From a virus, in IMG/VR virus record IMGVR_UViG_3300046474_000594, positions 1 to 41,154 of that record: DNA of 41,154 bases, one strand, 5' to 3'. Under the pieces are notes generated by a model. It worked only from the letters and a program-made list of their open reading frames with translations, was not told the origin of the DNA and searched no databases. Shown here in pieces: positions 1-41,154 of the stretch. Both the position numbers and the translations under genes were made by a program. Numbering within the stretch: the first letter of the stretch is position 1; every line of letters starts with the position of its first letter.

Positions 1-1017
1 TCATAACCAGCCCTTGCGCACGCGGTGCAGCACCAGCACGAAGGCAATCGCGCCGAACAGTTCGGTGATGATGCCCAGCGGAATTTCCCCGGCTGAGAAG
101 CTGCGCGCCACACCGTCCGCTGCCAGCAGAAAGATTCCGCCCAGGCACGCACTCACCGGCAACAGGCGCACGTTGCTCGGCCCCACCAGCAACCGCGCCA
201 AGTGCGGCACCAACAGGCCGATCCAGCCGACCATCCCGGCCAGGCTCACGGTCAATGCGCAGATCAGCGTTGCCAGAATGATCACCCCGTAACGGATTTT
301 CTGCACCGGCACCCCAAGGCTGTAGGCCTCGTCATCGCTCAGGGACAGCGCGTCGATCGCACGTCCGCCAAAACACAGCAGCACGATCGCAACCGCGAGC
401 ACTGGGGCGATCCACATCAGGGTGTGTTGATCCACCGCGCTGAGACTGCCCAGCAACCAGTAGACGATGCTCGGCAGCTGATCGACCGGATCGGCGATGT
501 ATTGGGTCATCGACAGCAGTGAGGTGAACAGTGCGTTGGCGACAATGCCGCCGAGCACCAGCAGCAGGATCGATGAGGTCTGGAACATGTGCGCGATGCC
601 GACGCCCACGGCCACGGCGATCAGCCCGGTGACGCAGGCCAGCAGCGCAATCGGCAGCGCCTGCCAGTGCCAGATGATCCCCAGCGCCGCGCCAAACGCG
701 CAGCCGCTGAGCACACCCAGCAAACCCGGCGACACCAGCGGATTGCGAAACACCGCCTGATACGCCCCGCCGGAAACCGACAAACCGGCGCCCACCAACA
801 CGGCGGCGATCACGCGGGGCAGGCGAGCGTCGATGATCACGCTGTGCAGGAGTTGGGCGCGGGCAGTCGGCAAATCGCCCAGGCCCAATGGCTGGAGGAT
901 GAAATGAGAGAACTCGGCGAGTGAGATCGAATATCGCCCCACCAACAGGGCAAGCAGCATGGCGGCACACAGCAGACACAGGCTGAGCCAAAAGGAGAAA
1001 CGGGAAGAAGGGGACAT
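1..1017 (-). CDS. FecCD/BtuC-family iron-siderophore ABC transporter permease (host gene)
   Basis: An inner-membrane permease subunit for ABC import of iron-siderophore, haem or cobalamin-type substrates. About 338 residues with 8-10 hydrophobic segments, the usual family length. The N-terminal third carries the family signature: ARLPRVIAAVLVGAGLSVSG followed by QAVFRNPLVSPGLLG, and the C-terminal part has GWIGLLVPHLAR. The ATG at 1015-1017 is preferred over the TTG directly before it. The stop is at the window edge, so partner ATPase or binding-protein genes are not visible. It is chromosomal and marks the host side of the prophage junction. The substrate cannot be told from sequence alone. 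Confidence 0.93.
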   Translation of the reverse strand: MSPSSRFSFWLSLCLLCAAMLLALLVGRYSISLAEFSHFILQPLGLGDLPTARAQLLHSVIIDARLPRVIAAVLVGAGLSVSGGAYQAVFRNPLVSPGLLGVLSGCAFGAALGIIWHWQALPIALLACVTGLIAVAVGVGIAHMFQTSSILLLVLGGIVANALFTSLLSMTQYIADPVDQLPSIVYWLLGSLSAVDQHTLMWIAPVLAVAIVLLCFGGRAIDALSLSDDEAYSLGVPVQKIRYGVIILATLICALTVSLAGMVGWIGLLVPHLARLLVGPSNVRLLPVSACLGGIFLLAADGVARSFSAGEIPLGIITELFGAIAFVLVLHRVRKGWL

Positions 1018-1140
1018 CAAGCGCTCAATGTAACGGTATGTAAAAAAGTATATAGCGATGAGCCTGCGGGTACTACGGACAATTACGGCTTGGAGGAAAT
1101 CTTCATCCAGGATCGAGATCTACGGGCCGGGCTCCGGCTT
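1018..1140. other. Upstream region of the permease gene, no gene seen
   Basis: AT-rich leader of the permease gene followed by unremarkable sequence. On the minus strand there is a TATATAC/TTACAT-like stretch within 40 bases of the start codon that could hold a -10 box, but no convincing -35 or Fur box was found by eye. Confidence 0.4.
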
Positions 1141-1355
1141 TGTAGGAGCTGACGAGCACTGCGAGGCTGCGATGCAATGTGTCTGACACACCGCGATCGC
1201 AGCCTCGCGAACAAGTTCGCTCCTACAGGGAATGTGGCGGCGAGCGAATCGGTGTGTCAGGGACAATGGCTCGCTGTAGGAGCCAACTTGTTGGCGAGGC
1301 GGCTATGTGGGTGTTTCAGGGATGCCAGCTCGCGAACAAGTTCGCTCCTACAGAG
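1141..1355. repeat. Cluster of four Pseudomonas REP elements
   Basis: Four copies of the REP-type palindrome typical of the P. fluorescens group, alternating in orientation: TGTAGGAGC at about 1141-1172, inverted (GCGAACAAGTTCGCTCCTACA) at about 1193-1228, direct at 1275-1302 and inverted at 1326-1353. The pairs form two REP doublets. They occupy the intergenic space behind the permease promoter and indicate Pseudomonas host DNA right up to the prophage end. Small open frames across this stretch are not genes. Confidence 0.85.
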
Positions 1356-1456
1356 GGGGCGGTGGGGTTAGCTGCTTTTGCGGACGGGTTTATGATGCCG
1401 CGCGCGCAAAACTGGGTGGGTGAACCGAGATAAATAGGACTTGGTTTTTTTGCTTC

Positions 1457-1478
1457 GGTTGCAAGGGAATTGCGAAAC
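1457..1478 (+). other. Candidate transposase-A end-binding site
   Basis: The stretch ending in AATTGCGAAAC matches roughly 14 of 20 informative positions of the Mu end-site consensus (YGTTTCAYTNNAARYRCGAAAR). It lies where the prophage end must be, outside the methyltransferase terminator. Only one copy is clear, and the phage family is distant from Mu, so this is tentative. Confidence 0.3.
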
Positions 1479-1501
1479 GGGCCGAGTGATCGGCCCGTTT
1501 T
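1475..1501 (-). terminator. Terminator at the end of the late operon
   Basis: An 11-bp perfect stem (AAACGGGCCGA / TCGGCCCGTTT) with a GTGA loop, 5 nt beyond the stop of the methyltransferase reading frame, with T residues on both sides. It can work in both directions and isolates the last late gene from the host. Confidence 0.75.
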
Positions 1502-1505
1502 GGTT

Positions 1506-2354
1506 TCATCGCTGGTGTGTGATCAGCTTTTTGGCGATCCACTCCGCGATTTGCGGTACGACGGCGTTTCCGGCAGAGAAAGCTTCTGCAAGGTTGGCCG
1601 CATCCAGTCCGAGGCAAAACCCATCATCGTCAGACGCTCGCTGCCGCTCAACCATCTGATCCCATCGGTTCGGTTCAGCGACGAAAGTGGTACAGCCCAG
1701 AGAGATTTGTGATCCGGCTTTGTTTGCCAATAGAGTATTGGCAGCCCAGGCATCCGCTGGCACTGGTCAGGGTGTCGCGCTAGACGCTGGAGGTATTGCG
1801 TCCACTGGCGCGGCGTCAGCCAGCAGCTCCATGGGGGGCATTCGTCCAAGACCTGCGACCAGGAATATGCGACGACGTTGCTGGGGGACTCCGAAATACT
1901 GAGCATTAAGCACTCGCCAGCATCCCACATACCCGCAGTCCGCAAGGGCCCGGATGACTGTCTCAAAGTCTTCGCTATCGTTGACAGCGAGCAGGTTAAC
2001 GACATTTTCAAGCACCACCCAGCGGGGTTGTATTTCCTTGATAATGCGTATGACTTCCCAGAATAGGCCGCTGCGTTCGCCGCGCAGGCCGCGCTTTTCT
2101 TTGTTGGCGTAGCGGGCGCCGGCCAGGCTGATGTCCTGACAGGGGAATCCGCCGGTGAGGACGTCAACGGGGGTGAGGTTGTGAGCGCCGCACTCGCGCA
2201 CGTCGTTGAAGCGTTGGGCGTGGGGAAATCGGTCGGCAAGGACAGCCCGGTTAACGGGGTTGAGTTCAACTTGCCAGGCGGTGTTGTAGCCTGCGTTTTC
2301 AAATCCAAGGTCGAAACCTCCTATACCTGCGAACAGGCTTCCAATGGTGGGCAT
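1506..2354 (-). pseudogene. C5-cytosine DNA methyltransferase (Dcm type) interrupted by an in-frame TGA
   Basis: Modifies cytosine in phage DNA; it occupies the place of Mu mom, the last late gene after com. The first 195 codons hold motif I (FAGIGG, residues 8-13), the catalytic PCQ (Cys72), ENV (116-118) and QQRRR (motif VIII, 158-162). A TGA at 1767-1769 then stops the frame. The same frame stays open on the far side to 1506 and carries the rest of the enzyme, including motif X (AGNAVVPQIAEWIAKKL). A single base change would restore a protein of about 282 residues. So it is a recent nonsense mutation, a recoded stop, or a split enzyme restarted at the GTG at 1761-1763, for which no good ribosome site is visible. 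The start overlaps com by 34 nt. Confidence 0.85.
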
Positions 2355-2515
2355 CCAGGTGTTCCGGTGGTGGGATGCTCATGGCGTTCTGGAAGGAGGC
2401 TCGGGGCCTTCAGGTGGTTGAGTGTCCGGCAGCGCGGGCACTTGATCTGCAGTTCGATGAAGCCGCTGGCAGCGGCAAGTTTGCGGGCGCAATGACCACA
2501 ACGTATTTCAAGCAT
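2321..2515 (-). CDS. com: Com-like zinc-finger translational activator
   Basis: Small protein of 64 residues with two CxxC pairs (CGHC near residue 6 and CPRC near residue 28), matching the Mu Com family. Mu Com binds the mom mRNA and opens the start site of the modification gene. Here the gene sits directly upstream of, and overlaps by 34 nt, a cytosine methyltransferase rather than mom. The coupling and the hairpin over the methyltransferase start codon fit the same control. The basic tail after residue 40 (HLKAPSLLPERHEH) has no other recognisable feature. Confidence 0.85.
   Translation of the reverse strand: MLEIRCGHCARKLAAASGFIELQIKCPRCRTLNHLKAPSLLPERHEHPTTGTPGCPPLEACSQV
2351..2378 (-). 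promoter_or_regulatory. Hairpin enclosing the methyltransferase start codon
   Basis: GCATCC (2373-2378 read on the minus strand) pairs perfectly with GGATGC (2351-2356), which contains the ATG of the methyltransferase. No strong Shine-Dalgarno precedes that ATG. In Mu a stem-loop hides the mom start and Com relieves it; this is the corresponding position. Six base pairs with a 16-nt loop is modest evidence. Confidence 0.4.
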
Positions 2516-2607
2516 CTAGGCAAACCTTTGGCATCTGGTAGTCTCCCTGCCGCTCGCGCGTGAGCAGAGGACCTTGGCTGGTTTGCAGGTTAGTGCTGCA
2601 CACTGGC

Positions 2608-2641
2608 GGTCAGCTCAGGTGCTCGAACACTTGGGCTGACC
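2608..2641 (-). terminator. Strong hairpin between fibre-assembly gene and com
   Basis: GGTCAGC ... GCTGACC outer stem continued by a wobble-tolerant inner stem (AGGTG/CACTT), about 14 pairs with a 6-nt loop. It begins about 12 nt beyond the stop of the tail-fibre assembly gene. No T-run follows on the minus strand, so it may be a weak terminator or a processing site rather than a complete terminator. The rest of 2516-2652 holds nothing else I recognise, and no copy of the late element. Confidence 0.5.
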
Positions 2642-2652
2642 GTCCTCTTTCT

Positions 2653-3219
2653 TTAGTGAGGTTTGCGGGTTTCGGGTTGAGTCGGCCACTCGATGTCTTC
2701 CGGGAACCCTTCCTGATCTTCGATCCGATTGAGGTCTACCCGGTAGCCCTTCCATTGCCGCAGTGCCGCTTCATCCTCAGGGGTGGCCCGATCGAGCTCG
2801 ATAGCGTCCTGCAGCGGTGCAATACGCAAACCCGCTTCGTAAAGCAGGCTGTCCCGAATATCCAACGTCTTGGCCACCAGCGCCGCCTGCTCTGCCACCT
2901 CGTCCAGTTCCCAACCGTGCTCGGTCCATACGTGATGAACACCGGGTCGCGGATCAAGGGTTAAGTGGTCAGGCAGTTCGCCTAATTCGGTCCATGGCTC
3001 TTCCTTGCCGGTGTCCGTTCGGTAAGCCATGCCTCGGTTGTCGGCGATTTGTAAGGTGGTTGCGTCTTTCCATATCCAGACATGCCCCGGTGCTGGCGGT
3101 GGCAGCTCAGCGTCAAGCTCAATTGCATTACTTGGAAAGTGCGCGCCCAGACCTGGAATGACGGGCAGTTCCACGGGGCCGGTGCAGATGCCCATACTGT
3201 CGAGAAGATAAATCGTCAT
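2653..3219 (-). CDS. Tail fibre assembly protein (Tfa-like)
   Basis: Chaperone-type protein, 188 residues, immediately after the tail fibre gene (7-nt gap). Features typical of the Tfa family are the N-terminal MTIYLLDSMGICTGPVELP, the central HVWIWKDATTLQIADNRG and a C-terminal segment rich in acidic residues and Trp (EDIEWPTQPETRKPH). Tfa proteins help the distal fibre trimerise and may stay on the tip. It is encoded last in the tail unit. Confidence 0.8.
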   Translation of the reverse strand: MTIYLLDSMGICTGPVELPVIPGLGAHFPSNAIELDAELPPPAPGHVWIWKDATTLQIADNRGMAYRTDTGKEEPWTELGELPDHLTLDPRPGVHHVWTEHGWELDEVAEQAALVAKTLDIRDSLLYEAGLRIAPLQDAIELDRATPEDEAALRQWKGYRVDLNRIEDQEGFPEDIEWPTQPETRKPH

Positions 3220-3226
3220 AAATGCC

Positions 3227-4465
3227 TCAAATCAATTTGATACGGCCGGGATAGGCAATATTTCTTGGGCGCGTCTCGGTACCGCCTGTAGGCTTCGTGC
3301 CCGCTGAATTGGTGCCGTAATATTGCTCGTCGCCATACACGGCATTGCCCATCGCACCGGAACTGCGATCCATGTTGAATTCCATGGTGTGTGCGTGCGC
3401 CTGAATTTCCGGTGCTTGATTACTGCCAGGGACTCGGACTGGATCCACCCCACGATTTTCATCCAGCACTCGAAGGAACTCTCCGCGCCCCTCCGGCGCT
3501 CTGAACGTCTGATCGCCATCGCCTTCGGTCCAGCCGCCTTCGTTGCCGTCACGCAGCGCTTCGGGCACGTTCATACCGGACTGCTGAGCGTGATCCCACA
3601 GCCATGGCCAGTCGGTTCGCACCAGCACGGGACCGTTCAGGGGGCCATAGCCACCTGGATTGAACACGGTGGTGGTCTCGAACACCGGCCGTCCCAAAGG
3701 CGTGCTGTCGTGACGGCCCATCGGCCACCAGCTGCCTTGGCCATCACTGCGCAGATGCCACCAGTCGCCTGCGCCCATGAGGACAAAAAACGGATAGCCG
3801 TCAGGGTTTAAGTGGGTGTGGAATTTGATGGTGCCGCCGCCAGACGCGTTGATCAGCAGACGATGACCGCTGTTGTCGGTGCGCCGGACAATGATTTCCA
3901 AGACCTCGTCGGCGGCTGGCAATTCGAAGACACGCGGCGCCTGGCTCGCTTCCAGCAGTTGAAGGCCCCCAAGGTAGCGCCGGTCCAGCTCTGATCTGAC
4001 GTAGTCGATCACGAACGATCGTGTCGCGGCCACGACGTTGTTGTCGACGATCAGGATGACGTCGGCGGCGTTGCTGGTCTGGAAAATAGCTTTGACGTAG
4101 AACTGTTTGGTGGAGCCGCCTGGTAGCAGCGGTTTGATGCTGTCGGGGTATTTGCCGATGGCGTAGAGGATGCCGGTGTCGGTGTAGATGCCGACCTCGC
4201 GAATGGTCCAGCCGCCCACGTCCTCCGGTAACAGCGCCTCGGCCATGAGCCAGGAGGGGTTTTTGTCGTCCTGGCTTAATGCGTTCAAGGGCTGGCGATG
4301 GGTTTCGCGCAGCAGTTGGGTGGCTTCGGGACCTGGATTATAGGGAGCGCCGTTGCCGTCACCTACCGCCAGGTAGCTCAGGTTGATAGGGGTTTTCTCA
4401 GCCTTGGATTTGGCCTCATAGGCCAGCCCCGCTTGCGTGAGGACGGTGTAATACTCTTGGGCCAC
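3227..4465 (-). CDS. Tail fibre / tail-collar protein (gpH-like)
   Basis: 412 residues. The first 160 residues match the phage tail-collar fibre N-terminal domain (DUF3751) of P2 gpH and Mu gpS: MAQEYYTVLTQAGLAYEA, LSYLAVGDGNG, GGWTIREVGIYTDTG. This domain attaches to the baseplate. The C-terminal half is Gly/Trp-rich and ends with an HAHT-containing collar-like segment. It binds the host surface and sets host range. The stop of the gpI gene is directly adjacent. It is shorter than P2 gpH, so a compact fibre. Confidence 0.85.
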   Translation of the reverse strand: MAQEYYTVLTQAGLAYEAKSKAEKTPINLSYLAVGDGNGAPYNPGPEATQLLRETHRQPLNALSQDDKNPSWLMAEALLPEDVGGWTIREVGIYTDTGILYAIGKYPDSIKPLLPGGSTKQFYVKAIFQTSNAADVILIVDNNVVAATRSFVIDYVRSELDRRYLGGLQLLEASQAPRVFELPAADEVLEIIVRRTDNSGHRLLINASGGGTIKFHTHLNPDGYPFFVLMGAGDWWHLRSDGQGSWWPMGRHDSTPLGRPVFETTTVFNPGGYGPLNGPVLVRTDWPWLWDHAQQSGMNVPEALRDGNEGGWTEGDGDQTFRAPEGRGEFLRVLDENRGVDPVRVPGSNQAPEIQAHAHTMEFNMDRSSGAMGNAVYGDEQYYGTNSAGTKPTGGTETRPRNIAYPGRIKLI

Positions 4466-5101
4466 TTAAGCCTCCAAGGGATAGATGGTGGTGATTTCGG
4501 TGGTCACCAGGCCCGCACCGATGAACACGGTATCGGCCTGATCGACGCCTTCGGTTTGTAACGGATAGATCGTGGTCTGCTCGCCGGTCACCAGAGCTGC
4601 TGCGATGAACACCGGCGATTGGGTTTGCAGCGAAACGCTCAGCGCATCGAGGCGCGAACGTTTGTTTTTGTATTCGTTGATCAGCGCGACCAACGCGTCG
4701 AACGTGTCGGCGTCCAGGCCGCGAGTGGTGAGGCTGATGTCTACGCGAAAACGATAGGGCTGCCCGCCGTACTCGAACCACTCAGACACCGTGCCCTTGA
4801 GGTTGAGGGTTTCCAGCACCTGTTCTACCGCCCAGGGTGTGCCCTTGAACTGGTGCAGTTCGCTGGCGCGTTTGATCAGGCTACGTCGCTCCTGGTTGTT
4901 ACGGGTGAAACGCCATCCTTCCAGGCCCATGACGTGGAACTGGTCTGCCAGATGCGGCAGCAGCCGAGGCGACACGACGTCCACCAGGTAGACGAGCAAG
5001 GGGTTGAGGTCCAGGTTGTCGAACTCTTCCTGCAGCAGCTCGCAGAGGATCGCGAAGCGTTCGTCGCCCGCCAGTACGGCGGGCAGTCGCGGCTTAGCCA
5101 T
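4466..5101 (-). CDS. Tail protein I (P2 gpI / Mu gp48-like baseplate component)
   Basis: 211 residues. The first 150 match the P2 gpI family (LLPHLADQFHVMGLEGWRF; ELHQFKGTPWAVEQVLETL), which forms part of the baseplate wedge with W and J. It overlaps the end of J by 8 nt. Unusually, the C-terminus has two copies of a 20-residue block 28 residues apart (PVFIAAALVTGEQTTIYPL and TVFIGAGLVTTEITTIYPL), visible also as a DNA duplication at about 4479-4531 and 4562-4615. Confidence 0.85.
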   Translation of the reverse strand: MAKPRLPAVLAGDERFAILCELLQEEFDNLDLNPLLVYLVDVVSPRLLPHLADQFHVMGLEGWRFTRNNQERRSLIKRASELHQFKGTPWAVEQVLETLNLKGTVSEWFEYGGQPYRFRVDISLTTRGLDADTFDALVALINEYKNKRSRLDALSVSLQTQSPVFIAAALVTGEQTTIYPLQTEGVDQADTVFIGAGLVTTEITTIYPLEA

Positions 5102-6218
5102 GGGCGAAGCCTTCGACCTGCAGGTCTATCTCGGCGCAGTTTGCCCATTGATGACTTGCGAGCACCTGCATCGAGGGCTCGGTCAGCAGCAGTTGGTAGA
5201 CGCCTGGCACCTGCACTGCACGGATGATCTGTTCAGGGACGATGTCTTTGCCCAAGGTTGCGCGGCGGTCGGCGGCGTACTCGGTGGCGGCCGTGCGTGC
5301 CAAGGCCAGCACGCTGTCCTGGTCTACGTCGTCGAACAGGGTCAGACGGCCACGAATGGCGAAGCTGATCTCTTCGGGGGATTTGGCCCGTACGAGATCT
5401 GTGAGTGGCCGTTTTTTACGCGCGCTTGCGCTGCTTTCTGCCAACGCTAACAGCTCAGGTGTTGGCAAGCCGGTTTTGGTCAGTGGGTAAAGCCACACTT
5501 CACCGTCGGGGACATCGGGGTCTTCTTCGCCGCCGCGTACGGCCACGTCAATGATCGATTGATGCGCTGCACGGGCGTGATAGACGTAGGCGCCGTCCGG
5601 GCCTGCGGTGCTGAATGATTCCGGGGCCAGAATGATGCGTTCTATATAGGCCGGGTCTTGCTCGTCTCCGATCCCGCCTTCTGAGACGGTTTCGTTGAAG
5701 GTGCTCATGCCGTCGGGTGCGTCCCCCCAGAGCGTCGACAGTTGGCCGATGGCCCAGCCGTTACCGAGTGTGCCGACCGTGTCACAGACGACGATGGTGC
5801 GCGCTTCTTGCTCGCCGATGGCCAGGGTGACAGGGTCTTCGGTGATGAAAACGATGCGCCCGTCCTGGCTGGTGACGCGCGCGCCTGCACCGAGGGCAAC
5901 GGGTTGAGTGGCGGGTTGTTCTAGCCGGAACACCTGAGTGCAGCGCGCCGGTTTTGCGAGCAAACGCGGGGTGCCCACCAATTCGCCCAGGTAGTCGAGG
6001 ATCGGCCCGCCTGAGTAGCGCACCAACAAGCGCTCACCCGCCTGCTGGATGGCCATCAAGGTCAGGGTTTTGGCGTAGGCGATCTGGTCGATGAACAGAC
6101 GCTCGACCTGCGCGGGGTATAGGGTTTTGTTGGCCTTTTTCTCGTAGCGGGCGATCAGGGAGGCTTCGATGGCGGCCGGGTCGATTTTTACGAATTCAGG
6201 CGGTGGCAGTGCGCGCAT
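5094..6218 (-). CDS. Baseplate J-like protein (P2 gpJ / Mu gp47)
   Basis: 374 residues, a baseplate wedge protein. Family features are the N-terminal QVERLFIDQIAYAKTLTLMAIQQAGERLLVRYS with LDYLGELVGTPR shortly after, and the central PDGAYVYHARAAHQSIIDVAV. It lies in the order W-J-I typical of P2 and Mu baseplates and overlaps the W gene by 23 nt, so the two are probably translationally coupled. Confidence 0.9.
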   Translation of the reverse strand: MRALPPPEFVKIDPAAIEASLIARYEKKANKTLYPAQVERLFIDQIAYAKTLTLMAIQQAGERLLVRYSGGPILDYLGELVGTPRLLAKPARCTQVFRLEQPATQPVALGAGARVTSQDGRIVFITEDPVTLAIGEQEARTIVVCDTVGTLGNGWAIGQLSTLWGDAPDGMSTFNETVSEGGIGDEQDPAYIERIILAPESFSTAGPDGAYVYHARAAHQSIIDVAVRGGEEDPDVPDGEVWLYPLTKTGLPTPELLALAESSASARKKRPLTDLVRAKSPEEISFAIRGRLTLFDDVDQDSVLALARTAATEYAADRRATLGKDIVPEQIIRAVQVPGVYQLLLTEPSMQVLASHQWANCAEIDLQVEGFAHG

Positions 6219-6579
6219 GGCGAACCTCGGTTTGTTGGGGGATGCCGTCGGCGACCTGCCAGTGCGCCCGCAGGGTGATGTGGGTGTCGTTGATCTGGGT
6301 GGAGATGCGCACCACCTTGACCCGTGGTTCCCAGCGGGTGATGGCTTCGATCGATTCGCGCACCAGGTAAGGCGTGACGCGGTTGGTCGGCCAGTCCAGG
6401 TATCGGTGCAGGTCAGAGGCGAACTCGGGGCGATGCGGGTCGCTGCCTTTGGGTGTGGTCAGGATGGTGCGGATGGTCTGGTCGATGTCGCGCAGGCCTT
6501 CGACCACCTCGCCGGGTGTGCCGAGGGCGGGTTGCCAGTGAGCGGCGGTGATGTCGGTGTGGCGGATGGGCGTTGTCAT
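6196..6579 (-). CDS. Baseplate assembly protein W (GPW/gp25 family, Mu gp46)
   Basis: 127 residues. The gp25-like core is clear: a loop region (GLRDIDQTIRTILTTPKGSDPHRPEFASDLHRYLD) followed by VRESIEAITRWEPRVKVVRI. In P2 and T4 this protein starts sheath assembly at the baseplate. It is the first gene of the baseplate-fibre block and starts 30 nt after late element A, so its mRNA probably begins there. Confidence 0.9.
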   Translation of the reverse strand: MTTPIRHTDITAAHWQPALGTPGEVVEGLRDIDQTIRTILTTPKGSDPHRPEFASDLHRYLDWPTNRVTPYLVRESIEAITRWEPRVKVVRISTQINDTHITLRAHWQVADGIPQQTEVRHARTATA

Positions 6580-6609
6580 GCGCCCATGATGTTGTTGATG
6601 GTGGCGGGT

Positions 6610-6632
6610 GGCTTTTAATCCGCTTTAAAGAG
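6610..6632 (-). promoter_or_regulatory. Late element A (promoter or activator site of the baseplate block)
   Basis: Fourth copy of the 23-bp late element, with two changes from the other three (CTTTAAAGCGGATTAAAAG). It lies 30 nt upstream of the W gene. The partial dyad TTTAA-N6-TTAAA looks like a dimer site. Inferred target of the Mor-type activator. Confidence 0.65.
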
Positions 6633-6687
6633 CTTGAAAACACAGTCCCAGACAGGCATTAAAGTATTCACCTTTTGGAGTCGTCAA

Positions 6688-7365
6688 ATGTCCCAGCTCA
6701 CCCCGCCCGAGTTCAATAAAAATGCCTTCCATTGCCCACATTGCCGGGTATTTGCGGCAATGCAGTGGGCTCATATGCTGGTGGGTAATAGGAGCTGCTT
6801 ATTTGTAGCGAGCAAATGCGCAAGCTGTCAGAAGCTGGCTATATGGCGATCAAAGGCAGACGAAGAAACTGTACCGTCTGGCCTCACTGATTATAGTGAA
6901 GCGACTATGGTTTTTCCGATTCAATCGGACGCAGCCTTTGCACATCCCAAAATGCCCGACATCATCCGGCCGGAATTTGAGGAAGCGAGACTTGTTGCAG
7001 CCATTTCCCCAAGATCCGCCGCTGCACTATTGCGGTTGTGCATAGAAAAACTATGTCGGCATCTCACAGGTACAAACGACGGCATCGATAAACAGATTGC
7101 GGCATTGGTCGCAAATGGGTTGTCGAGCAAAATCCAGAAGGCGTTGGACACCGTTCGTGTGATTGGTAATGAGGCAGTCCACCCAGGTACGCTTGATGTG
7201 GACGATAGCCACACATTCGTAATCCCCTTGTTCCGGCTGATCAATCTGATCATTGAGGAACAGATTGCCGTTCCGCAAGAAATTGACGACCTGTTTGAAA
7301 TGCTGCCAGAAGGAAAGCGCAATGGCATCGCAGCGAGAGACGCGAGGAATAAAGCCGGCAAGTGA
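6688..7365 (+). CDS. DUF4145-type protein with zinc ribbon (cargo gene)
   Basis: 225 residues, on the opposite strand to the surrounding late genes. Near the N-terminus two pairs (CPHC and CASC) form a likely zinc ribbon. The C-terminal half (AALLRLCIEKLCRHL ... DTVRVIGNEAVHPG) matches DUF4145, which I place near HEPN-like helical domains; the R-x3-N-x3-H arrangement fits. Such domains occur in defence and restriction-associated proteins, but no activity is known here. The ATG at 6688 has GGAG 8 nt upstream. A weak promoter (TTGAAA 6634, CATTAA 6657) may serve it. It is convergent with gpV (5-nt gap). The gene is visibly less GC-rich than the phage. Confidence 0.75.
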   Translation: MSQLTPPEFNKNAFHCPHCRVFAAMQWAHMLVGNRSCLFVASKCASCQKLAIWRSKADEETVPSGLTDYSEATMVFPIQSDAAFAHPKMPDIIRPEFEEARLVAAISPRSAAALLRLCIEKLCRHLTGTNDGIDKQIAALVANGLSSKIQKALDTVRVIGNEAVHPGTLDVDDSHTFVIPLFRLINLIIEEQIAVPQEIDDLFEMLPEGKRNGIAARDARNKAGK

Positions 7366-7370
7366 AGCCC

Positions 7371-7904
7371 TCAGTGACTGTGATGATTCGAATTCCCTCC
7401 CGCATCCATCACCATCCCTGCCGCAGTAACGTCGCCGTTCACCTGCAGGTTGCCGTTTACGGTGACCTGCCCTGCATCCAGCGTCACGGCCGGGGCCTTT
7501 ATTGTTACTGGCTGGCCTGCTTCGACCGTGACACCCCGCCCGCACTTGAGTAGGACTGCGCCGACGCATTCGAGCGTCATGACTCCGGCTTTGCGATCGT
7601 AGGTGGAGACGGTGCCGTCGCTGTAGCGGACGTAGTCGGTGTCTTCGTCGATAACGGGGGGCGGTTCTGCTGTGGAGTAGATGCCGCCCAGGTAGACGCC
7701 GCCGACACCGTCTTCGTCGAGCAGCACGGCGACTTGTTCGCCCAGTTCGGGCATGAGTGGGCGGCGTTGGGTGCCTTGGGTGTTGCGCTGAGGGACGTGG
7801 AGCCAGTAGGACTGGAGGCCATCGCGTTCGTCCAGTCGCACACGGATCTGGCAGGTCTGGTGGTCGATTGCGCTGATTTCCCCGTATTCGAGTTCAACGC
7901 CCAT
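7371..7904 (-). CDS. Baseplate spike protein V (P2 gpV / Mu gp45-like)
   Basis: 177 residues. The N-terminal OB-fold region (GEISAIDHQTCQIRVRLDE, MPELGEQVAVLLDEDGVGGVYLGGIY) is followed by a beta-helix with repeating V-T-V-x-A/G strands. The protein ends in NSNHHSH; an HxH at the tip holds the iron ion of the membrane-piercing apex in the P2 and phi92 spikes. The ATG at 7904 overlaps the TGA of the D gene; the GTG at 7907 is less likely. Confidence 0.9.
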   Translation of the reverse strand: MGVELEYGEISAIDHQTCQIRVRLDERDGLQSYWLHVPQRNTQGTQRRPLMPELGEQVAVLLDEDGVGGVYLGGIYSTAEPPPVIDEDTDYVRYSDGTVSTYDRKAGVMTLECVGAVLLKCGRGVTVEAGQPVTIKAPAVTLDAGQVTVNGNLQVNGDVTAAGMVMDAGGNSNHHSH

Positions 7905-8995
7905 CACGCCACCACTTCGTTTGCCAGCCCGTAGGCCGACAGCGCCAGATCAGGTATGACCGAGGTCATGGCGGATGAAACGCGGCAGACGGTTTTGTCG
8001 ACGATGTAGCCACCGCCGCGAGTGATGCGGTGGTGAGCGCTGGTGATGAGGTAGTTGCCGCCCAGCATGCCCGCAGCCGACAACGAAATGACATTGCCGC
8101 TGACGAGGTTGGGTTTGCCCTCGGTGGTCCAGCCACCTGTGGTGCGCTCTCGATTGGCTTTGGCCATTTCGGCCTTGGCCTTGGCTTTGGCCGTAGCCTC
8201 TGACACGGCTTTTTTGCGCTGTTTCTTGGTGTCGCCGCTGGTGGTGGTTTGGCTGAGGCTGCTGGGGACTGCGAGGGTTTGCCCATTCTCGATGCGGTAG
8301 GCGACGAGCTTTTTCTTGTTGGGGTCTTTGTGTTTCACCTGAACAGCCTTGGGCGCCAAGGTATCGCGCAGCCTGACGTTGGCCAGCTCGTTGAGCGTCA
8401 ACCGCGCGACGGGCGCCGCGTTGGCTAATGCGCTGATCGCATGAAACACCATGCGATTGCCGGTGACTTTGAAGGCGTAGTCGTATTCGTCCGCCAGGTT
8501 GCGTAGGAAGGTCAGGTCGCTGTCTTGCTGGGTCAGGCGTGACAGTTTGATCGGCTCGATGCTGCCGATCAGCACCAGCCCTTGGCGGGCAGCGATCAGG
8601 CGGGCAACGGCGTCCAGGGTCATGTCTTCGTAAGCGTGGTGTTCGGTGGTGCGCAGCGCGCCTTTTATGCCCGCGCTCAGCGCCCGAATGCTGACGGTGG
8701 ACGGTGGGCAGTTGAGTTCGATTTCGTCGATTTCAAAGCTGCCCAGGGTGCGCAAGGACTGCCCGGCCCAGCCCAGAGAGAGCGTCAGTGAATCGCCGTG
8801 CCCCGGATACCAGGCGTCCAGCCACTGACTGTCGGCGTCGTCAAGCTCGATGTCGAGGCTGTCCGCCTGGCCGCTGAGAAAGTCTGAATAGCTTAACGAC
8901 AGCAGGTATTGGCTGATGTCGTGGGTGATGTTGCGGTGCTGGTAGTTGAGCACGAAACGCGCCTGGGGGACTTGATCGGGGGTTAACGCATCCAT
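7904..8995 (-). CDS. Tail hub protein D (P2 gpD-like)
   Basis: 363 residues, the baseplate hub that connects tube and spike, homologous to P2 gpD and Mu gp44. Features are YSDFLSGQADSLDIELDD (residues 36-53), WYPGHGDSLTLSLGW and DSDLTFLRNLADEYDYAFKV. A Lys/Ala-rich stretch (KKQRKKAVSEATAKAKAKAE, about 255-280) is a charged linker seen in relatives. It overlaps X by 13 nt and V by one base. Confidence 0.9.
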   Translation of the reverse strand: MDALTPDQVPQARFVLNYQHRNITHDISQYLLSLSYSDFLSGQADSLDIELDDADSQWLDAWYPGHGDSLTLSLGWAGQSLRTLGSFEIDEIELNCPPSTVSIRALSAGIKGALRTTEHHAYEDMTLDAVARLIAARQGLVLIGSIEPIKLSRLTQQDSDLTFLRNLADEYDYAFKVTGNRMVFHAISALANAAPVARLTLNELANVRLRDTLAPKAVQVKHKDPNKKKLVAYRIENGQTLAVPSSLSQTTTSGDTKKQRKKAVSEATAKAKAKAEMAKANRERTTGGWTTEGKPNLVSGNVISLSAAGMLGGNYLITSAHHRITRGGGYIVDKTVCRVSSAMTSVIPDLALSAYGLANEVVA

Positions 8996-9189
8996 GGCGG
9001 CAGGTCCTGGGCTGTGGGTTGTGTTTCGAGCATGGGAATGGCCAGGGTCAGGCCCGCAGGCAGTTCCGGGGTGAGCGGAATGTGAGGGTTGGCCAGGACG
9101 ATCGGCAGGTAGCGATGGGCGTCACCGTAATAGCGCCAGGCCAATTGGTCCCAGCGTTCGCCATCGGTGGTGATGTGGGTCAGTAGCAT
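8983..9189 (-). CDS. Tail protein X (P2 gpX-like, LysM-type)
   Basis: 68 residues. Short LysM-like domain (DGERWDQLAWRYYGDAHRYLPIVLANPHI ... LPAGLTLAIP) characteristic of P2 gpX, which acts at the tail terminus or hub. It lies between U and D as in P2 and shares one base with the U stop region. Confidence 0.9.
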   Translation of the reverse strand: MLLTHITTDGERWDQLAWRYYGDAHRYLPIVLANPHIPLTPELPAGLTLAIPMLETQPTAQDLPPWMR

Positions 9190-10070
9190 CAGGCTTTCCT
9201 GGTGAGGACTTCGGCGGCAAGCCCGGCCAGCCGGACGCTGGCGCCTTCCATCGTGCTCGCGGCTTGGGTAAGTAAGGCATGGGAGGCGCCGAACCTGTCG
9301 ACGATGTTCCCCAGATCGACAGGGTCAAGGCTGGCGCGAGCGCCCATCACGCTGCCCAGTAAATCCTCGCCCAGTCGCGACAGGTCGGCGCCGCCTTCGA
9401 GCAGGCCGGCTGCGGTTTTGAGGCCTTGCAGCGGCTCCAGCGCGCGGGCGGTAATGCCCAGAAGCTGCGGCACTTGGCCGAGGATCGAGCCGGCGTCGCC
9501 ACCTTTGGCTGCGTCGTAGACGTTTTGCCCGGCGCGGATGATGTTGCTGGCGGTTTTAGCGTGGCCGATCAGCTGTTGCGTGGTGCTGGGCAGTGGGGAC
9601 AGTTTTGAGATCAGGTCGGGCGAGCCTTGCGCGGCCGCTTTGGTGCCACTGAGCGCTGCGTCGAGCAATCCCGCACGCGTGACCTTGCGCGTCGAGGGGC
9701 CGGTGTATTCACGCAAGCTGATCTGAACGGTCGCGGACTGGGTTTGACCGGTGGCGGTGGCGCGGCGGATGGCGTTGCTCATGTCGGTGATGACATGGGG
9801 GCCCAGATAGTCGCCGCTGCCCATGACCAGCGCCAAGGGTTGGTGATTGCTTTTGGCTTGGCGCAGTGCGCGCAATCGCGCTTCGGGATCGCCCAGTACG
9901 GGGTGCAATTCGAGTGTCAGGCTGTACTCATCCAGCCCTTCGCCGATCCACTCCAGCCGGGGCTTGCCGGCAATACGTGCGTGTTCGGCCCACTCGGCAC
10001 TGCTGCGCCATTCAAGTCCGGATATCCCGCCGGTTACGGTGAATTCAATATCGCCCAGGATCGCGAACAT
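9189..10070 (-). CDS. Tail protein U (P2 gpU-like)
   Basis: 293 residues. The first 130 residues match P2 gpU (MFAILGDIEFTVTGGISGLEWR ... HPVLGDPEARLRALRQAKSNHQPLALVMGSGDYLGPHVI). The remaining 160 residues are an Ala/Gly/Leu-rich helical extension not present in P2 U but usual in Mu-like relatives, where it may replace the DNA-circularisation protein. One base overlaps the tape measure stop. Confidence 0.85.
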   Translation of the reverse strand: MFAILGDIEFTVTGGISGLEWRSSAEWAEHARIAGKPRLEWIGEGLDEYSLTLELHPVLGDPEARLRALRQAKSNHQPLALVMGSGDYLGPHVITDMSNAIRRATATGQTQSATVQISLREYTGPSTRKVTRAGLLDAALSGTKAAAQGSPDLISKLSPLPSTTQQLIGHAKTASNIIRAGQNVYDAAKGGDAGSILGQVPQLLGITARALEPLQGLKTAAGLLEGGADLSRLGEDLLGSVMGARASLDPVDLGNIVDRFGASHALLTQAASTMEGASVRLAGLAAEVLTRKA

Positions 10071-12625
10071 TACTCTGTGGCTCCATAGCTGCGGCGGCGT
10101 TGATCGTGCTGGAAGCGTTCCATGAAGCGTACGAAGTCGGCGTAACCTGTCTGCAACGCCTGGCCCAGTTGATCGCGAACATCGCCGCCGCCCGGTACGC
10201 TGATTTGTGGGGAATAGTGGACGACCATGCCGCCGCTGCCGCCAGGCGCTGCGCCCATGACACTGGCCTGTGACAAGGCCGAGGGATTGGGCGGTTGAAG
10301 GTTGACGGCGGTTTCGCCGGCCATGCCGAGCGCCGCTTTGCGGACCTGGTCTGTTCGGGAGTCGATGCCGATCGCGGCGCCTTCGCTGATGTTGGCGCCA
10401 TAGCCGATGAACACGCGGCTGGGCGACTCGATGCCCAGCGTTTCGGTGAACCAGCTTTTGATCGAGGTGCCGACGCCTACTACGGTTTCTTTGGCTGACA
10501 GCAGGCTGTTGCTGATGCCGTTGACCAGGCCGGTGATGATCTGACTGCCGAACTCGGTGAATTTGCCAGGCAGCTCAACGCCGAAATAACTCATGACGCC
10601 TGCAAATGCGCGATAGAACAGCCCCAGCGGTGAGAAATTCAGGATCAGTTGGGAGATGCCGGCCAATCCGCCCGCAAAGCCCGCTCTGACCTCGGACCAC
10701 AGCCCCGCAAAAAACCCTTTGATCGGTGCCCAGTAGCGATAGATGAGGTAGGCCGCCACAGCGATGGCGGTGATGGCCAAGCCGATGGGGTTCATCGTCA
10801 GGGCGCGGCCGAGCCATAAGATGGCATGGCCTGCGAGTTTGAGACCCGTGAGCAATGATCCGCCGAGGATTTTGCCCAGCCGCAGCCCGCCGCGTGCCGT
10901 CATCATGAGCGATTTGCCAAACCCCATGGCCATGCCTCGCAGGAGCACACCGCTGTAGCGGGACACGGTGAGCATGACGCTGCCGGTGCGGGTCAGTCCT
11001 GTGATCAGTGGCGCAGATTTGCCGGCTTGCCAGAGCGCTTTTAACAGCGTCCATTTTGCTGACATTGAGGTGATGGTGGTGGTCATGGCGGTGAACGGTG
11101 TCATGACCAGGTTGGCACCGTAGGCGATGCCCAGGAACGCCAGCTTACCGGCCAGCAGGCCCGCCACCAGCCCGACCACGCCTTTGATAAGGGCGGGATT
11201 TTCGCTGGCCCATGCCGAGAATTGCTGCATGACAGGCACAAGCGCCTGGGTGACCTGCACCAGGGCTGGCAACAGGGCGTTGCCGACTGAAATGCCGATA
11301 TCGGACAGGTTGGTGCGCAGCGCTTTGAGTTGTTCTTTTGAGCTGCCCAGGCGTTTGTTCCAGTCATCATCCAGAGCGCCCTTGTCGGCAGCGTCCTGAC
11401 TGCCGCTCTGAATGCTGGACATGTCCTTTTGATTGACCAAGGCCGGGCGGATGAAGGACAGCACTTGCTGGTCGGCGAACAGTTCGCCCAGCTTGTAGGC
11501 TTCATCCAGACGCGACAACGCCGTCTGGCGTTCTTGCTCATCGGTGATCGACAGCGCCTTTTGATATTCAGCGGCGGCGGCTGGCGCCTTGGTGCCCAAG
11601 TGCGAGGTGAGGATCTTGATCATCGACTCTGCAGGCGAGAAACCTTCGCCTACCAGGTTTTTCATGCTGGTCTTGAGATCGATGCCAGCCTTTTCAAAGG
11701 CTTTGAGGGTCTCTGGAGCGGTGAGCTTTGACAGGAAGTTTTTGAAGTTATTGGCGGCCTCGTCGTTACTGCCTGCGCCACGCCGGGCGATTTGCAGCGA
11801 AGCCCCGATTTCTGCCACCGCACGCTCGCCGGTAATGCCGAGCGCGGCAAATTGTGGCGTCAGTTGGGGTAGCCACTTGGCCATGTCGGCCAGTTCAAAC
11901 TGCCCGCTCTTGCCCGCAAACGCGAGCATGTTCATTGAGCGTTCCAGACCTGCCGCGCCGATGCTCAGGTTGTCGTTGAGGGCGATGGCCACCGAGCCGA
12001 GGTCATCCATGCTGGCGCGGGTTGCGGTGGCGGTTTTGGCCATGACCGGGGCGTACGCGGCCAGTTCTTTGGCGCTGGAGATCCCGCCAGCGATCAATAT
12101 CGCCGTGCCGTTGGCGACCTCGGTCTGGGTCTGGTTCCAGCGCAGCGCCGCGCCACGCATGACGTCGCTCAGGCGCTTTTCTTCGGCTTCGTCAAAGCCC
12201 CCGGTGATAGCGATGTCGCGGGTCTGGTCCTGAAACTCAATGGCGGTGCGCATGGACTGGACGACCTGCGCGTCGAGCACGGCAGCGGTGCCGGCCACCT
12301 CCATGGCTTGGCTGCGCAGCTCGCCCCGGTTGTTTTTCAGCTTGTCACCACGGGCGATGCTGAGGTTCAAGCGCTCTTGTTTGAGCTTGAGCTGGTCGAT
12401 GGTGAGCCCGACCTGCTCGTATTGGCGCCGAAGCCGAGAAATGCCGGTGCCGCCTTTGGCGATGGCAGCGGAGAGTTCAGTGCCGATGAGTTTCTGTTTA
12501 TGGGTCAGCCCGTCGGTGGCGCGCCCCAGTTGGTCGACAGTGGATTTGGCCGACCCGAAGGCTGCGCTGAAGGAGCCAGACACAGCAGCGCCGATTTTTA
12601 AGCCGATGAGGACTTCGTTGGCCAT
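10070..12625 (-). CDS. Tail tape measure protein
   Basis: 851 residues, sets tail length and fills the tube lumen. The N-terminus (MANEVLIGLKIGAAVSGSFSAAFGSAKSTVDQL) and the TMP core (MRTAIEFQDQTRDIAITGGFD through MSMNMLAFAGKSGQ-like segments) match the Mu gp42/P2 gpT class. Three or more hydrophobic stretches lie between about residues 500 and 660 (LIKGVVGLVAGLLAGKLAFLG; MNPIGLAITAIAVAAYLIYRYW). Start ATG has no obvious ribosome site. The short length predicts a moderately short tail. Confidence 0.9.
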   Translation of the reverse strand: MANEVLIGLKIGAAVSGSFSAAFGSAKSTVDQLGRATDGLTHKQKLIGTELSAAIAKGGTGISRLRRQYEQVGLTIDQLKLKQERLNLSIARGDKLKNNRGELRSQAMEVAGTAAVLDAQVVQSMRTAIEFQDQTRDIAITGGFDEAEEKRLSDVMRGAALRWNQTQTEVANGTAILIAGGISSAKELAAYAPVMAKTATATRASMDDLGSVAIALNDNLSIGAAGLERSMNMLAFAGKSGQFELADMAKWLPQLTPQFAALGITGERAVAEIGASLQIARRGAGSNDEAANNFKNFLSKLTAPETLKAFEKAGIDLKTSMKNLVGEGFSPAESMIKILTSHLGTKAPAAAAEYQKALSITDEQERQTALSRLDEAYKLGELFADQQVLSFIRPALVNQKDMSSIQSGSQDAADKGALDDDWNKRLGSSKEQLKALRTNLSDIGISVGNALLPALVQVTQALVPVMQQFSAWASENPALIKGVVGLVAGLLAGKLAFLGIAYGANLVMTPFTAMTTTITSMSAKWTLLKALWQAGKSAPLITGLTRTGSVMLTVSRYSGVLLRGMAMGFGKSLMMTARGGLRLGKILGGSLLTGLKLAGHAILWLGRALTMNPIGLAITAIAVAAYLIYRYWAPIKGFFAGLWSEVRAGFAGGLAGISQLILNFSPLGLFYRAFAGVMSYFGVELPGKFTEFGSQIITGLVNGISNSLLSAKETVVGVGTSIKSWFTETLGIESPSRVFIGYGANISEGAAIGIDSRTDQVRKAALGMAGETAVNLQPPNPSALSQASVMGAAPGGSGGMVVHYSPQISVPGGGDVRDQLGQALQTGYADFVRFMERFQHDQRRRSYGATE

Positions 12626-12644
12626 AATTTGCTACGCTGATCCC

Positions 12645-12905
12645 ATGATTGAAAAAATCGCTCTACGCACCGCAAAAACTCTCTATGCACTGGCCGTTGC
12701 CGTCGGTGTGGTCTGGCTTGCCTGGCTGTGCCTGACCAGTCTGCCGCTCTGGGCCGCCGTGCTGGCTTTCGCCGTGGCGATGCCGTTGCTGGCGTTGGCA
12801 GCCGCCCCGTTGGCAGCAGGCGGCGCTTTGGTGGCAGGGCTTGTCGTCGGCCTGGTCGCGCTGGTTAGCGGTGCATCCGCTCGGCGGCTTCGACACGGCG
12901 GTTGA
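12645..12905 (+). CDS. Small hydrophobic protein, antisense to the tail operon
   Basis: 86 residues with three predicted membrane segments (TLYALAVAVGVVWLAWLCL, LWAAVLAFAVAMPLLALAA, ALVAGLVVGLVALVSGA) and a positive C-terminus. It fills the 239-nt space between the E' and tape-measure genes, on the other strand, starting 19 nt from the tape-measure start codon. No clear ribosome site precedes it, but TACGCT and CATAAT boxes lie 10-20 nt upstream. Function unknown; membrane cargo or a second holin-like protein are both possible. Confidence 0.5.
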   Translation: MIEKIALRTAKTLYALAVAVGVVWLAWLCLTSLPLWAAVLAFAVAMPLLALAAAPLAAGGALVAGLVVGLVALVSGASARRLRHGG

Positions 12906-13032
12906 TTTCCCGCTGACAGACCTCTACCCAGCGCCAGTAGGCGTCCATTTCCAGTCCTTCGATTTCAGACGGTTGTATCCTTAGCACCAGCAGCAGGGCT
13001 TCGTCCCAGGACTGCAGCAAGGTCTGCTCCAT
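12865..13032 (-). CDS. Tail assembly chaperone E' (frameshift partner or P2 gpE-like protein)
   Basis: 55 residues from the internal ATG (MEQTLLQSW...). The sequence DAYWRWVEVCQREINRRVEAAE matches the C-terminal extension of tail chaperones. The frame is open back to at least 13101 and overlaps the E gene, one base downstream of the E frame (+1, or -2). A run of five G (13087-13091 on the complementary strand) lies in the overlap, and a GGGAAAT heptamer a little further on. By analogy with P2, lambda and Mu, the product is likely an E-E' fusion made by programmed frameshifting. Confidence 0.7.
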   Translation of the reverse strand: MEQTLLQSWDEALLLVLRIQPSEIEGLEMDAYWRWVEVCQREINRRVEAAERMHR

Positions 13033-13279
13033 TGGACATTTCCCGCAACACCTCGGTGGCTGACTTGGAGTCGGCGATATCGAACTCCCCCAAATCTTCA
13101 ATAGTCAGGCCCAGCATCTTGGCGATGAGCATGTCTTCGAGCATGGCTTCGTCTTTGGTGGCCGATTGTGCGGCGCTGATGTCTTTGCGTTTCAGGCGTT
13201 TTATTGGCAGGCGGGACAGTTCAGTGCCGGCGGCTGTTTTGAAGGGGTATTTGAGGGTGAACGTGAGGGTGTCGGCCAT
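12965..13279 (-). CDS. Tail assembly chaperone E (Mu gp41-like)
   Basis: 104 residues, phage tail assembly protein E family: MADTLTFTLKYPFKTAAGTELSRLPIKRLKRKDI followed by DEAMLEDMLIAKMLGLTIEDLGEFD. It binds the tape measure during assembly and is not in the virion in studied phages. GGAG lies 10 nt before the ATG. It is the first gene of the tail-assembly block, 75 nt below late element B. Confidence 0.85.
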   Translation of the reverse strand: MADTLTFTLKYPFKTAAGTELSRLPIKRLKRKDISAAQSATKDEAMLEDMLIAKMLGLTIEDLGEFDIADSKSATEVLREMSNGADLAAVLGRSPAAGAKDTTV

Positions 13280-13354
13280 GTGGCATGCTCCAGCGTGATC
13301 AGTTTGATCGGTTGCTTGTCAGGAGCGTTGAGAATCGCGTGTTGGCGGGATGCT

Positions 13355-13377
13355 GGCTTTTAATCGGGTTTAAAGAG
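13355..13377 (-). promoter_or_regulatory. Late element B (promoter or activator site of the tail-assembly block)
   Basis: Copy of the 23-bp late element identical to C and D (core CTTTAAACCCGATTAAAAG). It lies 75 nt upstream of the E gene start and 52 nt from the start of a plus-strand cargo gene on the other side. Confidence 0.7.
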
Positions 13378-13429
13378 AGGATCGGGAGTGAGCCATTTAG
13401 AGGCTCGTCAACTCAAGGAAAATGGATGT

Positions 13430-13723
13430 ATGAGTGAGTCAAATGCAGCGCGCTTTAATGAGACCATCAAGAAAATCTTGGAACTATTGGTTGAGTCCTG
13501 TCCAGTTCCAAGGTTTGTCAGAGCGGATGACCTGGGAATGAAGCCCGGTAAAACAGGCGAGCATAATCAATATTTCCCCAGCGATGACGATCGGTATCTA
13601 GGCGTTTGTCTCAGGTGGTTGGCGGATGAAGGGCTCATCAGGGGTGAACCAAATCATGCGATCACGCTGGCAGGCCTGGACCTATTTGATGCATTACCAG
13701 AGTGCTTGAAACGAGTGAATTGA
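13430..13723 (+). CDS. DUF2513/YjcQ-like winged-helix protein (cargo gene)
   Basis: 97 residues on the plus strand between tube and tail-chaperone blocks. The pattern YLGVCLRWLADEGLIRGEP ... ITLAGLDLFDALP resembles the C-terminal part of DUF2513/YjcQ proteins, small wHTH-like proteins common in phages and mobile elements. AAGGA lies 10 nt before the ATG; a GTG at 13388 in the same frame is less likely. A strong hairpin follows the stop. AT-richer than the tail genes. No function assigned. Confidence 0.65.
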   Translation: MSESNAARFNETIKKILELLVESCPVPRFVRADDLGMKPGKTGEHNQYFPSDDDRYLGVCLRWLADEGLIRGEPNHAITLAGLDLFDALPECLKRVN

Positions 13724-13731
13724 GTCTGGAA

Positions 13732-13767
13732 TGCACTGCAACCGCTTTAGCTCATCCGGTTGCAGTG
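13732..13767 (+). terminator. Terminator of the 13430 cargo gene
   Basis: 12-bp perfect stem (GCACTGCAACCG / CGGTTGCAGTGC) beginning about 10 nt after the stop codon; an ACTTTTTT tract comes about 20 nt later. Confidence 0.65.
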
Positions 13768-13797
13768 CGTCAGCGTTATTGCGTTTAACTTTTTTGC

Positions 13798-13850
13798 GAC
13801 TGCTTCGCAGCCGATCGCGAGCAAGCTTGCTCCTACGGCCTTCGGCCAGA
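13798..13850. repeat. REP-like element inside the prophage
   Basis: GCGAGCAAGCTTGCTCCTACGG is the core of Pseudomonas REP palindromes. It is followed by GGCCTTCGGCCAGAATCAA, a tail that recurs at 24510-24528 in a second cargo block. REPs are chromosomal repeats, so this stretch probably came in with the cargo gene. Confidence 0.7.
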
Positions 13851-13861
13851 ATCAAAAGCAT

Positions 13862-13893
13862 GATCTGCTGCGGCCTGGGTGGCGCAGCAGATC
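13862..13893 (-). terminator. Terminator of the head-sheath-tube block
   Basis: 11-bp perfect stem GATCTGCTGCG / CGCAGCAGATC, 23 nt beyond the tube gene stop, followed on the minus strand by ATGCTTTTGATT. Confidence 0.65.
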
Positions 13894-13915
13894 CAGCCTT
13901 CTACCTATTCCCGCA

Positions 13916-14440
13916 TCAAGCCTGCCCGATGTTCTGCCGGTACTTGGCCAACTGATCCTGCCCGCCGACGCGGAAGATGTTGGCCAGGTAGTCGAGTAGC
14001 AACACCTCCTGCCCATTGAGCACCTGGCGCACGTAGGTCGCAGCGAAAGGTGTTTCGTATTTGCTGGGGTCGCGGGGCTTGTGGTTGCCCAGCTGATACT
14101 CCTTGCCGGTGATGGTCATCATGGTGACCAGCGGCACCTCTTCCACCAGACCGCCATTGTTGAACACCTGCACGTTGGACCGGCATTGCAGCTGCACGCT
14201 TTTGAAGGGCGTGACGAGCTTGACGGCGGCGTCGTAGTAAAGGCTGTTCCAGACCAGTTTGCCTTCGAGTTTGTCGATGCCGTCGGGCAACTCGATGAGC
14301 CCGACCATGCCCAGCCCCTGGAAGTCACTCATCACGGTTTTGACGGTGCCCAGGTCGACTTCTTCGCACTGGCCAAAGAAGCTGTTGCCGTCCAGGTAGA
14401 CGTTGGCGTTTGAGATGCGGTGCAAGTTTGTGCCAGCCAT
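13916..14440 (-). CDS. Tail tube protein (P2 FII-like)
   Basis: 174 residues, the inner tube of the contractile tail. MAGTNLHRISNANVYLDGNSFFGQCEEVDLG and the GKEYQLGNHKPRDP segment match the P2 FII/Mu tube family. The ATG at 14440 is one nt from the sheath stop; an in-frame ATG at 14491 would lie inside the sheath gene and is not used here. Confidence 0.9.
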   Translation of the reverse strand: MAGTNLHRISNANVYLDGNSFFGQCEEVDLGTVKTVMSDFQGLGMVGLIELPDGIDKLEGKLVWNSLYYDAAVKLVTPFKSVQLQCRSNVQVFNNGGLVEEVPLVTMMTITGKEYQLGNHKPRDPSKYETPFAATYVRQVLNGQEVLLLDYLANIFRVGGQDQLAKYRQNIGQA

Positions 14441-14441
14441 G

Positions 14442-15863
14442 TCATGCGGCTCCCAGGTTGACCAGGTATTCCCCGGTGATTTCAGTTTCAAAAGTGCCGC
14501 GCTCGAACGGCAGCGGGACGGTGAGTTTGTACTGGAACAGGACGTGGCCCAGTTCCAGTTCCGTCTGTGGGTTGCGTGCCGGATCGAACCAGCATTCGCC
14601 GCCGAGCAAGGCTTGGTCGCCCATCAGTTTGCGCAGGAACTGGTTGACGCTTTCGGTGATGCTGTCGATCAGCGAGTTGGTGATGGGCATGTCGACAAAT
14701 TGCAGAGAGCTGTAGCGGATCGATTCGTCGATCACGTCTTTGGTGCGGCGTACGTTTTCAAAGTTGCGCATGTGGGTGATGGTCGGCCAGGCCGCTGTGC
14801 GGTTGCCCCAAAGGCGCAGGCCGGTGCCGAAGGAGTTGAACACGGTGGTGATGCCGTTTTCGTTGAGCAGATTGACCTCGCTGTTGGGGTCGTCGATGCG
14901 TGCGCTGAGCGCGCGTTCCAGACCGATGACGCCGATCAGCTCCTGGTTAGAACTGCTCCACCAGTAGCCTTTGTCCAGATCGACCTTGGCACGCAGACCC
15001 GCGGCGCGGATCGACAGCGGTTGCAGGCGCTCACCATTGGTGTTGGCGTCGTAGACTTTGACGTGGGGATAGCACAACCGCACGCGATCGCTGCTGGTGT
15101 TGAAGTTGATGGCCCCTGCGGGACCTCGGCCGGCAATGACCTGCTGCACCGTGGTGCCTACGGGCGCGTCGATGTAGGCGACGGCGCCCATCTGAGCGGC
15201 GGATGCGATTAGCTCGACACTGACGGCGTTGAGCGTGCTGAAGCCTGGGGCAATGAAAATCTTGGGAAAGAAGCCCAGCAGGTTGTAGCTGTCCTGAAAG
15301 GCTTTGAGCCCTGTGCGGTGGCCTGCCTGGTTGACCCCGCCGATGATGTCGGCCGGGGTGACTTTGCTGGGATCTGTGTGGGTGTAATCCGCCTTGATCG
15401 CCGCCTTTGCGCCAATCTTGCCGTTTGCCAGACGTTTGACCCGCCCGGTCAACAGATCCACCGTGTAGTCGGTATCGACTGCGTAGGCGGTGTCTTCGTC
15501 ATCTTTGAGGGTCAGGGTTTGCAATGCCCCATGGCCCAGTTGCAACAGGTCGTTTTCACCGAAGGTACGGGCCTGGTCAGTGACATCGCTGCGGTGGACT
15601 TCGGGATCGAGCACGTTGACCACCAGTACGGTGCCGGCGCCGAAATCGTAGATCCCGTCGAGTGCTTCAGCGATGCTGAAGCCTGCCAGTTGCGGACCGA
15701 ATTTGGCGGCATCGATGTCGTTGAGTGACAAGGTCAATTCGTTCACCGGCCCGATAGGCGCTGTGCCGATCAGTGCAATGACGGCTGACTTGACCACTTT
15801 GATCGCCCGAGGGCCGCGTTCGATTTCGGTGGTTTCGATGCCGTGCAGGTAGTTAGCGGCCAT
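14442..15863 (-). CDS. Tail sheath protein (Mu gpL / P2 FI-like)
   Basis: 473 residues, forms the contractile sheath. The N-terminal YLHGIETTEIERGPRAIKVVKSAVIALIGTAP and the C-terminal domain (VRRTKDVIDESIRYSSLQFVDMPI, FMGDQALLGGECWFDP-type segment) are typical. An AAGGAA site lies 8 nt before the ATG; the gene starts inside the last codons of the gp38 gene. Contractile tail components separate this phage from B3 and D3112, which have non-contractile tails. Confidence 0.93.
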   Translation of the reverse strand: MAANYLHGIETTEIERGPRAIKVVKSAVIALIGTAPIGPVNELTLSLNDIDAAKFGPQLAGFSIAEALDGIYDFGAGTVLVVNVLDPEVHRSDVTDQARTFGENDLLQLGHGALQTLTLKDDEDTAYAVDTDYTVDLLTGRVKRLANGKIGAKAAIKADYTHTDPSKVTPADIIGGVNQAGHRTGLKAFQDSYNLLGFFPKIFIAPGFSTLNAVSVELIASAAQMGAVAYIDAPVGTTVQQVIAGRGPAGAINFNTSSDRVRLCYPHVKVYDANTNGERLQPLSIRAAGLRAKVDLDKGYWWSSSNQELIGVIGLERALSARIDDPNSEVNLLNENGITTVFNSFGTGLRLWGNRTAAWPTITHMRNFENVRRTKDVIDESIRYSSLQFVDMPITNSLIDSITESVNQFLRKLMGDQALLGGECWFDPARNPQTELELGHVLFQYKLTVPLPFERGTFETEITGEYLVNLGAA

Positions 15864-16101
15864 GGGTTTTGGTTCCTTTTTTGTCTGCGACTACGGCCAG
15901 GGCCGCGGTGGGAGTGATATGGGCGATGGGCAGCTCAGTCAGGTGCTTGAGCGCCAGCAGTACGCGGGTGTACTCGTGATCGGCAGGCAGCTCGACGGGT
16001 TGCCCGGATGTCAGCTGAACATCGAGCAACGGGTTGTCTGCGCCCACCTTCAGGCAGACGCCGCTTTGCGGGCCTGTGTAGTGGTAACGGGTGAGTCTCA
16101 T
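15853..16101 (-). CDS. Small protein in the Mu gp38 position
   Basis: 82 residues, MRLTRYHYTGPQSGVCLKV ... basic C-terminus KKGTKTHGR. It lies exactly between gp37 and the sheath, where Mu encodes gp38, and has the same size class. Its start overlaps the gp37 stop by 4 nt and its end overlaps the sheath start by 11 nt. The role of gp38 proteins is not known. Confidence 0.7.
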   Translation of the reverse strand: MRLTRYHYTGPQSGVCLKVGADNPLLDVQLTSGQPVELPADHEYTRVLLALKHLTELPIAHITPTAALAVVADKKGTKTHGR

Positions 16102-16592
16102 GGGTATTCCTCTAAGTTGACGACCGTCAGCGGTGCGCCGCCTGGAAGCCCGAAGGCTTGCAGTTGTGTGGCGCGGGCGCCGATGTCCTGGCAGTACTGC
16201 CACAGGCCCTGAACCTGGCCGATGAAGTGTTCGTTAAGCGGTCGGCAGGCGCTGTCGCAATGGGGTGCGTACCAGCCGCTGAGGCAATCACGCACGCGGT
16301 CCAGGTAGCCGATGGCGCCGTCCTTGCCGTTGAGTTGGCGAAACACCAGGGTCAGCCGGATCACCAGATGGCGGCTTTGAAACATCGCATCGGTGGATTC
16401 CGAACCGCTAAAGGTGGATCTGCCGTAGGCCACCAGCACCGCGCCGACGGGGTGGTTGAGGCGGTATTGCGCCGGTTGCTCGGGGAATAACTCCACCACC
16501 AGCTCGCTGCCCAAGTGGCTTTGAAGCCGGGACACCAACGCCTCCAGCAATTGCTCGGTCTGGCCTTTGGTCTGTGTGTGCGGATCGCTCAT
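16098..16592 (-). CDS. Mu gp37-like protein
   Basis: 164 residues. The segments VVELFPEQPAQYRLNHPVGAVLVAY and YLDRVRDCLSGWYAPHCDSACRPLNEHFI match the Gp37 (DUF1834) family of Mu-like phages, located between gp36 and the sheath and presumed to act in head completion or the head-tail joint. The ATG at 16592 shares a base with the gp36 stop. Confidence 0.8.
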   Translation of the reverse strand: MSDPHTQTKGQTEQLLEALVSRLQSHLGSELVVELFPEQPAQYRLNHPVGAVLVAYGRSTFSGSESTDAMFQSRHLVIRLTLVFRQLNGKDGAIGYLDRVRDCLSGWYAPHCDSACRPLNEHFIGQVQGLWQYCQDIGARATQLQAFGLPGGAPLTVVNLEEYP

Positions 16593-17023
16593 CAGTAGCG
16601 CGCCCACAATGGTTGACCGAATTGTTGACGCCTGGACCGCACGCGGATTTCCCCGGGTTCCGCCGAGGCCTGGCCGGTGGGCAGACCCAGCGTCACGACG
16701 CCGTCGCGGATGCTTTCGAGCAGCTTGAGGGTGTCTTTGCGGCTGTCTTTTACCGCGTCAGGCAAGGCGCCTTCGGGGCGGCGCTGGTACAGCCAGTGAC
16801 GCGCCAGGTTCACGGCCGCATCGCGCAGCACGGTGGGCACCGGGTCGAGCGGCAGGTTGTAGCGGCCGCGCAGGTAGCCGTCGATCAATTCCTCGGCCTG
16901 GCGCACGGCGTCGGCGATGACGCAAACGTCTGGCGTCTGCGCTGCGGCGTCGTCGTTGGAGAGCTGGATCAGCGTGCGTTCGGGCATGGCTTTGCCGATG
17001 TCGTCAGGGCTGCAGTAGCGCAT
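16592..17023 (-). CDS. DUF1320 protein (Mu gp36-like)
   Basis: 143 residues, MRYCSPDDIGKAMPERTLIQLS ... ADAVRQAEELIDGYLRGRYNLPLDPVPTVLRDAAVNLARHWLY, the typical DUF1320 pattern of helical head-completion adaptor proteins. It follows the capsid gene with a 2-nt gap. Confidence 0.88.
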   Translation of the reverse strand: MRYCSPDDIGKAMPERTLIQLSNDDAAAQTPDVCVIADAVRQAEELIDGYLRGRYNLPLDPVPTVLRDAAVNLARHWLYQRRPEGALPDAVKDSRKDTLKLLESIRDGVVTLGLPTGQASAEPGEIRVRSRRQQFGQPLWARY

Positions 17024-17025
17024 GT

Positions 17026-18006
17026 TCAACCGACCTTGAGTTCGACCAGTGCTTCGGGGAACAAGCACATGGCCAAGGGGTTGGCCTGGGCTTCCAGATC
17101 CCAGCCTTTGCCCATTTTGCGGGGCTCGGCTTTGCTGTAGAACGGCTGGCCGAGGGTGTTGACCGCTTCGTTGTAGTTGGCCGGTGCGTTGAACATGCGA
17201 AAGACGCCTTTGGCCACGGGGAACACTTGCGCCACGTCTACCGGGATGAAGCGCTGACCGCTGACGGTGACGTCGTATTCGATGAATTGGATGCCGCCAA
17301 ACGTGAAGCCCGAACGCACGTCGCCGCCCAGTCGGTCCTGGGCTTCCTGATAGTTGGCAAACGCCGCTTTGACCTTGTCGTGGTCTACGAACGCGTCGAA
17401 CCACTCTGGGCCGCACAGCGAACGAAAGCCGGTGACCATGACGCCGCCGAGCTTGGATTCGGCGAAGCGTTTGGCGTCCAGGCAGGCCTTGCGCACGTTG
17501 GTGTCTTTGTTGCTCAGGGCGACGGTGATTTTCTTCTGGCCGACCTCAAACTCTTTGAACAGATCGCACAGCACGTCGCCGTCCGCGTCAAGCAACTTGC
17601 CGCGCAAGGCGCCGACACGCTGGAACTCGCGGGTGGCTTCAATGCTGTTCTTGAGTTCCTGCAGGTGATCGTTGATGACGGTGGCAGCGGGTGCGGCCGC
17701 TGACTCCTGACCGAACGCGGCGATGCCCTGCAACTGGCTGGGCAGCAACGAGCGCTGAACCGGCAAATGCAGGGTCTCAAAGGTACGCCGTTTGCGTTTG
17801 CTGCCCTTGAGTGGCGCAGGGTCATCGTTGCGAGAGGTGTTGGGCACCAGGGCCAGTCGACCTTCGTGTTCGTCGATGACAACGCTGGTGCTGCTGACGC
17901 CCTTTTCATCGAACAGGCCCATGGCGCCGACTTTGCCGGGCACGGCCGGGAGTTTGTTGATGGCCGCCGTGAGGTTGGCGACGGTGAACATGTCTTCCAG
18001 GGTCAT
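17026..18006 (-). CDS. Major capsid protein (lambda gpE family)
   Basis: 326 residues, HK97-fold shell protein of the E class: MTLEDMFTVANLTAAINKLPAVPGKVGAMGLF, AAFGQESAAAPAATVINDHLQELKNSIEATREF, FRSLCGPEWFDAFVDHDKVKAAF and the C-terminal RKMGKGWDLEAQANPLAMCLFPEALVEL. Mu itself uses a different capsid gene (T), so the shell and its decoration protein were exchanged as a lambda-like pair while the Mu-type protease was kept. Confidence 0.93.
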   Translation of the reverse strand: MTLEDMFTVANLTAAINKLPAVPGKVGAMGLFDEKGVSSTSVVIDEHEGRLALVPNTSRNDDPAPLKGSKRKRRTFETLHLPVQRSLLPSQLQGIAAFGQESAAAPAATVINDHLQELKNSIEATREFQRVGALRGKLLDADGDVLCDLFKEFEVGQKKITVALSNKDTNVRKACLDAKRFAESKLGGVMVTGFRSLCGPEWFDAFVDHDKVKAAFANYQEAQDRLGGDVRSGFTFGGIQFIEYDVTVSGQRFIPVDVAQVFPVAKGVFRMFNAPANYNEAVNTLGQPFYSKAEPRKMGKGWDLEAQANPLAMCLFPEALVELKVG

Positions 18007-18017
18007 GGGGAGATTCC

Positions 18018-18386
18018 TTACAGGACGCTGCGGGCGACGATGCCCACGGCGTTGAGTTGGTCCAGTGCTGCGGTTTTTTGCGGCTCGGTGAGGGCGTCCG
18101 GCCAGATCAGTTCGTTGATCTGAACAACTGCGCCGCGGGCCAGGACCACGCCTGTGGCGTCTGCTGCGCGGGCATCGACCCGTTCGGCCAGGACTGCGCA
18201 GGCGTTGGCGGTGCCATCTTCAATCGCAGGATCGATGGCTTGGTATTTGCCCTCCAGTTTTGTCAGGACAGTGCCCATCGGGTAGTCGGCACCTGCGAGC
18301 AAGGTGGCTTTTTCTTTGGTCCAGCCGGGTGCGACCTCGACCAGCAGTAGGTCGCCCAGGTCTTTGGGCAGAGTGAACGTGGCCAT
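18018..18386 (-). CDS. Head decoration protein D (lambda gpD-like)
   Basis: 122 residues. LLVEVAPGWTKEKATLLAGADYPMGTVLTKL and the central ACAVLAERVDARAADATGVVLARGAVV match the gpD decoration family, trimers that stabilise the expanded capsid. It sits directly upstream of the E-type capsid gene as in lambda. Confidence 0.88.
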   Translation of the reverse strand: MATFTLPKDLGDLLLVEVAPGWTKEKATLLAGADYPMGTVLTKLEGKYQAIDPAIEDGTANACAVLAERVDARAADATGVVLARGAVVQINELIWPDALTEPQKTAALDQLNAVGIVARSVL

Positions 18387-18397
18387 GGGGCCTCCTG

Positions 18398-19411
18398 TTA
18401 TTGGCAGCGGTTTTGGGCGTCGGCCAGCAGTGGATTGGGCGTGGTGTCTGGGGCATGGCCTGCGCGCTCTTTGCTGGCTTGCTCGCTGAAATTGACCTTG
18501 CCTGTGAGTTCGCTGAACAGCGCTTTCAGGCCTTCGGCCAGGGGCTGTCGGTCTTCGTGTTCGCCAAACTCAAGAGGCGTGTCTTGGGCTTCGACGAAGT
18601 CCAGTGCTGCGATCACCGCTTGGCAGTGCATGGGTTTCATGCCGTGCTTGACCAGTTGTTCGGCAAACTCGGTATGGGCGGTGTGGAGCGCGGCGCGCGC
18701 TGTGGCCTGCTCGGTTTTTTCGCGTTGGGTGATGTTGTTTTGCAGGCGTTGGTTTTCCGCGAGCAAGTCGCGTTGCTCTTGTTCGGTCATGGCTTGGCTC
18801 TGGTTGGGGGCTGGTTGGGAATCGGCAAACGCAGGCGACGGCCCGCTGTCGCGGGTGGTCTGGCTGAGGGTTTCGATCTGCCAGGACGGCGCGACGGTGT
18901 CGGCGGTTTCGGTGCCGAAACGGGCGATGAGAAATTCACGGAATTTGCGCCATAGGCTGGCGCTGGCGTCCTGGCCTAGGTCGGCGAACTCGACGATGCC
19001 TTGCTCGTCTTCGGCCAGCTCGATGGGACGCAGGCCTTTGACCGACGGCGGCATGGCGCCGAGGAAGCCGACGTGGCGCAGGTAGTAGACGCCGGGCACC
19101 GGGTTGTTGGGCGAGTCAGGGTGATAGAAGGACGCCGAGATTTTTTTGTAGCTGCCCTGGGCGATCTGCTCAGCGAAGGCTGCGTCAACCTGTTGGGGCT
19201 CGGCGATGAGGCCGTCTGCGGTGGCGCGCAGGGACTTGACCCAACCGGCTGCGGGTGCGTCGTGGGCGGGATGCCCCAGCACCAGCGGCGCTTCATGCAG
19301 GCTTGGGTTATAGGCGTTGGCGCTGGCGATCAGGTCGCGTTCGGTGAAGTCCAGGCTGCCACCGCTCATGGGCTGGTGACGGCCGGGCTTGAAAATGTGC
19401 AGGGGTTTCAT
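18398..19411 (-). CDS. Head maturation protease / scaffold (Mu gpI-like)
   Basis: 337 residues from the ATG at 19411 (MKPLHIFKPGRHQPMSGGSLDF); a GTG at 19441 in frame would add ten residues. The N-terminal half is the protease (AYNPSLHEAPLVLGHPAHDAPAAGWV, with the conserved GHP), the C-terminal half is a coiled-coil, Gln/Glu-rich scaffold (LLAENQRLQNNITQREKTEQ). It cleaves itself and scaffold during head assembly. It is the first gene below late element C. Confidence 0.88.
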   Translation of the reverse strand: MKPLHIFKPGRHQPMSGGSLDFTERDLIASANAYNPSLHEAPLVLGHPAHDAPAAGWVKSLRATADGLIAEPQQVDAAFAEQIAQGSYKKISASFYHPDSPNNPVPGVYYLRHVGFLGAMPPSVKGLRPIELAEDEQGIVEFADLGQDASASLWRKFREFLIARFGTETADTVAPSWQIETLSQTTRDSGPSPAFADSQPAPNQSQAMTEQEQRDLLAENQRLQNNITQREKTEQATARAALHTAHTEFAEQLVKHGMKPMHCQAVIAALDFVEAQDTPLEFGEHEDRQPLAEGLKALFSELTGKVNFSEQASKERAGHAPDTTPNPLLADAQNRCQ

Positions 19412-19466
19412 GACTGTGCGCCGGGTGGAGAGGATGCGCACAGGTTGCTGGGTTGCGGGGGGGTGG

Positions 19467-19489
19467 GGCTTTTAATCGGGTTTAAAGAG
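19467..19489 (-). promoter_or_regulatory. Late element C (promoter or activator site of the head block)
   Basis: Identical copy of the 23-bp late element, 56-78 nt upstream of the protease start and 17 nt beyond the stop of the last cargo gene of the 19.5-23.7 kb island. Confidence 0.7.
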
Positions 19490-19506
19490 TTGGACCGCCT
19501 TGAGGA

Positions 19507-20313
19507 TCAGTAGCGTCCCTTTAAATATTTGGTCACTTTGAACGGCTGAAATATGGGCCCGCTGCGAATGGCGTTCATCAGGTTCCAGTAGCAGACCTTA
19601 GCGAAAGGATCAGTTATCTCATCTGGGTACACGTATCCAAAACACGCCGGCTCTTGCGTTTCACTACTAATGCTACGCAGGTATTGGGGCCGCACGTAGG
19701 TATGGATGCCCCAACACAGCTCGTTTAAAAACTCGGCAAGTGTGCTTGAGTGATAAATTCCAATGTCGTGGTGAAATCGCTCGTAAACATCCTCTTGTGC
19801 AAGGACCGCTTCGTGGAGCTCGACATGAAGTCCGGCGGCATCCATAAAATCTTTCAACTCACCTGCGACCGTGATTGAACGAAGATAGTTGTGTTTGGAC
19901 AAATTGCCGCAGGTCTTAACGAGCCACAGTCTTGGAATATTAAGTGAAACCTGATGCTCGATGGATGCCAGCCATATTTCGATGATGACCTCTTCTTGTA
20001 ACCATGCTCGAAAGCGTTCTGCCGCTCGCTTTAATCGTGTTACCGACCGGCTGTGTTCAAAGCCTGGGGCATTTCCGATGTCAGCTAAAGCCTCTAAATA
20101 ACGCTTTTTGGGCACAGGAGCTTTGGCATCGGTCGGGGACAGGAAATCGACAAGCCCTATAAAAAAATAGTGCCTATGCACTGAGCTCGGGAACCACACA
20201 TTGCGGTCGGTGCCGCTGCCTTCCACTGAAAGCACTTCTTTGTTGAGTATCGAACCGATGGATTCGAGCGCTGCATGCAAAAAAATTGCTTCCTGCTCCC
20301 ATTTATTCAACAT
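19507..20313 (-). CDS. Unrecognised protein, cargo island gene 5
   Basis: 268 residues from the ATG at 20313, which overlaps the previous gene's stop region by 11 nt, so the two are coupled. Mostly helical. The segment RLWLVKTCGNLSKHNYLRS resembles the N-x-x-KH stretch of some HEPN-type abortive-infection proteins, and the C-terminal half has LNELCWGIHTYVRPQYL. No catalytic motif is certain. It is the last gene of the island, directly before late element C. Confidence 0.7.
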   Translation of the reverse strand: MLNKWEQEAIFLHAALESIGSILNKEVLSVEGSGTDRNVWFPSSVHRHYFFIGLVDFLSPTDAKAPVPKKRYLEALADIGNAPGFEHSRSVTRLKRAAERFRAWLQEEVIIEIWLASIEHQVSLNIPRLWLVKTCGNLSKHNYLRSITVAGELKDFMDAAGLHVELHEAVLAQEDVYERFHHDIGIYHSSTLAEFLNELCWGIHTYVRPQYLRSISSETQEPACFGYVYPDEITDPFAKVCYWNLMNAIRSGPIFQPFKVTKYLKGRY

Positions 20314-21097
20314 CGGACTTTTCGCCTGGATCGATCTGACTGTAAATCTCGCTTTGGTACTGGATGGGCGCGCCATTGAGTTCGTCTGCACACGCATTCT
20401 TGCGGTCCATGAGGGAATTGATCAACGTGCATGTCGAGTCAGGTAGGGGCGATTCTTGTGCAGCGGTGGCTAGGAGTACGATTACGGCGATTGCATAGTC
20501 CAGGCAGGCGATCAGGCCCGCCCCAGTCTTTGCGCCCCATCCGTAGAGGCAACCGAAGTTGAACTGGGTAAATTCCTCAAGATCCTCAAAACTTAAATGT
20601 CCGAGCATCGCCCGCGGATTGGGATGCGCTCCATAGTCTATCGCCGCTTCGTACAGCCCAAGGACATAGAATTCCAGGTCCGAATTGGAGCGGCCGATTA
20701 CTTTGGCTGCATCCTTCACTGCTGACGAAAACGTTCTCCTGCTCAGTCTAAGTGCTTCTTTGCTTTTGTGACGCTTGAGCCATACCTCAGCCAGTCCTTC
20801 ATTCTCGGTGGTTAGTAATGAATAGGCTGCAGATTCAAGCGATGTGCGCAGGCCAATTGGAACAGCAGCCGGATGCCCAGATATTGCCGTTCTTACAGCC
20901 GAAAGGAGTATGAAAAATGAATTTACAGCCAGATTCATTGAAACAGGATTCAACTGCTTTGAAGTCGAGAGCGCTTGTATATGGTCAACACACTCCTTCA
21001 GCAGCTTGTATGCATCCGGGTCCAATTGCCTGATCTCGGTTGCGATCTCATCTGCTGAGTCTAGATACCGCTGAAGATGATCGGAATTACTGCTCAT
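20303..21097 (-). CDS. Unrecognised helical protein, cargo island gene 4
   Basis: 264 residues. A mid segment (VPIGLRTSLESAAYSLLTTENEGLAEVWLKRH) resembles DUF5677/HEPN-clan proteins (R..LE.A). A hydrophobic stretch (LIACLDYAIAVIVLLATAA, about 200-220) could be a membrane helix or core helix. The start lies beyond a terminator, so genes 4 and 5 may form their own transcript. Overlap with gene 5 suggests a two-component unit. Lower GC than phage genes. Confidence 0.7.
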   Translation of the reverse strand: MSSNSDHLQRYLDSADEIATEIRQLDPDAYKLLKECVDHIQALSTSKQLNPVSMNLAVNSFFILLSAVRTAISGHPAAVPIGLRTSLESAAYSLLTTENEGLAEVWLKRHKSKEALRLSRRTFSSAVKDAAKVIGRSNSDLEFYVLGLYEAAIDYGAHPNPRAMLGHLSFEDLEEFTQFNFGCLYGWGAKTGAGLIACLDYAIAVIVLLATAAQESPLPDSTCTLINSLMDRKNACADELNGAPIQYQSEIYSQIDPGEKSDVE

Positions 21098-21154
21098 GGC
21101 CTGGGTTTCCGTTGAGCTATGTTGGAAGCGACACAGGGGGGCACTTTAAGGAAA

Positions 21155-21172
21155 GCGGCTCGAATGAGCCGC
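21155..21172 (-). terminator. Terminator between island genes 3 and 4
   Basis: 7-bp stem GCGGCTC / GAGCCGC with an ATTC loop, followed by TTTCCTT on the minus strand, about 12 nt beyond the stop of the 131-residue gene. Confidence 0.65.
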
Positions 21173-21184
21173 AAACGCTTTTGC

Positions 21185-21580
21185 TTAGCTCTTCGCCCAG
21201 CGATCGGTGGCGATACCTGCGCCGACACTCAGGTGTTCCATATGGTGATAGTGATCGGACTGCTCATCGCCTTTTTCGACCATGATCACGTTGCAGATGA
21301 AATTGCCGTAGCCGTAAATCAACTGAAGAATTTCGGTGATGATTGCTTCTAGCTTTTGATCTGCCGGATCGGTTGTCGCGATCTCAACACAGTACACGCA
21401 TGCTTTGTCGTCGTAGTTGATTCTGACGATTCCTGCTTTCGAGCCTTTGTGGTCCAGCGTTTTAGCAGCAACCGACGCGATAAAGCGATGTTCTTCATCA
21501 GGGAAGCTGGCCCGAGCCTCTAATAAGACGCGGTGCTTCCCGATGGTGAACCACTCAGAATGAAAACCTTCAACTGACAT
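21185..21580 (-). CDS. Unrecognised 131-residue protein, cargo island gene 3
   Basis: Soluble alpha/beta-looking protein with no signal peptide. Notable residues are CVYC near position 62 and a His-rich stretch SDHYHHMEH near 108. AAGGAG lies 6 nt before the ATG. It has a terminator behind it and about 225 nt of non-coding sequence in front, so it is probably transcribed alone. No family recognised. Confidence 0.65.
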   Translation of the reverse strand: MSVEGFHSEWFTIGKHRVLLEARASFPDEEHRFIASVAAKTLDHKGSKAGIVRINYDDKACVYCVEIATTDPADQKLEAIITEILQLIYGYGNFICNVIMVEKGDEQSDHYHHMEHLSVGAGIATDRWAKS

Positions 21581-21805
21581 CTGAATCTCCTTATAAAATT
21601 GGACAGCGAAAGCTTTATAAAGCCTTTAGGGCGTGATTGCGATGGTTGGTTGAATAGGCATGGCAGGGAGATGGGAATTGGGCGTTGAGTCTCTTACAGA
21701 CATCACCCAATTTAAGGTCGTTGGCTCCATCTGCGTATCGGTTCTGAGACGGCATCCGAGATGTACCCCATGTTCGCTGGAGCCTGTGTGCTCAGGATCA
21801 CCATT
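21581..21805. other. Non-coding stretch between island genes 2 and 3
   Basis: AT-richer spacer. On the minus strand CTTTATAAAG and TTTTATAA lie just upstream of the AAGGAG of gene 3 and could hold its -10 box; no clear -35 was seen. Confidence 0.35.
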
Positions 21806-22690
21806 TTACTTTTTCTTAATGAAGTACGGTGCCGCCTGAGCACACCACTTTTTGTACAGTCTGCTGTGTAAAGCGTCTGAACGGTCCGCAAACCCATGCA
21901 TCACCATGTCGGGTGTATACACGGTGTGTGGATTTGGAAACAGCACCTGCGTTGCTGATGATAGGCTGCCAACGCTACAGGCCATCTGGATCATTCCTGG
22001 AAGAGATGAACAGTTCCACCTGAAAAGTGGTGACCCCATGAGCATCGACAGTAGTTTCAGAATGTTCTGGTGCCTGACCTTTTTCGTGAGGGGATTCGTG
22101 CCTGGGCTGTGCTGGAAGTACCAGCAGAATTCGTGAATCACCTCGCCTGTCAATGGATTGCGCAGTCCAGCAACGGCCTCATAAGGGACATTTGAGGCCC
22201 GAGTGCCACTGGACATGTGAAGCCCGAAAGCTTCATCGGTAAAAACTCTGCAGCCTTTACCAAGTTTTTCGAACTCGACTGCTTTTGTAGCGGCCTCACC
22301 AAGTACGAATTGACCGAGGGACTCCGCTACGCGATTTGGCTCGACAATGTCCCCGTAGGCAATTCCGCCTCGACACAGCAGACCGGCCCCTACGGATGTC
22401 ATCATCATTTCTTGAGCAGCCATGGCGACCGCCAAGTGGTCATCCGACCAGATGAAAGCGCAGTCCGACAGCTGAGCAATTTTCACGGCCCGGTGCTTTT
22501 TCTTGATCTTGGCGAGGCAGGAGCGGAACTTCATCAACAGCTTCGCGCACAGCACATGCTCGTTGAAATCAGACCTTCGCGTGATACCCCAGGCGTCGAA
22601 ATCCTGGCTTGTCAGCTCAACCTTCTTCCTTGTAAGCGCACCAATCCCGAGCATATCTACAAAAAAAACCGCGCCTTTGTACTGCCGCAT
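21806..22690 (-). CDS. Class III nucleotide-cyclase-like protein (Pycsar cyclase-like), cargo island gene 2
   Basis: 294 residues. The first 160 carry, in order, the landmarks of a class III cyclase catalytic domain: FFVDMLG with a metal-binding Asp at 12; KIAQLSDCAFIW with Asp76 (compare the K-I-x4-DC of adenylate cyclases); CRGGIAYGDIVE (106-117), equivalent to the RxGI..G.V stretch; and VLGEAATKAVEFEKLGKGCRVFTDEAFG. The short soluble single-domain form with an N-terminal DxLG motif is typical of Pycsar anti-phage cyclases, which make cCMP or cUMP. The base specificity cannot be read here. No cyclic-nucleotide-binding effector is evident next to it. Confidence 0.7.
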   Translation of the reverse strand: MRQYKGAVFFVDMLGIGALTRKKVELTSQDFDAWGITRRSDFNEHVLCAKLLMKFRSCLAKIKKKHRAVKIAQLSDCAFIWSDDHLAVAMAAQEMMMTSVGAGLLCRGGIAYGDIVEPNRVAESLGQFVLGEAATKAVEFEKLGKGCRVFTDEAFGLHMSSGTRASNVPYEAVAGLRNPLTGEVIHEFCWYFQHSPGTNPLTKKVRHQNILKLLSMLMGSPLFRWNCSSLPGMIQMACSVGSLSSATQVLFPNPHTVYTPDMVMHGFADRSDALHSRLYKKWCAQAAPYFIKKK

Positions 22691-22821
22691 CTCAATTTCC
22701 CTTTTTGTCTACGAGCCAATTCGTTGTAGCGCTTTGCCCTTGTCACCAATGTATTCAAAAGCTTTGAAAACGTATGCGCTGGCAAGAGCGTTGTTCTAAC
22801 GGTATCTGCCAGGGCCAAAGG

Positions 22822-23709
22822 TCATTTCGTAAAGACGCTTTTTCGAGTGCCCGGAAATCCTCCATCCGCTTCCATTTGCGCCGCCATGCCGGCATCACTG
22901 ACTCTGCGAAGTGAGGATGCGGCGATGAATTGCACGTCGAGTGCGAGACCGACGAGGTCTAGTCGGGTAAGGCCGGAGTCGGCGTATCGAGTGGCGACGT
23001 AATTCGGCAAACGCTGAGCTGCTTCTAACAGCCGCTCATCATCATTGTGCGGATAGGCCGCAACGAGTTCCTCAGCTATATCCTTGTGACGATGGTTCAA
23101 GCCCTTGATTACTTTTTCCGTCATACCCGACTGATAAAGCGCGCCTTTCATGGCTAGTTCAGCCACGAGGCAGATGGATTGGATGATGGAGGTTGAGATG
23201 TAGCTGCTGCTCAAGATGTTGGCGACGTCTTGGAGATTTGATGCTGCTTGCTTCCATGAACTCCGAGCCAGGGGCACCGCGTCGTGTTGGGCATGGTCGA
23301 TCCCCATGATGAAATCGTGAATATCGGCAAATGCATAGGCGGAGCGTGCAGCGATATTGTGATCGTTTCTGCACCATTGCGACCACTCAGCGTGGCTGGC
23401 GAAGTCCAGCCCCTGATCGACAGATAAGGATATGTCTCCGAAGGTGACACAAAGGGTCACTTTCCGGACTTGATCAATTGACGCCGCGAGCCCGACGCCC
23501 ATTCCCGGCCATGTTGTTTCGACATCTGGGAATAAACGGGCGTACGCCCGTTCGATCTCTTCTATTTCGGGATTACCGCCTGGCCTCTCGTTAAATCGAG
23601 GGCCCAGGATTTCGAGGGCTGCGTGGAAGGGTCTTGCATGGAACCGGACTCCTTCTTGGGCAAATTTTGTATCGAGCCGAATAATGTCTTCATCGGTGAA
23701 ATTCGCCAT
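22822..23709 (-). CDS. HEPN-like helical protein, cargo island gene 1
   Basis: 295 residues, first gene of the minus-strand island. The C-terminal half (AELAMKGALYQSGMTEKVIKGLNHRHKDIAEELV ... NYVATRYADSGLTRLDLVGLALDAQ-like) has the pattern of HEPN proteins (lone helix with ELxxKxxL, then GHxxxxL-like, then a Y-x-x-RY helix). A canonical R-x4-6-H ribonuclease motif is not evident. Start ATG at 23709 has only a weak ribosome site. Followed after 131 nt by the cyclase-like gene. Confidence 0.6.
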   Translation of the reverse strand: MANFTDEDIIRLDTKFAQEGVRFHARPFHAALEILGPRFNERPGGNPEIEEIERAYARLFPDVETTWPGMGVGLAASIDQVRKVTLCVTFGDISLSVDQGLDFASHAEWSQWCRNDHNIAARSAYAFADIHDFIMGIDHAQHDAVPLARSSWKQAASNLQDVANILSSSYISTSIIQSICLVAELAMKGALYQSGMTEKVIKGLNHRHKDIAEELVAAYPHNDDERLLEAAQRLPNYVATRYADSGLTRLDLVGLALDVQFIAASSLRRVSDAGMAAQMEADGGFPGTRKSVFTK

Positions 23710-24065
23710 CGTGTCCGTGCCTGTGCGTTGGTTTTAGATGTGGATACTACGGCAGCTGGTGGGGCTCAATCGAGTTATCGGATGGCTCATTGAGGGGAAT
23801 CGCAGTTTGGTCCTAAGGTCGGAGTTGATAGCTTCGCGGGCAAGCCTCGCTCCAACAGGATGATGTGTAGGTCGACGTATCGGGGGGCGGCTTGGTATTG
23901 AGCATGATATGAATTGTGGCAAACGCGAGGGACCGGTCTCTATCCTTTGAGTGAAATTTCCGAGACCCTGCGGCAGGGGTTGTGCCGGGGTATCTGGGTC
24001 TTTAGCCTGCTGCCGTCGTTGCCAATTCAACGGCCAGGCGTGGAAACCTGACTTTTCTAGCATGC
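23710..24065. other. Non-coding stretch with a REP-like sequence and upstream part of a structured leader
   Basis: No gene supported. A REP-like sequence (GCTTCGCGGGCAAGCCTCGCTCCAACAG) lies at about 23829-23860. From about 23940 the sequence is of the leader type, with small hairpins (CCCTGCGGCAGGG; CAGG...CCTG). The open frame that runs through it on the minus strand reads the REP and the palindromes and is not a gene. The promoter of the plus-strand gene at 24211 must lie here. Confidence 0.5.
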
Positions 24066-24068
24066 AAC

Positions 24069-24205
24069 AGCTCCTTTTATGGCAGCTGTGTGCAGGCAGA
24101 CGCTCGTCTGGCCGGTAGCTAGAGAACCGGTTTTCCACCCTGTTCACAGCTGCCACCCTTTTTCCCGCTTTCCGGGTACAGGGTGGCTCCTAGCAGTAAG
24201 GAGCT
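24069..24205 (+). promoter_or_regulatory. Structured 5' leader with alternative helices, SD sequestered
   Basis: Pairings seen directly: AGCTCCTT (24069-24076) with AAGGAGCT (24198-24205), which is the ribosome site; GGCAGCTGTG (24081-24090) with CACAGCTGCC (24145-24154); CAGAC/GTCTG (24097-24110); CCGGT/ACCGG (24112-24130); CCCG/CGGG (24164-24176). ACAGGGTGG (24178-24186) can pair with CCACCCTGT (24135-24143) or, partly, CCACCCT (24153-24159), which excludes the central stem. GCTCCT (24186-24191) can also pair with AGGAGC (24199-24204). Two alternative anti-SD sequences and competing stems look like a riboswitch, thermosensor or attenuator. Confidence 0.55.
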
Positions 24206-24210
24206 AAGTG

Positions 24211-24447
24211 ATGACTCAAACCCCATTCGATTCTTTTCTATCAAACAACGCTGAGCCTATTAGCCTTGAGGCGGCGCTGGTGCGTGCGGGCGATTTGTTG
24301 CGCTGCGCTTCGGCGACGGCTTATGAGAGCGGTGACCAGTTGACCGGTGAGAAGCGAGATTTGGCGTTTTCGGTCGTGCATCTGGTGGATATGGCGCGGG
24401 TTATGGTGGAGCGCTCGCTTGTGTGTGTTGAGGGGCGTCAGGCCTGA
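24211..24447 (+). CDS. DUF3077-type small Pseudomonas protein
   Basis: 78 residues; the ATG at 24211 follows AAGGAG by 7 nt, with a GTG one codon earlier as a less likely start. ISLEAALVRAGDLLRCASATAYESGD ... DLAFSVVHLVDMARVMVERSL matches the small helical DUF3077 family found in many Pseudomonas genomes, of unknown function. It is on the opposite strand to the late genes and comes with chromosomal REP sequences on both sides, so it appears to be captured host DNA. Confidence 0.7.
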   Translation: MTQTPFDSFLSNNAEPISLEAALVRAGDLLRCASATAYESGDQLTGEKRDLAFSVVHLVDMARVMVERSLVCVEGRQA

Positions 24448-24467
24448 GTCAGGTGGTGTGGCGGTTG

Positions 24468-24560
24468 CTGCCGCTGCGCGGCAGATCGTCGACAAGTCAA
24501 CTCCTACGGCCTTCGGCCAGAATCAAGAGCTTTGCGGGCAAGCCTCGCTCCAACAGTTTT
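24468..24560. repeat. Hairpin and REP-like sequence after the DUF3077 gene
   Basis: CTGCCGC-tgc-GCGGCAG (24468-24484) is a 7-bp stem 20 nt after the stop and may terminate the gene. Next comes CTCCTACGGCCTTCGGCCAGAATCAA (shared with 13828-13853), then GCGGGCAAGCCTCGCTCCAACAG, the same REP-like text as at 23838-23860. Confidence 0.65.
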
Positions 24561-24572
24561 AGGCCTGGGCGT

Positions 24573-25043
24573 TTATGGCGCTGCGTGCTTGAGGTGCGAC
24601 AGGGCCAGGTCGAGGATGGCTTCGTGTGCTTCGGGTTGCAGGTTGCCTTCTTCGTCCATGGGCAGGTAGGGCCTGGCCGGGATGTCGCCCCACAGGTGGG
24701 GGAAGTCGGTTTGTTTGCCGCCAAACTGCATCATGGCGGCGTAGGGTTTGTTGCTGCCGACCAGGGCGCTGTTGCGGGTCGCCTGGCTGGTGATGGACGC
24801 CGCTAGCCCTGCTGCGCTCAGTTGGAGCATTTTGCCGGGCCAGTGATGTGTTTCAGTACGACGTTCAATGGTGGCGTCTGACAGGCCTGTCCATTCTGGG
24901 CGGCCTTCTTCTTCGAAATTTTCTTCGGTTTGGTTCAGCAGCTCCGCGGCGATGCCGCGCATGAGGGGCGCGAGGTCGCCCACGGCCCATTCGATTTCTT
25001 GAAGGGCTTGCTGCAAACGTTCGTTGATTTCAAGAGTGATCAT
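24573..25043 (-). CDS. Virion morphogenesis protein (Mu gpG-like)
   Basis: 156 residues. EWTGLSDATIERRTETHHWPGKMLQLSAAGLAASI and YAAMMQFGGKQTDFPHLWGDIPARPYLP match the phage virion morphogenesis family (Mu G, gp31), involved in the tail or head-tail joint. Last gene of the lysis-packaging block; the cargo island separates it from protease I, which follows it directly in Mu. Confidence 0.88.
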   Translation of the reverse strand: MITLEINERLQQALQEIEWAVGDLAPLMRGIAAELLNQTEENFEEEGRPEWTGLSDATIERRTETHHWPGKMLQLSAAGLAASITSQATRNSALVGSNKPYAAMMQFGGKQTDFPHLWGDIPARPYLPMDEEGNLQPEAHEAILDLALSHLKHAAP

Positions 25044-25044
25044 G

Positions 25045-25872
25045 TCAGGCCTGCTGTGACGGTGGGGACGATGGACGCTGCGCGTTGCCAGGGGCGTGGT
25101 TGAAGCCGGGATCGGTGCGGAACAGCACCGGTTTGCCAGCGGCGTCGGTGGTGCGCAGGAACGTCACGGGGGCGGTGATGATTTCGCCGGTGCGTTTGTC
25201 GGGGCCCAGTTCAACGGTGTCGGCCCAAGTGCGGCCCGCGCTTGATTGCACGCTCAGCCCGCGCCGACGGACTGCGGCTTCGGTCAGTGCGGTCACGCGG
25301 CAGCGGCAGTTGAAACCATTGGGGGGAAAGATGGCTGACCAGATGGGGTCGTCGTGCCTGAAGACTTTGCCAATGAGGGCGCGGTGGCTGGCGCGGGTGT
25401 TGCCGTCCTGGATGCCGGTGTACATCCAGTACGGATGGGTGTCCGCGGTGTCTTCCATGGCTGCCTTGCGCCCGGCCATGTAGGCGCTTTGCAGGTTGGT
25501 CTGGTAAATGGTTTTCAGCCGTCGCGGGCTGCCCAACTGGACGAGTTCGCCGACGCCTTGGCTGTCTACGATGACCTGTTTGCCCCACCAGCCTTGGGCC
25601 TGCAGAACGGGCGTCAGGTTGGCGGTGAATTGCTTGAGGGTTTGGCCTTGCTGCAAGGCGGTTTCCAGCGCGGCGCGGATATCGGAAAGCAGGTCCAGGC
25701 GCATGGCTTTGGCGACGGTGAAGGCCTGGTTGTGCGCGTCATCGAGCATCTGCCGCCAGTCCCAGGTGACGGCGTAGCCTTTGGCGGCGAGGTAGTCGAT
25801 GGCCTGTTGCGGCCCCAGGCCAAAGATCACCTTGAGGTCTGCGGGGGTGAGCCGTTGTTTGGGCGTGGCCAT
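25045..25872 (-). CDS. Minor head protein (MuF / SPP1 gp7 family, Mu gp30)
   Basis: 275 residues from the ATG at 25872, which shares a base with the portal stop. The C-terminal MuF domain is clear: TIYQTNLQSAYMAGRKAAM, ASHRALIGKVFRHDDP and FPPNGFNCRCRV (two Cys). The protein is packaged near the portal and may be ejected with DNA in relatives. Confidence 0.9.
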   Translation of the reverse strand: MATPKQRLTPADLKVIFGLGPQQAIDYLAAKGYAVTWDWRQMLDDAHNQAFTVAKAMRLDLLSDIRAALETALQQGQTLKQFTANLTPVLQAQGWWGKQVIVDSQGVGELVQLGSPRRLKTIYQTNLQSAYMAGRKAAMEDTADTHPYWMYTGIQDGNTRASHRALIGKVFRHDDPIWSAIFPPNGFNCRCRVTALTEAAVRRRGLSVQSSAGRTWADTVELGPDKRTGEIITAPVTFLRTTDAAGKPVLFRTDPGFNHAPGNAQRPSSPPSQQA

Positions 25873-27371
25873 CAGTCCTCCTGGTCTGCACTGGCGTTGA
25901 GCCGGCCCCAAAGCCCTGCACTGAACATGAGCCTGGTCAGGGTGTGTTGCAGGGCTTGGTCATCCATCTTTGGGTAAACATCGGCGATGGCTGCAAGGGC
26001 GTGTTCTTCGGTGCTGCCGTGTTGCAGTGCCTCGATGACCGCGGCCAGTGGCTGCTGGATGTGCGCGTGCAGCTGCTCGACCGGCAAGTTGGCAACGGCT
26101 TGATCGAGGGCGAATTGGTCGAGCACCGGTTGCAGCGTGCTTTCGCTAAAGTCTTGGGTTTTAGCGAGCGGCGCAGTGTCTGACGCAAGGTCATCTGGCT
26201 TGAGGTTGTAAGTACGTGCCCAGTATTGAGGGGTGAAGCGTACGCCCGCGTCGGACAGGCTTTTGTCTCGGTCGGCGAGGACTTTGTCGATCTGTTCTTG
26301 TTCCCACAGTTGGTAGATCGGCGCGGCAACGGAGGGGCCAAAGTTGAGGTCCACGACCCGGCGAATGGTGGCGTTGAGCGCCGCAGCAACGATGGCGGCG
26401 TCACTGTCGCGGATGTCTTTGGTGACTTCGGCCCCCGCCGTGGCGCTGGCGCGGTTGCTGTCTTTTTCAGTGGTTTGGTCCTGGCCGAGCATGGCGACGT
26501 TGATTTCGCTGCGGCAGTACTCCAGCAGTTCGCGGTAAACGGTGGCGCTGTTGGCTTTGCCAGCGGCTTCGACGATGTCCACGCTTGCATCATCAGGGAT
26601 GGCGGCGACGGCGTCCTGGACCATGGCTTCGAGGCTGTCGAGCAGCAGGTCGGTTTCGGCGTCGGTGGCGCCACGCGGATGTTTGCCGATGACCCAGGGG
26701 CTGCCGTACTTTTCGGTGAACTGCACCCAGAATTTCAAGCCGCCTTTCATAAAGACTGTGGGCCAGAAGCACATGCTCAGGTCGGGAAAGCCGTAAGGGT
26801 TGGCGTAGGTGGCGTCCTGCCGGGCAACGACGAAGCGCTGGGGGTCGCAGGGTTCGCCGTCCATGCCGGCGTCTTGGGCACGAAAGCGCAACGCATTGAG
26901 TTTGTCGTAGAAGAACCATTCGGCGGGTTTGCCGAGCAGGTCTTCCGGTACCTGATACAGCCCCAGCGGCTGCCACATGAGTTCCATGGGCTGGTAGCCG
27001 AACAGCGGCGCGTCGAGCAGTTCACGGATGATGCGGTCCAGGTCCAGCCCCGCCAGCCAGTCGCGGATGAAGCGTTCGACCCTGAGCGGTGCGTCGCCGC
27101 GTTTGAGGTCGCGTTCCAGGCTCAATACCGAGGACTTGCGACGGCGAATGTTGCCGCCCACGCGTGCCGCGCTGCGCAGGTCGCGATAGGCGGCAATGTC
27201 TTTACCCTGGGCTTTTAGAATGGGGTCGGGGTTGGGCAGGCTCAGGCCGCCGAATGCTGCGCCATCGGTGCGACTGCGTGTGGCAACGTGACGGCTGAGT
27301 GATCGGCCGCGTTTGGCCTCGGCGAAGCTGACAAATTGCGTGGGGCTGACCCACAGGCCTTGGTTGTTCAT
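25872..27371 (-). CDS. Portal protein (DUF935, Mu gp29)
   Basis: 499 residues, dodecameric DNA gate of the head. Family text: FERDLKRGDAPLRVERFIRDWLAGLDLDRIIRELLDAPLFGYQPMELMWQ-like segment (residues 85-135), GGLKFWVQFTEKYGSPWVIGK and LGQDQTTEKDSNRASATAGAEV. The start overlaps the large terminase stop by 4 nt (ATGA). Confidence 0.93.
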   Translation of the reverse strand: MNNQGLWVSPTQFVSFAEAKRGRSLSRHVATRSRTDGAAFGGLSLPNPDPILKAQGKDIAAYRDLRSAARVGGNIRRRKSSVLSLERDLKRGDAPLRVERFIRDWLAGLDLDRIIRELLDAPLFGYQPMELMWQPLGLYQVPEDLLGKPAEWFFYDKLNALRFRAQDAGMDGEPCDPQRFVVARQDATYANPYGFPDLSMCFWPTVFMKGGLKFWVQFTEKYGSPWVIGKHPRGATDAETDLLLDSLEAMVQDAVAAIPDDASVDIVEAAGKANSATVYRELLEYCRSEINVAMLGQDQTTEKDSNRASATAGAEVTKDIRDSDAAIVAAALNATIRRVVDLNFGPSVAAPIYQLWEQEQIDKVLADRDKSLSDAGVRFTPQYWARTYNLKPDDLASDTAPLAKTQDFSESTLQPVLDQFALDQAVANLPVEQLHAHIQQPLAAVIEALQHGSTEEHALAAIADVYPKMDDQALQHTLTRLMFSAGLWGRLNASADQED

Positions 27372-28981
27372 GCATACCCCTGGGTGATGCGTTGGCCCTG
27401 ACGTGGGCGTCTGGATTTGGCGGTGACCGGGCCTGAGGCGACTTCGAGTGTGGCGAAGTGGGCAAGCGCCCCTGCGCCGGCAAAGTCGCCGTGGCGGTAA
27501 AGCTCCGGGTCTTTTAGGTCTTGCTGGCGGGCTTTGACGATCATGGGAATGCCGTCCACCAGCTCGATGGCGCGTATGTCTTGGTGCAGGGAGTCATCGC
27601 GGGGCATGGTCAGGGTGGCGTCTTCGAACAGCTGGACGAACTTGGGCATCCAGGCGCCGTACCAGGCACGGGTGATTTTGACTTGTTGAATGCGGTTGCG
27701 GCCAAATTCGTCGGCGGTGTCTTCGGCCAGCGTTTCGCCGTTGCCTGAGGCATCGAGCGCTGCGCCGACGAATCGCGGCAGGCGCCGCAGGAGGTAGAAC
27801 AGGATTTGTTGCTGCTGGCGTGCCGGGACCTTGTGCATTTCGATGACGAAAGGCACGTCGCGGTGACGGGCTTGATCGACTGAGATGGGGCAGATGATGG
27901 AAAAGTCTCGGTGCCGGGCGTAGTCCATGCCGAGGAAATGCCGCCACTGTGGGTTGAGTTGGGGGATCAGCGGCGCCAGGTTGCGCTCGATCCACTCGTT
28001 GACCCAGGCCTCGCGTCGGTAGACCGGTTGCTCGGTGAAATCGTCGTCCAACGCCAGGCGCAACACGGTGCGGCCTGGACGCATGGCCTCTTCGATCCAC
28101 ACGCCTGGGATGCACACGCCATTGCCGTCGCGGGGAATGGCGTCGAGCTCTTCGCGCATTTGCGCTTTGCGCGGGCCGTAGGCGTTGCGGATTTTCTTGT
28201 ACCAGGCTTCTTTGCCATCGGCAGTGGCCACGTCACCGGCCATTTCGCAGACGCGCTCGTAGAGACCATTGGCGACGGCGTCGTCGAAGGTGGCGCGATA
28301 GACCTGGGCGCTGTCGCCGTAGCGTTGGTCACGGATGTCGTTGACCATCTGGTTGAAGGCGTTCGACTTGCCGTTGTGGGTGCTGATGATGACGATGCGC
28401 CCGCCCCAGATAAGCAATGCGGTGGCGGCATCGAGCACCGATGAAACATCGCGGTGAAAGGCGGCCTCGTCGATGATGACTTTGCCTTGCAGGCCGCGAA
28501 TGCCCGCAGGGTTGCTGGACAGCGCGACGATTTTGAAGCCTGAGGCGTAGCGGATACGGTAGGCGTTGATTTGGCGTGTATTGCCCGCGTCGTCCTGGTC
28601 TTCAAAAAGAAACTCTTCGATGTCGCTGACGCCCGAGGCTTGGGCCTGCGCCATGACGCGGCTGAACTTGGCGCAGTAGCCGATGAATTCGAGGCCCTTT
28701 TCTTTGGTGTCACCGATGTAGAAGCAGTCCATGCCGCTGGCGTTTTTCTGTGAGGCGGCGGTGATGACGGAGTCCAGCGCTTCGGCGAAGGTGATGCCGG
28801 TGCGCCGCCCCTTTTCACACAGCTTGATTTGAGCGCGTATGCGTAACCAATCGGCCTGATGGGCCATGAGGATGCCGTTGGCAATGGGGTTGTAGCCGTC
28901 CGGAATTTGCCGAACGCTGGGGGGCAATTCTTCCCATTCGATGACGCGCAGTGTGCTGGTAGAGGCTTTCATGGCGCTCAT
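27368..28981 (-). CDS. Terminase large subunit (Mu gp28)
   Basis: 537 residues, DNA-packaging ATPase and nuclease. Walker A-like EKGRRTGITF at 56-65, Walker B VIIDEAAFH with D171/E172, a nuclease Asp in MDYARHRDFS and a second acidic group in GAALDASGNGETLAEDTADEFG. Mu-type packaging by headful from the integrated copy is expected. It overlaps gp27 by 4 nt. Confidence 0.93.
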   Translation of the reverse strand: MSAMKASTSTLRVIEWEELPPSVRQIPDGYNPIANGILMAHQADWLRIRAQIKLCEKGRRTGITFAEALDSVITAASQKNASGMDCFYIGDTKEKGLEFIGYCAKFSRVMAQAQASGVSDIEEFLFEDQDDAGNTRQINAYRIRYASGFKIVALSSNPAGIRGLQGKVIIDEAAFHRDVSSVLDAATALLIWGGRIVIISTHNGKSNAFNQMVNDIRDQRYGDSAQVYRATFDDAVANGLYERVCEMAGDVATADGKEAWYKKIRNAYGPRKAQMREELDAIPRDGNGVCIPGVWIEEAMRPGRTVLRLALDDDFTEQPVYRREAWVNEWIERNLAPLIPQLNPQWRHFLGMDYARHRDFSIICPISVDQARHRDVPFVIEMHKVPARQQQQILFYLLRRLPRFVGAALDASGNGETLAEDTADEFGRNRIQQVKITRAWYGAWMPKFVQLFEDATLTMPRDDSLHQDIRAIELVDGIPMIVKARQQDLKDPELYRHGDFAGAGALAHFATLEVASGPVTAKSRRPRQGQRITQGYA

Positions 28982-29523
28982 ACCCCGAGAAATTTCTGCC
29001 GCCAGAACAGGGCCTGTTCTTCGGTCATGCCTTTGCTTTGGACGGCGTTGTCCAGCTCAGCCGCTTGCTCTTGCAGGAGACGTTCGCGGGCGGCTTTTTC
29101 GATGGTTTGCCGCTCTTTGACGCTGAGGGTGCGGGCTTCCATGGTGGCCTTGGCGGCGCGGGCCAGGGCAGAGATTTCGGCGATGGTGACGTCGTCTTTT
29201 TCATGGGCACCCATGGCGGCCTGGTAGGTCAGGGTCGATATGGCTTCAACGAGCAACACGCCGGTCTTGTCGGATGCGTCTTCGCCAAAAGCGCCGACGA
29301 AGGCTTCGGCCATTTCCCGTTGTTGGCGGGCTTTTTGGGTGAGTTCTTCAAAGCCGACTTTGAACCGCCCCAAGGCGCTGCGGCTGGGGGGCTTTTCGTG
29401 GGGAAACCGGGACTCGATGTCGGCGAGCATGGCGTTCAGGGTCATGCGGTCTTCGCGCAGCAGTTTGTGGATGTAGGTTTTAACGTCGGGTGGCAGGCGG
29501 GAGATGGAGGATTTGCCAGCCAT
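28978..29523 (-). CDS. Terminase small subunit (DUF3486, Mu gp27)
   Basis: 181 residues. KSSISRLPPDVKTYIHKLLREDRMTLNAMLADI with PSRSALGRF is the DUF3486 signature; the remainder is helical and highly charged. It selects phage DNA for packaging. Two-nt gap from gp26. Confidence 0.9.
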   Translation of the reverse strand: MAGKSSISRLPPDVKTYIHKLLREDRMTLNAMLADIESRFPHEKPPSRSALGRFKVGFEELTQKARQQREMAEAFVGAFGEDASDKTGVLLVEAISTLTYQAAMGAHEKDDVTIAEISALARAAKATMEARTLSVKERQTIEKAARERLLQEQAAELDNAVQSKGMTEEQALFWRQKFLGV

Positions 29524-29525
29524 GC

Positions 29526-29819
29526 CTATGCTCCCGGCCGTTTGACGCCGGGCACCCGCGCTCGACCTGCGGCAATGTCCTGACCGCGTTCGGTGAGTGT
29601 CGCGACCAGTACCGGGCCGACGTCGTTGAGGGTGACGGCGGCTTGTTCGGCCAACCAGTACAACTCGGTTTTGACCTGGTCACGGCTGGCGGTGTGGCCG
29701 AAGTTGTCCAGTGCGGTGTTGAGTACGGAGCTATTGGCGCGGTAGCCCGGCATTTCCCCCAGCAGGCGAAGGATGACCAGGCGCATGTCGTGGCGCAGGA
29801 AGTCGGCATAGGGGGTCAT
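29526..29819 (-). CDS. Mu gp26-like winged-helix protein
   Basis: 97 residues. DMRLVILRLLGEMPGYRANSSVLNTALDNFGHTASRDQVKTELYWLAEQ is the winged-helix-like text of Mu gp26 proteins, always found between gp25 and gp27. Role uncertain, possibly in packaging. It overlaps the DUF2730 stop by 4 nt. Confidence 0.85.
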   Translation of the reverse strand: MTPYADFLRHDMRLVILRLLGEMPGYRANSSVLNTALDNFGHTASRDQVKTELYWLAEQAAVTLNDVGPVLVATLTERGQDIAAGRARVPGVKRPGA

Positions 29820-30121
29820 GTTTTTTCTCGTAGCAGGTAGTCATTGATCCGGTCCAGCGATCGGGCCAAAGGGGCCAGTGCGTCCTTGACCCCCGTGAGT
29901 TCGGCGCGCATGGCTTTCATGTCGCCCAGTAAATCGGTAACAGCGGACTGGTCCGGCAGGTGGCGAATGTGTTCTTCGAGGGCGACGATGCGGGTGCGCA
30001 GTTGGTGCAGTTCCAAGGCGCTGGCGGCCTGACGGTTGCTGAGCCAGGTGTAGATACCCAAGGCGGTCAGTACCAGCCATTGCACGGCGCTGAGGCTGAA
30101 GCTGAGTTCAGTGAAGTTCAT
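29816..30121 (-). CDS. DUF2730 protein (Mu gp25-like)
   Basis: 101 residues from the ATG at 30121: one N-terminal membrane helix (AVQWLVLTALGIYTWLS) and a long coiled coil (LELHQLRTRIVALEEHIRHL...). It matches the DUF2730 family in the gp25 position. Probably a membrane-anchored accessory to lysis or assembly. It overlaps the zinc-finger gene by 4 nt. Confidence 0.85.
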   Translation of the reverse strand: MNFTELSFSLSAVQWLVLTALGIYTWLSNRQAASALELHQLRTRIVALEEHIRHLPDQSAVTDLLGDMKAMRAELTGVKDALAPLARSLDRINDYLLREKT

Positions 30122-30333
30122 CGAACGGCTCCCATCTGGAGTTGATTCAGGGTGGCGACGCAGTCTGCGCAGTGCTCGGTGCCTAACTCTAAAAGCCTGA
30201 GTTCTTCGTCGAGGGCATCTCCGCACAGTTCGCAACGGTAGCCGGTGGGCAGTGTTTGACGCTGTGCGCTGCCCGTGGGCTTGCGCAGCACGCCGCTCGG
30301 TAAATGTTGCTGTGGGGTGTGACTTAGCGCCAT
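30118..30333 (-). CDS. TraR/DksA-type C4 zinc-finger protein
   Basis: 71 residues with CELC ... CADC spaced as in phage TraR/DksA-like proteins (YRCELCGDALDEELRLLELGTEHCADC). In E. coli such proteins bind the RNA polymerase secondary channel and alter promoter choice; most phage copies are untested. It overlaps Rz1 by 10 nt. Confidence 0.8.
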   Translation of the reverse strand: MALSHTPQQHLPSGVLRKPTGSAQRQTLPTGYRCELCGDALDEELRLLELGTEHCADCVATLNQLQMGAVR

Positions 30334-30641
30334 GAGGTGTCATTCCTCAGACTTAAGGTCGAGCACGGCATTGAGCTGTTCGACGAGTTGGCGCACCCAG
30401 AGGCCGTAATGTTGGGCATGGGCAAGAATGTCAGCGGGGGTAATGCCGCTTTCCAGTAATTCGGCGTCAGTACCGGGGGCGGCGTCGGCCGTTTTTGCAA
30501 GCTGTATGGCAGAGGCGCCTGTTGTTGCGGCTGGCACGCTGATGGCGGCATTGAAGTCGCGCAACCAGCCAGCAGTGAAGACGCAACGAGGAATAGGCTG
30601 CGTAGCAGCGCTGGGCGCCACCCGATATCGAGAAGTGACAT
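30324..30641 (-). CDS. Rz1-like outer-membrane spanin lipoprotein
   Basis: 105 residues from the ATG at 30641, in a different frame almost entirely inside Rz. Signal peptide with lipobox LLAGC (around residue 27 of this start), then a Pro/Gln-rich segment (QPQQQAPLPYSLQKRPTPPPVL). Nested Rz1 inside Rz is the usual arrangement. Confidence 0.75.
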   Translation of the reverse strand: MSLLDIGWRPALLRSLFLVASSLLAGCATSMPPSACQPQQQAPLPYSLQKRPTPPPVLTPNYWKAALPPLTFLPMPNITASGCANSSNSSMPCSTLSLRNDTSWR

Positions 30642-30936
30642 GGGGGATACGCTCCTGGCGCTCTTGGGCTTGATTGGCATTGCGACTCATCACGTCCAAT
30701 AGCAGCTGTTCACTTTGTTGGGCACGGGTGACTTGCTGGAGCAGTTGCAGGCGATTGGCGCGTTCAGCGTTGAGATTTCGTTCTGTGCTGCTGGCCTTGA
30801 GTTCGCTGAGGTCGACGCTGCCCAGGGCTTGGGCATGGCGATATCCCAAGTCGTACGCCGCTTTACCTGCGCACGCTGCGCTCACCGCGCAGGCAAGCGC
30901 GGCTATCAACCAGGCATTAGGGCGCGTGGTGATCAT
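30340..30936 (-). CDS. Rz-like inner-membrane spanin
   Basis: 198 residues from the ATG at 30936. N-terminal signal-anchor (AWLIAALACAVSAACAGKAAYDLGY) followed by a coiled coil (SSTERNLNAERANRLQLLQQVTRAQQ). It joins Rz1 to fuse inner and outer membrane at the end of lysis. The start overlaps the holin-like gene stop by 4 nt. Confidence 0.85.
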   Translation of the reverse strand: MITTRPNAWLIAALACAVSAACAGKAAYDLGYRHAQALGSVDLSELKASSTERNLNAERANRLQLLQQVTRAQQSEQLLLDVMSRNANQAQERQERIPHVTSRYRVAPSAATQPIPRCVFTAGWLRDFNAAISVPAATTGASAIQLAKTADAAPGTDAELLESGITPADILAHAQHYGLWVRQLVEQLNAVLDLKSEE

Positions 30937-31151
30937 GGCGCGTCGGGCTGGCGTGGGTTTTGTTTGATCAGGCGTGTGCAGAACAACAGGAAGATGAGCA
31001 CGCTGTTGAGGCTGGCATAGGCTCTGGGGCTCAGTTGCGGTTGCCACAGTGGCAGCAGTTCAAGCTGGGCAAAACCGAGCACGGCGATCAGCACGCTCAG
31101 CTGAACGCTGTAGAGGCGATAGCACGACCGCCAGTGCGGGATCAGTTTCAT
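30933..31151 (-). CDS. Holin-like small membrane protein
   Basis: 72 residues with two membrane segments (LSVLIAVLGFAQLELLPLW and ASLNSVLIFLLFCTRLI) and a basic C-terminus. It lies between endolysin and Rz, the usual holin position, and is of the small DUF7940-like phage type. It overlaps the endolysin gene by 4 nt. Confidence 0.75.
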   Translation of the reverse strand: MKLIPHWRSCYRLYSVQLSVLIAVLGFAQLELLPLWQPQLSPRAYASLNSVLIFLLFCTRLIKQNPRQPDAP

Positions 31152-31657
31152 GCGGCACCGTCGCTTGTGCCGTGGACTGCACCGCGCTCGATGCCGGCCA
31201 AGACCAACCCGTCAGCAATGATGGCTTGCCCGTACCACGCGCCTGCCGGTAGTGGACCTGGGCCGTTTTCGTGGCGAACGATGCCCTCAACCAGCGTGTA
31301 AAGGGTGTGGAAATCGTAAACGTCGATGTGGGGGCTTTCGGCATCGATGCCCAGGGCTTGTGCGACCGCACGTGTGTAAGCGTCGGTGTTGTTTTCGGAC
31401 GGTGGCGCCCAACGCTCGATGATTTCACGCACGCTGTCGATGCGGCTGCCGTCGCGGGCCTGGCGTTTGTCCTGGTAGGTGATGAGCACGCGAGCGATTG
31501 CACGGATGCCCCAGCGCGGGCTGGTGAACTGGACAAATTGGGGGTCGGTCTGGTTGACCGCCTGGCCTTGCCAGCGCACGCCTAGGGCATGGCGGATGTT
31601 GCCGGGGTTGAAGTTGCGGATGCCGCGAGGCGGCTCAGATCTGAATATGGGTCGCAT
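31148..31657 (-). CDS. Endolysin (lytic transglycosylase-like muramidase)
   Basis: 169 residues, no signal peptide. RGIRNFNPGNIRHALGVRWQG is the P5-type structural muramidase/phage transglycosylase signature; PRWGIRAIARVLITYQ and ERWAPPSENNTDAYTRAVAQ are further family blocks. AGGAGG lies 9 nt before the ATG. First gene of the late operon, downstream of late element D. Confidence 0.88.
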   Translation of the reverse strand: MRPIFRSEPPRGIRNFNPGNIRHALGVRWQGQAVNQTDPQFVQFTSPRWGIRAIARVLITYQDKRQARDGSRIDSVREIIERWAPPSENNTDAYTRAVAQALGIDAESPHIDVYDFHTLYTLVEGIVRHENGPGPLPAGAWYGQAIIADGLVLAGIERGAVHGTSDGAA

Positions 31658-31740
31658 GTTGCGCCTCCTGCCTGGGCGCCTGCTGTGAGGTGGGCGCCGT
31701 GATTACACACGCCGCCATGATCGGCGGCGCAAGGCTGGGG

Positions 31741-31763
31741 GGCTTTTAATCGGGTTTAAAGAG
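31741..31763 (-). promoter_or_regulatory. Late element D (promoter or activator site of the lysis-packaging block)
   Basis: Identical copy of the 23-bp late element, 84 nt upstream of the endolysin start, overlapping the last codons of the 2-TM protein gene. In the leader between them an 8-bp GC stem (GCCGCC-GATCAT-GGCGGC type, 31709-31730) would be transcribed. Confidence 0.7.
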
Positions 31764-32184
31764 GTCGTTTTTGCGCGGATTTTTTGTAACGGATCGCCTG
31801 ATTGATGCCTTTGAGGTCATCGTCCAGTTCAACGAGGGTGGCTTGGGCGTTGACGCGCAGCCGATGCAATCCGAAGGCTAACGCCAGCGTGCTGACTGCG
31901 AAGGCGGCGAGAATTGCCATTTTATCCGGGGTGATTGCGCCGACCAGTCCGCCTGATTGAATCATGTACCCACCCCAGGCACCCATTAGCGCGAGGACGA
32001 TCAACAGCCCTGCTGCGTAGCGGTTGACGTATTGGGCGAACCATACCTTGGTGCGCTCTTTTGCGTAGGCGGATTTGAGGTGTTTGAGTTCCTGGAGGCT
32101 GTGATGGTCCCACTTTGATTGGTTGTTATGGATGTTGCCTGCTGCAACCTGGCCTACAGGGGCCTGGAATATCTGACTTGGCAT
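31756..32184 (-). CDS. 2-TM membrane protein with N-terminal VGQVAxGNIxN motif (copy 2)
   Basis: 142 residues. N-terminus IFQAPVGQVAAGNIHNN, then a charged helix (LQELKHLKSAYAKERTKVWFAQY), two membrane segments (AAGLLIVLALMGAWGGYMI and MAILAAFAVSTLALAFGL) and a C-terminal helix facing the cytoplasm (RVNAQATLVELDDDLKGINQ). The layout resembles SLATT-type 2-TM proteins, but I cannot confirm that family. AGGAG precedes the ATG. Its N-terminal motif is shared with the neighbour and with the repressor. Last gene of the lysogenic group. Confidence 0.75.
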   Translation of the reverse strand: MPSQIFQAPVGQVAAGNIHNNQSKWDHHSLQELKHLKSAYAKERTKVWFAQYVNRYAAGLLIVLALMGAWGGYMIQSGGLVGAITPDKMAILAAFAVSTLALAFGLHRLRVNAQATLVELDDDLKGINQAIRYKKSAQKRPL

Positions 32185-32198
32185 GGGTGTCGCTCCTG

Positions 32199-32591
32199 TT
32201 AAATCCAGCTCCGGCTGTGTTGGTAGGTTTCGATGTATTGGATGTGGTCGCGATACGCGTGGACCAGAGGGCCGTATTTTCTCTGGATCGGGATGAAGAA
32301 AAAATAAGGCAGTAGCAATCCTGTGAGCAGGGTCACGAACAGGGCCCAGGCGTGCTGCATGGCAAGGCCGGTGAAGATCTCTATGAACATGATGATGGCG
32401 CCTGTGACCATCCAGCCGACGATAGGGTTGTAGAGAATGCGCTTGCGAGCATCTGCCAGGCGTTCGATCAGGTGAAGACGCAAGGTCTCTACCTCTTGGC
32501 GGGTGAGAATGGTCAGGTCATTGACCCCGTAGTTGTTAATGTTGCCCCCCGCTACCTGGCCTACGGTGTTATGGAAATTTTGGTGGTTCAT
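32199..32591 (-). CDS. 2-TM membrane protein with N-terminal VGQVAxGNINN motif (copy 1)
   Basis: 130 residues from the ATG at 32591, which overlaps the lipoprotein stop (ATGA). N-terminus NFHNTVGQVAGGNINNYG, a charged helix (LTRQEVETLRLHLIERLADARKRI), then two membrane segments (IVGWMVTGAIIMFIEIFTGLA and WALFVTLLTGLLLPYFFFIPI) and a short C-terminal helix. It has the same architecture as the next gene but little other similarity, so the pair may form a hetero-oligomer. Confidence 0.75.
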   Translation of the reverse strand: MNHQNFHNTVGQVAGGNINNYGVNDLTILTRQEVETLRLHLIERLADARKRILYNPIVGWMVTGAIIMFIEIFTGLAMQHAWALFVTLLTGLLLPYFFFIPIQRKYGPLVHAYRDHIQYIETYQHSRSWI

Positions 32592-32995
32592 GGACGTGCC
32601 TCGGCCAGTGGCAGGCTCAGTTGGCCTTGCGGGGTGTCGAGTTGGTCCAGGCAAACGGACTTGCACGCCTGTTTCTCGATGAAGAGTGTTTTGCCCGCCG
32701 AATCGATTTCGAGGTAACAGGTGTGCCCGGCCGCTTTGTAGGCATCGGGCAGGCGCGCGGTGTCCGGGATGTCGAAGACGATGGCAGTTCTGAATTGTTG
32801 TTGCACACGGGTGTTGGCAAATTGCGAGCTGTAGGTATCCAGCCCCGGGCACGCCTGCCGGACGGCAGGTAGCGCGGTATTAACCTTGGGGTCATCGGTC
32901 ACGACAGTGAAAGTAGTGCTTTGCGGCTGATCTTTGTCACACCCCATCAGGGTCATAAACGATAGGCCAAGCAGTGTTGAGGTCCTTGTTTTCAT
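32588..32995 (-). CDS. Predicted lipoprotein in the immunity operon
   Basis: 135 residues from the ATG at 32995 (AAAGGAG 6 nt upstream). Signal peptide with lipobox-like LMGC (Cys about residue 17), a short linker and a globular domain with four further Cys (ACPGL, TCYLE, ACKSVC) suggesting disulphides outside the cytoplasm. No family recognised. It is coupled to the 2-TM gene. Surface lipoproteins in this position are often superinfection-exclusion factors, which is inference only. Confidence 0.75.
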   Translation of the reverse strand: MKTRTSTLLGLSFMTLMGCDKDQPQSTTFTVVTDDPKVNTALPAVRQACPGLDTYSSQFANTRVQQQFRTAIVFDIPDTARLPDAYKAAGHTCYLEIDSAGKTLFIEKQACKSVCLDQLDTPQGQLSLPLAEARP

Positions 32996-33067
32996 AGGTT
33001 CTCCTTTTTTTAGATGAAATGGCCCTGCAACGATTAGTCGTGAAATCGCATGCAGCAGGCCGCCACG

Positions 33068-33087
33068 CCAGAACGGTTGGGTTCTGG
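33068..33087 (-). terminator. Hairpin between repressor and lipoprotein genes
   Basis: CCAGAAC / GTTCTGG, 7-bp perfect stem with a 6-nt loop, about 65 nt beyond the repressor stop. No T-run follows, so it may attenuate rather than end transcription. The rest of 32996-33151 shows no gene. Confidence 0.4.
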
Positions 33088-33151
33088 GCACGGTGTTCCT
33101 TGCGGAAGGTGGGGCTGGCGGATCGGCTCGCGGGTGGGTGCCGAGGGGCTA

Positions 33152-33589
33152 TCAGTGCTTGTTCTTACGCTGGCGCATGTCGAACGTCACCCCCTGCTGG
33201 TTATTGATGTCGCCTTGAGCCACTTGGCCGACATTACCTTCGAAGGTCTGGCCAGGGTTGCTGGCGGTCTCTTCGGTGTACAGCGCGCGGGTGACCGCGT
33301 TCTGCACAGGTTGGGGAGCCGCCCGGAATAATTCGAGCAGGCGGATTTCTTCTGACGTGATCGCACCGGCCGGGCGTTGGCCGGTTAGCACGTAATGGCT
33401 ATCAACGCCGAGCGGTATCAATCTGGCGATTAAATCAGCGGTGCATTTCTGACGTCCCGAGACTACGTCCTTGAGACGTTGGGGGCTTGATTCCTGAGCA
33501 GCGCGGGACGCTGCGGCAAGGCTCATCCCACAGCGGTCAATCTCTTCGCGCAATCTTACGTGTATATATTCCACCGCATCGCTTGACAT
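33152..33589 (-). CDS. Phage repressor (CI-like HTH protein) with C-terminal VGQVAxGDINN motif
   Basis: 145 residues. The N-terminal 70 residues form an XRE-type HTH (SLAAASRAAQESSPQRLKDVVSGRQKC, then LIARLIPLGVDSHYVLTGQRP, typical of Pseudomonas prophage repressors). A short linker region (LLELFRAAPQPVQNAVTRAL) is followed by FEGNVGQVAQGDINNQQGVTF near the C-terminus, the motif that also starts both 2-TM proteins downstream. There is no peptidase domain, so induction would not be by RecA self-cleavage. Divergent from the Cro-like gene, with the operators between and inside its first codons. Confidence 0.85.
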   Translation of the reverse strand: MSSDAVEYIHVRLREEIDRCGMSLAAASRAAQESSPQRLKDVVSGRQKCTADLIARLIPLGVDSHYVLTGQRPAGAITSEEIRLLELFRAAPQPVQNAVTRALYTEETASNPGQTFEGNVGQVAQGDINNQQGVTFDMRQRKNKH

Positions 33590-33606
33590 CGTGTATATAT
33601 CCTACC
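33558..33606 (+). promoter_or_regulatory. Operator repeats of the immunity region
   Basis: Two direct repeats, ACGTGTATATATTCCACC (33558-33575) and TCGTGTATATATCCTACC (33589-33606), share 14 of 18 bases and start 31 bp apart, three helical turns, so they face the same side of the DNA. The first lies in codons 5-11 of the repressor, the second in the early promoter spacer. Confidence 0.65.
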
Positions 33607-33611
33607 AAAAT
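33583..33611 (+). promoter_or_regulatory. Early promoter Pe
   Basis: TTGACA (33583-33588), a 17-bp spacer, CAAAAT (33606-33611), 47 nt before the Cro-like start. The second operator repeat covers the spacer exactly, so repressor binding there would block polymerase. Confidence 0.65.
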
Positions 33612-33657
33612 CATTCAGACAAACAGTAATCATCTTTGCATCAAAGGAGCCGCTGTC

Positions 33658-33870
33658 ATGGCCACCCATGCCAAAGCCCTCACCGCTGACCAGGTGAAGG
33701 TTAAATTCCGCCAAACCGGCACTACGTTCACCGACTGGGCAACGCTGCACGGTTACAGCCGCAACGAGGTGTATCGCGTGCTCAACGGGCAAGCGAAAGC
33801 ACATTACGGAAAGGCCCACGACATTGCTGTGAAGCTGGGCCTCAAGCTCAGCGATACGGTTGCAGCATGA
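33658..33870 (+). CDS. Cro/Ner-like DNA-binding protein
   Basis: 70 residues; AAAGGAG precedes the ATG. The HTH is TTFTDWATLHGYSRNEVYRVLNGQAKA followed by GKAHDIAVKLGLK, the pattern of phage-encoded Cro-like regulators of the Mu type. It is the first early gene and is expected to shut off the repressor promoter and the early promoter later in infection. Confidence 0.8.
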   Translation: MATHAKALTADQVKVKFRQTGTTFTDWATLHGYSRNEVYRVLNGQAKAHYGKAHDIAVKLGLKLSDTVAA

Positions 33871-34118
33871 GGCTGAACATGGCCGCTGATACGGATCGGG
33901 TCGCAGGCGATACGGCGTTTGTCAATTTACCGCAAATGTTTGTGCCCCATGCAACGCTTTTGCGAGGCAGCAAACCCCGAATGTGTTTGGAAAGCTTTCA
34001 GAACGCAGTAATGGATTGCTGTTTCGGTATTCGCACGCTGTCGCTTTGGGGTGTACGCAATCCTGGCTTTTTTAACCCTAACGGTTCGCCCCAGCGGCAA
34101 CGGGAGAAGTGCTTATGA
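33867..34118 (+). CDS. Unrecognised small early protein
   Basis: 83 residues; the start overlaps the Cro-like stop by 4 nt (ATGA). Five Cys/Met-rich patches (MCLESFQNAVMDCCFGIRTLSLWG) but no recognisable domain. It also overlaps the next gene by 4 nt, so it is read as part of the coupled early operon. An ATG at 33879 is a possible alternative start. Confidence 0.55.
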   Translation: MRLNMAADTDRVAGDTAFVNLPQMFVPHATLLRGSKPRMCLESFQNAVMDCCFGIRTLSLWGVRNPGFFNPNGSPQRQREKCL

Positions 34119-34426
34119 GCCGCACGGTGTCAGCTGCCGCCCGCGTTTTGCGGGTGTTGAAGGCCATGAAGGGACATACGGTCACCGGCTTGAGTAATAC
34201 CGAGCTTGCGCAGTTGGCTCAGGACAGCCCGAGCAATATCACGCGGGCTGTGCAGACGCTGATTGAAGAAGGTTTGGCGGTGAAGCTGGACAACGGCCGT
34301 TTCGCTCATTCGGTGGCCATTTTACAAATCGCTCAGGCGCATGCCGAGCACATGGCTCGGTTACAGGGCCGGATGCAGGAAATCAATCAGCGTATTGCTG
34401 CGGGTTCGATTGGGTATAGGGAGTAA
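34115..34426 (+). CDS. Winged-helix regulator of the IclR/MarR N-terminal type
   Basis: 103 residues. AARVLRVLKAMKGHTVTGLSNTELAQLAQDSPSNITRAVQTLIEEGLAVKLDNGRFAHS is an IclR-like wHTH, followed by a helix (HAEHMARLQGRMQEINQRI). Such proteins recur before transposase A in B3-like phages. It probably regulates the early operon. Confidence 0.75.
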   Translation: MSRTVSAAARVLRVLKAMKGHTVTGLSNTELAQLAQDSPSNITRAVQTLIEEGLAVKLDNGRFAHSVAILQIAQAHAEHMARLQGRMQEINQRIAAGSIGYRE

Positions 34427-34431
34427 AGACG

Positions 34432-35355
34432 ATGGCCAGGAAGAAAGAGCAATTGCAGGACGGGATCGATCTGCCTGCGTTGGACGGTGAGATGTTGACG
34501 GCCAGTCAGAATTTGTTGGCGTCGGTACAGGGGGCGCACAGCGACGAGCGTGATTTGCTCAATCAGTTATTGGGTCAGGCGCAGATGGCGGATGCGTTTG
34601 GGAAGTTTTCCCAAACGGTTTGGGCTTCCAAGTTGGCTTATGTGAAGGAAAACAAGCTGTACCGGGCCTTGCAGGGTAAGCCTGGGCCAAACGGTTTGGA
34701 GTTTTCGGGGACGTGGGCTGAGTTTTGCCAGGCGCTTGGGGTTTCTGATGAGAAGGCTAATCAGGATATCGCCAACCTGCGCACCTTTGGTGAGGCAGCG
34801 CTGGAGTCGATGTCGCGTATGGGCATCGGTTATCGCGAAATGCGTCAGTACCGGCGTTTGCCTGAGGACCAGCAGGCGGCATTGATTGAGGTGGCGAAGT
34901 CTGGCGACAAGGAGGCTTTTGTTGATCTGGCCGAAGAAATCATCGCCAAGCATGCAAAGGAAAAGGAGGAGCTGACGCAGCGGCTTGATGAGACGAATGC
35001 CGATTATGAAGCTCAGGCCGAGGTGATGGCGAAGAAAACCGTGGAGTTGGACCGGACCCGACAGGAGCTGGAGAAGAACCGAAAGCGCGTGCAGTCCATG
35101 CCTGTCAGCGAAGCGGTCAGTGAGTTGCGTCAGGAGGTTGCAGCGCTGGCTTATGAGGCTGAAACCACGATTTTGGGAGCGCTGCGTGAAGGCTTTACCA
35201 AGCTTGCCGAGCATACGGAAGTGGATGGGGTAGATCAGCGGGTGTTCAAGGCGGGACTGATTCGTCAGTTGGAAATTTGTCTGGCTGGGGTGCGCAGCGA
35301 GTTCCATTTGCCCGCGCAACTGGATGGTCATCCCGCCTGGCTTGAGCAGGCCTGA
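34432..35355 (+). CDS. Helical coiled-coil protein before transposase A
   Basis: 307 residues. The central half is coiled coil (about 165-225: LAEEIIAKHAKEKEELTQRLDETNADYEAQAEV...). The stretch EFCQALGVSDEKANQDIANLRTFGEAALESMSRMGIGYREMRQYRRLPEDQQ (about 100-150) resembles replication or partition HTH proteins. Same position in B3-type phages. Possibly a replication or DNA-bridging factor; no function is established from this sequence. Confidence 0.75.
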   Translation: MARKKEQLQDGIDLPALDGEMLTASQNLLASVQGAHSDERDLLNQLLGQAQMADAFGKFSQTVWASKLAYVKENKLYRALQGKPGPNGLEFSGTWAEFCQALGVSDEKANQDIANLRTFGEAALESMSRMGIGYREMRQYRRLPEDQQAALIEVAKSGDKEAFVDLAEEIIAKHAKEKEELTQRLDETNADYEAQAEVMAKKTVELDRTRQELEKNRKRVQSMPVSEAVSELRQEVAALAYEAETTILGALREGFTKLAEHTEVDGVDQRVFKAGLIRQLEICLAGVRSEFHLPAQLDGHPAWLEQA

Positions 35356-35358
35356 CCG

Positions 35359-37134
35359 ATGACGCCCATACAAACCCGGCTGTTGGTGGAGATCGCGCAA
35401 CGTGCGGCGGACGCGCCGCACGGGCAGCGCACTGCGGTGTATCAAGCCGGGGCATTGGAGCTTGGGATGTCGGTGCAGACGTTGCAGAGAAAGCTCAGGG
35501 AGGTGTGTGTGAGTAAACCACGCAAGCGCCGCAGCGATGCCGGGCACAGTGCGTTGCCACTGGCTGAGGCGCGGATGATTTCGGCGGTGTTGCTGGAGTC
35601 GATCCGGGCCAACAACAAGCAGCTCTCGACCATCGAGCGCGCCGTGGAGCGTCTGCGCAGCAATAACCTGATTGTGGCGGGTCGTGTGGATGAGGTGACC
35701 GGGGAGTTTCGGGCTTTGTCTTGCGGTGCCATTGCCAGGGCGTTGCGTACTTACAAGTTACACCCTGAGCAGTTGTTGCGTGACGCGCCTGCGGTTTCGC
35801 TGGCCAGTAAGCACCCCAATCATGTCTGGCAGGTGGATGCCTCGATTTCGACGCAGTTTTATCTGGCTGATGACGGTGCCCGCGAGATGAAAAAGGATGA
35901 GTTCTATGACGGCAAGCCGGGGAATTTGAAGCGGATCGAGCGTCAGCGTTTGTGGCGCTACGTGGTCACCGACCATACAAGCGGCACGCTGTACGTGGAG
36001 TACGTGTTGGGGGCTGAGTCGGCTTTGAATCTGTGCAATGTGTTGATCAATGCCATGCAAAAACGCCACGCCGCAGACCCCTTTCATGGGGTGCCCTGGA
36101 TGCTGATGACTGATCCTGGGGCTGCGATGACGAGCGGCGTTTTCCGCAATTTGTGTCGGGCGATGAGCATTGAGTTGGTGATCAATCAGGTCGGCAATGC
36201 GCGCGCCAAGGGTCAGGTCGAGCAAGCCCACAACCTTGTGGAGCGCGAGTTTGAAAGCGCGCTGAGGTTTCAGGCCGCCGAAAGTCTTGAGCAGATCAAT
36301 GACTGGGCCGGGAAGTGGATGCGGTACTACAACGCGACGGCGATCCATACGCGCACGCGCAGGACTCGCTTCGGCGTGTGGCAGTTGATCACGGTGGAGC
36401 AGTTGCGGCTGGCGCCCAGCGTTGAGGTCTGCCGGGAACTGGCGGTGAGTACGCCTGAGTATCGCAAGGTGAGCAATCTGTTGCGGGTGTCGTTTCGCGG
36501 TGGGCAGTTCGATGTGGCCTCTGTGCCGGGTGTGATGGTGGGTGAAAAGCTGTTGATCACCCGCAACTGCTGGCGCGATGAGGACACGGCGATGGCTGTG
36601 GTGATCGGTGATGACGGACGTGAGCACTTTCATGTGGTGGACAGGATCGGGATCGATCAATTCGGCTTTGCTCAGACCTCGGCGACGATTGGCGAACAGT
36701 ACAAGCGCCATGCCGAAACGGCGACTCAGGCTTCGCGCAAGGTGTTGGAGCAGTTGGCTACGGGCACTTGTAACGAGGATGACGCCCGCGCTGCACGTAA
36801 GGCTAAGGCCGTGCCATTCGGTGGCCTGATTGATCCGCACAAGCACGTATCGGACACGGTGTTGCCCAGCTATTTGCCGCGTCGCGGTACGGAGCTCATG
36901 GTCAATTCGCCTGCGGTGGAGCTGATGCCTCTTAGTCATGTGGAGGCTGCGAAGTGGCTGCGCATGCGCTTGGGTGAGGCGTGGACGTCCGAGATGTTCG
37001 CCTGGTTGCAGCGGCGTTTTGCGCAGGGTGTACGGCAGGAGGAACTGAGCGTGATCGAGGCGCAGCTGAAAGGTCCGTTGATGGACGCTCGCAGGCCGCT
37101 TGGCCTGGTGAAAATGGTGGTTGGAGGTGAGTGA
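35359..37134 (+). CDS. A: Transposase A (Mu-type integrase-fold, DD(35)E)
   Basis: 591 residues, cuts and joins the prophage ends in replicative transposition. The rve core carries the catalytic triad D160 (HVWQVDAS), D252 (LMTDPGA) and E288 (AKGQVEQAHN); 35 residues separate the last two, as in retroviral integrases and TnsB, whereas Mu A has a longer gap. A Mu-transposase C-terminal region follows (VSFRGGQFDVASVPGVMVGEKLLI). The N-terminal HTH (TRLLVEIAQRA...TLQRKLREV) likely binds the ends or the enhancer. Coupled to B by an overlapping stop/start. Confidence 0.93.
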   Translation: MTPIQTRLLVEIAQRAADAPHGQRTAVYQAGALELGMSVQTLQRKLREVCVSKPRKRRSDAGHSALPLAEARMISAVLLESIRANNKQLSTIERAVERLRSNNLIVAGRVDEVTGEFRALSCGAIARALRTYKLHPEQLLRDAPAVSLASKHPNHVWQVDASISTQFYLADDGAREMKKDEFYDGKPGNLKRIERQRLWRYVVTDHTSGTLYVEYVLGAESALNLCNVLINAMQKRHAADPFHGVPWMLMTDPGAAMTSGVFRNLCRAMSIELVINQVGNARAKGQVEQAHNLVEREFESALRFQAAESLEQINDWAGKWMRYYNATAIHTRTRRTRFGVWQLITVEQLRLAPSVEVCRELAVSTPEYRKVSNLLRVSFRGGQFDVASVPGVMVGEKLLITRNCWRDEDTAMAVVIGDDGREHFHVVDRIGIDQFGFAQTSATIGEQYKRHAETATQASRKVLEQLATGTCNEDDARAARKAKAVPFGGLIDPHKHVSDTVLPSYLPRRGTELMVNSPAVELMPLSHVEAAKWLRMRLGEAWTSEMFAWLQRRFAQGVRQEELSVIEAQLKGPLMDARRPLGLVKMVVGGE

Positions 37135-38315
37135 TGTTGAAGCTCAAGCGGGTGTTGCAGGGTGTCGGAAAGCCGCAGTCGTCGCTGGCGGGTTCGCTGG
37201 GTGTGAGTGAGGCGACGGTGGCTCAGTTGCTGAATCATGGGCAGTGGCCGCGCAGTCTGGATGCGGAGGTTTTACGGGGCAGTATTCGCGCGTTTCTGGC
37301 GCAGGCCGGTGCGAGTGACGGGGATATTGCGAAGGCATTTGATGAAGTGGATCTGCCGTGCGCTAACACGGCAGATCCGGCCCTTATAGAAGAGCCGTCC
37401 GGGGAGGACGAAGTGATGTTACTGCCAAAACAATCTTTGCTGCCATCGACGCGTAAGGCGTTCGGGTTATTTCGTGATCCGTTTGATGAGTTGCAGAGCG
37501 CTGAGGATATGTGGGTAAGCCCCGATATCCGGTATGTGCGCGAGGCGATGTATCAGACGGCGCGTCATGGGGGATTTTTGGCGATTGAGGGTGAGTCCGG
37601 GGCGGGCAAGAGCACGCTGCGCCGGGATCTGCTTCACCGGATTGCTGAGAATAATGATCCGGTGATTGTCATCGAGCCTTATGTGTTGGCGTCCGAGGAC
37701 AACGATACGAAGGGTAAGTCGCTCAAGAGCACGCATATCGCCGAGGCGATGATGGCGGCGGTGTCGCCGTTGGCTAAGCCCAAGAGTAGCCCTGAGGCGC
37801 GTTTTGCTCAGTTGCACCGGGCGTTGAAGGAGTCGCATGCGGCGGGCTATCGCCACTGCTTGTTGATTGAGGAGGCGCACAGTCTGCCGATTCCGACGCT
37901 TAAACATTTGAAGCGGATTCTGGAGCTGGAGGTGGGGTTCACGAAGCTGGTGAGCATCATCATGGTGGGCCAGCCGGAGTTGGGTGTGAAGCTCAGTGAG
38001 CGCAATGCCGATGTGCGTGAGGTGGTGCAGCGTTGTGAGCGGGTGACGTTGGGGCCTGTCGAGGGGCCCAGGCTTGAGGAGTTTTTGGCGTTTCGCTTTG
38101 AGCGCGCGGGTAAACGGTTGGCTGAGGTGGTGGACGCTGGCGGTATTGCGGCGATTGCTCAGCGGTTATCGCAGCCCAGGCGCCATGGCGGTCGGGATGA
38201 GTCGGTGTCGCTGTTGTATCCGTTGGCAATCGGCAATTTGATGACGGCTGCGCTGAATCTGGCTTGCGAGCTGGGGGCGCCGTTGGTGTCTGCCGACGTG
38301 GTCAAGGGGGTGTGA
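37134..38315 (+). CDS. B: ATP-dependent target-DNA activator B
   Basis: 393 residues from the ATG at 37134; a GTG one codon earlier overlaps the A stop. N-terminal HTH (SSLAGSLGVSEATVAQLLNHGQW), then an AAA+ ATPase with Walker A GESGAGKST (153-161) and Walker B CLLIEE (242-247). It selects target DNA and stimulates A, as Mu B and TnsC do. Its size is larger than Mu B (312). Confidence 0.92.
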   Translation: MLKLKRVLQGVGKPQSSLAGSLGVSEATVAQLLNHGQWPRSLDAEVLRGSIRAFLAQAGASDGDIAKAFDEVDLPCANTADPALIEEPSGEDEVMLLPKQSLLPSTRKAFGLFRDPFDELQSAEDMWVSPDIRYVREAMYQTARHGGFLAIEGESGAGKSTLRRDLLHRIAENNDPVIVIEPYVLASEDNDTKGKSLKSTHIAEAMMAAVSPLAKPKSSPEARFAQLHRALKESHAAGYRHCLLIEEAHSLPIPTLKHLKRILELEVGFTKLVSIIMVGQPELGVKLSERNADVREVVQRCERVTLGPVEGPRLEEFLAFRFERAGKRLAEVVDAGGIAAIAQRLSQPRRHGGRDESVSLLYPLAIGNLMTAALNLACELGAPLVSADVVKGV

Positions 38316-38316
38316 T

Positions 38317-38619
38317 ATGCGGTCTGCCTTTGCGGTGTCGCCGTTGAGTATTTTGACGGATGAGTTTTCGATGAGGTTGGTGGCGTTCAACGGGTTGACG
38401 CGGGACATGCGTCGGGCCGGTGTAGCGATCAAGTCTTTGGTGTTTGCCCAGAACAGTATTTTTATTCATGCGGCTCAGGTGGCGTTGCTATGTCGGCGCT
38501 TTGAGGATGAGTTGCGGGGTGTGCGCAGTACGTCGGAGGGTCGCTTTGTCCGTAACTGCGTGACGATTCGCGGTGTGAATGTGGTGTGGTTCAGTTTGAT
38601 CAGGGAGCAAGGTTTATGA
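38317..38619 (+). CDS. Unrecognised early protein
   Basis: 100 residues, one nt after the B stop. MRLVAFNGLTRDMRRAGVAIKSLVFAQNSIFIHAAQV is mixed alpha/beta-looking; no family recognised. Overlaps the next gene by 4 nt (ATGA). Confidence 0.6.
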   Translation: MRSAFAVSPLSILTDEFSMRLVAFNGLTRDMRRAGVAIKSLVFAQNSIFIHAAQVALLCRRFEDELRGVRSTSEGRFVRNCVTIRGVNVVWFSLIREQGL

Positions 38620-38858
38620 GGGAGTATTCGGTTTTGCAGGGGTTTGATGAGGCGGCGTTGCTGGCGGTGGTACGGGCTGAGCAGGCTGCGGTTGTTATGC
38701 CTTTGGTTGGCCCGCTGCTGGATGCGTGGGATCAGGTCCCGCGCGCTTTGAAAGCGCAGCTGCGTTTGTTGGGCTTGGGTAAGCGGCTGGATTTGATTGA
38801 GGCCGCTGCCAGTGGCGATTGTGGTGTGTGTCGGGAGGTGCCGCATGGTCGCGCCTGA
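38616..38858 (+). CDS. Small early protein with a C-terminal Cys pair
   Basis: 80 residues from the ATG at 38616. Helical, with CGVC near the C-terminus (GDCGVCREV). No family recognised. Overlaps the DUF3164 start by 14 nt. Confidence 0.6.
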   Translation: MREYSVLQGFDEAALLAVVRAEQAAVVMPLVGPLLDAWDQVPRALKAQLRLLGLGKRLDLIEAAASGDCGVCREVPHGRA

Positions 38859-39471
38859 TGTGATGGTGGTGCCGCAGGGGTATCGGTTGGATGCGCTGGG
38901 GCGGATGGTGCCGCTTGCTTCGATCCGGCCGACCGATTTGCTGCGCGATACGCTGGTGTTGGAGGCGGTGGCGTCGGCTAAGGCGATTCATCAGGGTCTG
39001 GTGGATTTTAAGGCGCGGGTGTTCGGTGACATTGAGGCGTTGGAGCAGATCAGTCTGGAGCAGTACGACGTCAGGTCGCGAGGCAGGAAGGGAAATCTGA
39101 CGCTGGCGAGTTTCGATGGCCGGTTTAAGTTGGTCCGCCAAAATCAGGATTTGATTGAGTTTAACGAGCATTTGCAGTCGGCCAAGGCGCTGCTGGATGA
39201 GTGCGCGCATGAGTGGACGGCGAATTCGCATCCGGGGGTGCGGGTGCTGATTAATGATGCGTTTCGGGCAGACCGTAATGGGGAGTTGCGCACGTCCAGG
39301 ATTCTTTCGCTGCGTCGGCATGAGATTGATGATCCGCGCTGGAACCGGGCGATGGAGGCGATCGGGGATGCGATCCAGGTGTCGGGCAGCCGCAGTTATA
39401 TCCGGGTGTATGAGCGGGTTGGGGATACGGATCGGTATGTGGCTATCCCCCTTGATTTGGCGGGGGTGTGA
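38845..39471 (+). CDS. DUF3164 family early protein
   Basis: 208 residues from the ATG at 38845 (GGGAGG upstream). GYRLDALGRMVPLASIRPTDLLRDTLV, SFDGRFKLVRQNQDLIEFNEHLQSAKALLDECAHEW and LNDAFRADRNGELRTSRILSLRRHEIDDPRWNRAMEAIGDAI-type segments match DUF3164, present in the semi-essential early region of most Mu-like phages. Function unknown. Confidence 0.88.
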   Translation: MVAPDVMVVPQGYRLDALGRMVPLASIRPTDLLRDTLVLEAVASAKAIHQGLVDFKARVFGDIEALEQISLEQYDVRSRGRKGNLTLASFDGRFKLVRQNQDLIEFNEHLQSAKALLDECAHEWTANSHPGVRVLINDAFRADRNGELRTSRILSLRRHEIDDPRWNRAMEAIGDAIQVSGSRSYIRVYERVGDTDRYVAIPLDLAGV

Positions 39472-39472
39472 G

Positions 39473-40162
39473 ATGGGCGACGATCGCATCCTGGATAAGA
39501 TCAAGAAGTGCCTGGAGATGGCTAAGTGCAAGTCGAGCAATCCGAATGAGGCTGAGATTGCTTTGCGTCAGGCGCGCAAGTTGATGGACCTTTATAGCCT
39601 GGAGATGGGCGATGTGCTGGCTAGCATGGCCTGTGAGGCGTCGGTGTTGGCAGGCTCTGAGGGTCAGCCGCCAGCCTGGCGTGTGCGGTTGGTCCAGGTG
39701 TGCGCGCATGCGTTTGGCACGCGGGTGATTGTGTGTAACGGTTTTTTGAGTGCTGCCCGGTTTTTGTTGGTGAGGTGTGCAGCGGCGCCGGAGTTGACGG
39801 GGTACGCGTATCAGGTGCTTGAACGCCAGCTGCAGAAGGCGCGGCGCGAGTATTTGCAGACGCAGAAGCGCTGTAAGCGTGCGACGAAAGTGGCCCGTGG
39901 GGATGCGTTCGCGAATGCGTGGATTGATGCGGTGTATAGCAAGATCGATGCGTTTGCGGGTGTGGATGATGGGGTGGCCGAGGCTGTCGATGCGTTTATG
40001 AAGAAGCATCATCCGGACCTTCAGCACGTGGATTTGAAACGGCGCAAGTTGAAGGCGCGTGATGAGGGGGCGGCGGACGCCGGCTATCGGGCCGGGGCGT
40101 CTGCTCGGTTGCATCGGGCGGTGAGTCATCAGCCCGTTACTCGTCTGACGATGGGGGTGTGA
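39473..40162 (+). CDS. DUF2786-type early protein
   Basis: 229 residues from the ATG at 39473 (one base beyond the DUF3164 stop). The first 45 residues, ILDKIKKCLEMAKCKSSNPNEAEIALRQARKLMDLYSLEMGD, match DUF2786 of phage and plasmid proteins. The rest is a helical, Arg-rich domain (QLQKARREYLQTQKRCKRATKVARGDAF). Possible nucleic-acid binding. Role unknown. Confidence 0.8.
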   Translation: MGDDRILDKIKKCLEMAKCKSSNPNEAEIALRQARKLMDLYSLEMGDVLASMACEASVLAGSEGQPPAWRVRLVQVCAHAFGTRVIVCNGFLSAARFLLVRCAAAPELTGYAYQVLERQLQKARREYLQTQKRCKRATKVARGDAFANAWIDAVYSKIDAFAGVDDGVAEAVDAFMKKHHPDLQHVDLKRRKLKARDEGAADAGYRAGASARLHRAVSHQPVTRLTMGV

Positions 40163-40166
40163 TGTG

Positions 40167-40331
40167 ATGCATCTTCAGGAGTTGTATGAGGTGGCGGTTT
40201 GCGATGTGTGCGAGCGCGCGCGGGCGCATGGGAGTCATGAGCGTTGCAGTCGGATTCGTCAGCGTCGCTATGCGTTGACTCAGGCGCGTAAGCCGCGCGG
40301 GCGTCCGAAGTCGTCAGGGGGTGGTTTGTGA
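40167..40331 (+). CDS. Small protein with CxxC...C, early operon
   Basis: 54 residues, MHLQELYEVAVCDVCERAR ... basic C-terminus (ARKPRGRPKSSGG, an AT-hook-like GRP). CDVC plus a later Cys-Ser could hold a metal. The GTG at 40328 of gemA overlaps its stop by 4 nt. Unusual for its size but fits tightly in the operon. Confidence 0.6.
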   Translation: MHLQELYEVAVCDVCERARAHGSHERCSRIRQRRYALTQARKPRGRPKSSGGGL

Positions 40332-40795
40332 GCGCAGCGCCGTCTAGTCCGCAGCGGCTTCGTTTGATCAAGCTGATCCATGTGGCCCGTCGTGAGTTGG
40401 GTATGGAGGATGAGGTCTTCCGTTTGATGCTGAGGAATATGCGGGGGTTGGGGGGCGCGACGTCTTGTGCGGTGTTGAGTGTGGCTGATCTGTCGCGGGT
40501 GGTGGACGAGCTTAAGCAGCGCGGGTTTAAGGTGCGCGCTGGCGGCAAGGGTACGCGTCCGCTGGCTGGCGATGCGCAGTCGCGAAAGATTCGGTCGCTG
40601 TGGCTGTCGTTGCATGATTTGGGGGCGGTGCGGGATGCTTCGGAGGCTGCGCTGGGGCAGTTTGTCTTGGGGATGACTCAGGTTTCGGCGCTTCAGTGGT
40701 TGTCGGCGACGCAAGCCAGTCGGGTGATTGAGCATCTTAAGCAGTGGCAGCAGCGGGTCGACAGCGCCTTGCGGTTGCCGCAGGAGGGTTCATGA
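40328..40795 (+). CDS. gemA: GemA-like regulator (Mu gp16, DUF1018)
   Basis: 155 residues, GTG start overlapping the preceding stop. LRLIKLIHVARRELGMEDEVFRLMLRNMRGLGGATSCAVLSVADLSRVVDELKQRGF is the DUF1018 signature. In Mu, GemA changes host DNA supercoiling and gene expression. It overlaps mor by 4 nt. Confidence 0.9.
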   Translation: MSAAPSSPQRLRLIKLIHVARRELGMEDEVFRLMLRNMRGLGGATSCAVLSVADLSRVVDELKQRGFKVRAGGKGTRPLAGDAQSRKIRSLWLSLHDLGAVRDASEAALGQFVLGMTQVSALQWLSATQASRVIEHLKQWQQRVDSALRLPQEGS

Positions 40796-41154
40796 GTCAG
40801 TTACGGAGCAAGGGGCCTGAGCTGTTGACCGATCTCACGGAGCATGTGGCAGTGGCGCTTCGTGAGTTGGTAGCGATGGAGGCAGGCAAGGCTCAGCATG
40901 TGGCCAAGGAGATAACGGACAGGATGGCGGCCCATTGGGGGGGACAGAATGTGTACTTCCCGATGGGGCAGTCGATTCAGTTGAGTCGCCGGGACCGGCA
41001 GATTTATGATGACTTCAATGGCACCAATCACAGTGAGCTGGCACGCAAGTATGGGGTGTCGCTGCAGTGGATCTACAAGATTGTGAAAGCGGTCCGCAAG
41101 GAGGAAATTTCGGGCCGCCAGGGCGATATGTTTGCCTCGGGCGGTAGTGAATGA
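40792..41154 (+). CDS. mor: Mor-type transcription activator
   Basis: 120 residues from the ATG at 40792, complete to its stop at the window edge. VALRELVAMEAGKAQHVAKEITDRMAAHWGGQNVYFPMG and the C-terminal HTH (YDDFNGTNHSELARKYGVSLQWIYKIVKAVRKE) match the Mor/C family. Mu Mor activates C, which activates late promoters. Whether a separate C gene exists beyond the window is not known; Mor could act directly on the four late elements here. Confidence 0.9.
   Translation: MSQLRSKGPELLTDLTEHVAVALRELVAMEAGKAQHVAKEITDRMAAHWGGQNVYFPMGQSIQLSRRDRQIYDDFNGTNHSELARKYGVSLQWIYKIVKAVRKEEISGRQGDMFASGGSE

Follow-up and report, generated by a model that had tools for sequence, protein, structure and literature searches.

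The leader of a small gene in a 41,154-base virus record (IMG/VR record IMGVR_UViG_3300046474_000594, analysed over its whole length and hereafter called the window) is, with near certainty as to its RNA class, a C4 antisense RNA placed in front of a non-classical cargo gene, which encodes a DUF6124 protein. Taken as a whole, the locus is very probably an antisense repression module of the C4 type that a Mu-like Pseudomonas phage carries as cargo.

C4 is known from phages P1 and P7 and has been predicted in many Proteobacteria (PMC2864571). Most of what is known of it concerns phage immunity; here, it precedes most members of a large Pseudomonas family, and its presence upstream gives the DUF6124/DUF3077 family a regulatory logic. 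Our survey of the openly licensed literature returned no mention of DUF6124, a single, unrelated mention of DUF3077 and no link between C4 and either family; within that literature, the genus-wide set of C4-DUF6124/DUF3077 modules seems undescribed so far.

Identification and fold of the C4 RNA

An Rfam scan of the whole window gave exactly two matches at gathering score, RF01695 and RF03163, both at this leader. The former, the C4 antisense RNA, lies at positions 24075-24160 of the plus strand with 70.6 bits (cut-off 45, E = 6e-12) and covers model positions 1-87 of 87; the latter, the c4-a1b1 element, occupies 24002-24054 of the same strand with 50.1 bits (cut-off 46.7). A permissive scan of 23700-24600, with E up to 1, added just a sub-threshold match to isrK over the same stretch. 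The leader thus belongs to a known antisense class, C4, accompanied by its a1/b1 element, where the first-pass annotation, made from the sequence alone, had recognized no known class.

In the minimum-energy fold of 24075-24160, a basal stem encloses a tetraloop hairpin, a second hairpin with loop b' (about 24114-24127) and a bulge a' (about 24131-24144), and the same arrangement is found when 24069-24205 is folded. The latter stretch reaches -65.3 kcal/mol against a mean of -46.1 kcal/mol for 200 dinucleotide shuffles (z = -5.0, with none of the 200 as good), and its structure therefore exceeds chance. The 10-bp central stem enclosing two hairpins that had been described earlier is exact and corresponds to the C4 body.

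Elements surrounding the C4 RNA

The element is larger than the extent first assigned to it, as it starts at the promoter and takes in a1 and b1. A sigma70-type promoter is located at 23980-24008 on the plus strand, with a -35 box TTGTGC (23980-23985), a 17-nt spacer and a -10 box TAGCCT (24003-24008), from which transcription is predicted to start at about 24015. Promoter scanning across the whole upstream region was uninformative, and the signal emerged once the search was anchored on the a1 hairpin: the pattern TTG-N17/18-TAnnnT occurs at a fixed distance 5' of this hairpin in 97 of 118 modules, and in none on the reverse strand.

Downstream of the promoter, still on the plus strand, the a1 target (about 24037-24049) is complementary to a' of C4 (-19.9 kcal/mol; own C4 ranked 2 of 151), and the b1 target TTTTCTAGCATGC (24053-24065) is complementary to loop b' (-13.4 kcal/mol; own C4 ranked 18 of 151). 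Past C4, the a2 target ACAGGGTGG (24178-24186, plus strand) pairs with C4 positions 24136-24144 (-19.0 kcal/mol; own C4 ranked 1 of 151). It was this segment that had been noted as able to form a 9-bp helix incompatible with the central stem; we identify this helix as the conserved a'-a2 antisense contact, an assignment that covariation supports.

The b2-Shine-Dalgarno region (24186-24203, plus strand) is predicted to fold into a local hairpin, GGCTCCT...AGGAGC, that sequesters the Shine-Dalgarno sequence (24198-24203). The local anti-Shine-Dalgarno segment pointed out at 24186-24191 proves to be a feature of the family, since local folding pairs the Shine-Dalgarno sequence in 120 of 135 modules. 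The family shows strong b'-b2 complementarity (z = -29.4), but in the window copy this contact is weak, at rank 42 of 151. The window copy also lacks the spacer that long modules have between b1 and C4, its a1-to-C4 distance being that of the short class, and the terminator-like site that 22 of 118 modules have between b1 and C4 is missing from it. Given the weak b'-b2 contact and the missing spacer, masking of the Shine-Dalgarno sequence in the window copy may be due chiefly to a'-a2 and the local hairpin.

Most C4 RNAs are predicted to fit their own targets best

For 151 modules, we predicted duplex energies, pairing each C4 segment with its own targets as well as with those of every other module. 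Row and column means were removed, because ranking single contacts within genomes is confounded by base composition. The own-versus-other z values were -15.9 for a'-a2, -29.4 for b'-b2, -24.0 for a'-a1 and -16.6 for b'-b1, while the reversed-sequence controls gave -1.2, -4.6, -4.5 and -0.9, respectively; as related modules are not independent and the energies are predicted, these values are meaningful relative to the controls, and since the controls are not all zero and reach -4.6, a small share of the signal is not base pairing. The own C4 was top-ranked for its targets in 31/36, 21/25, 18/26, 11/11, 9/12, 8/8 and 7/7 modules of seven genomes. In the genome with 36 copies, all 36 combinations of a' and b' are distinct, and about 6% of the other C4 RNAs are predicted to bind a given a2 plus b2 as well as the own C4 does. 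With its targets taken together, the window's own C4 comes first among the 151; in the converse ranking of targets for this C4, its own comes third among the 151, which leaves room for some cross-talk.

The covariation analysis that the first-pass annotation had proposed, carried out on the Pseudomonas modules, was strongly positive. When all column pairs of a sequence-only alignment were scanned, the best covarying antiparallel run was a'-a2. Between the near-identical orthologues L019 and L020, one a'-a2 base pair has changed with compensation, CTACTAAC/GTTTAGTAG versus CGACTAAC/GTTTAGTCG.

These results bear on the first interpretation of the leader, namely a riboswitch of a new class that would respond to a ligand or to temperature and whose Shine-Dalgarno sequence would be hidden by a long-range helix between 24069-24076, in the 5' flank of C4 on the plus strand, and 24198-24205. 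The 8-bp pairing is indeed exact (-12.5 kcal/mol) and the alternative folds are mutually exclusive, as such a switch would have it. Across modules, however, the helix shows an own-versus-other z of -0.6 and reaches 8 bp in just 2 of 151 cases, the window included, which rules it out as a conserved element; we treat it as probably due to chance or specific to the window copy. The conserved contacts change in sequence yet keep their complementarity, which is the mark of antisense pairing and the opposite of a ligand pocket, and the full-length C4 match comes with its a1/b1 partner. No riboswitch family was detected at gathering score in the window, nor at E up to 1 in 23700-24600. On the strength of the Rfam matches to C4 and a1/b1 and of the non-conservation of the helix, we reject the riboswitch reading, which we find hardly credible. 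What stands is a structured leader in which mutually exclusive helices govern access to the Shine-Dalgarno sequence of a small gene, the variable helix being an RNA-RNA pairing that differs between modules.

The DUF6124 gene and its phage context

The ORF at 24211-24447 (plus strand) encodes a protein of 78 amino acids that matches PF19619 (DUF6124) with 51.7 bits (cut-off 27); its start codon is probably the ATG at 24211, judged by the distance from the Shine-Dalgarno sequence. The gene had been assigned to DUF3077, an assignment that we discarded since PF11275 gives no match in the window; the DUF6124 and DUF3077 profiles overlap in relatives. Two helices (residues 19-42 and 46-77) are predicted to form a hairpin, as in the AlphaFold2 model (mean pLDDT 86). 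A structure search with this model returned no match at E <= 0.001, the best hits (E = 0.58) being generic two-helix hairpins, and searches of NCBIfam, PHROGs and PADLOC with the protein gave no match. Among eight chromosomal relatives, the median dN/dS is about 0.11, which indicates that the protein is maintained by purifying selection. Many C4-controlled proteins, including some that are otherwise unalike, share an N-terminus resembling M(F/I/L/V)K-x-TP-(N/D)-PP, which may reflect an RNA-level constraint near the start codon.

The window contains Mu-like portal, F and tail-completion genes. On one side, the C4-DUF6124 module is flanked by a virion morphogenesis gene (24573-25043) and on the other, past further accessory genes, by the head maturation protease gene, both on the opposite strand. 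DUF6124 is the sole gene downstream of C4 on its strand, the next gene being Phage_tail_S on the other strand. The module is cargo amid the structural genes of a Mu-like phage. Between the protease gene and the module, the accessory genes of the region 19507-23709 (20303-21097, 21185-21580, 21806-22690, 22822-23709 and 19507-20397, all on the minus strand) were without a match in Pfam, NCBIfam or PADLOC wherever they were scanned; for one of them there is a PHROG match, to a group of unknown function.

In 3 of 79 related viral contigs, all from Mu-like phages (L340:5549-6045, L286:5815-6308 and L334:5286-5783, minus strand), the same cargo region contains a C4 with a DUF6124 gene behind it, and the proteins there are longer, at 119-120 amino acids. 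At the module site, many of the inspected relatives continue directly with an ORF of protease size and others have different genes; in a sequenced phage, another opposite-strand gene takes the place of the module. No counterpart of the DUF6124 protein was detected by tblastn among 50,697 phage records or on three Pseudomonas plasmids, and a DNA pattern scan of the viral contigs with the a1 hairpin of the window matched nothing. The first matches to the protein in the viral collection (L007 and L002-L006) lie at or near contig ends, all with a C4, and are probably host DNA flanking prophages. The phage copies suggest that modules pass between chromosomes and phages.

C4-led modules across Pseudomonas

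Relatives of the window protein were found at 18 loci, all in Pseudomonas, 15 of which have a C4 upstream. Three DUF6124-like genes devoid of an upstream C4 (L023, L024 and L025) lie near sRNA genes, CrcZ for the first two and PrrF for the third. C4 is present in at least 276 of 299 Pseudomonas genomes, at most 14 candidates having been scored per genome, and deeper scoring of 13 genomes gave 2 to 36 copies each. In these 13 genomes, 99 of 114 DUF6124/DUF3077 genes are preceded by a C4 on the same strand at a distance of up to 1 kb and none by a C4 on the opposite strand, a proportion that may not apply genus-wide as the genomes were picked for holding relatives of the window protein; the other 15 genes have no C4. 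Conversely, a DUF6124/DUF3077 gene comes next after 107 of the 150 C4 RNAs listed for the 13 genomes. The start codon of Pseudomonas modules lies a median of 50 nt past C4 (10-90% range, 46-54), as in the window (about 50 nt). Among 185 genomes sampled across the class, the Pseudomonas centre aside, C4 was found in only six (1 to 3 copies) and DUF6124 in none. For one chromosomal module, a search for the empty site showed flanks that were conserved but rearranged in relatives, with no clean gain or loss.

The chromosomal C4 RNAs might instead act mainly in trans on unrelated messages or incoming phages, as proposed for Acinetobacter baumannii (PMC5320573), the neighbouring gene being incidental. 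The C4 of P1/P7 does work in trans, and the A. baumannii C4-like RNAs are described there as abundant and seemingly processed. Yet the flanking own targets are the best fit in most Pseudomonas modules, and the same gene family, under purifying selection, follows C4; we therefore consider such a use of the chromosomal copies very unlikely.

Proposed mechanism

By analogy with P1/P7, our confidence in a C4-mediated repression of DUF6124 is high, and most likely a processed C4 would repress DUF6124 translation, with a burst of synthesis upon relief. A transcript starting near 24015 would carry the a1 and b1 targets first, then C4, and continue into the DUF6124 gene. C4 would be excised from it, a step performed by RNase P in P1/P7, and could then act in trans, a' pairing with a1 and a2 while the partners of b' would be b1 and, for most modules, also b2 at the Shine-Dalgarno sequence. 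Such pairing is expected to block ribosome loading on the DUF6124 message, so that the gene would be off wherever C4 has built up. Entry of the module into a cell devoid of the matching C4, or a drop in C4, would set off a burst of DUF6124 production; this immunity-like behaviour, too, is modelled on P1/P7. The chromosomal modules of Pseudomonas would behave likewise, each with its own loop sequences, and we propose that copies would for this reason not silence one another.

Other genes led by C4 and the role of the protein

Some Pseudomonas C4 RNAs that are not followed by DUF6124/DUF3077 (G010:C18, G008:C7, G003:C4 and others) lead Bro-N proteins of about 172-183 amino acids, and further ones lead several unnamed families of small proteins (about 67-107 amino acids). 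In a different gammaproteobacterial genome (locus L244), a C4 at 1501-1583 is followed at the customary spacing, about 51 nt downstream, by an ORF of the SymE toxin family (PF08845, 48.8 bits, cut-off 29). Two more C4 RNAs of the same genome (L241 and L246) precede weakly CsrA-like proteins that fall below Pfam's cut-off. The range of genes led by C4 suggests that it is a portable silencing element for small effectors.

Confidence in any function for DUF6124 itself is low, and two roles can be weighed. In the first, the locus would resemble a type I toxin-antitoxin system in which DUF6124 would act as a toxin or growth inhibitor and C4 as its privately matched RNA antitoxin, each copy being self-contained; the RNA mechanism would be the same as in our preferred reading and only the role of the protein would differ. 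The many privately paired copies agree with this role, as do the SymE type I toxin family gene preceded by C4 in another gammaproteobacterial genome, the C4-controlled icd of P1, annotated as an inhibitor of cell division, and the related isrK locus, whose release is toxic via AntQ (PMC4825925). However, DUF6124 has no PADLOC match and no significant structural match, and, in contrast to classical type I antitoxins, C4 shares a transcript with its target. We consider this role possible, if rather unlikely.

In the second, DUF6124/DUF3077 proteins would be phage-domesticated, antirepressor- or regulator-like proteins, silenced by C4 when resident and acting on entering phages or mobile elements. 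Such a role is in line with the Bro-N (antirepressor-associated) proteins that C4 precedes in the same Pseudomonas genomes and elsewhere (L243), as it does ant in P1, and with modules travelling as cargo of Mu-like phages. The window protein, however, has no DNA-binding or antirepressor domain, and its two-helix hairpin is uninformative, which leaves this role doubtful as well.

Returning to the C4 repression module, we propose, tentatively and with somewhat less than even confidence, that Pseudomonas holds a large insulated set of C4 RNAs (up to 36 per genome where counted fully) which diverged together with their targets, and that DUF6124/DUF3077 proteins are the payload of a genus-wide family of self-silencing, entry-sensing modules, also borne by phages, and act as toxins restrained by RNA or as anti-element effectors. 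Private pairs of antisense RNA and target that coexist in a genome constitute a natural collection of orthogonal RNA regulators, and the C4 sets of Pseudomonas lend themselves to the study of how paralogous antisense pairs escape cross-talk.

Comparison with P1/P7, isrK and Acinetobacter C4 systems

The P1 record annotates a1, b1, C4, a2 and b2, with a2 right after C4, b2 near the start codon of icd, and icd beginning 51 nt past C4; the P1 bulge CTGTCAA is complementary to a1 and a2, and the hairpin loop TCACTAAC to b1 and b2. The window shares with the P1/P7 system (c4-icd-ant, immI) the fold, the upstream a1/b1, the a2 directly downstream, the promoter before a1, a start codon about 50 nt past C4 and the complementarity of a' and b' to the targets. 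The loops of P1 and P7 differ and confer separate specificities (PMC5320573, PMC12197685), as would those of the Pseudomonas modules. Unlike in P1/P7, the window C4 controls DUF6124 alone with no icd-ant downstream, and the locus is therefore not an immunity operon of the P1 type; it is carried as cargo within the late gene region of a Mu-like phage, its b2 is weak, and many chromosomal copies exist in the genus.

The leader of the isrK locus of Salmonella Gifsy-1 (RF01394) opens with an a1b1-like element. The window matches RF01394 with 33.7 bits over 24015-24080 (E = 2e-5), below the cut-off of 50, and membership in this family was hence not retained. IsrK ends at a terminator, and this short RNA activates a long one (PMC4825925), whereas in the window nothing resembling a terminator separates b1 from C4.

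In A. baumannii, 21 related C4-like RNAs have been described as highly expressed and seemingly cleaved at a GGW motif (PMC5320573); GG is likewise found at the start of the window C4 stem (ATGGC), as at the cleavage sites reported there. These Group 1 C4-like sRNAs resemble the Pseudomonas set in their many copies per genome and variable a' loops. The parts of PMC5320573 consulted name no own target gene for them, whereas the Pseudomonas C4 RNAs are each paired with their own downstream gene, drawn from a single protein family.

Follow-up and report, generated by a model that had tools for sequence, protein, structure and literature searches.

In bacterial and fungal amyloid signalling, it is a rule that the products of two neighbouring genes carry matched short terminal motifs and that one of them is directed to the membrane (PMC7889193, PMC8086366). 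The BASS 1-10/NLR-Bell pairs are of this kind, with many motif families, each matched within its own locus, and a composition rich in G, N and Q. In temperate phages, a membrane protein gene is expressed in the lysogen alongside the repressor or close to it at lambda cI-rexA-rexB and in RexAB-type defence, including RexABpp of P. putida (PMC12894663) and the Sbash gp30/31 and CarolAnn systems (PMC6426596). Small phage proteins that act on the repressor are represented by 434 Hex, which is made from the repressor transcript, and by the Gifsy/P22-type antirepressors. Finally, a study of the B3-like phage Fc02 reports lysogen RNA-seq that includes the gene after the repressor, e4, which is transcribed with the repressor, is accessory and absent from some beetreviruses, and has no assigned function (PMC9936078).

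Here we compare with these systems a stretch of viral DNA of 41,154 nucleotides (IMG/VR record IMGVR_UViG_3300046474_000594, positions 1 to 41,154; hereafter the window), in which a phage repressor and two membrane proteins from one gene block carry a common terminal motif.

Gene block at the lysis/lysogeny switch

Over the whole 41 kb, the gene organisation is Mu-like and the record is read as a temperate phage. The plus strand carries a Ner-like HTH gene (33658..33870; phrog_925, E 4e-27), divergent from the repressor and marking the lysis/lysogeny switch, as well as genes for a transcriptional regulator (phrog_1368) and a transposase-like protein. The minus strand carries an endolysin and further late genes. 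Four genes that the original prediction had placed in one orientation were all found on this strand, in the order repressor, lipoprotein, 2TM-A and 2TM-B, and are followed by the endolysin gene (31148..31657, minus strand; phrog_873, E 4e-55), which adjoins the block and sets the limit of the accessory genes. The stop codon of the lipoprotein gene overlaps the start codon of 2TM-A (ATGA), and 14 nt separate 2TM-A from 2TM-B. Despite a gap of approximately 156 nt (32996-33151) between the repressor and lipoprotein genes, one transcript likely runs across both. Related phages have the gene of an ORF6C-type partner at this site, and the gap is possibly a remnant from the loss of such a gene.

The repressor gene (33152..33589, minus strand) encodes an immunity repressor-like HTH protein of 145 aa with a motif in its C-terminal tail. 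The HTH is diverged (Pfam HTH_31, 15 bits, under the cut-off of 27), and relatives of the protein pass the Pfam cut-off (HTH_3, 30.4 bits). Its N-terminal half matched phrog_17822 (E 7e-6), and tblastn identified a homologue in the repressor of Komp_PAO1_1 (E 3e-10) and in the 'immunity repressor' of Carl1 (E 2e-3). The combination of an N-terminal Cro/CI-type HTH with a divergent ner/cro-like neighbour is that of CI/C2-like repressors. We found no S24 peptidase/oligomerisation domain of the LexA/lambda-CI type in the window repressor or its relatives, for which Pfam gave HTH families only, and the window protein stops approximately 30 aa past the linker. Since these repressors are short and have no recognised S24 domain, RecA-driven self-cleavage is unlikely. 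A related repressor in the Acidovorax phage Acica (L057, 2492-3160) has a longer C-terminal half, S24/LexA-type by eye, and neither a tail motif nor a partner; by this comparison, with the domain judged by eye, the tail motif may replace an S24/LexA-type domain.

A lipoprotein gene lies between the repressor and 2-TM genes, as had been predicted (32588..32995, minus strand; 135 aa; phrog_10002 in its C-terminal part, E 2e-13). Direct reading identified a signal peptide and a lipobox ending in Cys (MKTRTSTLLGLSFMTLMGC; lipobox LMGC), the marks of a bacterial lipoprotein. Its domain was also found at KP12 and other loci, and in other phages is fused to a motif-bearing membrane partner. In Klebsiella phage KP12 (L058, 2983-3516), the periplasmic/lipoprotein domain directly follows a motif-less repressor, so that this domain can occur without the motif system.

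In 2TM-A (32199..32591, minus strand; 130 aa), the N-terminal motif precedes a helical hairpin that contains the two TM helices; the AlphaFold model has helices at residues 31-53, 56-74 and 81-126, and pLDDT <50 over motif residues 1-17. 2TM-B (31756..32184, minus strand; 142 aa) likewise has an N-terminal motif and two TM helices. From the positive-inside rule and the charge distribution, both termini of both proteins are predicted to be cytosolic, on the same side as the repressor. Neither contains an ORF6C domain, and Pfam, PHROGs, PADLOC, a PDB sequence search and Foldseek against the PDB returned no family for them, and a tblastn search of the phage collection with 2TM-A did not assign one either.

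The shared motif within the window

The repressor C-terminus (QTFEGNVGQVAQGDINN; 33200..33250, minus strand) and the N-termini of 2TM-A (QNFHNTVGQVAGGNINN; 32532..32582, minus strand) and 2TM-B (QIFQAPVGQVAAGNIHN; 32125..32175, minus strand) share the motif, read directly from the sequence and by alignment against shuffled tails. This confirms the central observation of the original prediction, together with its statement that the remainder of the two 2-TM proteins differs, their bodies being only weakly similar (score reached by 10 of 500 shuffles). Among 805 six-frame segments, the best matches to the repressor tail outside the repressor were 2TM-B (score 62) and 2TM-A (score 55), and neither score was reached in 5000 shuffles of the tail. 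This direct comparison is the valid test for the window; adjacency tests across loci labelled it 'tail only', as the stop-to-stop segments on which they operate start far upstream of the true start codons. The third-best match, a 33-residue segment at 9174-9272 on the plus strand (score 40), is probably due to chance.

At the residues shared by the three motif copies, 17 of 32 codon pairs were the same, against 14.6 expected under independence. As the codons are no more alike than expected, the similarity is at the protein level and not that of a recent DNA duplication, and an origin at the DNA level, be it a shared operator or recent duplication, is rejected on this approximately chance agreement.

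Recurrence with other motifs in other phages

Further Mu-like phages, and P2-like ones, show the same layout of an HTH repressor with a tail motif and then a membrane protein with a head motif. The motif types vary among phages and match inside each, and include VGQVAxGDI, VAGRDF, GGVAGRDI, GNAAGRDI, SGxGIxQV and others. In B3, the repressor tail ISVTGDGNRTAGRDFHERKE is matched by VNIEVTGSNNIVAGRDFIEN in the next gene, which encodes a 2-TM protein, and Ps59 is similar; tail and head are LNISGGNNRIAGRDYNE and VNSNGSNNRVAGRDFHE in Escherichia phage 520873, VASGSGITQVG and MSASGFGIIQVAG in KS10, and FEGANIGQHVTGDV and FDGEIGQVAGGDV in Carl1, whose type is shared by KS5 and AP3. The motif partner gene of phage 520873 (L054, 2851-3900) is frameshifted and unannotated, and intact relatives (L165 and similar) are common. 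Relatives of the B3 partner in the phage collection were confined to B3 and Ps59, as were full-length relatives of the B3 repressor. No motif protein follows the tail-less repressors of KL3, Menos, Momento, Mana, PM105, Ps60, Dobby, JBD25 and KP12.

An exact degenerate pattern of the motif was found in 16 viral contigs and, within 84,980 species genomes, in five contigs (four Pseudomonas and one Cellvibrionaceae MAG); a looser pattern was found in 35 viral stretches. The carriers that we read were repressor C-termini, 2-TM N-termini and the N-termini of other partners, with one exception, tape-measure-like (L027). In the Cellvibrionaceae MAG (L024, 4648-5307, a short piece), two adjoining genes both start with the motif, outside Pseudomonas phages. 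Most of the other partners are proteins of approximately 200 aa that contain an anti-repressor/ORF6C-like domain and, in many cases, a TM helix at the C-terminus (phrog_5825, phrog_6521), and otherwise similar ORF6C-type partners bear different heads (VGQVA, VAGRDF or SGxGIxQV). At one locus (L120, ~3850-5050), GGVAGRDI is common to the repressor tail, a protein of approximately 210 aa and a 2-TM protein, a three-way match that parallels that of the window with GGVAGRDI in place of GQVAxGDI. The partners at L088, L120 and L137 have a second G/N-rich stretch (e.g. IGAIQGGQNIIGHKGDIHL) after the N-terminal motif. In loci of the Komp_PAO1_1 type (L045, L080-L083), the tail motif is present and the next gene, encoding approximately 200 aa with a signal peptide, is without it; these tails are either orphans or have their partner encoded at another place in the genome. 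One matched pair of repressor and partner has a match in 517 of 5426 complete E. coli genomes, in 511 of them over most of its length, and the matching pairs are annotated merely as 'hypothetical protein / helix-turn-helix domain-containing protein'.

Co-occurrence and covariation of tails and heads

We fetched 80 loci with repressor homologues, and used 60 non-redundant loci for tests. When each tail was aligned to the frames downstream of it, and shuffled tails served as control, most loci with a motif gave a match, and the motif types vary together. The search across repressors and small membrane proteins that the original prediction had called for revealed co-occurrence of tail and downstream motifs over these 60 loci (24/4/7/25, Fisher p=6.7e-7), with the motifs of each locus judged solely against other loci; the contrary outcome that it had named, a generic low-complexity sequence with no co-occurrence, was not borne out. 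On this co-occurrence and the shuffled-tail test, we reject chance or low complexity as the source of the match. In seven of the 60 loci, the scoring detected a downstream motif and no tail motif, a count tempered by the tail motifs that are visible by eye in at least L088, L089, L094, L112 and L137. A search with the partner body identified 72 loci, all of them (72/72) with an HTH repressor upstream and 71/72 with a tail match (34 unique pairs), in a set that avoids motif bias and is dominated by related enterobacterial prophage pairs. The A2-based repressor set was retrieved in part by the motif pattern, and motif prevalence there is inflated.

Within the 60 non-redundant loci, own pairs scored 38.3 on average and pairs across loci 25.6 (permutation p<=5e-5). 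Once the similarity of the HTH and of the partner body is removed, tail similarity still tracks head similarity (partial Mantel r=0.66, p=2e-4), a covariation that could in part be joint inheritance of the motif pair, which is not fully separable from selection for binding.

The covariation bears on whether the motif is read by phage proteins at all, or is a localisation or turnover signal for a host factor, such as a protease adaptor or membrane docking factor. The motif is short, G/N-rich and predicted to be disordered alone, as such a signal might be, and in phage Mu repressor proteolysis is controlled by a C-terminal tail. A host signal would, however, be expected to be uniform within a host group, whereas phages that share a host carry motifs that differ from phage to phage and agree inside each phage. 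The motif is also C-terminal on one protein and N-terminal on the other, and motif-less repressors are mostly without partners. A host degron or localisation tag is thus disfavoured by differing motifs that match inside each locus, and we regard it as highly improbable.

Natural fusions and the ORF6C-type partner

We additionally identified proteins in which parts of the system are joined in one chain. The 'CI-like repressor' of Pseudomonas phage Gregale (phrog_17822) consists of HTH_3 and ORF6C, both over their Pfam cut-offs (ORF6C, PF10552: 25.9 bits against a gathering score of 22), and its relatives (L146-L148) keep one motif-like segment, ENQINGNVSNAVIASSGSVVHQIN, between the domains. Stand-alone partners scored 15.7 and 17.7 bits against the same family, under the 22-bit gathering score. 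A second fusion (L107, 3976-4929) comprises the motif, an ORF6C-like domain, a TM segment and the domain of the window lipoprotein; its AlphaFold model comprises a low-confidence motif region and a confidently predicted helical domain (34-152), after which a helix occupies the position expected for the TM segment and an alpha/beta domain, likewise confident, follows. The best viral Foldseek match was an ORF6C protein (prob 1.00, E 3e-3), and Foldseek against the PDB returned nothing significant. As read from their sequences, the fusions tie the kinds of pieces found in the block of the window, repressor, membrane partner and periplasmic domain, into one unit.

The HTH-ORF6C fusion favours a split regulator, in which the partner is the second half of the repressor, supplying an oligomerisation or operator-cooperativity domain in trans, with membrane anchoring secondary. 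The single chain of Gregale, the one motif-like segment retained between domains in fused forms, and the shortness of the split repressors, which are without a C-terminal domain of their own, are consistent with this. Most partners, however, have TM helices, the 2-TM partners have no ORF6C domain, and short motif-less repressors occur without any partner, and we consider a split repressor improbable.

By sequence similarity, the domain of the commonest partner resembles anti-repressor PHROGs, and control of the repressor by the partner is favoured for this reason. In the window phage, the ORF6C-like partner gene is absent, and the two 2-TM proteins and a free lipoprotein domain remain. The anti-repressor argument is therefore not directly applicable to its 2-TM proteins, as these have no ORF6C domain.

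Comparison with described systems

Like the BASS pairs, the loci described here have short G/N/Q-rich motifs of many families, matched within a locus between the products of adjacent genes, one of them membrane-directed. The sensor-side protein is a phage repressor, and the motif is C-terminal on the repressor and N-terminal on the membrane protein, whereas Bell proteins bear it C-terminally. No Pfam match to an NLR (NB-ARC/NACHT) or Bell effector was found in the window genes, and the genes neighbouring the window block and related loci are phage regulatory, lysis and transposition genes. Compared with four published peptides, and not with BASS profiles, the motif tails showed a weak and mixed likeness: tails and shuffled tails scored 24.3 and 18.9 against a Methanothrix peptide, 28.8 and 23.8 against Nectria sigma, 19.3 and 18.8 against Frankia BASS3, and 26.4 and 24.0 against a non-aggregating peptide. 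With the NLR and Bell parts absent and this peptide likeness weak and mixed, we do not assign the locus to BASS.

Gene position favours a Rex-like link. The membrane partners would then be defence effectors, causing an ion leak or forming a channel, that are kept inactive by the repressor or triggered via the repressor as guard, and an invader that disturbs the repressor would free or nucleate the effector, leading to cell death or a refractory state. The position is that of lambda cI-rexA-rexB and P. putida PP_3896-rexAB (PMC12894663), and also of CarolAnn/Sbash (PMC6426596); the 2-TM proteins are small, the genes are accessory and variable among close relatives, and the layout resembles amyloid-signalling receptor/effector pairs (PMC7889193). 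Against this, PADLOC gave no match, no RexA-like (DUF4747) or 4-TM RexB-like protein was recognised, and the partners have one or two TM helices, the commonest combining an ORF6C-like, anti-repressor-like domain with a single TM helix and no obvious pore. We found no sequence link between the window genes and Rex loci, and no motif common to the repressor and RexA/B is known from Rex systems. Rex-like exclusion is an unlikely, though not negligible, explanation, and membership of the RexAB type is rejected, as the defining RexA-like sensor and 4-TM channel are absent.

The ORF6C-like domain, through its resemblance to anti-repressor PHROGs, also recalls Hex and the antirepressors, for which the accessible descriptions mention no shared terminal motif. 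In those descriptions, the Gifsy antirepressors are soluble and encoded outside the immunity region, and Hex acts on RecA-driven cleavage, whereas the repressors studied here have no recognised S24 domain. We treat Rex, Hex and the antirepressors as functional analogues only. Fc02 e4, compared via the B3 and Ps59 genes in the same position, differs in that the accessible part of its description mentions no shared motif (PMC9936078). Our search of the open literature revealed no account of the motif or of a repressor-membrane link of this sort, and a literature search for the motif strings returned no relevant paper.

A proposed docking module between repressor and membrane

Co-occurrence, within-locus covariation and natural fusions strongly support the proposal, made in the original prediction, of a docking or oligomerisation tag that links the repressor to membrane proteins. 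Physical binding of the repressor to its partners is on this evidence quite probable. That the shared sequence is a cognate assembly module, which co-assembles the repressor with the membrane-anchored partners of the same lysogenic block, we hold to be evenly balanced, and signalling from the membrane to the repressor falls slightly short of that.

In such a module, the motif would enable a repressor without an oligomerisation or peptidase domain of its own to co-assemble with its partners, the commonest of which comprise a motif, an ORF6C-like domain and a TM helix, sometimes with a periplasmic domain. We infer that the motif folds only upon assembly, and our guess is that tail and head form a homotypic beta-type assembly. 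Co-assembly would bring the repressor to the membrane partners, and part of its pool would be tethered at the inner membrane, where the state of the partner would alter repressor activity. Events at the membrane or envelope, such as the entry of phage DNA or a collapse of the membrane potential, might then shift repressor activity without RecA-driven cleavage. Superinfection exclusion, or a depolarising sensor that answers repressor loss, as had been envisaged for the window, may be proposed by analogy only.

These data suggest an unrecognised physical link between prophage dormancy and the cell membrane in many temperate phages. More tentatively, there may be a large unrecognised class of phages in which diversified cognate motifs, possibly amyloid-like, couple a repressor without a cleavage domain to inner-membrane and periplasmic sensors, giving transmembrane control of immunity. 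The diverse motif types resemble a natural set of specific protein tags, and the occurrence of the system in E. coli genomes makes it directly testable in laboratory strains. The link bears on how prophages with an uncleavable repressor sense the time to leave: a matched motif that connects repressor and membrane protein would, if true, give them a new path to induction or to exclusion.
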